From contig NC_079879.1 of assembly GCF_029227915.1 (NCBI RefSeq), forward strand, positions 29,022,501-29,086,500: a stretch of 64,000 nt of DNA. The letters run 5' to 3'. How positions within the stretch are numbered: the first letter of the stretch is position 1; each line of letters opens with the position of its first letter. Positions 1-64,000 of this stretch are shown here, piece by piece. Made by a program: the position numbers and the translations under genes. Origin of the DNA: Hydractinia symbiolongicarpus. Lineage: Eukaryota > Cnidaria > Hydrozoa > Anthoathecata > Hydractiniidae. The notes under the pieces are model-generated. The model saw only the letters and a program-made list of their open reading frames with translations, was not told the origin of the DNA and did no database searches.

Positions 1-589
1 GGGCCGAGTCCGGGATTTACAAGAAATCGCGGGTTTTTGTTTGCCGGCGATCAAACTTCTTTTATTCAGCGTCTCATCAAAAATGAAAACATTTTTAAAA
101 ACTACAAGTCTCATGGGCTTTAGTGGTGAAATAATAATTTAAAAAATCGTGTGGGAAATTAGTTTACTCCCTGGGTACTTTCTTTGTATACTTTTGACTA
201 TACGGGCCGAGTCTGGGATTTACGGGAAATCGCAGGTTTTCGTTTGCCGGCGATTAAACTTCTTTTATTCAGCGTCTCATCAAAAATAAAAACATTTTTG
301 AAAACCACAATTCTCATGCGTTTTAGTGGTGAAAAAATAAATTAAAAAATCGTTCGGGAAATGAGTTTACTCCCTGGGGACTACCTTTGTATACTTCTGA
401 CTATACGGGACAAGCCCGGGATTTACGGGTAATCGCGGGTTTTCGTTTCCCGGCGATTAAACTTCTTTTATTCAGCGTCTCATCAGAAATGAAAACCTTT
501 TAGAAAACTACAATTCTCATGCGTTTTAGTGGTGAAAAAATAATTTAAAAAATCGTTCGGGAAATGAGTTTACTCCCTGGGGACTACCT
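1..589 (+). repeat. Satellite block paralogous to ~19.04-19.63 kb
   Basis: These three monomers share private variants in the same order with the block starting near 19040, and again near 19.66 and 21.29 kb. The variants are 'gcgatcaaac', 'gggaaattag', an 'aataaaaac' monomer with 'ataaatta', then a monomer with 'actacctttg' and 'caagcccggg'. The window's left edge therefore repeats a module found 19 kb away. It differs at scattered bases, for example the 'aagaaatcgc' at about 20 and the 'ggggactacc' at about 376. Confidence 0.75.
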
Positions 590-3500
590 TTGTATACTTC
601 TGACTATACGGGCCAAGAGCGGGATTTACGGGAAATCGCGGGTTTTCGTTTGCCGGCGATTAAACCTCTTTCATTAAGCGTCTCATCAAAAATGAAAACA
701 TTTTTAAAAACTACAAGTCTCATGCGTTTTAGTGGTGAAAAAAAAAATCGTTCGGGAAATGAGTTTACTCCCTGGGTACTTTCTTTGTATACATTCGACT
801 ATACGGGCCAAGCTTGGGTATTAACGGGAAATCGCGGGATTTTGTTTGCCGGCAATTAAACCACTTTCATTAAGCGTCTCTTCAAAAATGAAAACATTTC
901 TGAAAACTACAAGTCTCATGCGTTTTAGTGGTGAAAATTAATTTAAAAAATCGTTCGGGAAATGAGTTTACTCCCTGGGTACTTTCTTTGTATACTTTTG
1001 ACTATACGGGCCGAGTCCGGGATTTAGGGGAAGTCGCGGGTTTTCGTTTGCCGGCAATTAAACTTCTTTTTTTCAGCGTCTCATCAAAAATGAAAACATT
1101 TTTAAAAACTACAAGTCTCATGCGTTTTAGTGGTGAAAATTAATTTAAAAAATCGTTCGGGAAATGAGTTTACTCCCTGGGTACTTTCTTTGTATACTTT
1201 TGACTATACGGGCCGAGGCCGGGATTTACGGGAAGTCGCGGGTTTTCGTTTGCCGGCAATTAAACTTCTTTTTTTCAGCGTCTCATCAAAAATGAAAACA
1301 TTTTTAAAAACTACAAGTCTCATGGGCTTTAGTGGTGAAATAATAATTTGAAAAATCGTTCGGGAAATGAGTTTACACCCCGGGTACTTTCTTTGTATAC
1401 TTTTGACTATACGGGCCGAGTCCGGGATTTACGGGAAATCGCAGGTTTTCGTTTGCCGGCGATTAAACTTCTTTTATTCAGCGTCTCATCAAAAATGAAA
1501 ACATTTTTGAAAACTACAAGTCTCATGCGTTTTAGTGGTGAAAATTAATTTAAAAAATCGTTCGGGAAATGAGTTTACTCCCTGGGTACTTTCTTTGTAT
1601 ACTTTTGACTATACGGGCCGAGTCCGGGATTTAGGGGAAGTCGCGGGTTTTCGTTTGCCGGCAATTAAACTTCTTTTTTTCAGCGTCTCATCAAAAATGA
1701 AAACATTTTTAAAAACTACAAGTCTCATGCGTTTTAGTGGTGAAAATTAATTTAAAAAATCGTTCGGGAAATGAGTTTACTCCCTGGGTACTTTCTTTGT
1801 ATACTTTTGACTATACGGGCCGAGGCCGGGATTTAGGGGAAGTCGCGGGTTTTCGTTTGCCGGCAATTAAACTTCTTTTTTTCAGCGTCTCATCAAAAAT
1901 GAAAACATTTTTAAAAACTACAAGTCTCATGGGCTTTAGTGGTGAAATAATAATTTGAAAAATCGTTCGGGAAATGAGTTTACACCCCGGGTACTTTCTT
2001 TGTATACTTTTGACTATACGGGCCGAGTCCGGGATTTACGGGAAATCGCAGGTTTTCGTTTGCCGGCGATTAAACTTCTTTTATTCAGCGTCTCATCAAA
2101 AATGAAAACATTTTTGAAAACTACAAGTCTCATGCGTTTTAGTGGTGAAAAAATAATTTAAAAAATCGTTTTGGAAATGAGTTTACTCACAGGGTACTTT
2201 CTTTGTATACATTCGACTATACGGGCCAAGAGCGGGATTTACGGGAAATCGCGGGTTTTCGTTTGCCGGCGATTAAACCTCTTTCATTAAGCGTCTCATC
2301 AAAAATGAAAACATTTTTAAAAACTACAAGTCTCATGCGTTTTAGTGGTGAAAAAAAAAATCGTTCGGGAAATGAGTTTACTCCCTGGGTACTTTCTTTG
2401 TATACATTCGACTATACGGGCCAAGCTTGGGTATTAACGGGAAATCGCGGGATTTTGTTTGCCGGCAATTAAACCACTTTCATTAAGCGTCTCTTCAAAA
2501 ATGAAAACATTTCTGAAAACTACAAGTCTCATGCGTTTTAGTGGTGAAAATTAATTTAAAAAATCGTTCGGGAAATGAGTTTACTCCCTGGGTACTTTCT
2601 TTGTATACTTTTGACTATACGGGCCGAGGCCGAGATTTACGGGAAGTCGCGGGTTTTCGTTTGCCGGCAATTAAACTTCTTTTTTTCAGCGTCTCATCAA
2701 AAATGAAAACATTTTTAAAAACTACAAGTCTCATGGGCTTTAGTGGTGAAATAATAATTTGAAAAATCGTTCGGGAAATGAGTTTACACCACGGGTACTT
2801 TCTTTGTATACTTTTGACTATACGGGCCGAGTCCGGGATTTACGGGAAATCGCAGGTTTTCGTTTGCCGGCGATTAAACTTCTTTTATTCAGCGTCTCAT
2901 CAAAAATGAAAACATTTTTGAAAACTACAAGTCTCATGCGTTTTAGTGGTGAAAATTAATTTAAAAAATCGTTCGGGAAATGAGTTTACTCCCTGGGTAC
3001 TTTCTTTGTATACTTTTGACTATACGGGCCGAGTCCGGGATTTAGGGGAAGTCGCGGGTTTTCGTTTGCCGGCAATTAAACTTCTTTTTTTCAGCGTCTC
3101 ATCAAAAATGAAAACATTTTTAAAAACTACAAGTCTCATGCGTTTTAGTGGTGAAAATTAATTTAAAAAATCGTTCGGGAAATGAGTTTACTCCCTGGGT
3201 ACTTTCTTTGTATACTTTTGACTATACGGGCCGAGGCCGGGATTTACGGGAAGTCGCGGGTTTTCGTTTGCCGGCAATTAAACTTCTTTTTTTCAGCGTC
3301 TCATCAAAAATGAAAACATTTTTAAAAACTACAAGTCTCATGGGCTTTAGTGGTGAAATAATAATTTGAAAAATCGTTCGGGAAATGAGTTTACACCCCG
3401 GGTACTTTCTTTGTATACTTTTGACTATACGGGCCGAGTCCGGGATTTACGGGAAATCGCAGGTTTTCGTTTGCCGGCGATTAAACTTCTTTTATTCAGC

Positions 3501-6500
3501 GTCTCATCAAAAATGAAAACATTTTTGAAAACTACAAGTCTCATGCGTTTTAGTGGTGAAAAAATAATTTAAAAAATCGCTCGGGAAATGAGTTTACACC
3601 CTGGGCACTTTCTTTGTATACTTTTGAATTTACGGGCCGAGTCCGGGATTTACGGGAAGTCGCGGGTTTTCGTTTGCCGGCAATTAAACTTCTTTTTTTC
3701 AGCGTCTCATCAAAAATGAAAACATTTTTAAAAACTACAAGTCTCATGGGCTTTAGTGGTGAAATAATAATTTGAAAAATCGTTCGGGAAATGAGTTTAC
3801 ACCCCGGGTACTTTCTTTGTATACTTTTGACTATACGGGCCGAGTCCGGGATTTACGGGAAATCGCAGGTTTTCGTTTGCCGGCGATTAAACTTCTTTTA
3901 TTCAGCGTCTCATCAAAAATGAAAACATTTTTGAAAACTACAAGTCTCATGCGTTTTAGTGGTGAAAAAATAATTTAAAAAATCGCTCGGGAAATGAGTT
4001 TACACCCTGGGCACTTTCTTTGTATACTTTTGAATTTACGGGCCGAGTGCGGGATTTACGGGAAATCGCAGGTTTTCGTTTGCCGGCGATTAAACTTCTT
4101 TTATTCAGCGTCTCATCAAAAATGAAAACATTTTTGAAAACTACAAGTCTCATGCGTTTTAGTGGTGAAAAAATAATTTTAAAATTCGTTCGGGAAAGGA
4201 GTTTACTCACTGGGTACTTTCCTTGTATACTTTTGACTATACGGACCGAGTCCGGGATTTACGGGAAGTCGCGGGTTTTCGTTTGCCGGCAATTAAACTT
4301 CTTTTTTTCAGCGTCTCATCAAAAATGAAAACATTTTTAAAAACTACAAGTCTCATGGGCTTTAGTGGTGAAATAATAATTTGAAAAATCGTTCGGGAAA
4401 TGAGTTTACACCCCGGGTACTTTCTTTGTATACTTTTGACTATACGGGCCGAGTCCGGGATTTACGGGAAATCGCAGGTTTTCGTTTGCCGGCGATTAAA
4501 CTTCTTTTATTCAGCGTCTCATCAAAAATGAAAACATTTTTGAAAACTACAAGTCTCATGCGTTTTAGTGGTGAAAAAATATTTTAAAAAATCGTTTTGG
4601 AAATGAGTTTACTCACAGGGTACTTTCTTTGTATACATTCGACTATACGGGCCAAGAGCGGGATTTACGGGAAATCGCGGGTTTTCGTTTGCCGGCGATT
4701 AAACCTCTTTCATTAAGCGTCTCATCAAAAATGAAAACATTTTTAAAAACTACAAGTCTCATGCGTTTTAGTGGTGAAAAAAAAAATCGTTCGGGAAATG
4801 AGTTTACTCCCTGGGTACTTTCTTTGTATACATTCGACTATACGGGCCAAGCTTGGGTATTAACGGGAAATCGCGGGATTTTGTTTGCCGGCAATTAAAC
4901 CACTTTCATTAAGCGTCTCTTCAAAAATGAAAACATTTCTGAAAACTACAAGTCTCATGCGTTTTAGTGGTGAAAATTAATTTAAAAAATCGTTCGGGAA
5001 ATGAGTTTACTCCCTGGGTACTTTCTTTGTATACTTTTGACTATACGGGCCGAGTCCGGGATTTAGGGGAAGTCGCGGGTTTTCGTTTGCCGGCAATTAA
5101 ACTTCTTTTTTTCAGCGTCTCATCAAAAATGAAAACATTTTTAAAAACTACAAGTCTCATGCGTTTTAGTGGTGAAAATTAATTTAAAAAATCTTTCGGG
5201 AAATGAGTTTACTCCCTGGGTACTTTCTTTGTATACTTTTGACTATACGGGCCGAGGCCGGGATTTACGGGAAGTCGCGGGTTTTCGTTTGCCGGCAATT
5301 AAACTTCTTTTTTTCAGCGTCTCATCAAAAATGAAAACATTTTTAAAAACTACAAGTCTCATGGGCTTTAGTGGTGAAATAATAATTTGAAAAATCGTTC
5401 GGGAAATGAGTTTACACCCCGGGTACTTTCTTTGTATACTTTTGACTATACGGGCCGAGTCCGGGATTTACGGGAAATCGCAGGTTTTCGTTTGCCGGCG
5501 ATTAAACTTCTTTTATTCAGCGTCTCATCAAAAATGAAAACATTTTTGAAAACTACAAGTCTCATGCGTTTTAGTGGTGAAAATTAATTTAAAAAATCGT
5601 TCGGGAAATGAGTTTACTCCCTGGGTACTTTCTTTTTATACTTTTGACTATACGGGCCGAGTCCGGGATTTAGGGGAAGTCGCGGGTTTTCGTTTGCCGG
5701 CAATTAAACTTCTTTTTTTCAGCGTCTCATCAAAAATGAAAACATTTTTAAAAACTACAAGTCTCATGCGTTTTAGTGGTGAAAATTAATTTAAAAAATC
5801 GTTCGGGAAATGAGTTTACTCCCTGGGTACTTTCTTTGTATACTTTTGACTATACGGGCCGAGGCCGGGATTTACGGGAAGTCGCGGGTTTTCGTTTGCC
5901 GGCAATTAAACTTCTTTTTTTCAGCGTCTCATCAAAAATGAAAACATTTTTAAAAACTACAAGTCTCATGGGCTTTAGTGGTGAAATAATAATTTGAAAA
6001 ATCGTTCGGGAAATGAGTTTACACCCCGGGTACTTTCTTTGTATACTTTTGACTATACGGGCCGAGTCCGGGATTTACGGGAAATCGCAGGTTTTCGTTT
6101 GCCGGCGATTAAACTTCTTTTATTCAGCGTCTCATCAAAAATGAAAACATTTTTGAAAACTACAAGTCTCATGCGTTTTAGTGGTGAAAAAATAATTTAA
6201 AAAATCGCTCGGGAAATGAGTTTACACCCTGGGCACTTTCTTTGTATACTTTTGAATTTACGGGCCGAGTCCGGGATTTACGGGAAATCGCAGGTTTTCG
6301 TTTGCCGGCGATTAAACTTCTTTTATTCAGCGTCTCATCAAAAATGAAAACATTTTTGAAAACTACAAGTCTCATGCGTTTTAGTGGTGAAAAAATAATT
6401 TTAAAATTCGTTCGGGAAAGGAGTTTACTCACTGGGTACTTTCCTTGTATACTTTTGACTATACGGACCGAGTCCGGGATTTACGGGAAGTCGCGGGTTT

Positions 6501-7394
6501 TCGTTTGCCGGCAATTAAACTTCTTTTTTTCAGCGTCTCATCAAAAATGAAAACATTTTTAAAAACTACAAGTCTCATGGGCTTTAGTGGTGAAATAATA
6601 ATTTGAAAAATCGTTCGGGAAATGAGTTTACACCCCGGGTACTTTCTTTGTATACTTTTGACTATACGGGCCGAGTCCAGGATTTACGGGAAATCGCAGG
6701 TTTTCGTTTGCCGGCGATTAAACTTCTTTTATTCAGCGTCTCATCAAAAATGAAAACATTTTTAAAAACTACAAGTCTCATGCGTTTTAGTGGTGAAAAA
6801 ATAATTTAAAAAATCGCTCGGGAAATGAGTTTACACCCTGGGCACTTTCTTTGTATACTTTTGAATTTACGGGCCGAGTCCGGGATTTACGGGAAATCGC
6901 AGGTTTTCGTTTGCCGGCGATTAAACTTCTTTTATTCAGCGTCTCATCAAAAATGAAAACATTTTTAAAAACTACAAGTCTCATGCGTTTTAGTGGTGAA
7001 AATTAATTTAAAAAATCGTTCGGGAAATGAGTTTACTCCCTGGGTACTTTCTTTGTATACTTTTGACTATACGGGCCGAGTCCGGGATTTACGGGAAGTC
7101 GCGGGTTTTCGTTTGCCGGCAATTAAACTTCTTTTTTTCAGCGTCTCATCAAAAATGAAAACATTTTTAAAAACTACAAGTCTCATGGGCTTTAGTGGTG
7201 AAATAATAATTTGAAAAATCGTTCGGGAAATGAGTTTACACCCCGGGTACTTTCTTTGTATACTTTTGACTATACGGGCCGAGTCCGGGATTTACGGGAA
7301 ATCGCAGGTTTTTGTTTGCCGGCGATTAAACTTCTTTTATTCAGCGTCTCATCAAAAATGAAAACATTTTTGAAAACTACAAGTCTCATGCGTT
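590..7394 (+). repeat. Trimeric HOR domain (607 bp unit) with 8- and 12-monomer super-units
   Basis: Three subtypes alternate, spaced 202, 203 and 202 bp, giving a 607 bp trimer. One has 'gatttaggggaagtcgc', one has 'ccgaggccggg', and one has 'cgcaggttttcg' with 'acaccccggg'. A distinctive dimer ('gccaagagcggg' then 'gccaagcttggg', with the spacer between its halves shortened to an A-run) starts super-units at about 590, 2203 and 4629. These lie 1613 and 2426 bp apart, about 8 and 12 monomers. A block from about 3772 recurs from about 5994 (offset 2222 bp, 11 monomers). The 202 bp monomers separate this domain from the mostly 203 bp monomers further right. Confidence 0.85.
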
Positions 7395-10300
7395 TTAGTG
7401 GTGAAAAAATAATTTAAAAAATCGTTCGGGAAATGAGTTTACACCCTGGGTACTTTCTTTGTATACTTTTGAATTTACGGGCCGAGTCCGGGATTTACGG
7501 GAAATCGCAGGTTTTCGTTTGTCGGCGATTAAACTTCTTTTATTCAGCGTCTCATCAAAAATGAAAACATTTTTGAAAACTACAAGTCTCATGCGTTTTA
7601 GTGGTGAAAAAATAATTTTAAAATTCGTTCGGGAAAGGAGTTTACTCACTGGGTACATTCCTTGTATACTTTTGACTATACGGACCGAGTCCGGGATTTA
7701 CGGGAAATCGTGGGTTTTCGTTTGCCGGCGATTAAACATCTTTTATTCAGCGTCTCATTAAAAATGAAAACATTTTTAAAAACTACAAGTCTCATGGGCT
7801 TTAGTGGTGAAATAATAATTTAAAAAATCGTTTGGGAAATGAGTTTACTTCCTGGGTACTTTCTTTGTATACTTTTGACTATATGGGCCAAGCCGGGATT
7901 TACGGGAAATGGCGGGTTTTTCTTTGCCGGCGATTAAACTTCTTTTATTCAGCGTCTCTTCAAAAATGAAAACATTTCTGAAAACTACAAGTCTTATGCG
8001 TTTTAGTGGTGAAAATTAATTTAAAAAATCGTTCGGGAAATGAGTTTACTCCCTGGGTACTTTCTTTGTATACTTTTGACTATACGGGCCGAGTCCGGGA
8101 TTTACGGGAAGTCGCGGGTTTTCGTTTGCCGGCAATTAAACTTCTTTTTTTCAGCGTCTCATCAAAAATGAAAACATTTTTAAAAACTACAAGTCTCATG
8201 GGCTTTAGTGGTGAAATAATAATTTGAAAAATCGTTCGGGAAATGAGTTTACACCCCGGGTACTTTCTTTGTATACTTTTGACTATACGGGCCGAGTCCG
8301 GAATTTACGGGAAATCGCAGGTTTTCGTTTGCCGGCGATTAAACTTCTTTTATTCAGCGTCTCATCAAAAATGAAAACATTTTTGAAAACTACAAGTCTC
8401 ATGCGTTTTAGTGGTGAAAAAATAATTTAAAAAATCGTTCAGGAAATGAGTTTACACCCTGGGTACTTTCTTTGTATACTTTTGAATATACGGGCCGAGT
8501 CCGGGATTTACGGGAAATCGCAGGTTTTCGTTTGCCGGCGATTAAACATCTTTTATTCAGCGTCTCATCAAAAATGAAAACATTTTTGAAAACTACAAGT
8601 CTCATGCGTTTTAGTGGTGAAAAAATAATTTTAAAATTCGTTCGGGAAATGAGTTTACTCACTGGGTACTTTCTTTGTATACTTTTGACTATACGGGCCA
8701 AGCCGGGATTTACGGGAAATGGCGGGTTTTTGTTTGCCGGTGATTAAACTTCTTTTATTCAGTGTCTAATCAAAAATGAAAACATTTTTGAAAACTACAA
8801 GTCTCATGCGTTTTAGTGGTGAAAAAGTAATATAAAAAATCGTTCGGGAAAAGAGTTTACTCCCTGGGTAATTTCTTTGTATACTTTTGACTATACGGGC
8901 CGAGTCCGGGATTTACGGGAAATCGCAGGTTTTCGTTTGCCGGCGATTAAACTTCTTTTATTCAGCGTCTCATCAAAAATGAAAACATTTTTGAAAACTA
9001 CAAGTCTCATGCGTTTTAGTGGTGAAAAAATAATTTTAAAATTCGTTCGGGAAATGAGTTTACTCACTGGGTACTTTCCTTGTGTACTTTTGACTATACG
9101 GACCGAGTCCGGGATTTACAGGAAATAGCGGGTTTTCGTTTGCCGGCGATTAAACATCTTTTATTCAGCGTCTCATTAAAAATGAAAACATTTTTAAAAA
9201 CTACAAGTCTCATGGGCTTTAGTGGTGAAATAATAATTTAAAAAATCGTTTGGGAAATGAGTTTACTCCCTGGGTACTTTCTTTGTATACTTTTGACTAT
9301 ACGGGCCGAGTCCAGCATTTACGGAAAATCGCAGGTTTTCGTTTGCCGGCGATTAAACTTCTTTTATTCAGCGTCTTATTAAAAATGAAAACATTTTTAA
9401 AAACTACAAGTCTCATGGGCATTTAGTGGTGAAATAATAATTTAAAAAATCGTTTGGGAAATGAGTTTACTCCCTGGGTACTATCTTTGTATACTTTTGA
9501 CTATACGGGCCGAGTCCAGGATTTACGGAAAATGGCGGGTTTTTGTTTGCCGGCGATTAAACTTCTTTTATTCAGCGTCTCATCAAAAATGAAAACATAT
9601 TTGAAAACTACAAGTCTCATGCGTTTTAGTGGTGAAAAAATAATTTAAAAAATCGTTCGGGAAATGAGTTTACTACCTGTGTACTTTCTTTGTATACTTT
9701 TGACTATACGGGCCAAGCCGGGATTTACGGGAAATGGCGGGTTTTTGTTTGCCGGCGATTAAACTTCTTTTATTCAGCGTCTCATCAAAAATGAAAACAT
9801 TTTTGAAAACTACAAGTCTCATGCGTTTTAGTGGTGAAAAAGTAATATAAAAAATCGTTCGGGAAATGAGTTTACTCCCTGGGTACTTTCTTTGTATACT
9901 TTTGACTATACGGGCCGAGTCCGGGATTTGCGGGGAGTCGCGGGTTTTCGTTTGCCGGCGATTAAACTTCTTTTATTCAGAGTCTCATCAAAAATGAAAA
10001 CATTTTTAAAAACTACAAGTCTCATGCGTTTTAGTGGTGAAAAAATAATTTAAAAAATCGTTTGGGAAATGAGTTAACTCCCTGGGTACTTTCTTTGTAT
10101 ACTTTTGAATATACGGGCCGAGTCCGGGATTTACGGGAAATCGCGGGTTTTCGTTTGCCGGCGATTAAACTTCTTTTATTCAGCGTCTCATCAAAAATGA
10201 AAACATTTTTGAAAACTACAAGTCTCATGCGTTTTAGTGGTGAAAAAATAATTTTAAAATTCGTTCGGGAAATGAGTTTACTCACTGGGTACTTTCCTTG

Positions 10301-13300
10301 TGTACTTTTGACTATACGGACCGAGTCCGGGATTTACGGGAAATCGCGGGTTTTCGTTAGCCGGCGATTAAACATCTTTTATTCAGCGTCTCATTAAAAC
10401 TGAAAACATTTTTAAAAACTACAAGTCTCATGGGCTTTAGTGGTGAAATAATAATTTAAAAAATCGTTTGGGAAATGAGTTTACTCCCTGGGTACTTTCT
10501 TTGTATACTTTTGACTATACGGGCCGAGTCCAGGATTTACGGAAAATCGCAGGTTTTCGTTTGCCGGCGATTAAACTTCTTTTATTCAGCGTCTCATCAA
10601 AAATGAAAACATTTTTGAAAATTACAAGTCTCATGCGTTTTAGTGGTGAAAAAATAATTTAAAAAATCGTTTGGGAAATGAGTTTACTCCCTGGGTACTT
10701 TCTTTGTATACTTTTGACTCTACGGGCCAAGCCGGGATTTTACGGGAAATGGCGGGTTTTTGTTTGCCGGCGATTAAACTTCTTTTATTCAGCGTCTCAT
10801 CAAAAATGAAAACATTTTTGAAAACTACAAGTCTCATGCGTTTTAGTGGTGAAAAAATAATTTAAAAAATCGTTCGGGAAATGAGTTTACACCCTGGGTA
10901 CTTTAATTGTATACTTTTGAATTTACGGGCCGAGTCCGGGATTTACGGGAAATCGCAGGTTTTCGTTTGTCGGCGATTAAACTTCTTTTATTCAGCGTCT
11001 CATCAAAAATGAAAACATTTTTGAAAACTACAAGTCTCATGCGTTTTAGTGGTGAAAAAATAATTTTAAAATTCGTTCGGGAAAGGAGTTTACTCACTGG
11101 GTACATTCCTTGTATACTTTTGACTATACGGACCGAGTCCGGGATTTACGGGAAATCGTGGGTTTTCGTTTGCCGGCGATTAAACATCTTTTATTCAGCG
11201 TCTCATTAAAAATGAAAACATTTTTAAAAACTACAAGTCTCATGGGCTTTAGTGGTGAAATAATAATTTAAAAAATCGTTTGGGAAATGAGTTTACTCCC
11301 TGGGTACTTTCTTTGTATACTTTTGACTAAACGGGCCGAGTCCAGGATTTACGGGAAATCGCAGGTTTTCGTTTGCCGGCGATTAAACTTCTTTTATTCA
11401 GCGTCTCATTAAAAATGAAAACATTTTTGAAAACTACAAGTCTCATGCGTTTTAGTGGTGAAAAAATAATTTAAAAAATCGTTTGGGAAATGAGTTTACT
11501 CCCTGGGTACTTTCTTTGTATACTTTTGACTATACGGGCCAAGCCGGGACTTACGGGAAATGGCGGGTTTTTGTTTGCCGGCGATTAAACTTCTTTTATT
11601 CAGCGTCTCTTCAAAAATGAAAACATTTTTGAAAACTACAAGTCTTATGCGTTTTAGTAGTGAAAAAATAATTTTAAAATTCGTTCGGGAAATGAGTTTA
11701 CTCCCGGGGTACTTTCTTTGTATACTTTTGACTATACGGGCCGAGTCCGGGATTTACGGGAAGTCGCGGGTTTTCGTTTGCCGGTGATTAAACTTCTTTT
11801 ATTCAGTGTCTAATCAAAAATGAAAACATTTTTGAAAACTACAAGTCTCAGTGGTGAAGTTTAGTGGTGAAAAAGTAATATAAAAAATCGTTCGGGAAAA
11901 GAGTTTACTCCCTGGGTACTTTCTTTGTATACTTTTGACTATACGGGCCGAGTCCGGGATTTGCGGGGAGTCGCGGGTTTTCGTTTGCCGGCGATTAAAC
12001 TTCTTTTATTCAGAGTCTCATCAAAAATGAAAACATTTTTAAAAACTACAAGTCTCATGGGCTTTAGTGGTGAAATAATAATTTAAAAAATCGTTTGGGA
12101 AATGAGTTTACTCCCTGGGTACTTTCTTTGTATACTTTTGACTATACGGGCCGAGTCCAGGATTTACGGAAAATCGCAGGTTTTCGTTTGCCGGCGATTA
12201 AACTTCTTTTATTCAGCGTCTCATCAAAAATGAAAACATTTTTGAAAATTACAAGTCTCATGCGTTTTAGTGGTGAAAAAATAATTTAAAAAATTGTTTG
12301 GGAAATGAGTTTACTCCCTGGGTACTTTCTTTGTATACTTTTGACTCTACGGGCCAAGCCGGGATTTTACGGGAAATGGCGGGTTTTTGTTTGCCGGCGA
12401 TTAAACTTCTTTTATTCAGCGTCTCATCAAAAATGAAAACATTTTTGAAAACTACAAGTCTCATGCGTTTTAGTGGTGAAAAAATAATTTAAAAAATCGT
12501 TCGGGAAATGAGTTTACACCCTGGGTACTTTCTTTGTATACTTTTGAATTTACGGGCCGAGTCCGGGATTTACGGGAAATCGCAGGTTTTCGTTTGTCGG
12601 CGATTAAACTTCTTTTATTCAGCGTCTCATCAAAAATGAAAACATTTTTGAAAACTACAAGTCTCATGCGTTTTAGTGGTGAAAAAATAATTTTAAAATT
12701 CGTTCGGGAAAGGAGTTTACTCACTGGGTACATTCCTTGTATACTTTTGACTATACGGACCGAGTCCGGGATTTACGGGAAATCGTGGGTTTTCGTTTGC
12801 CGGCGATTAAACATCCTTTATTCAGCGTCTCATTAAAAATGAAAACATTTTTAAAAACTACAAGTCTCATGGGCTTTAGTGGTGAAATAATAATTTAAAA
12901 AATCGTTTGGGAAATGAGTTTACTCCCTGGGTACTTTCTTTGTATACTTTTGACTAAACGGGCCGAGTCCAGGATTTACGGGAAATCGCAGGTTTTCGTT
13001 TGCCGGCGATTAAACTTCTTTTATTCAGCGTCTCATTAAAAATGAAAACATTTTTGAAAACTACAAGTCTCATGCGTTTTAGTGGTGAAAAAATAATTTA
13101 AAAAATCGTTTGGGAAATGAGTTTACTCCCTGGGTACTTTCTTTGTATACTTTTGACTATACGGGCCAAGCCGGGACTTACGGGAAATGGCGGGTTTTTG
13201 TTTGCCGGCGATTAAACTTCTTTTATTCAGCGTCTCTTCAAAAATGAAAACATTTCTGAAAACTACAAGTCTTATGCGTTTTAGTGGTGAAAATTAATTT

Positions 13301-16300
13301 AAAAAATCGTTCGGGAAATGAGTTTACTCCCTGGGTACTTTCTTTGTATACTTTTGACTATACGGGCCGAGTCCGGGATTTACGGGAAGTCGCGGGTTTT
13401 CGTTTGCCGGCAATTAAACTTCTTTTTTTCAGCGTCTCATCAAAAATGAAAACATTTTTAAAAACTACAAGTCTCATGGGCTTTAGTGGTGAAATAATAA
13501 TTTGAAAAATCGTTCGGGAAATGAGTTTACACCCCGGGTACTTTCTTTGTATACTTTTGACTATACGGGCCGAGTCCGGAATTTACGGGAAATCGCAGGT
13601 TTTCGTTTGCCGGCGATTAAACTTCTTTTATTCAGCGTCTCATCAAAAATGAAAACATTTTTGAAAACTACAAGTCTCATGCGTTTTAGTGGTGAAAAAA
13701 TAATTTAAAAAATCGTTCAGGAAATGAGTTTACACCCTGGGTACTTTCTTTGTATACTTTTGAATATACGGGCCGAGTCCGGGATTTACGGGAAATCGCA
13801 GGTTTTCGTTTGCCGGCGATTAAACATCTTTTATTCAGCGTCTCATCAAAAATGAAAACATTTTTGAAAACTATAAGTCTCATGCGTTTTAGTGGTGAAA
13901 AAATAATTTTAAAATTCGTTCGGGAAATGAGTTTACTCACTGGGTACTTTCCTTGTATACTTTTGACTATACGGGCCAAGCCGGGATTTACGGGAAATGG
14001 CGGGTTTTTGTTTGCCGGTGATTAAACTTCTTTTATTCAGTGTCTAATCAAAAATGAAAACATTTTTGAAAACTACAAATCTCATGCGTTTTAGTGATGA
14101 AAAAGTAATATAAAAAATCGTTCGGGAAAAGAGTTTACTCCCTGGGTACTTTCTTTGTATACTTTTGACTATACGGGCCGAGTCCGGGATTTGCGGGGAG
14201 TCGCGGGTTTTCGTTTGCCGGCGATTAAACTTCTTTTATTCAGAGTCTCATCAAAAATGAAAACATTTTTGAAAACTACAAGTCTCATGCGTTTTAGTGG
14301 TGAAAAAATAATTTAAAAAATCGTTTGGGAAATGAGTTTACTCCCTGGGTACTTTCTTTGTGTACTTTTGAATATACGGGCCGAGTCCGGGATTTACGGG
14401 AAATCGCAGGTTTTCGTTTGCCGGCGATTAAACTTCTTTTATTCAGCGTCTCATCAAAAATGAAAACATTTTTGAAAACTACAAGTCTCATGCGTTTTAG
14501 TGGTGAAAAAATAATTTTAAAATTCGTTCGGGAAATGAGTTTACTCACTGGGTACTTTCCTTGTGTACTTTTGACTATACGGACCGAGTCCGGGATTTAC
14601 AGGAAATAGCGGGTTTTCGTTTGCCGGCGATTAAACATCTTTTATTCAGCGTCTCATTAAAAATGAAAACATTTTTAAAAACTACAAGTCTCATGGGCTT
14701 TAGTGGTGAAATAATAATTAAAAAAATCGTTTGGGAAATGAGTTTACTCCCTGGGTACTTTCTTTGTATACTTTTGACTATACGGGCCGAGTCCAGCATT
14801 TACGGAAAATCGCAGGTTTTCGTTTGCCGGCGATTAAACTTCTTTTATTCAGCGTCTCATAAAAAATGAAAACATTTTTAAAAACTACAAGTCTCATGGG
14901 CTTTAGTGGTGAAATAATAATTTAAAAAATCGTTTAGGAAATGAGTTTACTCCCTGGGTACTTTCTTTGTATACTTTTGACTATACGGGCCGAGTCCAGC
15001 ATTTACGGAAAATCGCAGGTTTTCGTTTGCCGGCGATTAAACTTCTTTTATTCAGCGTCTCATTAAAAATGAAAACATTTTTAAAAACTACAAGTCTCAT
15101 GGGCATTTAGTGGTGAAATAATAATTTAAAAAATCGTTTGGGAAATGAGTTTACTCCCTGGGTACTTTCTTTGTATACTTTTGACTATACGGGCCGAGTC
15201 CAGGATTTACGGAAAATGGCGGGTTTTTGTTTGCCGGCGATTAAACTTCTTTTATTCAGCGTCCCATCAAAAATGAAAACATTTTTGAAAACTACAAGTC
15301 TCATGCGTTTTAGTGGTGAAAAAATAATTTAAAAAATCGTTCGGGAAATGAGTTTACTACCTGTGTACTTTCTTTGTATACTTTTGACTATACGGGCCAA
15401 GCCGGGATTTACGGGAAATGGCGGGTTTTTGTTTGCCGGCGATTAAACTTCTTTTATTCAGCGTCTCATCAAAAATGAAAACATTTTTGAAAACTACAAG
15501 TCTCATGCGTTTTAGTGGTGAAAAATTAATATAAAAAATCGTTCGGGAAATGAGTTTACTCCCTGGGTACTTTCTTTGTATACTTTTGACTATACGGGCC
15601 GAGTCCGGGATTTGCGGGGAGTCGCGGGTTTTCGTTTGCCGGCGATTAAACTTCTTTTATTCAGAGTCTCATCAAAAATGAAAACATTTTTAAAAACTAC
15701 AAGTCTCATGCGTTTTAGTGGTGAAAAAATAATTTAAAAAATCGTTTGGGAAATGAGTTTACTCCCTGGGTACTTTCTTTGTATACTTTTGAATATACGG
15801 GCCGAGTCCGGGATTTACGGGAAATCGCAGGTTTTCGTTTGCCGGCGATTAAACTTCTTTTATTCAGCGTCTCATCAAAAATGAAAACATTTTTGAAAAC
15901 TACAAGTCTCATGCGTTTTAGTGGTGAAAAAATAATTTTAAAATTCGTTCGGGAAATGAGTTTACTCACTGGGTACTTTCCTTGTGTACTTTTGACTATA
16001 CGGACTGAGTCCGGGATTTACGGGAAATCGCGGGTTTTCGTTTGCCGGCGATTAAACATCTTTTATTCAGCGTCTCATTAAAACTGAAAACATTTTTAAA
16101 AACTACAAGTCTCATGGGCTTTAGTGGTGAAATAATAATTTAAAAAATCGTTAGGGAAATGAGTTTACTCCCTGGGTACTTTCTTTGTATACTTTTGACT
16201 ATACGGGCCGAGTCCAGGATTTACGGAAAATCGCAGGTTTTCGTTTGCCGGCGATTAAACTTCTTTTATTCAGCGTCTCATCAAAAATGAAAACATTTTT

Positions 16301-16549
16301 GAAAATTACAAGTCTCATGCGTTTTAGTGGTGAAAAAATAATTTAAAAAATCGTTTGGGAAATGAGTTTACTCCCTGGGTACTTTCTTTGTATACTTTTA
16401 ACTCTACGGGCCAAGCCGGGATTTTACGGGAAATGGCGGGTTTTTGTTTGCCGGCGATTAAACTTCTTTTATTCAGCGTCTCATCAAAAATGAAAACATT
16501 TTTGAAAACTACAAGTCTCATGCGTTTTAGTGGTGAAAAAGTAATATAA
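7395..16549 (+). repeat. Long-period HOR duplication (~5.1-5.7 kb)
   Basis: The segment from about 7395 to 10860 recurs from about 12470 to 16550 with the same subtype order and private variants. Examples are 'ttgaatttacgg', 'cggaccgagtcc', 'gtaatataaaaaatcg', 'cagagtctcatc' and 'gggcatttagtgg'. The offset steps from 5075 to 5278 to 5684 bp, that is 25, 26 and 28 monomers, so whole monomers were gained or lost between the copies. A shorter internal duplication with offset 1627 bp (8 monomers) links about 10468 with 12095. One damaged monomer, near 11848-11872, carries a microduplication of the 'agtggtgaa' segment. Confidence 0.8.
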
Positions 16550-19039
16550 AAAATCGTTCGGGAAATGAGTTTACTCCCTGGGTACTTTCTTTGTATACTT
16601 TTGACTATACGGGCCGAGTCCGGGATTTGCGGGGAGTCGCGGGTTTTCGTTTGCCAGCGATTAAACTTCTTTTATTCAGCGTCTCATCAAAAATGAAAAC
16701 AATTTTGAAAACTACAAGTCTCATGCGTTTTAGTGGTGAAAAGATAATTTAAAAAATCGTTTTGGAAATGAGTTTACTCACAGGGTACTTTCTTTGAATA
16801 CATTCGACTATACGGGCCGAGTCCGGGATTTACGGGAAATCGCAGGTTTTCGTTTGCCGGCGATTAAACTTCTTTTATTCAGCGTCTCATCAAAAATAAA
16901 AACATTTTTGAAAACTACAATTCTCATGCGTTTTAGTGGTGAAAAAATAATTTAAAAAATCGTTCTGGAAATGAGTTTACTCACAGGGTACTTTCTTTGT
17001 ATACATTCGACTATACGGGCCAAGAGCGGGATTTACGGGAAATTGCAGGTTTTCGTTTGCCGGCGATTAAACCTCTTTCATTAAGCGTCTCATCAAAAAT
17101 GAAAACATTTTTGAAAACTACAAGTCTCATGCGTTTTACTGGTGAAAAAAAAAAAAATCGTTCGGGAAATGAGTTTACTCCCTGGGTACTTTCTTTGTAT
17201 ACATACGACTGTACGGGCCAAGCCTGGGATTTACGGGAAATCGCGGGATTTTGTTTGCCGGCGATTAAACCTCTTTTATTACGCGTCTCAACAAAAATGA
17301 AAACATTTTTGAAAACTGCAAGTCTCATGCGTTTTAGTGGTGGAAAAGTAATATAAAAAATCGTTCGGGAAATGAGTTTACTCCCTGGGTACTTTCTTTG
17401 TATACTTTTGACTATACGGGCCGAGTCCGGGATTTGCGGGGAGTCGCGGGTTTTCGTTTGCCGGCGATTAAACTTCTTTTATTCAGCGTCTCATCAAAAA
17501 TGAAAACATTTTTGAAAACTACAAGTCTCATGCGTTTTAGTGGTGAAAAGATAATTTAAAAAATCGTTTTCGAAATGAGTTTACTCACAGGGTACTTTCT
17601 TTGTATACATTCGACTATACGGGCCAAGCCCGGGATTTACGGGAAATCTCGGGTTTTCGTTTGCCGGCGATTAAACCACTTTCATTAAGCGTCTCATCAA
17701 AAATGAAAACATTTCTGAAAACTACAAGTCTCATGCGTTTTAGTGGTGAAAAAATAATTTAAAAAATCGTTCGGGAAATGAGTTTACTACCTGGGTACTT
17801 TCTTTGTATACTTTTGACTATACGGGCCAAGCCGGGATTTACGGGAAATGGCGGGTTTTTGTTTGCCGGCGATTAAACTTCTTTTATTCAGCGTCTAATC
17901 AAAAATGAAAACATTTTCGAAAACTACAAGTCTCATGCGTTTTAGTGGTGAAAAAGTAATATAAAAAATCGTTCGGGAAATGAGTTTACTCCCTGGGTAC
18001 TTTCTTTGTATACATTCGACTATACGGGCCGAGTCCGGGATTTACGGGAAATCGCAGGTTTTCGTTTGCCGGCGATTAAACTTCTTTAATTCAGCGTCTC
18101 ATCAAAAATAAAAACATTTTTGAAAACTACAATTCTCATGCGTTTTAGTGGTGAAAAAAAAAGAAATTAAAAAATCGTTCGGGAAATGAGTTTACTCCCT
18201 GGGTACTACCTTTGTATACTTTTGACTATACGGCCAAACCCGGGGTTTACGGGAAATCGCGGGTTTTCGTTTGCCGGCGATTAAACTTCTTTTATTCAGC
18301 GTCTCATCAGAAATGAAAACATTTTTGAAAACTACAATTCTCATGCGTTTTAGTGGTGAAAAAATAATTTAAAAAATCGTTCTGGAAATGAGTTTACTCA
18401 CAGGGTACTTTCTTTGTATACATTCGACTATATGGGCCAAGAGCGGGATTTACGGGAAATCGCGGGTTTTCGTTTGCCGGCGATTAAACCTCTTTCATTA
18501 AGCGTCTCATCAAAAATGAAAACATTTTTGAAAACTACAAGTCTCATGCGTTTTACTGGTAAAAAAAAAAAAAAAATCGTTCGGGAAATGAGTTTACTCC
18601 CTGGGTACTTTCTTTGTATACATACGACTATACGGGCCAAGCCTGGGATTTACGGGAAATCGCGGGATTTTGTTTGCCGGCGATTAAACCTCTTTCATTA
18701 AGCGTCTCATCAAAAATGAAAACATTTTTGAAAACTACAAGTCTCATGCGTTTTAGTGGTGAAAAGATAATTTAAAAAATCGTTTTCGAAATGAGTTTAC
18801 TCACAGGGTACTTTCTTTGTATACATTCGACTATACGGGCCAAGCCCGGGATATACGGGAAATCTCGGGTTTTCGTTTGCCGGCGATTAAACCACTTTTA
18901 TTAAGCGTCTCATCAAAAATGAAAACATTTCTGAAAACTACAAGTTTCATGCGTTTTAGTGGTTAAAAAATAATTTAAAAAATCGTTTGGGAAATGAGTT
19001 TACTCCCTGGGTACTTTCTTTGTATACTTTTGACTATAC
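16550..19039 (+). repeat. Heptamer-like HOR with A-tract variants
   Basis: A module with 'gccaagagcggg' followed by a long A-run monomer and then 'gccaagcctggg' occurs at about 16997 and again at about 18414. The offset is 1417 bp, about seven monomers. It is related to the dimer at 590, 2203 and 4629, but the A-run has grown (see the separate A-tract entry). Monomers with 'cgttttcgaaatgag' and 'aatctcgggttt' are confined to this block. Confidence 0.7.
18561..18576 (+). repeat. Expanded A-tract inside a satellite monomer (16 A)
   Basis: The junction normally reading 'ggtgaaaaaataatttaaaaaatcg' is collapsed to 'ggt', 16 consecutive A and then 'tcgt'. The corresponding runs are 10 A at 738-747 and 13 A at 17145-17157. 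The same deletion of the TAATTTA segment followed by homopolymer growth explains all three. Homopolymer length is sensitive to sequencing error. Confidence 0.75.
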
Positions 19040-22000
19040 GGGCCGAGTCCGGGATTTACGGGAAATCGCGGGTTTTCGTTTGCCGGCGATCAAACTTCTT
19101 TTATTCAGCGTCTCATCAAAAATGAAAACATTTTTAAAAACTACAAGTCTCTTGGGCTTTAGTGGTGAAATAATAATTTAAAAAATCGTTTGGGAAATTA
19201 GTTTACTCCCTGGGTACTTTCTTTTTATACTTTTGACTATACGGGCCGAGTCCGGGATTTACGGGAAATCGCAGGTTTTCGTTTGCCGGCGATTAAACTT
19301 CTTTTATTCAGCGTCTCATCAAAAATAAAAACATTTTTATAAACTACAATTCTCATGCGCTTTAGTGGTGAAAAAATAAATTAAAAAATTGTTCGGGAAA
19401 TGAGTTTACTCCCTGGGTACTACCTTTGTATACTTTTGACTATACGGGCCAAGCCCGGGATTTACGGGAAATCGCGGGTTTTCGTTTGCCGGCGATTAAA
19501 CTTCTTTTATTCAGCGTCTCATCAGAAATGAAAACATTTTTGAAAACTACAATTCTCATGCGTTTTAGTGGTGAAAAAATAATTTAAAAAATCGTTCTGG
19601 AACTGAGTTTACTCACAGGGTACGTTCTTTGTATACATTCGACTATACGGGCCAAGACCGGGATTTACGGGAAATCGCGGGTTTTCGTTTGCCGGCGATC
19701 AAACTTCTTTTATTCAGCGTCTCATCAAAAATGAAAACATTTTTAAAAACTACAAGTCTCTTGGGCTTTAGTGGTGAAATAATAATTTAAAAAATCGTTT
19801 GGGAAATTAGTTTACTCCCTGGGTACTTTCTTTTTATACTTTTGACTATACGGGCCGAGTCCGGGATTTACGGGAAATCGCAGGTTTTCGTTTGCCGGCG
19901 ATTAAACTTCTTTTATTCAGCGTCTCATCAAAAATAAAAACATTTTTATAAACTACAATTCTCATACGCTTTAGTGGTGAAAAAATAAATTAAAAAATTG
20001 TTCGGGAAATGAGTTTACTCCCTGGGTACTACCTTTGTATACTTTTGACTATACGGGCCAAGCCCGGGATTTACGGGAAATCGCGGGTTTTCGTTTGCCG
20101 GCGATTAAACTTCTTTTATTCAGCGTCTCATCAAAAATGAAAACATTTTTAAAAACTACAAGTCTCATGGGCTTTAGTGGTGAAATAATAATTTAAAAAA
20201 TCCTTTGGGAAATGAGTTTACTCCCTGGGTACTTTCTTTGTATACTTTTGACTATACGGGCCGAGTCCGGGATTTACGGGAAGTCGCGGGTTTTCGTTTG
20301 CCGGCGATTAAACTTCTTTTATTCAGCGTCTCATCAAAAATGAAAACATTTTTAAAAACTACAAGTCTTATGGGCTTTAGTGGTGAAATAATAATTTAAA
20401 AAATCGTTCGGGAAATGAGTTTACTCCCTGGGTACTTTCTTTGTATACTTTTGACTATACGGGCCGAGTTCAGGATTTACGGGAAATCGCAGGTTTTCGT
20501 TTGCCGGCGATTAAACTTCTTTTATTCAGCGTCTCATCAAAAATAAAAACATTTTTGAAAACTACAAGTCTCATGCGTTTTAGTGGTAAAAAAATAATTT
20601 AAAAAATAGTTCGAGAAATCAGTTTACTCCCTGGGTACTTTCTTTGTATACTTTTGACTATGCGGGCCGAGTCCGGGATTTACGGGAAATCGCGGGTTTT
20701 CGTTTGCCGGCGATTAAACCACTTTCATTAAGCGTCTCATCAAAAATGAAAACATTTTTGAAAACTACAAGTCTCATGCGTTTTAGTGGTGACAAAAATA
20801 ATTTAAAAATTCGTTCGGGAAATGAGTTTACTCACTGGGTACTTTCCTTGTATACTTTTAACTATACGGGCCGAGTCCGGGATTTACGGGTAATCGCGGG
20901 TTTTCGTTTGCCGGCGATTAAACCACTTTCATTAAGCGTCTCATCAAAAATGAAAACATTTTTAAAAACTACAAGTCTCATGGGCTTTAGTGGTGAAATA
21001 ATAATTTAAAAATTTGTTCGGGAAATGAGTTTACTCACTGGGTACTTTCCTTGTATACTTTTAACTATACGGGCCGAGTCCGGGATTTACGGGTAATCGC
21101 GGGTTTTCGTTTGCCGGCGATTAAACTTCTTTTATTCAGCGTCTCATCAAAAATGAAAACATTTTTGAAAACTACAAGTCTCATGCGTTTTAGTGGTGAA
21201 AAAATAATTTAAAAAATCGTTCGGGAAATGAGTTTACTCCCTGGGTACTTTCTTTGTATACATTCGACTATACGGGCCAAGAGCGGGATTTACGGGAAAT
21301 CGCGGGTTTTCGTTTGCCGGCGATCAAACTTCTTTTATTCAGCGTCTCATCAAAAATGAAAACATTTTTAAAAACTACAAGTCTCTTGGGCTTTAGTGGT
21401 GAAATAATAATTTAAAAAATCGTTTGGGAAATTAGTTTACTCCCTGGGTACTTTCTTTTTATACTTTTGACTATACGGGCCGAGTCCGGGATTTACGGGA
21501 AATCGCAGGTTTTCGTTTGCCGGCGATTAAACTTCTTTTATTCAGCGTCTCATCAAAAATAAAAACATTTTTATAAACTACAATTCTCATGCGCTTTAGT
21601 GGTGAAAAAATAAATTAAAAAATTGTTCGGGAAATGAGTTTACTCCCTGGGTACTACCTTTGTATACTTTTGACTATACGGGCCAAGCCCGGGATTTACG
21701 GGAAATCGCGGGTTTTCGTTTGCCGGCGATTAAACTTCTTTTATTCAGCGTCTCATCAAAAATGAAAACATTTTTAAAAACTACAAGTCTCATGGGCTTT
21801 AGTGGTGAAATAATAATTTAAAAAATCCTTTGGGAAATGAGTTTACTCCCTGGGTACTTTCTTTGTATACTTTTGACTATACGGGCCGAGTCCGGGATTT
21901 ACGGGAAGTCGCGGGTTTTCGTTTGCCGGCGATTAAACTTCTTTTATTCAGCGTCTCATCAAAAATGAAAACATTTTTAAAAACTACAAGTCTTATGGGC

Positions 22001-22650
22001 TTTAGTGGTGAAATAATAGTTTAAAAAATCGTTCGGGAAATGAGTTTACTCCCTGGGTACTTTCTTTGTATACTTTTGACTATACGGGCCGAGTTCAGGA
22101 TTTACGGGAAATCGCAGGTTTTCGTTTGCCGGCGATTAAACTTCTTTTATTCAGCGTCTCATCAAAAATAAAAACATTTTTGAAAACTACAAGTCTCATG
22201 CGTTTTAGTGGTAAAAAAATAATTTAAAAAATAGTTCGAGAAATCAGTTTACTCCCTGGGTACTTTCTTTGTATACTTTTGACTATGCGGGCCGAGTCCG
22301 GGATTTACGGGAAATCGCGGGTTTTCGTTTGCCGGCGATTAAACCACTTTCATTAAGCGTCTCATCAAAAATGAAAACATTTTTGAAAACTACAAGTCTC
22401 ATGCGTTTTAGTGGTGACAAAAATAATTTAAAAAAACGTTCGGGAAATGAGTGTACTCCCTGGGTACTTTCTTTGTATACATTTGACTATGCGGGCCGAG
22501 TCCGGGAATTACGGGAAGTCGCGGGTTTTCGTTTGCCGGCGATTAAACTTTTTTTATTCAGCGTCTCATCAAAAATGAAAACATTTTTAAAAACTACAAG
22601 TCTCATGGGCTTTAGTGGTGAAATAATAATTTAAAAATTCGTTCGGGAAA
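19040..22650 (+). repeat. Octamer HOR (1625 bp unit)
   Basis: Positions near 20205 and 20644 recur at 21830 and 22269, an offset of exactly 1625 bp or eight 203 bp monomers. Shared private variants include 'atcctttgggaaatgag', 'cttatgggcttt', 'cgagttcagg' and 'aatagttcgagaaatcag'. The unit also contains a 204 bp monomer with 'gtgacaaaaataattt', where one extra base keeps a frame open across two monomers. A third, partial copy starts at about 19040. Confidence 0.85.
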
Positions 22651-25600
22651 TGAGTTTACTCACTGGGTACTTTCCTTGTATACTTTTAACTATACGGGCC
22701 GAGTCCGGGATTTACGGGTAATCGCGGGTTTTCGTTTGCCGGCGATTAAACTTCTTTTATTCAGCGTCTCATCAAAAATGAAAACATTTTTGAAAACTAC
22801 AAGTCTCATGCGTTTTAGTGGTGAAAAAATAATTTAAAAAATCGTTCGGGAAATGAGTTTACTCCCTGGGTACTTTCTTTGTATACATTTGACTATGCGG
22901 GCCGAGTCCGGGATTTACGGGAAATCGCGGGTTTTCGTTTGCCGGCGATTAAACCACTTTCATTAAGCGTCTCATCAAAAATGAAAACATTTCTGAAAAC
23001 TACAAGTCTCATGGGCTTTAGTGGTGAAATAATAATTTAAAAATTCGTTCGGGAAATGAGTTTACTCACTGGGTACTTTCCTTGTATACTTTTAACTATA
23101 CGGGCCGAGTCCGGGATTTACGGGTAATCGCGGGTTTTCGTTTGCCGGCGATTAAACTTCTTTTATTCAGCGTCTCATCAAAAATGAAAACATTTTTGAA
23201 AACTACAAGTCTCATGCGTTTTAGTGGTGAAAAAATAATTTAAAAAATCGTTCGGGAAATGAGTTTACTCCCTGGGTACTTTCTTTGTATACATTTGACT
23301 ATGCGGGCCGAGTCCGGGATTTACGGGAAATCGCGGGTTTTCGTTTGCCGGCGATTAAACCACTTTCATTAAGCGTCTCATCAAAAATGAAAACATTTCT
23401 GAAAACTACAAGTCTCATGCGTTTTAGTGGTGAAAAAATAATTTAAAAAATCGTTTGGGAAATGAGTTTACTCCCTGGGTACTTTTCTTTGTATACTTTT
23501 GAGTATACGGGCCGAGTCCGGAATTTACGGGAAATCGCAGGTTTTCGTTTGCCGGCGATTAAACTTCTTTTATTCAGCGTCTCATCAAAAAGGAAAACAT
23601 TTTAGAAAACTACAAGTCTCATGCGTTTTAGTGGTGAAAAAATAATTCAAAAAATCGTTCGGGAAATGCTTTTACACCCTGGGTACTTTCTTTGTATACT
23701 TTTGAGTATACGGGCCGAGTCCGGGATTTACGGGAAATCGCAGGTTTTCGTTTGCCGGCGATTAAACTTCTTTTATTCAGCGTCTCATTAAAAATGAAAA
23801 CATTTTTGAAAACTACAAGTCTCATGCGTTTTAGTGGTGAAAAAATAATTTAAAAAATCGTTCGGGAAATGAGTTTACTCCCTGGGTACTTTCTTTGTAT
23901 ACATTTGACTATGCGGGCCGAGTCCGGGATTTACGGGAAATCGCGGGTTTTCGTTTGCCGGCGATTAAACCACTTTCATTAAGCGTCTCATCAAAAATGA
24001 AAACATTTCTGAAAACTACAAGTCTCATGCGTTTTAGTGGTGAAAAAATAATTTAAAAAATCGTTTGGGAAATGAGTTTACTCCCTGGGTACTTTCTTTG
24101 TATACATTTGACTATGCGGGCCGAGTCCGGGATTTACGGGAAATCGCGGGTTTTCGTTTGCCGGCGATTAAACCACTTTCATTAAGCGTCTCATCAAAAA
24201 TGAAAACATTTCTGAAAACTACAAGTCTCATGGGCTTTAGTGGTGAAATAATAATTTAAAAATTCGTTCGGGAAATGAGTCTACTCACTGGGTACTTTCC
24301 TTGTATACTTTTAACTATACGGGCCGAGTCCGGGATTTACGGGTAATCGCGGGTTTTCGTTTGCCGGCGATTAAACTTCTTTTATTCAGCGTCTCATCAA
24401 AAATGAAAACATTTTTGAAAACTACAAGTCTCATGCGTTTTAGTGGTGAAAAAATAATTTAAAAAATCGTTCGGGAAATGAGTTTACTCCCTGGGTACTT
24501 TCTTTGTATACATTTGACTATGCGGGCCGAGTCCGGGATTTACGGGAAATCGCGGGTTTTCGTTTGCCGGCGATTAAACCACTTTCATTAAGCGTCTCAT
24601 CAAAAATGAAAACATTTCTGAAAACTACAAGTCTCATGCGTTTTAGTGGTGAAAAAATAATTTAAAAAATCGTTTGGGAAATGAGTTTACTCCCTGGGTA
24701 CTTTTCTTTGTATACTTTTGAGTATACGGGCCGAGTCCGGAATTTACGGGAAATCGCAGGTTTTCGTTTGCCGGCGATTAAACTTCTTTTATTCAGCGTC
24801 TCATCAAAAAGGAAAACATTTTAGAAAACTACAAGTCTCATGCGTTTTAGTGGTGAAAAAATAATTCAAAAAATCGTTCGGGAAATGCTTTTACACCCTG
24901 GGTACTTGCTTTGTATACTTTTGAGTATACGGGCCGAGTCCGGGATTTACGGGAAATCGCAGGTTTTCGTTTGCCGGCGATTAAACTTCTTTTATTCAGC
25001 GTCTCATTAAAAATGAAAACATTTTTGAAAACTACAAGTCTCATGCGTTTTAGTGGTGAAAAAATAATTTAAAAAATCGTTCGGGAAATGAGTTTACTCC
25101 CTGGGTACTTTCTTTGTATACATTTGACTATGCGGGCCGAGTCCGGGATTTACGGGAAATCGCGGGTTTTCGTTTGCCGGCGATTAAACCACTTTCATTA
25201 AGCGTCTCATCAAAAATGAAAACATTTCTGAAAACTACAAGTCTCATGCGTTTTAGTGGTGAAAAAATAATTTAAAAAATCGTTTGGGAAATGAGTTTAC
25301 TCCCTGGGTACTTTTCTTTGTATACTTTTGAGTATACGGGCCGAGTCCGGAATTTACGGGAAATCGCAGGTTTTCGTTTGCCGGCGATTAAACTTCTTTT
25401 ATTCAGCGTCTCATCAAAAAGGAAAACATTTTAGAAAACTACAAGTCTCATGCGTTTTAGTGGTGAAAAAATAATTCAAAAAATCGTTCGGGAAATGCTT
25501 TTACACCCTGGGTACTTTCTTTGTATACTTTTGAGTATACGGGCCGAGTCCGGGATTTACGGGAAATCGCAGGTTTTCGTTTGCCGGCGATTAAACTTCT

Positions 25601-26550
25601 TTTATTCAGATTCTCATCAAAAATGAAAACATTTTTAAAAACTACAACTCTCATGCGTTTTAGTGGTGAAAAAATAATTTAAAAGTTCGTTCGGGAAATA
25701 AGTTTACTCACTGGGTACTTTCCTTGTATACTTTTGACTATACGGGCCGAGTCCGGGATTTACGGGAAATCGCAGGTTTTCGTTTGCCGGCGATTAAACT
25801 TCTTATATTCAGCGTCTCATCAAAAATGAAAACATATCTAAAAAATACAAGTCTCATGCGTTTTAGTGGTGAAAAAGTAATATAAAAAATCGTTCGGGAA
25901 ATGAGTTTACTCACTGGGTACTTTCCTTGTATACTTTTAACTATACGGGCCGAGTCCGGGATTTACATGAAATCGCAGGTTTTCATTTGCCGGCGATTAA
26001 ACCTCTTTTATTCAGCGTCTCATCAAAAATGAAAACATTTTTAAAAACTACAAGTCTCATGGGCTTTAGTGGTGAAATAATAATTTAAAAAATCGTTTGG
26101 GAAATGAGTTTACTCCCTGGGTACTTTCTTTGTATACATTTGACTATGCGGGCCGAGTCCGGGATTTAACGGGAAATCGCGGGTTTTCGTTTGCCGCCGA
26201 TTAAACATTTTTATTCAGCGTCTCATCAAAAATGAAAACATTTTTAAAAACTACAAGTCTCATGCGTTTTAGTGGTGAAAAAGTAATATAAAAAATCGTT
26301 CGGGAAATGAGTTTACTCACTGGGTACTTTCCTTGTATACTTTTAACTATACGGGCCGAGTCCGGAATTTACGGGAAATCGCAGGTTTTTGCTTGCCGGC
26401 GATTAAACCTCTTTTATTCAGCGTCTCATCAAAAATGAAAACATTTTTAAAAACTACAAGTCTCATGGGCTTTAGTGGTGAAATAATAATTTAAAAAATC
26501 GTTTGGGAAATGAGTTTACTCCCTGGGTACTTTCTTTGTATACATTTGAC
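22650..26550 (+). repeat. Mosaic of dimer and hexamer HORs
   Basis: A dimer module of about 406 bp repeats near 22650-23450 and again near 25870-26680. A module containing the unusual 'aaaaaggaaaacattttag' and 'gaaatgcttttacacc' monomers recurs at about 23628, 24847 and 25457, with offsets of 1219 and 610 bp (six and three monomers). 204 bp monomers with 'acttttctttg' and 'gagtatacggg' mark this module. Confidence 0.75.
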
Positions 26551-29500
26551 TATGCGGGCCGAGTCCGGGATTTAACGGGAAATCGCGGGTTTTCGTTTGC
26601 CGCCGATTAAACATTTTTATTCAGCGTCTCATCAAAAATGAAAACATTTTTAAAAAATACAAGTCTCATGCGTTTTAGTGGTGAAAAAATAATTTAAAAA
26701 TTCGTTCGGGAAATAAGTTTACTCACCGGGTACTTTCCTTGTATACTTTTGACTGTACGGGCCGAGTCCGGGATTTACGGGAAATCGCAGGTTTTCGTTT
26801 GCCGGCGATTAAAGTTCTTATATTCAGCGTCTCATCAAAAATGAAAACATATCTGAAAACTACAAGTCTCATGCGTTTTAGTGGTGAAAAAATAATTTAA
26901 AAATTCGTTCGGGAAATGAGTTTACTCACTGGGTACTTTCCTTGTATACTTTTAACTATACGGGCCGAGTCCGAGATTTACGCGAAATCGCAGGTTTTCG
27001 TTTGCCGGCGATTAAACTTCTTTTATTCAGCGTCTCATCAAAAATGAAAACATTTTTAAAAACTACAAGTCTCATGGGCTTTAGTGGTGAAATAATAATT
27101 TAAAAAATCGTTTGGGAAATGAGTTTACTCCCTGGGTACTTTCTTTGTATACTTTTGACTATACGGGCCGCGTCCGGGATTTACGGGAAGTCGCGGGTTT
27201 TCGTTTGCCGGCGATTAAACTTCTTTTATTCAGCGTCTCATCAAAAATGAAAACATTTTTAAAAACTACAAGTCTCATGGGTTTTAGTGGTGAAATAATA
27301 ATTTAAAAAATCGTTCGGGAAATGAGTTTACTCCCTGGGTACTTTCTTTGTATACTTTTGACTATACAGGCCGAGTTCAGGATTTACGGGAAATCGCAGG
27401 TTTTCGTTTGCCGGCGATTAAACTTCTTTTATTCAGCGTCTCATCAAAAATAAAAACATTTTTGAAAACTACAAGTCTCATGCGTTTTAGTGGTGAAAAA
27501 ATAATTTAAAAAATCGTTCGAGAAATGAGTTTACTGCCTGGGTACTTTCTTTGTATACTTTTGACTATGCGGGCCGAGTCCGGGATTTACGGGAAATCGC
27601 GGGTTTTCGTTTGCCGGTGATTAAACCACTTTCATTAAGCGTCTCATCAAAAATGAAAACATTTTTGAAAACTACAAGTCTCATGCGTTTTAGTGGTGAC
27701 AAAAATAACTTAAAAAATCGTTCGGGAAATGAGTTTACTCCCTGGGTACTTTCTTTGTATACATTTGACTATGCGGGCCGAGTCCGGGAATTACGGGAAG
27801 TCGCGGGTTTTCGTTTGCCGGCGATTAAACTTCTTTTATTCAGCGTCTCATCAAAAATGAAAACATTTTTAAAAACTACAAGTCTCATGGGCTTTAGTGG
27901 TGAAATAATAATTTAAAAATTCGTTCGGGAAATGAGTTTACTCACTGGTTACTTCCCTTGTATACTTTTAACTATACGGGCCGAGTCCGGGATTTACGGG
28001 AAATCGCGGGTTTTCGTTTGCCGGCGATTAAACTTCTTTTATTCAGCGTCTCATCAAAAATGAAAACATTTTTGAAAACTACAAGTCTCATGCGTTTTAG
28101 TGGTGAAAAAATAATTTAAAAAATCGTTCGGGAAATGAGTTTACTCTCTGGGTACTTTCTTTGTATACATTTGACTATGCGGGCCGAGTCCGGGATTTAC
28201 GGGAAATCGCGGGTTTTCGTTTGCCGGCGATTAAACCACTTTCATTAAGCGTCTCATCAAAAATGAAAACATTTCTGAAAACTACAAGTCTCATGCGTTT
28301 TAGTGGTGAAAAAATAATTTAAAAAATCGTTCGGGAAATGAGTTTACTCCCTGGGTACTTTCTTTGTATACATTTGACTATGCGGGCCGAGTCCGGGATT
28401 TACGGGAAATCGCAGGTTTTCGTTTGCCGGCGATTAAACTTCTTTTATTCAGCGTCTCATCAAAAATGAAAACATTTTTAAAAACTACAAGTCTCATGGG
28501 CTTTAGTGGTGAAATAATAATTTAAAAAATCGTTTGGGAAATGAGTTTACTCCCTGGGTACTTTCTTTGTATACTTTTGACTATACGGGCCGACTCCAGG
28601 ATTTACGGGAAATCGCAGGTTTTCGTTTGCCGGCGATTAAACTTCTTTTATTCAGTGTCTCATCAAAAATAAAAACATTTTTGAAAACTACAAATCTCAT
28701 GCGTTTTAGTGGTGAAAAAATAATTTAAAAAATCGTTTGGGAAATGAGTTTACTCCCTGGGTACTTTCTTTGTATACTTTTGACTATGCGGGCCGAGTCC
28801 GGGATTTACGGGAAATCGCGGGTTTTCGTTTGCCGGCGATTAAACTTCTTTTATTCAGCGTCTCATCAAAAATGAAAACATTTTTGAAAACTTCAAGTCT
28901 CATGCGTTTTAGTGGTGAAAAAATAATTTAAAAAATCGTTTGGGAAATGAGTTTACTCCCTGGGTACTTTCTTTGTATACATTTGACTATGCGGGCCGAG
29001 TCCGGGATTTACGGGAAATCGCGGGTTTTCGTTTGCCGGCGATTAAACCACTTTCATTAAGCGTCTCATCAAAAATGAAAACATTTCTGAAAACTACAAG
29101 TCTCATGCGTTTTAGTGGTGAAAAAATAATTTAAAAAATCGTTCGGGAAATGAGTTTACTCCCTGGGTACTTTCTTTGTATACATTTGACTATGCGGGCC
29201 GAGTCCGGGATTTACGGGAAATGGCAGGTTTTCGTTTGCCGGCGATTAAACTTCTTTTATTCAGGGTCTCATCAAAAATGAAAACATTTTTAAAAACTAC
29301 AAGTCTCATGGGCTTTAGTGGTGAAAAAATAATTTAAAAATTCATTCGGGAAATAAGTATACTCACTGGGTACTTTCCTTGTATACTTTTGACTATGCGG
29401 GCCGAGTCCGGGATTTAACGGGAAATCGCGGGTTTTCGTTTGCCGCCGATTAAACATTTTTATTCAGCGTCTCATCAAAAATGAAAACATTTTTGAAAAC

Positions 29501-32030
29501 TTCAAGTCTCATGCGTTTTAGTGGTGAAAAAATAATTTAAAAAATCGTTTGGGAAATGAGTTTACTCCCTGGGTACTTTCTTTGTATACATTTGACTATG
29601 CGGGCCGAGTCCGGGATTTACGGGAAATCGCGGGTTTTCGTTTGCCGGCGATTAAACCACTTTCATTAAGCGTCTCATCAAAAATGAAAACATTTCTGAA
29701 AACTACAAGTCTCATGCGTTTTAGTGGTGAAAAAATAATTTAAAAAATCGTTCGGGAAATGAGTTTACTCCCTGGGTACTTTCTTTGTATACATTTGACT
29801 ATGCGGGCCGAGTCCGGGATTTACGGGAAATGGCAGGTTTTCGTTTGCCGGCGATTAAACTTCTTTTATTCAGGGTCTCATCAAAAATGAAAACATTTTT
29901 AAAAACTACAAGTCTCATGGGCTTTAGTGGTGAAATAATAATTTAAAAAATCGTTCGGGAAATGAGTTTACTCCCTGGGTACTTTCTTTGTATACTTTTG
30001 ACTATACGGGCCGAGTCCAGGATTTACGGGAAATCGCAGGTTTTCGTTTGCCGGCGATTAAACTTCTTTTATTCAGCGTCTCATCAAAAATAAAAACATT
30101 TTTGAAAACTACAAGTCTCATGCGTTTTAGTGGTGAAAAAATAATTTAAAAAATCGTTTGGGAAATGAGTTTACTCCCTGGGTACTTTCTTTGTATACTT
30201 TTGACTATGCGGGCCGAGTCCGAGATTTACGGGAAATCGCGGGTTTTCGTTTGCCGGCGATTAAACCACTTTCATTAAGCGTCTCATCAAAAATAAAAAC
30301 ATTTCTGAAAACTACAAGTCTCATGCGTTTTAGTGGTGAAAAAATAATTTAAAAAATCGTTCGGGAAATGAGTTTACTCCCTGGGTACTTTCTTTGTATA
30401 CTTTTGACTATACGGGCCGAGTCCAGGATTTACGGGAAATCGCAGGTTTTCGTTTGCCGGCGATTAAACTTCTTTTATTCAGCGTCTCATCAAAAATAAA
30501 AACATTTTTGAAAACTACAAGTCTCATGCGTTTTAGTGGTGAAAAAATAATTTAAAAATTCGTTTGGGAAATGCTTTTACACCCTGGGTACTTTCTTTGT
30601 ATACTTTTGACTATACGGGCCGAGTCCGGGATTTACGGGAAATCGCAGGTTTTCGTTGGCCGGCGATTAAACTTCTTTTATTCAACGTCTCATCAAAAAT
30701 GAAAACATTTTTAAAAACTACAAGTCTCATGCGTTTTAGTGGTGAAAAAATAATTTAAAAATTCGTTCGGGAAATAAGTTTACTCACTGGGTACTTTCCT
30801 TGTATACTTTTGACTATACGGGCCGAGTCCGGGATTTACGGGAAATTGCAGGTTTTCGTTTGCCGGCGATTAAACTTCTTTTATTCAGCGTCTCATCAAA
30901 AATGAAAACATTTTTAAAAACTACAAGTCTCATGGGCTTTAGTGGTGAAATAATAATTTAAAAAATCGTTCGGGAAATGAGTTTACTCCCTGGGTACTTT
31001 CTTTGTATACTTTTGACTATACGGGCCGAGTCCAGGATTTACGGGAAATCGCAGGTTTTCGTTTGCCGCGGATTAAACTTCTTTTATTCAGCGTCTCATC
31101 AAAAATAAAAACATTTTTGAAAACTACAAGTCTCATGCGTTTTAGTGGTGAAAAAATAATTTAAAAAATCGTTTGGGAAATGAGTTTACTCCCTGGGTAC
31201 TTTCTTTGTATACTTTTGACTATGCGGGCCGAGTCCGAGATTTACGGGAAATCGCGGGTTTTCGTTTGCCGGCGATTAAACCACTTTCATTAAGCGTCTC
31301 ATCAAAAATAAAAACATTTCTGAAAACTACAAGTCTCATGCGTTTTAGTGGTGAAAAAATAATTTAAAAATTCGTTCGGGAAATGAGTTTACTCCCTGGG
31401 TACTTTTCTTTGTATACTTTTGAGTATACGGGCCAAGCCCCGGATTTACGGGAAATCGCAGGTTTTCGTTGGCCGGCGATTAAACTTCTTTTATTCAGCG
31501 TCTCATCAAAAAGGAAAACATTTTAGAAAACTACATGTCTCATGCGTTTTAGTGGTGAAAAAATAATTTAAAAAATCGTTTGGGAAATGCTTTTACACCC
31601 TGGGTACTTTCTTTGTATACTTTTGACTATACGGGCCGAGTCCGGGATTTACGGGAAATCGCAGGTTTTCGTTGGCCGGCGATTAAACTTCTTTTATTCA
31701 ACGTCTCATCAAAAATGAAAACATTTTTAAAAACTACAAGTCTCATGCGTTTTAGTGGTGAAAAAATAATTTAAAAATTCGTTCGGGAAATAAGTTTACT
31801 CACTGGGTACTTTCTTTGTATACATTTGACTATGCGTGCCGAGTCCGGGATTTACGGGAAATGGCAGGTTTTCGTTTGCCGGCGATTAAACTTCTTTTAT
31901 TCAGGGTCTCATCAAAAATGAAAACATTTTTAAAAACTACAAGTCTCATGGGCTTTAGTGGTGAAAAAATAATTTAAAAATTCATTCGGGAAATAAGTAT
32001 ACTCACTGGGTACTTTCCTTGTATACTTTT
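26550..32030 (+). repeat. Long HOR unit, copy 1 (~27 monomers)
   Basis: The subtype order here is repeated in the next unit at an offset of exactly 5483 bp (27 monomers) up to about 29.7 kb, and of 4874 bp (24 monomers) from about 30.2 kb. Shared rare variants include 'tttacgcgaaatcg' at 26978 and 32461, 'ggccgcgtccggg', 'actggttacttcccttg' and 'gaaaacttcaag'. The 609 bp change in offset is a three-monomer gain inside copy 1, visible as the near-identical trimers starting at about 28940 and 29549. Confidence 0.85.
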
Positions 32031-32034
32031 GACT

Positions 32035-35000
32035 ATGCGGGCCGAGTCCGGGATTTAACGGGAAATCGCGGGTTTTCGTTTGCCGCCGATTAAACATTTT
32101 TATTCAGCGTCTCATCAAAAATGAAAACATTTTTAAAAAATACAAGTCTCATGCGTTTTAGTGGTGAAAAAATAATTTAAAAATTCGTTCGGGAAATAAG
32201 TTTACTCACCGGGTACTTTCCTTGTATACTTTTGACTGTACGGGCCGAGTCCGGGATTTACGGGAAATCGCAGGTTTTCGTTTGCCGGCGATTAAAGTTC
32301 TTATATTCAGCGTCTCATCAAAAATGAAAACATATCTGAAAACTACAAGTCTCATGCGTTTTAGTGGTGAAAAAATAATTTAAAAATTCGTTCGGGAAAT
32401 GAGTTTACTCACTGGGTACTTTCCTTGTATACTTTTAACTATACGGGCCGAGTCCGAGATTTACGCGAAATCGCAGGTTTTCGTTTGCCGGCGATTAAAC
32501 TTCTTTTATTCAGCGTCTCATCAAAAATGAAAACATTTTTAAAAACTACAAGTCTCATGGGCTTTAGTGGTGAAATAATAATTTAAAAAATCGTTTGGGA
32601 AATGAGTTTACTCCCTGGGTACTTTCTTTGTATACTTTTGACTATACGGGCCGCGTCCGGGATTTACGGGAAGTCGCGGGTTTTCGTTTGCCGGCGATTA
32701 AACTTCTTTTATTCAGCGTCTCATCAAAAATGAAAACATTTTTAAAAACTACAAGTCTCATGGGTTTTAGTGGTGAAATAATAATTTAAAAAATCGTTCG
32801 GGAAATGAGTTTACTCCCTGGGTACTTTCTTTGTATACTTTTGACTATACAGGCCGAGTTCAGGATTTACGGGAAATCGCAGGTTTTCGTTTGCCGGCGA
32901 TTAAACTTCTTTTATTCAGCGTCTCATCAAAAATAAAAACATTTTTGAAAACTACAAGTCTCATGCGTTTTAGTGGTGAAAAAATAATTTAAAAAATCGT
33001 TCGAGAAATGAGTTTACTGCCTGGGTACTTTCTTTGTATACTTTTGACTATGCGGGCCGAGTCCGGGATTTACGGGAAATCGCGGGTTTTCGTTTGCCGG
33101 TGATTAAACCACTTTCATTAAGCGTCTCATCAAAAATGAAAACATTTTTGAAAACTACAAGTCTCATGCGTTTTAGTGGTGACAAAAATAACTTAAAAAA
33201 TCGTTCGGGAAATGAGTTTACTCCCTGGGTACTTTCTTTGTATACATTTGACTATGCGGGCCGAGTCCGGGAATTACGGGAAGTCGCGGGTTTTCGTTTG
33301 CCGGCGATTAAACTTCTTTTATTCAGCGTCTCATCAAAAATGAAAACATTTTTAAAAACTACAAGTCTCATGGGCTTTAGTGGTGAAATAATAATTTAAA
33401 AATTCGTTCGGGAAATGAGTTTACTCACTGGTTACTTCCCTTGTATACTTTTAACTATACGGGCCGAGTCCGGGATTTACGGGAAATCGCGGGTTTTCGT
33501 TTGCCGGCGATTAAACTTCTTTTATTCAGCGTCTCATCAAAAATGAAAACATTTTTGAAAACTACAAGTCTCATGCGTTTTAGTGGTGAAAAAATAATTT
33601 AAAAAATCGTTCGGGAAATGAGTTTACTCTCTGGGTACTTTCTTTGTATACATTTGACTATGCGGGCCGAGTCCGGGATTTACGGGAAATCGCGGGTTTT
33701 CGTTTGCCGGCGATTAAACCACTTTCATTAAGCGTCTCATCAAAAATGAAAACATTTCTGAAAACTACAAGTCTCATGCGTTTTAGTGGTGAAAAAATAA
33801 TTTAAAAAATCGTTCGGGAAATGAGTTTACTCCCTGGGTACTTTCTTTGTATACATTTGACTATGCGGGCCGAGTCCGGGATTTACGGGAAATCGCAGGT
33901 TTTCGTTTGCCGGCGATTAAACTTCTTTTATTCAGCGTCTCATCAAAAATGAAAACATTTTTAAAAACTACAAGTCTCATGGGCTTTAGTGGTGAAATAA
34001 TAATTCAAAAAATCGTTTGGGAAATGAGTTTACTCCCTGGGTACTTTCTTTGTATACTTTTGACTATACGGGCCGAGTCCAGGATTTACGGGAAATCGCA
34101 GGTTTTCGTTTGCCGGCGATTAAACTTCTTTTATTCAGTGTCTCATCAAAAATAAAAACATTTTTGAAAACTACAAATCTCATGCGTTTTAGTGGTGAAA
34201 AAATAATTTAAAAAATCGTTTGGGAAATGAGTTTACTCCCTGGGTACTTTCTTTGTATACTTTTGACTATGCGGGCCGAGTCCGGGATTTACGGGAAATC
34301 GCGGGTTTTCGTTTGCCGGCGATTAAACTTCTTTTATTCAGCGTCTCATCAAAAATGAAAACATTTTTGAAAACTTCAAGTCTCATGCGTTTTAGTGGTG
34401 AAAAAATAATTTAAAAAATCGTTTGGGAAATGAGTTTACTCCCTGGGTACTTTCTTTGTATACATTTGACTATGCGGGCCGAGTCCGGGATTTACGGGAA
34501 ATCGCGGGTTTTCGTTTGCCGGCGATTAAACCACTTTCATTAAGCGTCTCATCAAAAATGAAAACATTTCTGAAAACTACAAGTCTCATGCGTTTTAGTG
34601 GTGAAAAAATAATTTAAAAAATCGTTCGGGAAATGAGTTTACTCCCTGGGTACTTTCTTTGTATACATTTGACTATGCGGGCCGAGTCCGGGATTTACGG
34701 GAAATGGCAGGTTTTCGTTTGCCGGCGATTAAACTTCTTTTATTCAGGGTCTCATCAAAAATGAAAACATTTTTAAAAACTACAAGTCTCATGGGCTTTA
34801 GTGGTGAAATAATAATTTAAAAAATCGTTCGGGAAATGAGTTTACTCCCTGGGTACTTTCTTTGTATACTTTTGACTATACGGGCCGAGTCCAGGATTTA
34901 CGGGAAATCGCAGGTTTTCGTTTGCCGGCGATTAAACTTCTTTTATTCAGCGTCTCATCAAAAATAAAAACATTTTTGAAAACTACAAGTCTCATGCGTT

Positions 35001-36650
35001 TTAGTGGTGAAAAAATAATTTAAAAAATCGTTTGGGAAATGAGTTTACTCCCTGGGTACTTTCTTTGTATACTTTTGACTATGCGGGCCGAGTCCGCGAT
35101 TTACGGGAAATCGCGGGTTTTCGTTTGCCGGCGATTAAACCACTTTCATTAAGCGTCTCATCAAAAATAAAAACATTTCTGAAAACTACAAGTCTCATGC
35201 GTTTTAGTGGTGAAAAAATAATTTAAAAAATCGTTCGGGAAATGAGTTTACTCCCTGGGTACTTTCTTTGTATACTTTTGACTATACGGGCCGAGTCCAG
35301 GATTTACGGGAAATCGCAGGTTTTCGTTTGCCGGCGATTAAACTTCTTTTATTCAGCGTCTCATCAAAAATAAAAACATTTTTGAAAACTACAAGTCTCA
35401 TGCGTTTTAGTGGTGAAAAAATAATTTAAAAATTCGTTTGGGAAATGCTTTTACACCCTGGGTACTTTCTTTGTATACTTTTGACTATACGGGCCGAGTC
35501 CGGGATTTACGGGAAATCGCAGGTTTTCGTTGGCCGGCGATTAAACTTCTTTTATTCAACGTCTCATCAAAAATGAAAACATTTTTAAAAACTACAAGTC
35601 TCATGCGTTTTAGTGGTGAAAAAATAATTTAAAAATTCGTTCGGGAAATAAGTTTACTCACTGGGTACTTTCCTTGTATACTTTTGACTATACGGGCCGA
35701 GTCCGGGATTTACGGGAAATTGCAGGTTTTCGTTTGCCGGCGATTAAACTTCTTTTATTCAGCGTCTCATCAAAAATGAAAACATTTTTAAAAACTACAA
35801 GTCTCATGGGCTTTAGTGGTGAAATAATAATTTAAAAAATCGTTCGGGAAATGAGTTTACTCCCTGGGTACTTTCTTTGTATACTTTTGACTATACGGGC
35901 CGAGTCCAGGATTTACGGGAAATCGCAGGTTTTCGTTTGCCGCCGATTAAACTTCTTTTATTCAGCGTCTCATCAAAAATAAAAACATTTTTGAAAACTA
36001 CAAGTCTCATGCGTTTTAGTGGTGAAAAAATAATTTAAAAAATCGTTTGGGAAATGAGTTTACTCCCTGGGTACTTTCTTTGTATACTTTTGACTATGCG
36101 CGCCGAGTCCGAGACTTACGGGAAATCGCGGGTTTTCGTTTGCCGGCGATTAAACCACTTTCATTAAGCGTCTCATCAAAAATAAAAACATTTCTGAAAA
36201 CTACAAGTCTCATGCGTTTTAGTGGTGAAAAAATAATTTAAAAATTCGTTCGGGAAATGAGTTTACTCCCTGGGTACTTTTCTTTGTATACTTTTGAGTA
36301 TACGGGCCGAGTCCGGGATTTACGGGAAATCGCAGGTTTTCGTTGGCCGGCGATTAAACTTCTTTTATTCAGCGTCTCATCAAAAAGGAAAACATTTTAG
36401 AAAACTACATGTCTCATGCGTTTTAGTGGTGAAAAAATAATTTAAAAAATCGTTTGGGAAATGCTTTTACACCCTGGGTACTTTCTTTGTATACTTTTGA
36501 CTATACGGGCCGAGTCCGGGATTTACGGGAAATCGCAGGTTTTCGTTGGCCGGCGATTAAACTTCTTTTATTCAACGTCTCATCAAAAATGAAAACATTT
36601 TTAAAAACTACAAGTCTCATGCGTTTTAGTGGTGAAAAAATAATTTAAAA
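32035..36650 (+). repeat. Long HOR unit, copy 2 (~24 monomers)
   Basis: This is the second copy of the preceding long unit, aligned through the same rare variants and the 'gaaatgcttttacacc' with 'gttggccggcg' monomers at 35438 and 36454. It lacks the extra trimer present in copy 1. Substitutions between copies are sparse by eye, for example 'gggccgactccagg' at about 28588 against 'gggccgagtccagg' at about 34071. The duplication is therefore recent, or the copies have been homogenised. Confidence 0.85.
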
Positions 36651-39090
36651 ATTCGTTCGGGAAATAAGTTTACTCACTGGGTACTTTCCTTGTATACTTT
36701 TGACTATACGGGCCGAGTCCGGGATTTACGGGAAATCGCAGGTTTTCGTTTGCCGGCGATTAAACTTCTTATATTCAGCGTCTGATCAAAAATGAAAACA
36801 TATCTGAAAACTACAAGTCTCATGCGTTTTAGTGGTGAAAAAGTAATATAAAAAATCGTTCGGGAAATGAGTTTACTCACTGGGTACTTTCCTTGTATAC
36901 TTTTAACTATACGGGCCGAGTCCGGAATTTACGGGAAATCGCAGGTTTTCGTTTGCCGGCGATTAAACCTCTTTTATTCAGCGTCTCATCAAAAATGAAA
37001 ACATTTTTAAAAACTACAAGTCTCATGGGCTTTAGTGGTGAAATAATAATTTAAAAAATCGTTTGGGAAATGAGTTTACTCCCTGGGTACTTTCTTTGTA
37101 TACATTTGACTATGCGGGCCGAGTCCGGGATTTACGGGAAATCGCGGGTTTTCGTTTGCCGCCGATTAAACATTTTTATTCAGCGTCTCATCAAAAATGA
37201 AAACATATCTGAAAACTACAAGTCTCATGCGTTTTAGTGGTGAAAAAATAATTTAAAAATTCGTTCGGGAAATGAGTTTACTCACTGGGTACTTTCCTTG
37301 TATACTTTTAACTATACGGGCCGAGTCCGAGATTTACGGGAAATCGCAGGTTTTCGTTTGCCGGCGATTAAACTTCTTTTATTCAGCGTCTCATCAAAAA
37401 TGAAAACATTTTAAAAAACTACAAGTCTCATGGGCTTTAGTGGTGAAATAATAATTTAAAAAATCGTTTGGGAAATGAGTTTACTCCCTGGGTACTTTCT
37501 TTGTATACTTTTGACTATACGGGCCGAGTCCGGGATTTACGGGAAGTCGCGGGTTTTCGTTTGCCGGCGATTAAACTTCTTTTATTCAGCGTCTCATCAA
37601 AAATGAAAACATTTTTAAAAACTACAAGTCTCATGGGCTTTAGTGGTGAAATAATAATTTAAAAAATCGTTCGGGAAATGAGTTTACTCCCTGGGTACTT
37701 TCTTTGTATACTTTTGACTATACGGGCCGAGTCCAGGATTTACGGGAAATCGCAGGTTTTCGTTTGCCGGCGATTAAACTTCTTTTATTCAGCGTCTCAT
37801 CAAAAATAAAAACATTTTTGAAAACTACAAGTCTCATGCGTTTTAGTGGTGAAAAAATAATTTAAAAAATCGTTTGGGAAATGCTTTTACACCCTGGGTA
37901 CTTTCTTTGTATACTTTTGACTATACGGGCCGAGTCCGGGATTTACGGGAAATCGCAGGTTTTCGTTGGCCGGCGATTAAACTTCTTTTATTCAACGTCT
38001 CATCAAAAATGAAAACATTTTTAAAAACTACAAGTCTCATGCGTTTTAGTGGTGAAAAAATAATTTAAAAATTCGTTCGGGAAATAAGTTTACTCACTGG
38101 GTACTTTCCTTGTATACTTTTGACTATACGGGCCGAGTCCGGGATTTACGGGAAATCGCAGGTTTTCGTTTGCCGGCGATTAAACTTCTTATATTCAGCG
38201 TCTGATCAAAAATGAAAACATATCTGAAAACTACAAGTCTCATGCGTTTTAGTGGTGAAAAAGTAATATAAAAAATCGTTCGGGAAATGAGTTTACTCAC
38301 TGGGTACTTTCCTTGTATACTTTTAACTATACGGGCCGAGTCCGGAATTTACGGGAAATCGCAGGTTTTGGTTTGCCGGCGATTAAACCTCTTTTATTCA
38401 GCGTCTCATCAAAAATGAAAACATTTTCAAAAACTACAAGTCTCATGGGCTTTAGTGGTGAAATAATAATTTAAAAAATCGTTTGGGAAATGAGTTTACT
38501 CCCTGGGTACTTTCTTTGTATACATTTGACTATGCGGGCCGAGTCCGGGATTTACGGGAAATCGCGGGTTTTCGTTTGCCGCCGATTAAACATTTTTATT
38601 CAGCGTCTCATCAAAAATGAAAACATTTTTAAAAACTACAAGTCTCATGCGTTTTAGTGGTGAAAAAATAATTTAAAAATTCGTTCGGGAAATAAGTTTA
38701 CTCACCGGGTACTTTTCTTGTATACTTTTGACTATACGGGCCGAGTCCGGGATTTACGGGAAATCGCAGGTTTTCGTTTGCCGGCTATTAAAGTTCTTAT
38801 ATTCAGCGTCTCATCAAAAATAAAAACATATCTGAAAACTACAAGTCTCATGCGTTTTAGTGGTGAAAAAATAATTTAAAAATTCGTTCGGGAAATGAGT
38901 TTACTCACTGGGTACTTTCCTTGTATACTTTTAACTATACGGGCCGAGTCCGAGATTTACGGGAAATCGCAGGTTTTCGTTTGCCGGCGATTAAACTTCT
39001 TTTATTCAGCGTCTCATCAAAAATGAAAACATTTCTGAAAACTACAAGTCTCATGGGCTTTAGTGGTGAAATAATAATTTAAAAAATCGT
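36454..39090 (+). repeat. Heptamer HOR (1420 bp unit)
   Basis: The block from about 36454 recurs from about 37874 (offset 1420 bp, seven monomers). It includes the uncommon 'cagcgtctgatcaaaaatg' at about 36776 and 38196 and the 'gtgaaaaagtaatataaaa' junction that follows it. Confidence 0.75.
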
Positions 39091-42000
39091 TTGGGAAATG
39101 AGTTTACTCCCTGGGTACTTTCTTTGTATACTTTTGACTATACGGGCCGAGTCCGGGATTTACGGGAAGTCGCGGGTTTTCGTTTGCCGGCGATTAAACT
39201 TCTTTTATTCAGCGTCTCATCAAAAATGAAAACATTTTTAAAAACTACAAGTCTCATGGGCTTTAGTGGTGAAATAATAATTTAAAAAATCGTTTGGGAA
39301 ATGAGTTTACTCCCTGGGTACTTTCTTTGTATACTTTTGACTATACGGGCCGAGTCCGGGATTTACGGGAAGTCGCGGGTTTTCGTTTGCCGGCGATTAA
39401 ACTTCTTTTATTCAGCGTCTCATCAAAAATGAAAACATTTTTAAAAACTACAAGTCTCATGGGCTTTAGTGGTGAAATAATAATTTAAAAAATCGTTCGG
39501 GAAATGAGTTTACTCCCTGGGTACTTTCTTTGTATACTTTTGACTATACGGGCCGAGTCCAGGATTTACGGGAAATAGCAGGTTTTCGTTTGCCGGCGAT
39601 TAAACTTCTTTTATTCAGCGTCTCATCAAAAATAAAAACATTTTTGAAAACTACAAGTCTCATGCGTTTTAGTGGTGAAAAAATAATTTAAAAAATCGTT
39701 TGGGAAATGAGTTTACTCCCTGGGTACTTTCTTTGTATACTTTTGACTATGCGGGCCGAGTCCGAGATTTACGGGAAATCGCGGGTTTTCGTTTGCCGGC
39801 GATTAAACTTCTTTTATTCAGCGTCTCATCAAAAATAAAAACATTTTTGAAAACTACAAGTCTCATGCGTTTTAGTGGTGAAAAAATAATTTAAAAAATC
39901 GTTTGGGAAATGAGTTTACTCCCTGGGTACTTTCTTTGTATACTTTTGACTATGCGGGCCGAGTCCGAGATTTACGGGAAATCGCGGGTTTTCGTTTGCC
40001 GGCGATTAAACCACTTTCATTAAGCGTCTCATCAAAAATGAAAACATTTCTGAAAACTACAAGTCTCATGCGTGTTAGTGGTGAAAAAATAATTTAAAAA
40101 TTCGTTCGGGAAATGAGTTTACTCCCTGGGTACTTTTCTTTGTATACTTTTGAGTATACGGGCCGAGTCCGGGATTTACGGGAAATCGCAGGTTTTCGTT
40201 GGCCGGCGATTAAACTTCTTTTATTCAGCGTCTCATCAAAAAGGAAAACATTTTAGAAAACTACAAGTCTCATGCGTTTCAGTGGTGAAAAAATAATTTA
40301 AAAAATCGTTCGGGAAATGCTTTTACACCCTGGGTACTTTCTTTGTATACTTTTGACTATACGGGCCGAGTCCGGGATTTACGGGAAATTGCAGGTTTTC
40401 GTTGGCCGGCGATTAAACTTCTTTTATTCAGCGTCTCATCAAAAATGAAAACATTTTTAAAAACTACAAGTCTCATGCGTTTTAGTGGTGAAAAAATAAT
40501 TTAAAAATTCGTTCGGGAAATAAGTTTACTCACTGGGTACTTTCCTTGTATACTTTTGACTATACGGGTCGAGTCCGGGATTTACGGGAAATCGCAGGTT
40601 TTCGTTTGCCGGCGATTAAACTTCTTATATTCAGCGTCTGATCAAAAATGAAAACATATCTGAAAACTACAAGTCTCATGCGTTTTAGTGGTGAAAAAAT
40701 AATTTAAAAATTCGTTCGGGAAATAAGTTTACTCACCGGGTACTTTTCTTGTATACTTTTGACTATACGGGCCGAGTCCGGGATTTACGGGAAATCGCAG
40801 GTTTTCGTTTGCCGGCTATTAAAGTTCTTATATTCAGCGTCTCATCAAAAATAAAAACATATCTGAAAACTACAAGTCTCATGCGTTTTAGTGGTGAAAA
40901 AATAATTTAAAAATTCGTTCGGGAAATGAGTTTACTCACTGGGTACTTTCCTTGTATACTTTTAACTATACGGGCCGAGTCCGAGATTTACGGGAAATCG
41001 CAGGTTTTCGTTTGCCGGCGATTAAACTTCTTTTATTCAGCGTCTCATCAAAAATGAAAACATTTCTGAAAACTACAAGTCTCATGGGCTTTAGTGGTGA
41101 AATAATAATTTAAAAAATCGTTTGGGAAATGAGTTTACTCCCTGGGTACTTTCTTTGTATACTTTTGACTATACGGGCCGAGTCCGGGATTTACGGGAAG
41201 TCGCGGGTTTTCGTTTGCCGGCGATTAAACTTCTTTTATTCAGCGTCTCATCAAAAATGAAAACATTTTTAAAAACTACAAGTCTCATGGGCTTTAGTGG
41301 TGAAATAATAATTTAAAAAATCGTTTGGGAAATGAGTTTACTCCCTGGGTACTTTCTTTGTATACTTTTGACTATACGGGCCGAGTCCGGGATTTACGGG
41401 AAGTCGCGGGTTTTCGTTTGCCGGCGATTAAACTTCTTTTATTCAGCGTCTCATCAAAAATGAAAACATTTTTAAAAACTACAAGTCTCATGGGCTTTAG
41501 TGGTGAAATAATAATTTAAAAAATCGTTCGGGAAATGAGTTTACTCCCTGGGTACTTTCTTTGTATACTTTTGACTATACGGGCCGAGTCCAGGATTTAC
41601 GGGAAATAGCAGGTTTTCGTTTGCCGGCGATTAAACTTCTTTTATTCAGCGTCTCATCAAAAATAAAAACATTTTTGAAAACTACAAGTCTCATGCGTTT
41701 TAGTGGTGAAAAAATAATTTAAAAAATCGTTTGGGAAATGAGTTTACTCCCTGGGTACTTTCTTTGTATACTTTTGACTATGCGGGCCGAGTCCGAGATT
41801 TACGGGAAATCGCGGGTTTTCGTTTGCCGGCGATTAAACTTCTTTTATTCAGCGTCTCATCAAAAATAAAAACATTTTTGAAAACTACAAGTCTCATGCG
41901 TTTTAGTGGTGAAAAAATAATTTAAAAAATCGTTTGGGAAATGAGTTTACTCCCTGGGTACTTTCTTTGTATACTTTTGACTATGCGGGCCGAGTCCGAG

Positions 42001-42720
42001 ATTTACGGGAAATCGCGGGTTTTCGTTTGCCGGCGATTAAACCACTTTCATTAAGCGTCTCATCAAAAATGAAAACATTTCTGAAAACTACAAGTCTCAT
42101 GCGTGTTAGTGGTGAAAAAATAATTTAAAAATTCGTTCGGGAAATGAGTTTACTCCCTGGGTACTTTTCTTTGTATACTTTTGAGTATACGGGCCGAGTC
42201 CGGGATTTACGGGAAATCGCAGGTTTTCGTTGGCCGGCGATTAAACTTCTTTTATTCAGCGTCTCATCAAAAAGGAAAACATTTTAGAAAACTACAAGTC
42301 TCATGCGTTTCAGTGGTGAAAAAATAATTTAAAAAATCGTTCGGGAAATGCTTTTACACCCTGGGTACTTTCTTTGTATACTTTTGACTATACGGGCCGA
42401 GTCCGGGATTTACGGGAAATTGCAGGTTTTCGTTGGCCGGCGATTAAACTTCTTTTATTCAGCGTCTCATCAAAAATGAAAACATTTTTAAAAACTACAA
42501 GTCTCATGCGTTTTAGTGGTGAAAAAATAATTTAAAAATTCGTTCGGGAAATAAGTTTACTCACTGGGTACTTTCCTTGTATACTTTTGACTATACGGGT
42601 CGAGTCCGGGATTTACGGGAAATCGCAGGTTTTCGTTTGCCGGCGATTAAACTTCTTATATTCAGCGTCTGATCAAAAATGAAAACATATCTGAAAACTA
42701 CAAGTCTCATGCGTTTTAGT
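38660..42720 (+). repeat. Decamer HOR, two copies (2031 bp unit)
   Basis: ORF-like landmarks at 39091, 39294, 39700 and 39903 recur at 41122, 41325, 41731 and 41934, always offset by 2031 bp (ten monomers). Shared private variants such as 'catgcgtgttagtgg', 'cgtttcagtggtg', 'gaaatagcagg' and 'gccggctattaaag' confirm the alignment. The copies appear nearly identical. Confidence 0.88.
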
Positions 42721-44739
42721 GGTGAAAAAGTAATATAAAAAATCGTTCGGGAAATGAGTTTACTCACTGGGTACTTTCCTTGTATACTTTTAACTATACG
42801 GGCCGAGTCCGGAATTTACGGGAAATCGCAGGTTTTCGTTTGCCGGCGATTAAACCTCTTTTATTCAGCGTCTCATCAAAAATGAAAACATTTTTAAAAA
42901 CTACAAGTCTCATGGGCTTTAGTGGTGAAATAATAATTTAAAAAATCATTTGGGAAATGAGTTTACTCCCTGGGTACTTTCTTTGTATACATTTGACTAT
43001 GCGGGCCGAGTCCGGGATTTACGGGAAATCGCGGGTTTTCGTTTGCCGCCGATTAAACATTTTTATTCAGCGTCTCATCAAAAATGAAAACATTTTTAAA
43101 AACTACAAGTCTCGTGCGTTTTAGTGGTGAAAAAATAATTTAAAAATTCGTTCGGGAAATAAGTTTACTCACCGGGTACTTTCCTTGTATACTTTTGACT
43201 ATACGGGCCGAGTCCGGGATTTACGGGAAATCGCAGGTTTTCGTTTGCCGGCGATTAAAGTTCTTATATTCAGCGTCTCATCAAAAATGAAAACATATAT
43301 GAAAACTACAAGTCTCATGCGTTTTAGTGGTGAAAAAATAATTTAAAAATTCGTTCGGGAAATGAGTTTACTCACTGGGTACTTTCCTTGTATACTTTTA
43401 ACTATACGGGCCGAGTCCGAGATTTACGGGAAATTGCAGGTTTTCGTTTGCCGGCGATTAAACTTCTTTTATTCAGCGTCTCATCAAAAATGAAAACATT
43501 TTTAAAAACTACAAGTCTCATGCGTTTCAGTGGTGAAAAAATAATTTAAAAAATCGTTCGGGAAATGCTTTTACACCCTGGGTACTTTCTTTGTATACTT
43601 TTGACTATACGGGCCGAGTCCGGGATTTACGGGAAATTGCAGGTTTTCGTTGGCCGGCGATTAAACTTCTTTTATTCAGCGTCTCATCAAAAATGAAAAC
43701 ATTTTTAAAAACTACAAGTCTCATGCGTTTTAGTGGTGAAAAAATAATTTAAAAATTCGTTCGGGAAATAAGTTTACTCACTGGGTACTTTCCTTGTATA
43801 CTTTTGACTATACGGGTCGAGTCCGGGATTTACGGGAAATCGCAGGTTTTCGTTTGCCGGCGATTAAACTTCTTATATTCAGCGTCTGATCAAAAATGAA
43901 AACATATCTGAAAACTACAAGTCTCATGCGTTTTAGTGGTGAAAAAGTAATATAAAAAATCGTTCGGGAAATGAGTTTACTCACTGGGTACTTTCCTTGT
44001 ATACTTTTAACTATACGGGCCGAGTCTGGAATTTACGGGAAATCGCAGGTTTTCGTTTGCCGGCGATTAAACCTCTTTTATTCAGCGTCTCATCAAAAAT
44101 GAAAACATTTTTAAAAACTACAAGTCTCATGGGCTTTAGTGGTGAAATAATAATTTAAAAAATCATTTGGGAAATGAGTTTACTCCCTGGGTACTTTCTT
44201 TGTATACATTTGACTATGCGGGCCGAGTCCGGGATTTACGGGAAATCGCGGGTTTTCGTTTGCCGCCGATTAAACATTTTTATTCAGCGTTTCATCAAAA
44301 ATGAAAACATTTTTAAAAACTACAAGTCTCATGCGTTTTAGTGGTGAAAAAATAATTTAAAAATTCGTTCGGGAAATAAGTTTACTCACCGGGTACTTTC
44401 CTTGTATACTTTTGACTATACGGGCCGAGTCCGGGATTTACGGGAAATCGCAGGTTTTCGTTTGCCGGCGATTAAAGTTCTTATATTCAGCGTCTCATCA
44501 AAAATGAAAACATATATGAAAACTACAAGTCTCATGCGTTTTAGTGGTGAAAAAATAATTTAAAAATTCGTTCGGGAAATGAGTTTACTCACTGGGTACT
44601 TTCCTTGTATACTTTTAACTATACGGGCCGAGTCCGAGATTTACGGGAAATTGCAGGTTTTCGTTTGCCGGCGATTAAACTTCTTTTATTCAGCGTCTCA
44701 TCAAAAATGAAAACATTTTTAAAAACTACAAGTCTCATG
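42304..44739 (+). repeat. Hexamer HOR, two copies (~1218 bp unit)
   Basis: The 'cgtttcagtggtg' monomer and the five that follow are repeated at an offset of about 1218 bp. Copies share 'tacgggtcgagtccggg', 'cagcgtctgatc', 'aatcatttgggaaatg' and 'acatatatgaaaac'. This unit overlaps the right end of the decamer domain, so one array edge was reused in a new amplification. Confidence 0.8.
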
Positions 44740-46025
44740 GGCTTTAGTGGTGAAATAATAATTTAAAAAATCGTTTGGGAAATGAGTTTACTCCCTGGGT
44801 ACTTTCTTTGTATACTTTTGACTATACGGGCCGAGTCCGGGATTTACGGGAAGTCGCGGGTTTTCGTTTGCCGGCGATTAAACTTCTTTTTTTCAGCGTC
44901 TCATCAAAAATGAAAACATTTTTAAAAACTACAAGTCTCATGGGCTTTAGTGGTGAAATAATAATTTAAAAAATCGTTCGGGAAATGAGTTTACTCCATG
45001 GGTACTTTCTTTGTATACTTTTGACTATACAGGCCGAGTTCAGGATTTACGGGAAATCGCAGGTTTTCGTTTGCCGGCGATTAAACTTCTTTTATTCAGC
45101 GTCTCATCAAAAATGAAAACATTTTTAAAAACTACAAGTCTCATGCGTTTTAGTGGTGAAAAAATAATTTAAAAAATCGTTCGGGAAATGAGTTTACTCC
45201 CTGGGTACTTTCATTGTATACTTTTGACTATACGGGCCGAGTCTGGGATTTACGGGAAGTCGCGGGTTTTCGTTTGCCGGCGATTAAACTTCTTTTATTC
45301 AGCGTCTCATCAAAAATGAAAACATTTTTAAAAACTACAAGTCTCATGGGCTTTAGTGGTGAAATAATAATTTAAAAAATCGTTCGGGAAATGAGTTTAC
45401 ACCCTGGGTACTTTCTTTGTATACTTTTGACTATACGGGCCGAGTCCAGGATTTACGGGAAATCGCAGGTTTTTGTTTGCCGGCGATTAAACTTCTTTTA
45501 TTCAGCGTCTCATCAAAAATAAAAACATTTTTGAAAACTACAAGTCTCATGCGTTTTAGTGGTGAAAAAATAATTTAAAAAATCGTTCGGGAAATGAGTT
45601 TACTCCCTGGGTACTTTCTTTGTATACATTTGACTATGCGGGCCGAGTCCGGGATTTACGGGAAATCGCGGGTTTTCGTTTGCCAGCGATTAAACCACTT
45701 TCATTAAGCGTCTCATCAAAAATGAAAACATTTCTGAAAACTACAAGTCTCATGCGTTTTAGTGGTGAAAAAATAATTTAAAAATTCGTTCGGGAAATAA
45801 GTTTACTCACCGGGTACTTTCCTTGTATACTTTTGACTATACGGGCCGAGTCCGGGATTTACGGGAAATCGCAGGTTTTCGTTTGCCGGCGATTAAAGTT
45901 CTTATATTCAGCGTCTCATCAAAAATGAAAACATATCTGAAAACTACAAGTCTCATGCGTTTTAGTGGTGAAAAAATAATTTAAAAATTCGTTCGGGAAA
46001 TGAGTTTACTCACTGGGTACTTTCC
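44740..46025 (+). repeat. Satellite monomers without a local HOR partner
   Basis: Six to seven 203 bp monomers of mixed subtypes. They include a 'ccatgggtacttt' variant at about 44997 and 'ttcattgtatac' at about 45210. I see no adjacent copy of this order. The first monomers resemble the ones near 39.1 and 27.1 kb. Confidence 0.6.
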
Positions 46026-47243
46026 TTGTATACTTTTAACTATACGGGCCGAGTCCGGGATTTACGGGAAATCGCGGGTTTCCGTTTGCCAGCGATTAAA
46101 CCACTTTCATTAAGCGTCTCATCAAAAATGAAAACATTTTTGAAAACTACAAGTCTCATGCGTTTTAGTGGTGACAAAAATAATTTAAAAAATCGTTCGG
46201 GAAATGAGTGTACTCCCTGGGTACTTTCTTTGTATACATTTGACTATGCGGGCCGAGTCCGGGATTTACGGGAAATCGCGGGTTTTCGTTTGCCAGCGAT
46301 TAAACCACTTTCATTAAGCGTCTCATCAAAAATGAAAACATTTCTGAAAACTACAAGTCTCATGCGTTTTAGTGGTGAAAAAATAATTTAAAAATTCGTT
46401 CGGGAAATGCGTTTACTCACTGGGTACTTTCCTTGTATACTTTTAACTATACGGGCCGAGTCCGGGATTTACGGGAAATCGTGGGTTTTCGTTTGCCGCC
46501 GATTAAACATTTTTATTCAGCGTCTCATCAAAAATGAAAACATTTTTGAAAACTACAAGTCTCATGCGTTTTAGTGGTGAAAAAATAATTTAAAAATTCG
46601 TTCGGGAAATGAGTTTACTCACTGGGTACTTTCCTTGTATACTTTTAACTATACGGGCCGAGTCCGGGATTTACGGGAAATCGCGGGTTTCCGTTTGCCA
46701 GCGATTAAACCACTTTCATTAAGCGTCTCATCAAAAATGAAAACATTTTTGAAAACTACAAGTCTCATGCGTTTTAGTGGTGACAAAAATAATTTAAAAA
46801 ATCGTTCGGGAAATGAGTGTACTCCCTGGGTACTTTCTTTGTATACATTTGACTATGCGGGCCGAGTCCGGGATTTACGGGAAATCGCGGGTTTTCGTTT
46901 GCCAGCGATTAAACCACTTTCATTAAGCGTCTCATCAAAAATGAAAACATTTCTGAAAACTACAAGTCTCATGCGTTTTAGTGGTGAAAAAATAATTTAA
47001 AAATTCGTTCGGGAAATGCGTTTACTCACTGGGTACTTTCCTTGTATACTTTTAACTATACGGGCCGAGTCCGGGATTTACGGGAAATCGTGGGTTTTCG
47101 TTTGCCGCCGATTAAACATTTTTATTCAGCGTCTCATCAAAAATGAAAACATTTTTGAAAACTACAAGTCTCATGCGTTTTAGTGGTGAAAAAATAATTT
47201 AAAAATTCGTTCGGGAAATAAGTTTACTCACTGGGTACTTTCC
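46026..47243 (+). repeat. Trimer HOR, two near-identical copies (609 bp unit)
   Basis: 46026-46634 and 46635-47243 share 'gggtttccgtttgccagcg', 'gtgacaaaaataattt', 'gaaatgagtgtactcc', 'gaaatgcgtttactc' and 'aaatcgtgggttttcg' at identical spacing. A related but altered copy begins at 47447. This is the shortest clean HOR duplication in the right half and looks very recent. Confidence 0.85.
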
Positions 47244-49440
47244 TTGTATACTTTTGACTATACGGGCCGAGTCCGGGATTTACGGGAAATCACAGGTTTT
47301 CGTTTGCCGGCGATTAAAGTTCTTATATTCAGCGTCTCATCAAAAATGAAAACATATCTGAAAACTACAAGTCTCATGCGTTTTAGTGGTGAAAAAATAA
47401 TTTAAAAATTCGTTCGGGAAATGAGTTTACTCACTGGGTACTTTCCTTGTATACTTTTAACTATACGGGCCGAGTCCGGGATTTACGGGAAATCGCGGGT
47501 TTTCGTTTGCCGGCGATTAAACCACTTTCATTAAGCGTCTCATCAAAAATGAAAACATTTTTGAAAACTACAAGTCTCATGCGTTTTAGTGGTGACAAAA
47601 ATAATTTAAAAAATCGTTCGGGAAATGAGTGTACTCCCTGGGTACTTTCTTTTTATACATTTGACTATGCGGGCCGAGTCCGGGAATTACGGGAAGTCGC
47701 GGGTTTTCGTTTGCCGGCGATTAAACTTCTTTTATTCAGCGTCTCATCAAAAATGAAAACATTTTTAAAAACTACAAGTCTCATGGGCTTTAGTGGTGAA
47801 ATAATAATTTAAAAATTCGTTCGGGAAATGAGTTTACTCACTGGGTACTTTCCTTGTATACTTTTAACTATACGGGCCGAGTCCGGGATTTACGGGAAAT
47901 CGCGGGTTTTCGTTTGCCGGCGATTAAACTTCTTTTATTCAGCGTCTCATCAAAAATGAAAACATTTTTAAAAACTACAAGTCTCATGCGTTTTAGTGGT
48001 GAAAAAATAATTTAAAAAATCGTTCGGGAAATGAGTTTACTCCCTGGGTACTTTCTTTGTATACATTTGACTATGCGGGCCGAGTCCGGGATTTACGGGA
48101 AATCGCGGGTTTTCGTTTGCCGGCGATTAAACCACTTTCATTAAGCGTCTCATCAAAAATGAAAACATTTCTGAAAACTACAATTCTCATGCGTTTTAGT
48201 GGTAAAAAAATAATTTAAAAAATCGTTCGGGAAATGAGTTTACTCCCTGGGTACTTTCTTTGTATACATTTGACTATGCGGGCCGAGTCCGGGATTTACG
48301 GGAAATCGCAGGTTTTTGTTTGCCGGCGATTAAACTTCTTTTATTCAGCGTCTCATCAAAAATGAAAACATTTTTAAAAACTACAAGTCTCATGGGCTTT
48401 AGTGGTGAAATAATAATTTAAAAAATCGTTTGGGAAATGAGTTTACTCCCTGGGTACTTTCTTTGTATACATTTGACTATGCGGGCCGAGTCCGGGATTT
48501 ACGGGAAATCGCGGGTTTTCGTTTGCCGGCGATTAAACCACTTTCATTAAGCGTCTCATCAAAAATGAAAACATTTCTGAAAACTACAAGTCTCATGCGT
48601 TTTAGTGGTGAAAAAATAATTTAAAAAATCGTTCGGGAAATGAGTTTACTCCCTGGGTACTTTCTTTGTATACATTTGACTATGCGGGCCGAGTCCGGGA
48701 TTTACGGGAAATCGCAGGTTTTCGTTTGCCGGCGATTAAACTTCTTTTATTCAGCGTCTCATCAAAAATGAAAACATTTTTAAAAACTACAAGTCTCATT
48801 GTCTTTAGTGGTGAAAAAATAATTTAAAAAATCGTTTGGGAAATGAGTTTACTCCCTGGGTACTTTCTTTGTATACTTTTGACTATACGGGCCGAGTCCG
48901 GGATTTACGGGAAGTCGCGGGTTTTCGTTTGCCGGCGATTAAACTTCTTTTATTCAGCGTCTCATAAAAAATGAAAACATTTTTAAAAACTACAAGTCTC
49001 ATGGGCTTTAGTGGTGAAATAATAATTTAAAAAATCGTTCGGGAAATGAGTTTACTCCCTGGGTACTTTCTTTGTATACTTTTGACTATACGGGCCGAGT
49101 CCAGGATTTACGGGAAATCGCAGGTTTTCGTTTGCCGGCGATTAAACTTCTTTTAATCAGCGTCTCATCAAAAATAAAAACATTTTTGAAAACTACAAGT
49201 CTCATGCGTTTTAGTGGTGAAAAAATAATTTAAAAATCGTTCGGGAAATGAGTTTACTCCCTGGGTACTTTCTTTGTATACTTTTGACTATGCGGGCCGA
49301 GTCCGAGATTTACGGGAAATCGCGGGTTTTCGTTTGCCGGCGATTAAACCACTTTCATTAAGCGTCTCATCAAAAATGAAAACATTTCTGAAAACTACAA
49401 GTCTCATGCGTTTTAGTGGTGAAAAAATAATTTAAAAATT
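47244..49440 (+). repeat. Mixed satellite monomers, 203 bp
   Basis: About eleven monomers of mixed subtype. One carries the rare 'ctcattgtctttagtgg' (about 48797) that otherwise appears only right of the nested element (57515, 62390 and 62592). One 202 bp junction, 'taatttaaaaatcgttcggg' at about 49230, also recurs at 57.95 and 63.02 kb. These links show the arrays on both sides of the element were once one array. Confidence 0.7.
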
Positions 49441-51470
49441 CGTTCGCGAAATGAGTTTACTCACTGGGTACTTTCCTTGTATACTTTTAACTATACGGGC
49501 CGAGTCCGGGATTTACGGGAAATCGCGGGTTTTCGTTTGCCGCCGATTAAACTTCTTTTATTCAGCGTCTCATCAAAAATGAAAACATTTTTAAAAACTA
49601 CAAGTCTCATGGGCTTTAGTGGTGAAATAATAATTTAAAAAATCGTTTGGAAAATGAGTTTACTCCCTGGGTACTTTTCTTTGTATACTTTTGAGTATAC
49701 GGGCCGAGTCCGGGATTTACGGGAAATCGCAGGTTTTCGTTTGCCGGCGATTAAACTTCTTTTATTCAGCGTCTCATCAAAAAGGAAAACACTTTAGAAA
49801 ACTACAAGTCTCATGCGTTTTAGTGGTGAAAAAATAATTCAAAAATCGTTCGGGAAATGCTTTTACACCCTGGGTACTTTCTTTGTATACTTTTGACTAT
49901 ACGGGCCGAGTCCGGGATTTACGGGAAATCGCAGGTTTTCGTTTGCCGGCGATTAAACTTCTTTTATTCAGCGTCTCATCAAAAATGAAAACATTTTTAA
50001 AAACTACAAGTCTCATGGGCTTTAGTGGTGAAATAATAATTTAAAAATTCGTTCGGGAAATGAGTTTACTCACTGGGTACTTTCCTTGTATACTTTTAAC
50101 TATACGGGCCGAGTCCGGGATTTACGGGAAATCGCGGGTTTTTGTTTGCCGGCGATTAAACTTCTTTTATTCAGCGTCTCATCAAAAATGAAAACATTTT
50201 TGAAAACTACAAGTCTCATGCGTTTTAGTTGTGAAAAAATAATTTAAAAAATCGTTCGGGAAATGAGTTTACTCCCTGGGTACTTTCTTTGTATACATTT
50301 GACTATGCGGGCCGAGTCCGGGATTTACGGGAAATCGCGGGTTTTCGTTTGCCAGCGATTAAACCACTTTCATTAAGCGTCTCATCAAAAATGAAAACAT
50401 TTCTGAAAACTACAAGTCTCATGCGTTTTAGTGGTGAAAAAATAATTTAAAAATTCGTTCGCGAAATGAGTTTACTCACTGGGTACTTTCCTTGTATACT
50501 TTTAACTATACGGGCCGAGTCCGGGATTTACGGGAAATCGCGGGTTTTCGTTTGCCGCCGATTAAACTTCTTTTATTCAGCGTCTCATCAAAAATGAAAA
50601 CATTTTTAAAAACTACAAGTCTCATGGGCTTTAGTGGTGAAATAATAATTTAAAAAATCGTTTGGAAAATGAGTTTACTCCCTGGGTACTTTTCTTTGTA
50701 TACTTTTGAGTATACGGGCCGAGTCCGGGATTTACGGGAAATCGCAGGTTTTCGTTTGCCGGCGATTAAACTTCTTTTATTCAGCGTCTCATCAAAAAGG
50801 AAAACACTTTAGAAAACTACAAGTCTCATGCGTTTTAGTGGTGAAAAAATAATTCAAAAATCGTTCGGGAAATGCTTTTACACCCTGGGTACTTTCTTTG
50901 TATACTTTTGACTATACGGGCCGAGTCCGGGATTTACGGGAAATCGCAGGTTTTCGTTTGCCGGCGATTAAACTTCTTTTATTCAGCGTCTCATCAAAAA
51001 TGAAAACATTTTTAAAAACTACAAGTCTCATGGGCTTTAGTGGTGAAATAATAATTTAAAAATTCGTTCGGGAAATGAGTTTACTCACTGGGTACTTTCC
51101 TTGTATACTTTTAACTATACGGGCCGAGTCCGGGATTTACGGGAAATCGCGGGTTTTTGTTTGCCGGCGATTAAACTTCTTTTATTCAGCGTCTCATCAA
51201 AAATGAAAACATTTTTGAAAACTACAAGTCTCATGCGTTTTAGTTGTGAAAAAATAATTTAAAAAATCGTTCGGGAAATGAGTTTACTCCCTGGGTACTT
51301 TCTTTGTATACATTTGACTATGCGGGCCGAGTCCGGGATTTACGGGAAATCGCGGGTTTTCGTTTGCCAGCGATTAAACCACTTTCATTAAGCGTCTCAT
51401 CAAAAATGAAAACATTTCTGAAAACTACAAGTCTCATGCGTTTTAGTGGTGAAAAAATAATTTAAAAATT
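49441..51470 (+). repeat. Pentamer HOR, two copies (1015 bp unit)
   Basis: 'cgttcgcgaaatgag' at 49441 and 50456, and 'ttagttgtgaaaa' at about 50225 and 51240, give an exact 1015 bp offset (five monomers). The shared 'gaaaacactttagaaaac' and 'aattcaaaaatcgttcggg' variants confirm it. Confidence 0.85.
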
Positions 51471-53373
51471 CGTTCGGGAAATGCGTTTACTCACTGGGTA
51501 CTTTCCTTGTATACTTTTAACTATACGGGCCGAGTCCGGGATTTACGGGAAATCGTGGGTTTTCGTTTGCCGCCGATTAAACATTTTTATTCAGCGTCTC
51601 ATCAAAAATGAAAACATTTTTGAAAACTACAAGTCTCATGCGTTTTAGTGGTGAAAAAATAATTTAAAAATTCGTTCGGGAAATAAGTTTACTCACCGGG
51701 TACTTTCCTTGTATACTTTTGACTATACGGGCCGAGTCCGGGATTTACGGGAAATCGCAGGTTTTCGTTTGCCGGCGATTAAACTTCTTTTATTCAGCGT
51801 CTCATCAAAAATGAAAACATTTTTAAAAACTACAAGTCTCATGGGCTTTAGTGGTGAAATAATAATTTAAAAAATCGTTTGGGAAATGAGTTTACTCCCT
51901 GGGTACTTTCTTTGTATACATTTGACTATGCGGGCCGAGTCCGGGATTTACGGGAAATCGCGGGTTTTCGTTTGCCGCCGATTAAACTTCTTTTATTCAG
52001 CGTCTCATCAAAAATGAAAACATTTTTAAAAACTACAAGTCTCATGGGCTTTAGTGGTGAAATAATAATTTAAAAAATCGTTTGGAAAATGAGTTTACTC
52101 CCTGGGTACTTTTCTTTGTATACTTTTGAGTATACGGGCCGAGTCCGGGATTTACGGGAAATCGCAGGTTTTCGTTTGCCGGCGATTAAACTTCTTTTAT
52201 TCAGCGTCTCATCAAAAAGGAAAACACTTTAGAAAACTACAAGTCTCATGCGTTTTAGTGGTGAAAAAATAATTCAAAAATCGTTCGGGAAATGCTTTTA
52301 CACCCTGGGTACTTTCTTTGTATACTTTTGAGTATACGGGCCGAGTCCGGGATTTATGGGAAATCGCAGGTTTTCGTTTGCCGGCGATTAAACTTCTTTT
52401 ATTCAGCGTCTCATCAAAAAGGAAAACACTTTAGAAAACTACAAGTCTCATGCGTTTTAGTGGTGAAAAAATAATTCAAAAAATCGTTCGGGAAATGCTT
52501 TTACACCCTGGGTACTTTCTTTGTATACTTTTGACTATACGGGCCGAGTCCGGGATTTACGGGAAATCGCAGGTTTTCGTTTGCCGGCGATTAAACTTCT
52601 TTTATTCAGCGTCTCATCAAAAATGAAAACATTTTTAAAAACTACAAGTCTCATGGGCTTTAGTGGTGAAATAATAATTTAAAAAATCGTTCGGGAAATG
52701 AGTTTACTCACTGGGTACTTTCCTTGTATACTTTTAACAATACGGGCCGAGTCCGGGATTTACGGGAAATCGCGGGTTTTCGTTTGCCGGCGATGAAACT
52801 TCTTTTATTCAGCGTCTCATCAAAAATGAAAACATTTTTGAAAACTACAAGTCTTATGCGTTTTAGTGGTGAAAAAATAATTTAAAAATTCGTTCGGGAA
52901 ATAAGTTTACTCACCGGGTACTTTCCTTGTATACTTTTGACTATACGGGCCGAGTCCGGGATTTACGGGAAATCGCAGGTTTTCGTTTGCCGGCGATTAA
53001 AGTTCTTATATTCAGCGTCTCATCAAAAATGAAAACATATCTGAAAACTACAAGTCTCATGCGTTTTAGTGGTGAAAAAATAATTTAAAAATTCGTTCGG
53101 GAAATGAGTTTACTCACTGGGTACTTTCCTTGTATACTTTTAACTATACGGGCCGAGTCCGAGATTTACGGGAAATCGCAGGTTTTCGTTTGCCGGCGAT
53201 TAAACTTCTTTTATTCAGCGTTTCATCAAAAATGAAAACATTTTTAAAAACTACAAGTCTCATGGGCTTTAGTGGTGAAATAATAATTTAAAAAATCGTT
53301 TGGGAAATGAGTTTACTCCCTGGGTACTTTCTTTGTATACTTTTGACTATACGGGCCGAGTCCGGGATTTACG
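51471..53373 (+). repeat. Satellite monomers forming the left flank of the nested element
   Basis: The last three full monomers and the broken one carry a fixed order of variants. These are 'taacaatacggg' with 'gcgatgaaac', then 'aaataagtttactcaccggg' with 'ttatattcag', then 'cgagatttacggg' with 'cagcgtttcatc', then a monomer cut at 'gggatttacg'. The same order, uninterrupted, is found at about 58.59-59.25 kb and again at 59.40-60.06 kb. Confidence 0.85.
53365..53373 (+). repeat. Target-site duplication, left copy (GGATTTACG)
   Basis: Nine bases immediately outside the left terminal inverted repeat, identical to 56807-56815. The unbroken satellite has this 9-mer once per monomer, so the duplication arose at insertion. 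Confidence 0.93.
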
Positions 53374-53455
53374 CAATCTCGTTCCCAGGGCTTCTTTTTC
53401 TCTTTCTGATATGTGGCTGGCGCGAAAGAAGTAGCTCTGGGACTGGCCGGTCAAA
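53374..53455 (+). repeat. Left terminal inverted repeat (82 bp)
   Basis: It pairs with the reverse complement of 56724-56806 at 77 of 83 aligned positions. Differences are at TIR positions 10, 16, 28, 41 and 79, plus a one-base gap near position 43. It contains its own inverted repeat: 'tcccagggcttcttt' near its outer end against 'aaagaagtagctctggga' near its inner end. The single-stranded terminus could therefore fold back on itself. Confidence 0.93.
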
Positions 53456-53479
53456 ATACCCACCTATAGTGGGTATTTT
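53453..53479. other. Perfect 11 bp hairpin next to the left TIR
   Basis: AAAATACCCAC and GTGGGTATTTT flank a 5-base loop, CTATA. The palindrome overlaps the last three bases of the left TIR and has no counterpart at the right end. It could be a transposase-binding or subterminal structure, or a mark of a small palindromic insertion. The function is unknown. Confidence 0.8.
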
Positions 53480-53591
53480 TGAAAGAGCCGTTTGTCTTGC
53501 TTGTCCAGATTTTACGGAAGGGATATAGGAAGGTAACTGAGCATAAAAACAAGCATATGGCGAGTAAAAATTTAGTTAGCTGGCTAACAAG
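53480..53591 (+). promoter_or_regulatory. 5' leader region of the helicase gene
   Basis: There are 112 bases between the hairpin and the helicase start codon. No convincing TATA element at the usual distance is visible; a 'gatatagg' lies at about 53521. A short upstream frame starts in this interval (see its own entry). An in-frame stop, TAG at 53577-53579, precedes the chosen start codon. The promoter presumably lies here or inside the TIR, which is inference. Confidence 0.4.
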
Positions 53592-53604
53592 ATGGAAAAT
53601 ATAA
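53557..53604 (+). promoter_or_regulatory. Upstream ORF overlapping the helicase start codon (15 codons)
   Basis: An ATG at 53557-53559 opens a 15-codon frame that ends with TAA at 53602-53604, ten bases past the helicase ATG in another frame. Its start has A at -3 and G at +4, so scanning ribosomes could use it and lower helicase translation. It could equally be chance, or lie upstream of the true transcription start. Confidence 0.4.
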
Positions 53605-55339
53605 TACAACTTTTTTCCAAACTTCGACTTGCTCTAGAGAAAGGTTTTGACCCAAATTTTGTGTTAAAGACCAAACAAATCATTTGCTTTGAACAACTAA
53701 TTAATGGAAACGATACTCTTGCGGTTTTGCCTACTGGATATGGGAAATCCATTTTGTACCAGTTACTTCCTTTTGTAATGCCTTTACAGAAGAAAAGAAA
53801 CATAGTGATTGTTGTTAGCCCTCTCAACGCTATCATTGAGGATCAACAAAAAATTTTGAGCCAAAGAGGTGTAGAAGTTGCTACACTTACTTATGAAAGG
53901 GAAGAATGTACAGAAGATCTTTTTGCACATTTGAATACGGAAGATCCTGTCGAACCAAATTTCAAAGTTTCACATGAAATAAAAAATGGAGATATTGATT
54001 TTTTATTTGGACATCCAGAAGCATTTTTGTCACACACAGGAAGAAATTTACTAAAATCAAAAATTTATCAGGATAATGTTGTTGCATGTGTAGTAGACGA
54101 GGCACATTGTGTGGAATTGTGGTAAGTAAATTTTATATATAGCTAGCTACAAAATGTACAAAAACTATCAGCTAAAAATATACATGTATATATATACTCT
54201 TTTTGTTACTATGTATATACTATAATTTACATATTTAGGTATATATATATATTATGTTTTTATATCGTTTCAGGGGACTGGAATTTAGAAAAAGCTTTCA
54301 AGATTTGGTTGTCTTAAACACCATCTTTCAAGATCGCCCTATGCTTGCATTAACCGCAACTGCGGGAGATAAAATGATTTTCAAAATTATAAAAGACTTA
54401 TCTCTACAGAACTGCAAAATTGTAAAAGCCTCACCAAATCGTAGAAATGTGTTTCTAAGTGTAAAAAAACGACTTCCAAACAACTATGGTGTAAAAAGTT
54501 ATGAACAAATTCTATTACCAATAGCAACAAAATTAAACGAAACAAGACAAGATTACCCTATCACAATTATATATATGGGTTTAAAATATTGTGGATATGC
54601 ATATAAACTTTTTGACATGGTTATTGAAAATCCCTTCTGTGAAAACGAGATAACTCCAAGAGCTAAATTGTATGCTCAATTTCATGCATCAACCACTTCG
54701 TGTATGAAAGAAGATATTTTGGAAGAATTGAAATCCTTAAACTCTCGAATAAGGGTAGTATTTGCAACCACTGCTTTTGGTATGGGTGTTAATGTACCTC
54801 AGGTTACTAACATTATTCATATTTCTCCCCCATCAAAACTGGAAAGTTACATACAAGAAATTGGACGTGCAGGGAGAAATGGTGCACAATCAAATGCCAT
54901 ATTGTACTACAACAACTCTGACATCAGTAAAAATAATTTAAAAATGGATGAATCAATTAAAAAATATTGTCAAGGGACTGATTGTCTCAGAAAATCATTG
55001 CTCAAATACTTCAGTTTTAAATGCGAAACACAAGACAATTGTTGTGAAAACTGTAATCCTACGACAACTGAAGATTTTTCTCCTGTTCATCATATACAAA
55101 TGTCAGATATTGATAGAGAATCAATACGTTTAGAGCTAGAAATGATTAATGTTGAAAAGGAAGAAGACTCTCATTTATTAACATTTGAGTTTAATTTGAC
55201 ACATGATGTTATTGGAAAAATTTCCAACAATTTTCATTTAATAACTTGTGAACGTGATTTATTGCATAAATTTGATGTTTGGGATGAAAGGTATTTGACA
55301 AAAATTTTTGATGTCATCAGAAAATATTTGAATCTATAA
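53592..55339 (+). CDS. RecQ-family ATP-dependent DNA helicase, two exons
   Basis: Predicted 3'-5' SF2 DNA helicase of 531 residues. Exons are 53592-54121 and 54274-55339, with a 152 bp GT-AG intron between them. Visible motifs are: Walker A PTGYGKS at residues 47-53, motif Ia SPLNAIIEDQ at 76-85, DEAH at 169-172, TATA of motif III at 204-207, AFGMGVNVP of motif V at 344-352, and QEIGRAGRNG of motif VI at 371-380. A RecQ-type zinc cluster follows (C414, C427, CCENC at 433-437). The splice rejoins a Trp codon and recreates the RecQ DEAHC...WG.(D/E)FR block, which strongly supports the model. Unspliced, translation stops right after DEAH. The start has A at -3 and G at +4 and follows an in-frame stop. 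The C-terminal ~95 residues are divergent, and I see no clear HRDC domain. No frameshift is visible, so the gene looks intact. It lies inside the TIR element, convergent with the minus-strand gene; a role in element replication or mobility is inference. Captured cargo is the alternative. Confidence 0.92.
54122..54273 (+). other. Intron of the RecQ-like helicase gene (152 bp)
   Basis: It begins GTAAGT and ends TTTCAG. It is rich in TA dinucleotides, with several 'tatata' runs, and contains 'tagctagcta'. Removing it keeps the reading frame and joins TG to G to complete the conserved Trp (residue 177). Confidence 0.92.
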
Positions 55340-55374
55340 GTATATAAATAATATATATAGTTTTTATTTCTTCT

Positions 55375-55380
55375 TTTATT
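55375..55380 (-). terminator. Candidate polyadenylation signal of the minus-strand gene
   Basis: TTTATT on the plus strand reads AATAAA on the minus strand, about 280 bases beyond the stop codon. A second one lies at 55363-55368. Evidence is limited to the hexamer. Confidence 0.35.
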
Positions 55381-55583
55381 TTGTTGAAAACATTTTTTAT
55401 TGGTAAGGTTGGACCATTAGAATTTTTGTGAAGCAGATTGTCTATATATATACTCTAGATAGCTAGTTTGATTATGCAACAAATTTATAATCAAATAAGA
55501 TTTTTGATGGGGTCAAACAACATTTATCTGTAAAGATATTTTAGACATCCTATATCAGCAATATTTTTTAAAGTCCAGCTTGC

Positions 55584-55589
55584 AATAAA
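55584..55589 (+). terminator. Candidate polyadenylation signal of the helicase gene
   Basis: This is the first canonical AATAAA downstream of the helicase stop on the plus strand. It is followed by T/G-rich sequence ('agtttatgttttta'). The composition is AT-rich, so a chance match is possible. Confidence 0.4.
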
Positions 55590-55661
55590 AAGTTTATGTT
55601 TTTATGCATATTCACATTCTAATAATGTATATATATATAACACATTGTGTGTAAGAATATT

Positions 55662-56252
55662 TTACTGATAAATACCTATTTCATTTTTATGATTATCAAG
55701 CCATTTATGAAAGTCACTCACATTTAAATAGCGTAGTGGATTACTCTTTATATTGCAAAAGCTTGCATGAAATCTATCAGGTATCGAACCGAAGGGTTTT
55801 ACTCTCAGCAATTCTTCAATTATTTCGATCTCATCATTTTTACTATTAGCAGTTGCATGTTGAACAGATTTTGCATGTTTCTCCAGTTCTTTATCGTAAT
55901 TTTCAGTTATTTCTTTAATCCCACTTGTTGCTTTGCATATTTTACTAATAGAACTAAAGGTTTTGTTTGGTCCCATATGATGTACAATATTTTTACTGAT
56001 TTTATTTGTTATTTCCTGTGCTAAATCTTCTTCAATATTTTGACCAGGACCGCCTCTCCAATTTACAAAATAACTCCACTTTTGTTGTTCAGCAAGCCTT
56101 GGTGTTAATAAGCTTTCCACTTGAGCTATTGATACAAACATTTCGAGTGCATACTTGCTGTATATAAATATTATAAACATAAAATTTTATGAAGTATGGT
56201 CATACCTTTTTGGTGAATCTTCTGCAGTTATTCTTTTATTTTTTCCAAACAT
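55662..56252 (-). CDS. DUF6589-like protein (C-terminal region), two exons
   Basis: Predicted 180 residues. On the minus strand, exon 1 is 56252-56206 and exon 2 is 56157-55662, with a 48 bp GT-AG intron. The splice joins AG to C to give Ser16 and the conserved-looking start KYALEMF. The ATG follows an in-frame TAA with no AG between them, so an upstream exon joined just before it is unlikely. Residues 40-60 (QQKW..FVN.RGGPGQN) and 141-149 (IPDRFHASF) resemble the C-terminal part of DUF6589-type proteins, a multicopy family of unknown function in marine invertebrates and fungi. I recognise this by motif memory, not by a search. Family members I recall are several hundred residues long, so this copy may be truncated or a separate short partner. 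No membrane segment or signal peptide is seen; a charged helical stretch spans about 97-135. It is convergent with the helicase inside the same TIRs. Confidence 0.65.
56158..56205 (-). other. Intron of the DUF6589-like gene (48 bp)
   Basis: On the minus strand it begins GTATGA and ends TATACAG. It is very AT-rich and unusually short, but both sites fit consensus and the joined frame is open. If it is unspliced, a 172-residue frame starting inside the intron is the alternative product. Confidence 0.65.
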
Positions 56253-56723
56253 GTTGATGCATGGTTACATGATGAGAATATATAGCTAGTCTAGCTCTAG
56301 TTTTTTCACTACCTGAGTTTTTCTTACTAGCTATAACCTTTCCTTTTAAGAACACATAAGATCATGATTAACTTTTTGTCAGATTTAAAGCCAGCTGTAG
56401 GGTATAAACAGGTGTAAAAAAGCATAGAAAAAAAGTGTGAAAAAAATTTAGCTAAACAAAAGGTGAGAAAAACCTATTTATAAGTACCTTGCATTATATC
56501 TTTTTACAGGTATCTTTTCAACATGGTCGTAAGCATTACCAAAATAATATTTTTTTAAATTTTATTCTTTATGTAATAAAAATCTTCAAACTTCAACCAT
56601 TAACAAACAGCAACATAACAAATCCCGCACATCATCTTCCGACATTTTAAATTACGTTACGTTCTCGCCTTGAAGCAACTCGTCTTAAAACTCGCGTAAC
56701 TGAAGAGCCAATGAAATTCAAAC
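56253..56723. other. Right internal region of the element, no gene seen
   Basis: 471 AT-rich bases between the minus-strand gene and the right TIR, presumably holding its promoter. 'tagctag' and related motifs cluster at 56281-56300. A TATATA lies only about 25 bases above the minus-strand ATG, too close for a standard promoter. No convincing further exon of the DUF6589-like family is visible here, which limits how much upstream coding sequence this copy can have. Confidence 0.6.
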
Positions 56724-56806
56724 TTTAACCGGCCAGTCCCAGAGCTACTTCTTTCGCGCCAGCACGCATATCAGAAAGGGAAAAAGAAGCTCTGGGGACG
56801 AGATTG
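56724..56806 (-). repeat. Right terminal inverted repeat (83 bp)
   Basis: Inverse of 53374-53455. Within it, 'aaagaagc' and 'tctggggac' on the outer side pair with 'tcccagagctacttcttt' on the inner side, with a two-base bulge. Each TIR is therefore itself a potential hairpin. The outer end reads CGAGATTG. Confidence 0.93.
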
Positions 56807-56815
56807 GGATTTACG
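56807..56815 (+). repeat. Target-site duplication, right copy (GGATTTACG)
   Basis: Identical to 53365-53373 and directly abutting the right TIR. The satellite monomer then continues in phase with 'ggaagtcgcggg'. Confidence 0.93.
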
Positions 56816-58586
56816 GGAAGTCGCGGGTTTTCGTTTGCCGGCGATTAAACTTCTTTTATTCAGCGTCTCATCAAAAATGAAAACATTTTTAAAAACTACA
56901 AGTCTCATGGGTTTTAGTGGTGAAATAATAGTTTAAAAAATCGTTCGGGAAATGAGTTTACTCACTGGGTACTTTCCTTGTATACTTTTAACAATACGGG
57001 CCGAGTCCGGGATTTACGGGAAATCGCGGGTTTTCGTTTGCCGGCGATTAAACCACTTTCATTAAGCGTCTCATCAAAAATGAAAACATTTCTGAAAACT
57101 ACAAGTCTCATGCGTTTTAGTGGTGAAAAAATAATTTAAAAAATCGTTCGGGAAATGAGTTTACTCCCTGGGTACTTTCTTTGTATACTTTTGACTATAC
57201 GGGCCGAGTCCGGGATTTACGGGAAATCGCGGGTTTTCGTTTGCCGGCGATTAAACCACTTTCATTAAGCGTCTCATCAAAAATGAAAACATTTCTGAAA
57301 ACTACAAGCCTCATGCGTTTTAGTGGTGAAAAAATAATTTAAAAAATCGTTCGGGAAATGAGTTTACTCCCTGGGTACTTTCTTTGTATACTTTTGACTA
57401 TACGGGCCGAGTCCGGGATTTACGGGAAGTCGCGGGTTTTCGTTTGCCGGCGATTAAACTTCTTTTATTAAGCGTCTCATAAAAAATGAAAACATTTTTA
57501 AAAACTACAAGTCTCATTGTCTTTAGTGGTGAAATAATAATTTAAAAAATCGTTTGGGAAATGAGTTTACTCCCTGGGTACTTTCTTTGTATACTTTTGA
57601 CTATACGGGCCGAGTCCGGGATTTACGGGAAGTCGCGGGTTTTCGTTTGCCGGCGATTAAACTTCTTTTATTAAGCGTCTCATAAAAAATGAAAACATTT
57701 TTAAAAACTACAAGTCTCATGGGCTTTAGTGGTGAAATAATAATTTAAAAAATCGTTCGGGAAATGAGTTTACTCCCTGGGTACTTTCTTTGTATACTTT
57801 TGACTATACGGGCCGAGTCCAGGATTTACGGGAAATCGCAGGTTTTCGTTTGCCGGCGATTAAACTTCTTTTATTCAGCGTCTCATCAAAAATAAAAACA
57901 TTTTTGAAAACTACAAGTCTCATGCGTTTTAGTGGTGAAAAAATAATTTAAAAATCGTTCGGGAAATGAGTTTACTCCCTGGGTACTTTCTTTGTATACT
58001 TTTGACTATGCGGGCCGAGTCCGAGATTTACGGGAAATCGCGGGTTTTCGTTTGCCGGCGATTAAACCACTTTCATTAAGCGTCTCATCAAAAATGAAAA
58101 CATTTCTGAAAACTACAAGTCTCATGCGTTTTAGTGGTGAAAAAATAATTTAAAAATTCGTTTGGGAAATGAGTTTACTCACTGGGTACTTTCCTTGTAT
58201 ACTTTTAACTATACGGGCCGAGTCCGGGATTTACGGGAAATCGCGGGTTTTCGTTTGCCGCCGATTAAACTTCTTTTATTCAGCGTCTCATCAAAAATGA
58301 AAACATTTTTAAAAACTACAAGTCTCATGGGCTTTAGTGGTGAAATAATAATTTAAAAAATCGTTTGGGAAATGAGTTTACTCCCTGGGTACTTTTCTTT
58401 GTATACTTTTGAGTATACGGGCCGAGTCCGGGATTTACGGGAAATCGCAGGTTTTCGTTTGCCGGCGATTAAACTTCTTTTATTCAGCGTCTCATCAAAA
58501 AGAAAAACACTTTAGAAAACTACAAGTCTCATGCGTTTTAGTGGTGAAAAAATAATTCAAAAAATCGTTCGGGAAATGCTTTTACA

Positions 58587-60063
58587 CCCTGGGTACTTTC
58601 CTTGTATACTTTTAACAATACGGGCCGAGTCCGGGATTTACGGGAAATCGCGGGTTTTCGTTTGCCGGCGATGAAACTTCTTTTATTCAGCGTCTCATCA
58701 AAAATGAAAACATTTTTGAAAACTACAAGTCTCATGCGTTTTAGTGGTGAAAAAATAATTTAAAAATTCGTTCGGGAAATAAGTTTACTCACCGGGTACT
58801 TTCCTTGTATACTTTTGACTATACGGGCCGAGTCCGGGATTTACGGGAAATCGCAGGTTTTCGTTTGCCGGCGATTAAAGTTCTTATATTCAGCGTCTCA
58901 TCAAAAATGAAAACATATCTGAAAACTACAAGTCTCATGCGTTTTAGTGGTGAAAAAATAATTTAAAAATTCGTTCGGGAAATGAGTTTACTCACTGGGT
59001 ACTTTCCCTGTATACTTTTAACTATACGGGCCGAGTCCGAGATTTACGGGAAATCGCAGGTTTTCGTTTGCCGGCGATTAAACTTCTTTTATTCAGCGTT
59101 TCATCAAAAATGAAAACATTTTTAAAAACTACAAGTCTCATGGGCTTTAGTGGTGAAATAATAATTTAAAAAATCGTTTGGGAAATGAGTTTACTCCCTG
59201 GGTACTTTCTTTGTATACTTTTGACTATACGGGCCGAGTCCGGGATTTACGGGAAGTCGCGGGTTTTCGTTTGCCGGCGATTAAACTTCTTTTATTCAGC
59301 GTCTCATCAAAAATGAAAACATTTTTAAAAACTACAAGTCTCATGGGTTTTAGTGGTGAAATAATAATTTAAAAAATCGTTCGGGAAATGAGTTTACTCA
59401 CTGGGTACTTTCCTTGTATACTTTTAACAATACGGGCCGAGTCCGGGATTTACGGGAAATCGCGGGTTTTCGTTTGCCGGCGATGAAACTTCTTTTATTC
59501 AGCGTCTCATCAAAAATGAAAACATTTTTGAAAACTACAAGTCTCATGCGTTTTAGTGGTGAAAAAATAATTTAAAAATTCGTTCGGGAAATACGTTTAC
59601 TCACCGGGTACTTTCCTTGTATACTTTTGACTATACGGGCCGAGTCCGGGATTTACGGGAAATCGCAGGTCTTCGTTTGCCGGCGATTAAAGTTCTTATA
59701 TTCAGCGTCTCATCAAAAATGAAAACATATCTGAAAACTACAAGTCTCATGCGTTTTAGTGGTGAAAAAATAATTTAAAAATTCGTTCGGGAAATGAGTT
59801 TACTCACTGGGTACTTTCCTTGTATACTTTTAACTATACGGGCCGAGTCCGAGATTTACGGGAAATCGCAGGTTTTCGTTTGCCGGCGATTAAACTTCTT
59901 TTATTCAGCGTTTCATCAAAAATGAAAACATTTTTAAAAACTACAAGTCTCATGGGCTTTAGTAGTGAAATAATAATTTAAAAAATCGTTTGGGAAATGA
60001 GTTTACTCCCTGGGTACTTTCTTTGTATACTTTTGACTATACGGGCCGAGTCCGGGATTTACG
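58587..60063 (+). repeat. Tetramer HOR (812 bp) copies of the element's flank
   Basis: The variant order that flanks the nested element on its left recurs at about 58.59 and 59.40 kb, 812 bp or four monomers apart. The second copy has 'gaaatacgtttactc' and 'gcaggtcttcg', which separate it from the first. Confidence 0.8.
59243..59251 (+). other. Paralogous empty site of the nested element
   Basis: The uninterrupted 9-mer GGATTTACG lies in the same variant context as the element's two flanks. About 640 bases to its left match the element's left flank with about two differences seen ('ctcatgcg' against 'cttatgcg', 'ttccctg' against 'ttccttg'). About 190 bases to its right match the right flank with one ('ataataattt' against 'ataatagttt'). 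Confidence 0.85.
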
Positions 60064-61815
60064 GGAAGTCGCGGGTTTTCGTTTGCCGGCGATTAAACTT
60101 CTTTTATTCAGCGTCTCATCAAAAATGAAAACATTTTTAAAAACTACAAGTCTCATGCGTTTTAGTGGTGAAAAAATTATTTAAAAAATCGTTCGAGAAA
60201 TGAGTTTACTGCCTGGGTACTTTCTTTGTATACTTTTGACTATGCGGGCCGAGTCCGGGATTTACGGGAAATCGCGGGTTTTCGTTTGCCGGCGATTAAA
60301 CCACTTTCATTAAGCGTCTCATCAAAAATGAAAACATTTTTGAAAACTACAAGTCTCATGCGTTTTAGTGGTGACAAAAATAATTTAAAAAATCGTTCGG
60401 GAAATGAGTTTACTCCCTGGGTACTTTCTTTGTATACATTTGACTATGCGGGCCGAGTCCGGGAATTACGGGAAGTCGCGGGTTTTCGTTTGCCGGCGAT
60501 TAAACTTCTTTTATTCAGCGTCTCATCAAAAATGAAAACATTTTTAAAAACTACAAGTCTCATGGGCTTTAGTGGTGAAATAATAATTTAAAAATTCGTT
60601 CGGGAAATAAGTTTACTCACCGGTTTCTTTCCTTGTATACTTTTAACTATACGGGCCGAGTCAGGGATTTACGGGAAATCGCAGGTCTTCGTTTGCCGGC
60701 GATTAAAGTTCTTATATTCAGCGTCTCATCAAAAATGAAAACATATCTGAAAACTACAAGTCTCTTGCGTTTTAGTGGTGAAAAAATAATTTAAAAATTC
60801 GTTCGGGAAATGAGTTTACTCACTGGGTACTTTCCTTGTATACTTTTAACTATACGGGCCGAGTCCGAGATTTACGGGAAATCGCAGGTTTTCGTTTGCC
60901 GGCGATTAAACTTCTTTTATTCAGCGTTTCATCAAAAATGAAAACATTTTTAAAAACTACAAGTCTCATGGGCTTTAGTAGTGAAATAATAATTTAAAAA
61001 ATCGTTTGGGAAATGAGTTTACTCCCTGGGTACTTTCTTTGTATACTTTTGACTATACGGGCCGAGTCCGGGATTTACGGGAAGTCGCGGGTTTTCGTTT
61101 GCCGGCGATTAAACTTCTTTTATTCAGCGTCTCATCAAAAATGAAAACATTTTTAAAAACTACAAGTCTCATGGGCTTTAGTGGTGAAATAATAATTTAA
61201 AAAATCGTTCGGGAAATGAGTTTACTCCCTGGGTACTTTCTTTGTATACTTTTGACTATACGGGCCGAGTTCAGGATTTACGGGAAGTCGCAGGTTTTCG
61301 TTTGCCGGCGATTAAACTTCTTTTATTCAGCGTCTCATCAAAAATAAAAACATTTTTAAAAACTACAAGTCTCATGCGTTTTAGTGGTGAAAAAATTATT
61401 TAAAAAATCGTTCGAGAAATGAGTTTACTGCCTGGGTACTTTCTTTGTATACTTTTGACTATGCGGGCCGAGTCCGGGATTTACGGGAAATCGCGGGTTT
61501 TCGTTTGCCGGCGATTAAACCACTTTCATTAAGCGTCTCATCAAAAATGAAAACATTTTTGAAAACTACAAGTCTCATGCGTTTTAGTGGTGACAAAAAT
61601 AATTTAAAAAATCGTTCGGGAAATGAGTTTACTCCCTGGGTACTTTCTTTGTATACATTTGACTATGCGGGCCGAGTCCGGGAATTACGGGAAGTCGCGG
61701 GTTTTCGTTTGCCGGCGATTAAACTTCTTTTATTCAGCGTCTCATCAAAAATGAAAACATTTTTAAAAACTACAAGTCTCATGGGCTTTAGTGGTGAAAT
61801 AATAATTTAAAAATT
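59791..61815 (+). repeat. Hexamer-type HOR (1219 bp unit), two copies
   Basis: The block containing 'aaaattatttaaaaaatcgttcgag', then 'gtgacaaaaataattt', then 'gggaattacgggaag' occurs at about 60170 and again at about 61390 (offset 1219 bp, six monomers). The left copy lacks one monomer with 'cgagttcagg' that is present at about 61205-61400, so the upstream offset is 1016 bp instead. Confidence 0.75.
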
Positions 61816-64000
61816 CGTTCGGGAAATGAGTTTACTCACTGGTTACTTCCCTTGTATACTTTTAACTATACGGGCCGAGTCCGGGATTTACGGGAAATCG
61901 CGGGTTTTCGTTTGCCGGCGATTAAACTTCTTTTATTCAGCGTCTCATCAAAAATGAAAACATTTTTGAAAACTACAAGTCTGATGCGTTTTAGTGGTGA
62001 AAAAATAATTTAAAAAATCGTTCGGGAAATGAGTTTACTTCCTGGGTACTTTCTTTGTATACATTTGACTATGCGGGCCGAGTCCGGGATTTACGGGAAA
62101 TCGCGGGTTTTCGTTTGCCGGAGATTAAACCACTTTCATTAAGCGTCTCATCAAAAATGAAAACATTTCTGAAAACTACAAGTCTCATGCGTTTTAGTGG
62201 TGAAAAAATAATTTAAAAAATCGTTCGGGAAATGAGTTTACTCCCTGGGTACTTTCTTTGTATACATTTGACTATGCGGGCCGAGTCCGGGATTTACGGG
62301 AAATCGCATGTTTTCGTTTGCCGGCGATTAAACTTCTTTTATTCAGCGTCTCATCAAAAATGAAAACATTTTTAAAAACTACAAGTCTCATTGTCTTTAG
62401 TGGTGAAATAATAATTTAAAAAATCGTTTGGGAAATGAGTTTACTCCCTGGGTACTTTCTTTGTATACTTTTGACTATACGGGCCGAGTCCGGGATTTAC
62501 GGGAAGTCGCGGGTTTTCGTTTGCCGGCGATTAAACTTCTTTTATTAAGCGTCTCATAAAAAATGAAAACATTTTTAAAAACTACAAGTCTCATTGTCTT
62601 TAGTGGTGAAATAATAATTTAAAAAATCGTTTGGGAAATGAGTTTACTCCCTGGGTACTTTCTTTGTATACTTTGACTATACGGGCCGAGTCCGGGATTT
62701 ACGGGAAGTCGCGGGTTTTCGTTTGCCGGCGATTAAACTTCTTTTATTAAGCGTCTCATAAAAAATGAAAACATTTTTAAAAACTACAAGTCTCATGGGC
62801 TTTAGTGGTGAAATAATAATTTAAAAAATCGTTCGGGAAATGAGTTTACTCCCTGGGTACTTTCTTTGTATACTTTTGACTATACGGGCCGAGTCCAGGA
62901 TTTACGGGAAATCGCAGGTTTTCGTTTGCCGGCGATTAAACTTCTTTTATTCAGCGTCTCATCAAAAATAAAAACATTTTTGAAAACTACAAGTCTCATG
63001 CGTTTTAGTGGTGAAAAAATAATTTAAAAATCGTTCGGGAAATGAGTTTACTCCCTGGGTACTTTCTTTGTATACTTTTGACTATGCGGGCCGAGTCCGA
63101 GATTTACGGGAAATCGCGGGTTTTCGTTTGCCGGCGATTAAACCACTTTCATTAAGCGTCTCATCAAAAATGAAAACATTTCTGAAAACTACAAGTCTCA
63201 TGCGTTTTAGTGGTGAAAAAATAATTTAAAAATTCGTTTGGGAAATGAGTTTACTCACTGGGTACTTTCCTTGTATACTTTTAACTATACGGGCCGAGTC
63301 CGGGATTTACGGGAAATCGCGGGTTTTCGTTTGCCGCCGATTAAACTTCTTTTATTCAGCGTCTCATCAAAAATGAAAACATTTTTAAAAACTACAAGTC
63401 TCATGGGCTTTAGTGGTGAAATAATAATTTAAAAAATCGTTTGGGAAATGAGTTTACTCCCTGGGTACTTTTCTTTGTATACTTTTGAGTATACGGGCCG
63501 AGTCCGGGATTTACGGGAAATCGCAGGTTTTCGTTTGCCGGCGATTAAACTTCTTTTATTCAGCGTCTCATCAAAAAGGAAAACACTTTAGAAAACTACA
63601 AGTCTCATGCGTTTTAGTGGTGAAAAAATAATTCAAAAAATCGTTCGGGAAATGCTTTTACACCCTGGGTACTTTCTTTGTATACTTTTGACTATACGGG
63701 CCGAGTCCGGGATTTACGGGAAATCGCAGGTTTTCGTTTGCCGGCGATTAAACTTCTTTTATTCAGCGTCTCATCAAAAATGAAAACATTTTTAAAAACT
63801 ACAAGTCTCATGGGCTTTAGTGGTGAAATAATAATTTAAAAAATCGTTCGGGAAATGAGTTTACTCACTGGGTACTTTCCTTGTATACTTTTAACAATAC
63901 GGGCCGAGTCCGGGATTTACGGGAAATCGCGGGTTTTCGTTTGCCGGCGATGAAACTTCTTTTATTCAGCGTCTCATCAAAAATGAAAACATTTTTGAAA

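Follow-up and report, generated by a model that had tools for sequence, protein, structure and literature searches.

The window analysed here is a stretch of 64,000 nucleotides of the Hydractinia symbiolongicarpus genome in which a transposable element lies within satellite DNA. The rest of the window (1-53364 and 56816-64000) is one array of a 203-bp satellite in about 300 tandem copies. In the available part of the genome paper (PMC10411563), satellites make up 0.03% of the assembly, and interspersed repeats left unclassified 48.11%; given so small a satellite share, the 203-bp repeat has perhaps been filed as unclassified.

The element spans 53374-56806 (3,433 bp) and has inverted ends of about 82 bp. 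Comparison of the inverted arms places the left terminal repeat, which starts CAATCTCG, at 53374-53455 on the plus strand and the right one, ending CGAGATTG, at 56724-56806 on the minus strand. Identity is 93% between 53374-53413 and 56767-56806, and 98% between 53416-53455 and 56724-56763. Directly outside these ends the sequence reads GGATTTACG at both 53365-53373 and 56807-56815, a 9-bp target-site duplication (TSD). With the flanks joined, self-identity of the satellite at a period of 203 is 0.93, as against 0.70 with the element left in; five other shifts, serving as a control for the period, give 0.27-0.38. The joined flanks thus regain the 203-bp phase, so that the empty site is recovered and the insertion is real. 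A chance origin is excluded by 13 further copies that share these ends and have 9- or 10-bp duplications of their own. The original prediction is borne out in its account of a true insertion with terminal inverted repeats, a 9-bp duplication and restored satellite phase. Satellite-like sequence, about 75% identical to a crude consensus, also adjoins two of the other copies, L017 on its left flank and L020 on its right; judging from these flanks, the element may land in satellite arrays repeatedly.

The plus strand of the element carries a two-exon helicase gene. Exon 1 (53592-54121) has a Pfam match to the DEAD domain and is followed by a GT..AG intron of 152 bp (54122-54273), while exon 2 (54274-55339, stop codon included) matches Helicase_C and, below threshold, the RecQ zinc-binding domain. 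Splicing reproduces P0068, a predicted protein of this species, exactly, giving a readable model of 531 aa with 100% identity to it. DEAD and Helicase_C pass their cut-offs and RecQ_Zn_bind falls just short (24.9 bits, cut-off 25), which agrees with the RecQ-like helicase gene that had been predicted; the best PDB match is WRN (E 8.7e-22).

The convergent gene, at 55662-56157 on the minus strand, matches DUF6589 (PF20231) with 47.3 bits (cut-off 27) over positions 310-410 of the 410-position profile. Because only these positions match, it is a C-terminal remnant. From the Pfam match and comparison with a full-length copy, it is read as part of a putative transposase gene that retains the last candidate catalytic residue, the E of NIEED. 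An autonomous window copy is ruled out, as positions 310-410 are all that remains of DUF6589.

Related copies and the internal deletion

When the genome assembly (480.9 Mb, 76 contigs) was searched with an 87-bp query from the left end, at least 43 matches were returned, 40 of 125 candidates having been scored. Among the matches listed, the window copy and 13 others (L009-L021) have both ends, which answers the call for further copies with these termini; 12 of the 14 (the window and 11 others) have a 9-bp TSD, and L014 and L016 have one of 10 bp. This count leaves aside matches without a paired end, L022-L028, which are partial or divergent by blast, and three very short head-to-head pairs. 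The latter, of about 115-125 bp (C7:12573664-12573783, C9:24709930-24710045 and C14:6388044-6388168), have almost nothing between their ends and are palindromic, MITE-like remnants.

The full-length copy is L009 (C13:10220424-10226492; 6,069 bp; TSD agaagccct). It has the same helicase; a convergent open exon of 606 aa matches DUF6589 over positions 5-410, and an exon upstream of it bears a zf-AD zinc-finger domain. At 99.7% and 99.5% identity, respectively, the window copy aligns to 1-2789 and 5424-6069 of L009; the two segments meet, with a 2-bp overlap, at 56161/56162. The 2,636 bp lost at this junction held almost three quarters of the DUF6589 exon as well as the zf-AD domain, which is most likely why the window seemed to lack a transposase.

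The deletion also accounts for an apparent second spliced gene. A 48-bp apparent intron (56158-56205, minus strand) spans the junction, preceded by 15 codons that may have been exon 1 of the putative transposase gene before the deletion (56206-56252, minus strand); both are sequence readings. In L009, the codons around SKYALEM lie in the interior of a long exon. The deletion brings intron sequence just upstream of them, so that TACAG resembles a splice acceptor and the 15-codon exon appears to precede the remnant; this acceptor is probably fortuitous. Of the two spliced convergent genes proposed originally, the helicase is indeed spliced, while the DUF6589-like one is a remnant whose apparent intron crosses a deletion junction.

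L011 has a deletion junction identical to that of the window copy at a different site. A second deletion, lying between 2895 and 5510 in L009 coordinates, is common to eight copies (L012-L015 and L017-L020). L016 and L021 have deletions differing from both of these, and L010 has been rearranged and contains foreign sequence. A DUF6589 match over 5-410 occurs in L009 alone of the 14; among the matches listed, the others reach at most 229-410 or are absent. Since copies with the same deletion have different TSDs, they moved after the deletion arose, and mobilisation in trans is the simplest inference.

The helicase is free of internal stops and frame breaks in five of the 14 copies (the window, L009, L011, L015 and L019), a count that covers stops and frame and is the author's reading of alignments and profile matches. 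Together with the near-identity of the copies, this suggests recent activity. That selection keeps the helicase in the derivatives was considered and dropped, as the frame is unbroken in these five copies only.

L010 has both ends and measures 7,164 bp (locus 417-7580), of which about 5.5 kb is foreign. The insert contains open reading frames of 286 and 526 aa, which we take to resemble a P-element-type (THAP) transposase, and has inverted arms of 25 bp (1508-1532 and 4905-4929); it is probably a nested transposon.

Pairing of DUF6589 and helicase genes across families

PF20231 has at least 101 matches in the Hydractinia genome. Among the matches listed, 28 are full-length (start at or before 17, end at 410), and at least 22 of these have a convergent helicase match, on the opposite strand 337-799 bp downstream; the helicase search scored 81 of 469 candidates and the pairing took in 66 of 105 rows. 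The six remaining cases may be true losses or reflect a limit of the helicase search. For 22 chosen shorter DUF6589 matches, a convergent helicase lies within 6 kb in 13, three of them more than 3.5 kb away. Twelve DUF6589 loci were read directly (L009 and L029-L039), and 11 have both genes, the exception being L029, where no helicase matched. TSDs of 9 bp and ends CAACCTCG or CAAACTCG were found at L033, L034, L036 and L037; element ends were searched for at L030, L031, L032, L035, L038 and L039 and not found there. Joint conservation of the two genes is thus seen in five families with CAATCTCG-like termini and 9- or 10-bp TSDs.

Helicase identity between families is 37-58% excluding L032, and 23-29% to L032. 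Divergence of the helicase follows that of DUF6589 with a Mantel r of 0.92 over 10 loci, 0.92 without L032 and 0.74 without L031 and L032, and none of 5000 permutations reached the observed value in any of the three cases; L031 and L039 belong to one family. Judged by sequence, the helicase and the DUF6589 protein diverge in parallel. Convergent pairs that are themselves deeply diverged, with about 23-29% identity to other families, were observed at L030 and L032. Additionally, two clusters on C5, one with three near-identical DUF6589 matches about 9,034 bp apart (C5:26537174-26556561) and one with five matches over 131 kb (C5:19135859-19266969), suggest local duplication of whole elements.

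Outside this genome, contigs of 6,544, 8,014 and 20,708 bp occur in the lists for both proteins, paired by their identical lengths; the control gave one coincidence over 14 shifted comparisons of contigs longer than 4.5 kb. These three length matches suggest that the pair also occurs beyond this genome. DUF6589 relatives were searched for in viral_contigs and genome_contigs, and none was confirmed.

DUF6589 as a candidate DDE transposase domain

An AlphaFold model of the DUF6589 protein ranks DDE recombinases first, namely Hermes (hAT), Transib and RAG1, with middling Z-scores of up to 8.0. The predicted fold aligns with these over about 290-330 residues, and its candidate D, D and E residues, which are conserved, fall in matching order. 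Foldseek E-values for the model were not significant (no match at E <= 0.001), and a search of PDB sequences with the DUF6589 profile gave none at E <= 10. On this modelled likeness, DUF6589 would most likely be a DDE transposase domain whose fold is akin to those of Hermes, Transib and RAG1. The transposase missing from the window would then most likely be DUF6589 itself, since the deletion relative to L009 removed most of this gene. The earlier view that the element has no recognisable transposase gives way to that of a probable DDE transposase truncated in this copy, and the longer relative that was sought with a DDE domain has its candidate in the full DUF6589 protein of L009.

In the proposed mechanism, a full-length element of about 6.07 kb would encode two convergent proteins, a zf-AD/DUF6589 protein and a RecQ-type SF2 helicase. 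The former, as transposase, would recognise the CAATCTCG ends, cleave there and insert them into a target cut with a stagger of 9 (or 10) bp, repair of which would generate the TSD. The helicase would act as an accessory, probably unwinding DNA at the ends, the staggered target or the donor break. The window copy, having lost most of the transposase gene and kept a readable helicase, would supply helicase at most and be mobilised in trans by transposase from elsewhere.

The by-product of most use is a likely role for DUF6589, which Pfam lists as of unknown function: proteins predicted as "DUF6589 domain-containing" in cnidarians, and perhaps in other groups, may be transposases. Since a single genome holds numerous diverged families of the pair, Hydractinia is well suited to asking what part a RecQ helicase plays in cut-and-paste transposition.

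This genome also holds another group with DUF6589, made up of L029 (C2:27292600-27300600) and four other places, whose match to PF20231 covers 191-409 (39.2 bits, cut-off 27). Its inverted repeat is 366 bp long, with TAGACAGGG as the ends, and no helicase matched. By eye, its TSD is 3 bp in four both-ended copies, with 5 bp possible in two AT-rich cases. The L029 open frame is 1,063 aa long, and the motifs of its C-terminal part are presumably XPG/FEN1-like. Pfam XPG_I has four matches in the genome, none at L029-family places, and the C-terminal half matched none of the PDB sequences. Set against two host exons of XPG type, L029 gave no significant result in single-sequence hhalign (Prob 0.4 and 0.7 of 100), and alignment of DUF6589 with the L029 protein was weak (Prob 2.5, E 0.019).

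Placement among known transposons

The window copy very probably derives, by internal deletion, from an AcademH-type cut-and-paste transposon (Academ superfamily) of H. symbiolongicarpus, is non-autonomous and moved recently. This placement follows published descriptions of helicase and TSD length rather than Academ sequences. The available part of PMC10045372 gives TSDs of 9 or 10 bp for AcademH, tied to a helicase, and of 3 or 4 bp for AcademX, tied to a nuclease. Here, 9- or 10-bp TSDs are present in all 14 copies, 9-bp ones at L033, L034, L036 and L037, and the SF2 helicase has DEAD and Helicase_C above cut-off. The published AcademH lineage already combines a helicase with 9- or 10-bp TSDs, contrary to the idea of an undescribed system; the kind of element is known, and what is gained is well-resolved detail. 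Likewise, the suggestion that helicase and DUF6589 protein form the mobility machinery of a poorly described class holds as to the conserved convergent pair, but AcademH had already been published.

A separate, undescribed superfamily outside Academ, with a DUF6589 DDE transposase and a RecQ helicase acting jointly, is unlikely. Comparison with Academ by description leaves it some room, and DUF6589 is unnamed in the full-text literature searched, which mostly excluded subscription papers. Against this stand the AcademH traits of helicase and TSD length, the listing of DEAD and Helicase_C as Pfam domains of AcademH, KolobokH or Helitron helicases in the part of PMC10799480 available, and the L029 group, whose DUF6589 comes with the 3-bp TSDs given for AcademX and with no helicase. 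There is also a small chance that the convergent zf-AD/DUF6589 and RecQ elements form a group of their own, distinct from described AcademH, with the helicase obligate for strand separation at the ends; such a requirement, if true, would be unusual for DDE cut-and-paste elements.

A Kolobok-type element is very improbable, even though, according to the accessible part of PMC9587614, KolobokH carries a RecQ helicase beside its transposase and in one rhodophyte Kolobok the helicase lies on the complementary strand. The same source gives Kolobok TSDs as TTAA-specific and 4 bp long, which none of the 14 copies has, and KolobokH was rejected on TSD length. It is equally hard to believe that host RecQ and DUF6589 genes were captured as incidental cargo by a non-autonomous element. 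The window helicase does resemble host RecQ (WRN), and the window holds no complete transposase; yet the convergent pair recurs in diverged families and co-diverges, and the three length-matched contigs suggest it outside this genome. The idea of a non-autonomous element mobilised in trans with host-like cargo thus survives in part: its non-autonomy is read from sequence, trans mobilisation would follow from the shared deletions, and the cargo is disfavoured.

Like AcademH in the excerpted descriptions, the element joins a DEAD and Helicase_C helicase to 9- or 10-bp TSDs, and animals are among AcademH hosts according to a title as cited elsewhere. The window copy differs in lacking most of the transposase (DUF6589 310-410, as against the full protein in L009); the two convergent genes, zf-AD and CAA..TTG ends of the element were set beside AcademH by description only. 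The Hydractinia genome paper (PMC10411563) makes no mention of "Academ" in its main text. KolobokH is similar in placing a RecQ helicase in a DDE transposon, but, in the part of its description available, has TTAA TSDs and fungal hosts, unlike the 9- or 10-bp TSDs of varied sequence found here.

The nuclease of AcademX is XPG. With its 3- or 4-bp TSDs and nuclease, AcademX differs from the window element; the two DUF6589-gene exons of L009 gave zf-AD and DUF6589 and no Pfam match to a nuclease. A search for literature on Academ transposases with XPG, judged by titles and the start of abstracts, returned nothing on the subject. By description only, AcademX resembles the L029 family, which has 3-bp TSDs and also DUF6589; L029 is an AcademX candidate, its XPG part being a reading of motifs, and, if a true AcademX, would tie DUF6589 to the Academ superfamily.
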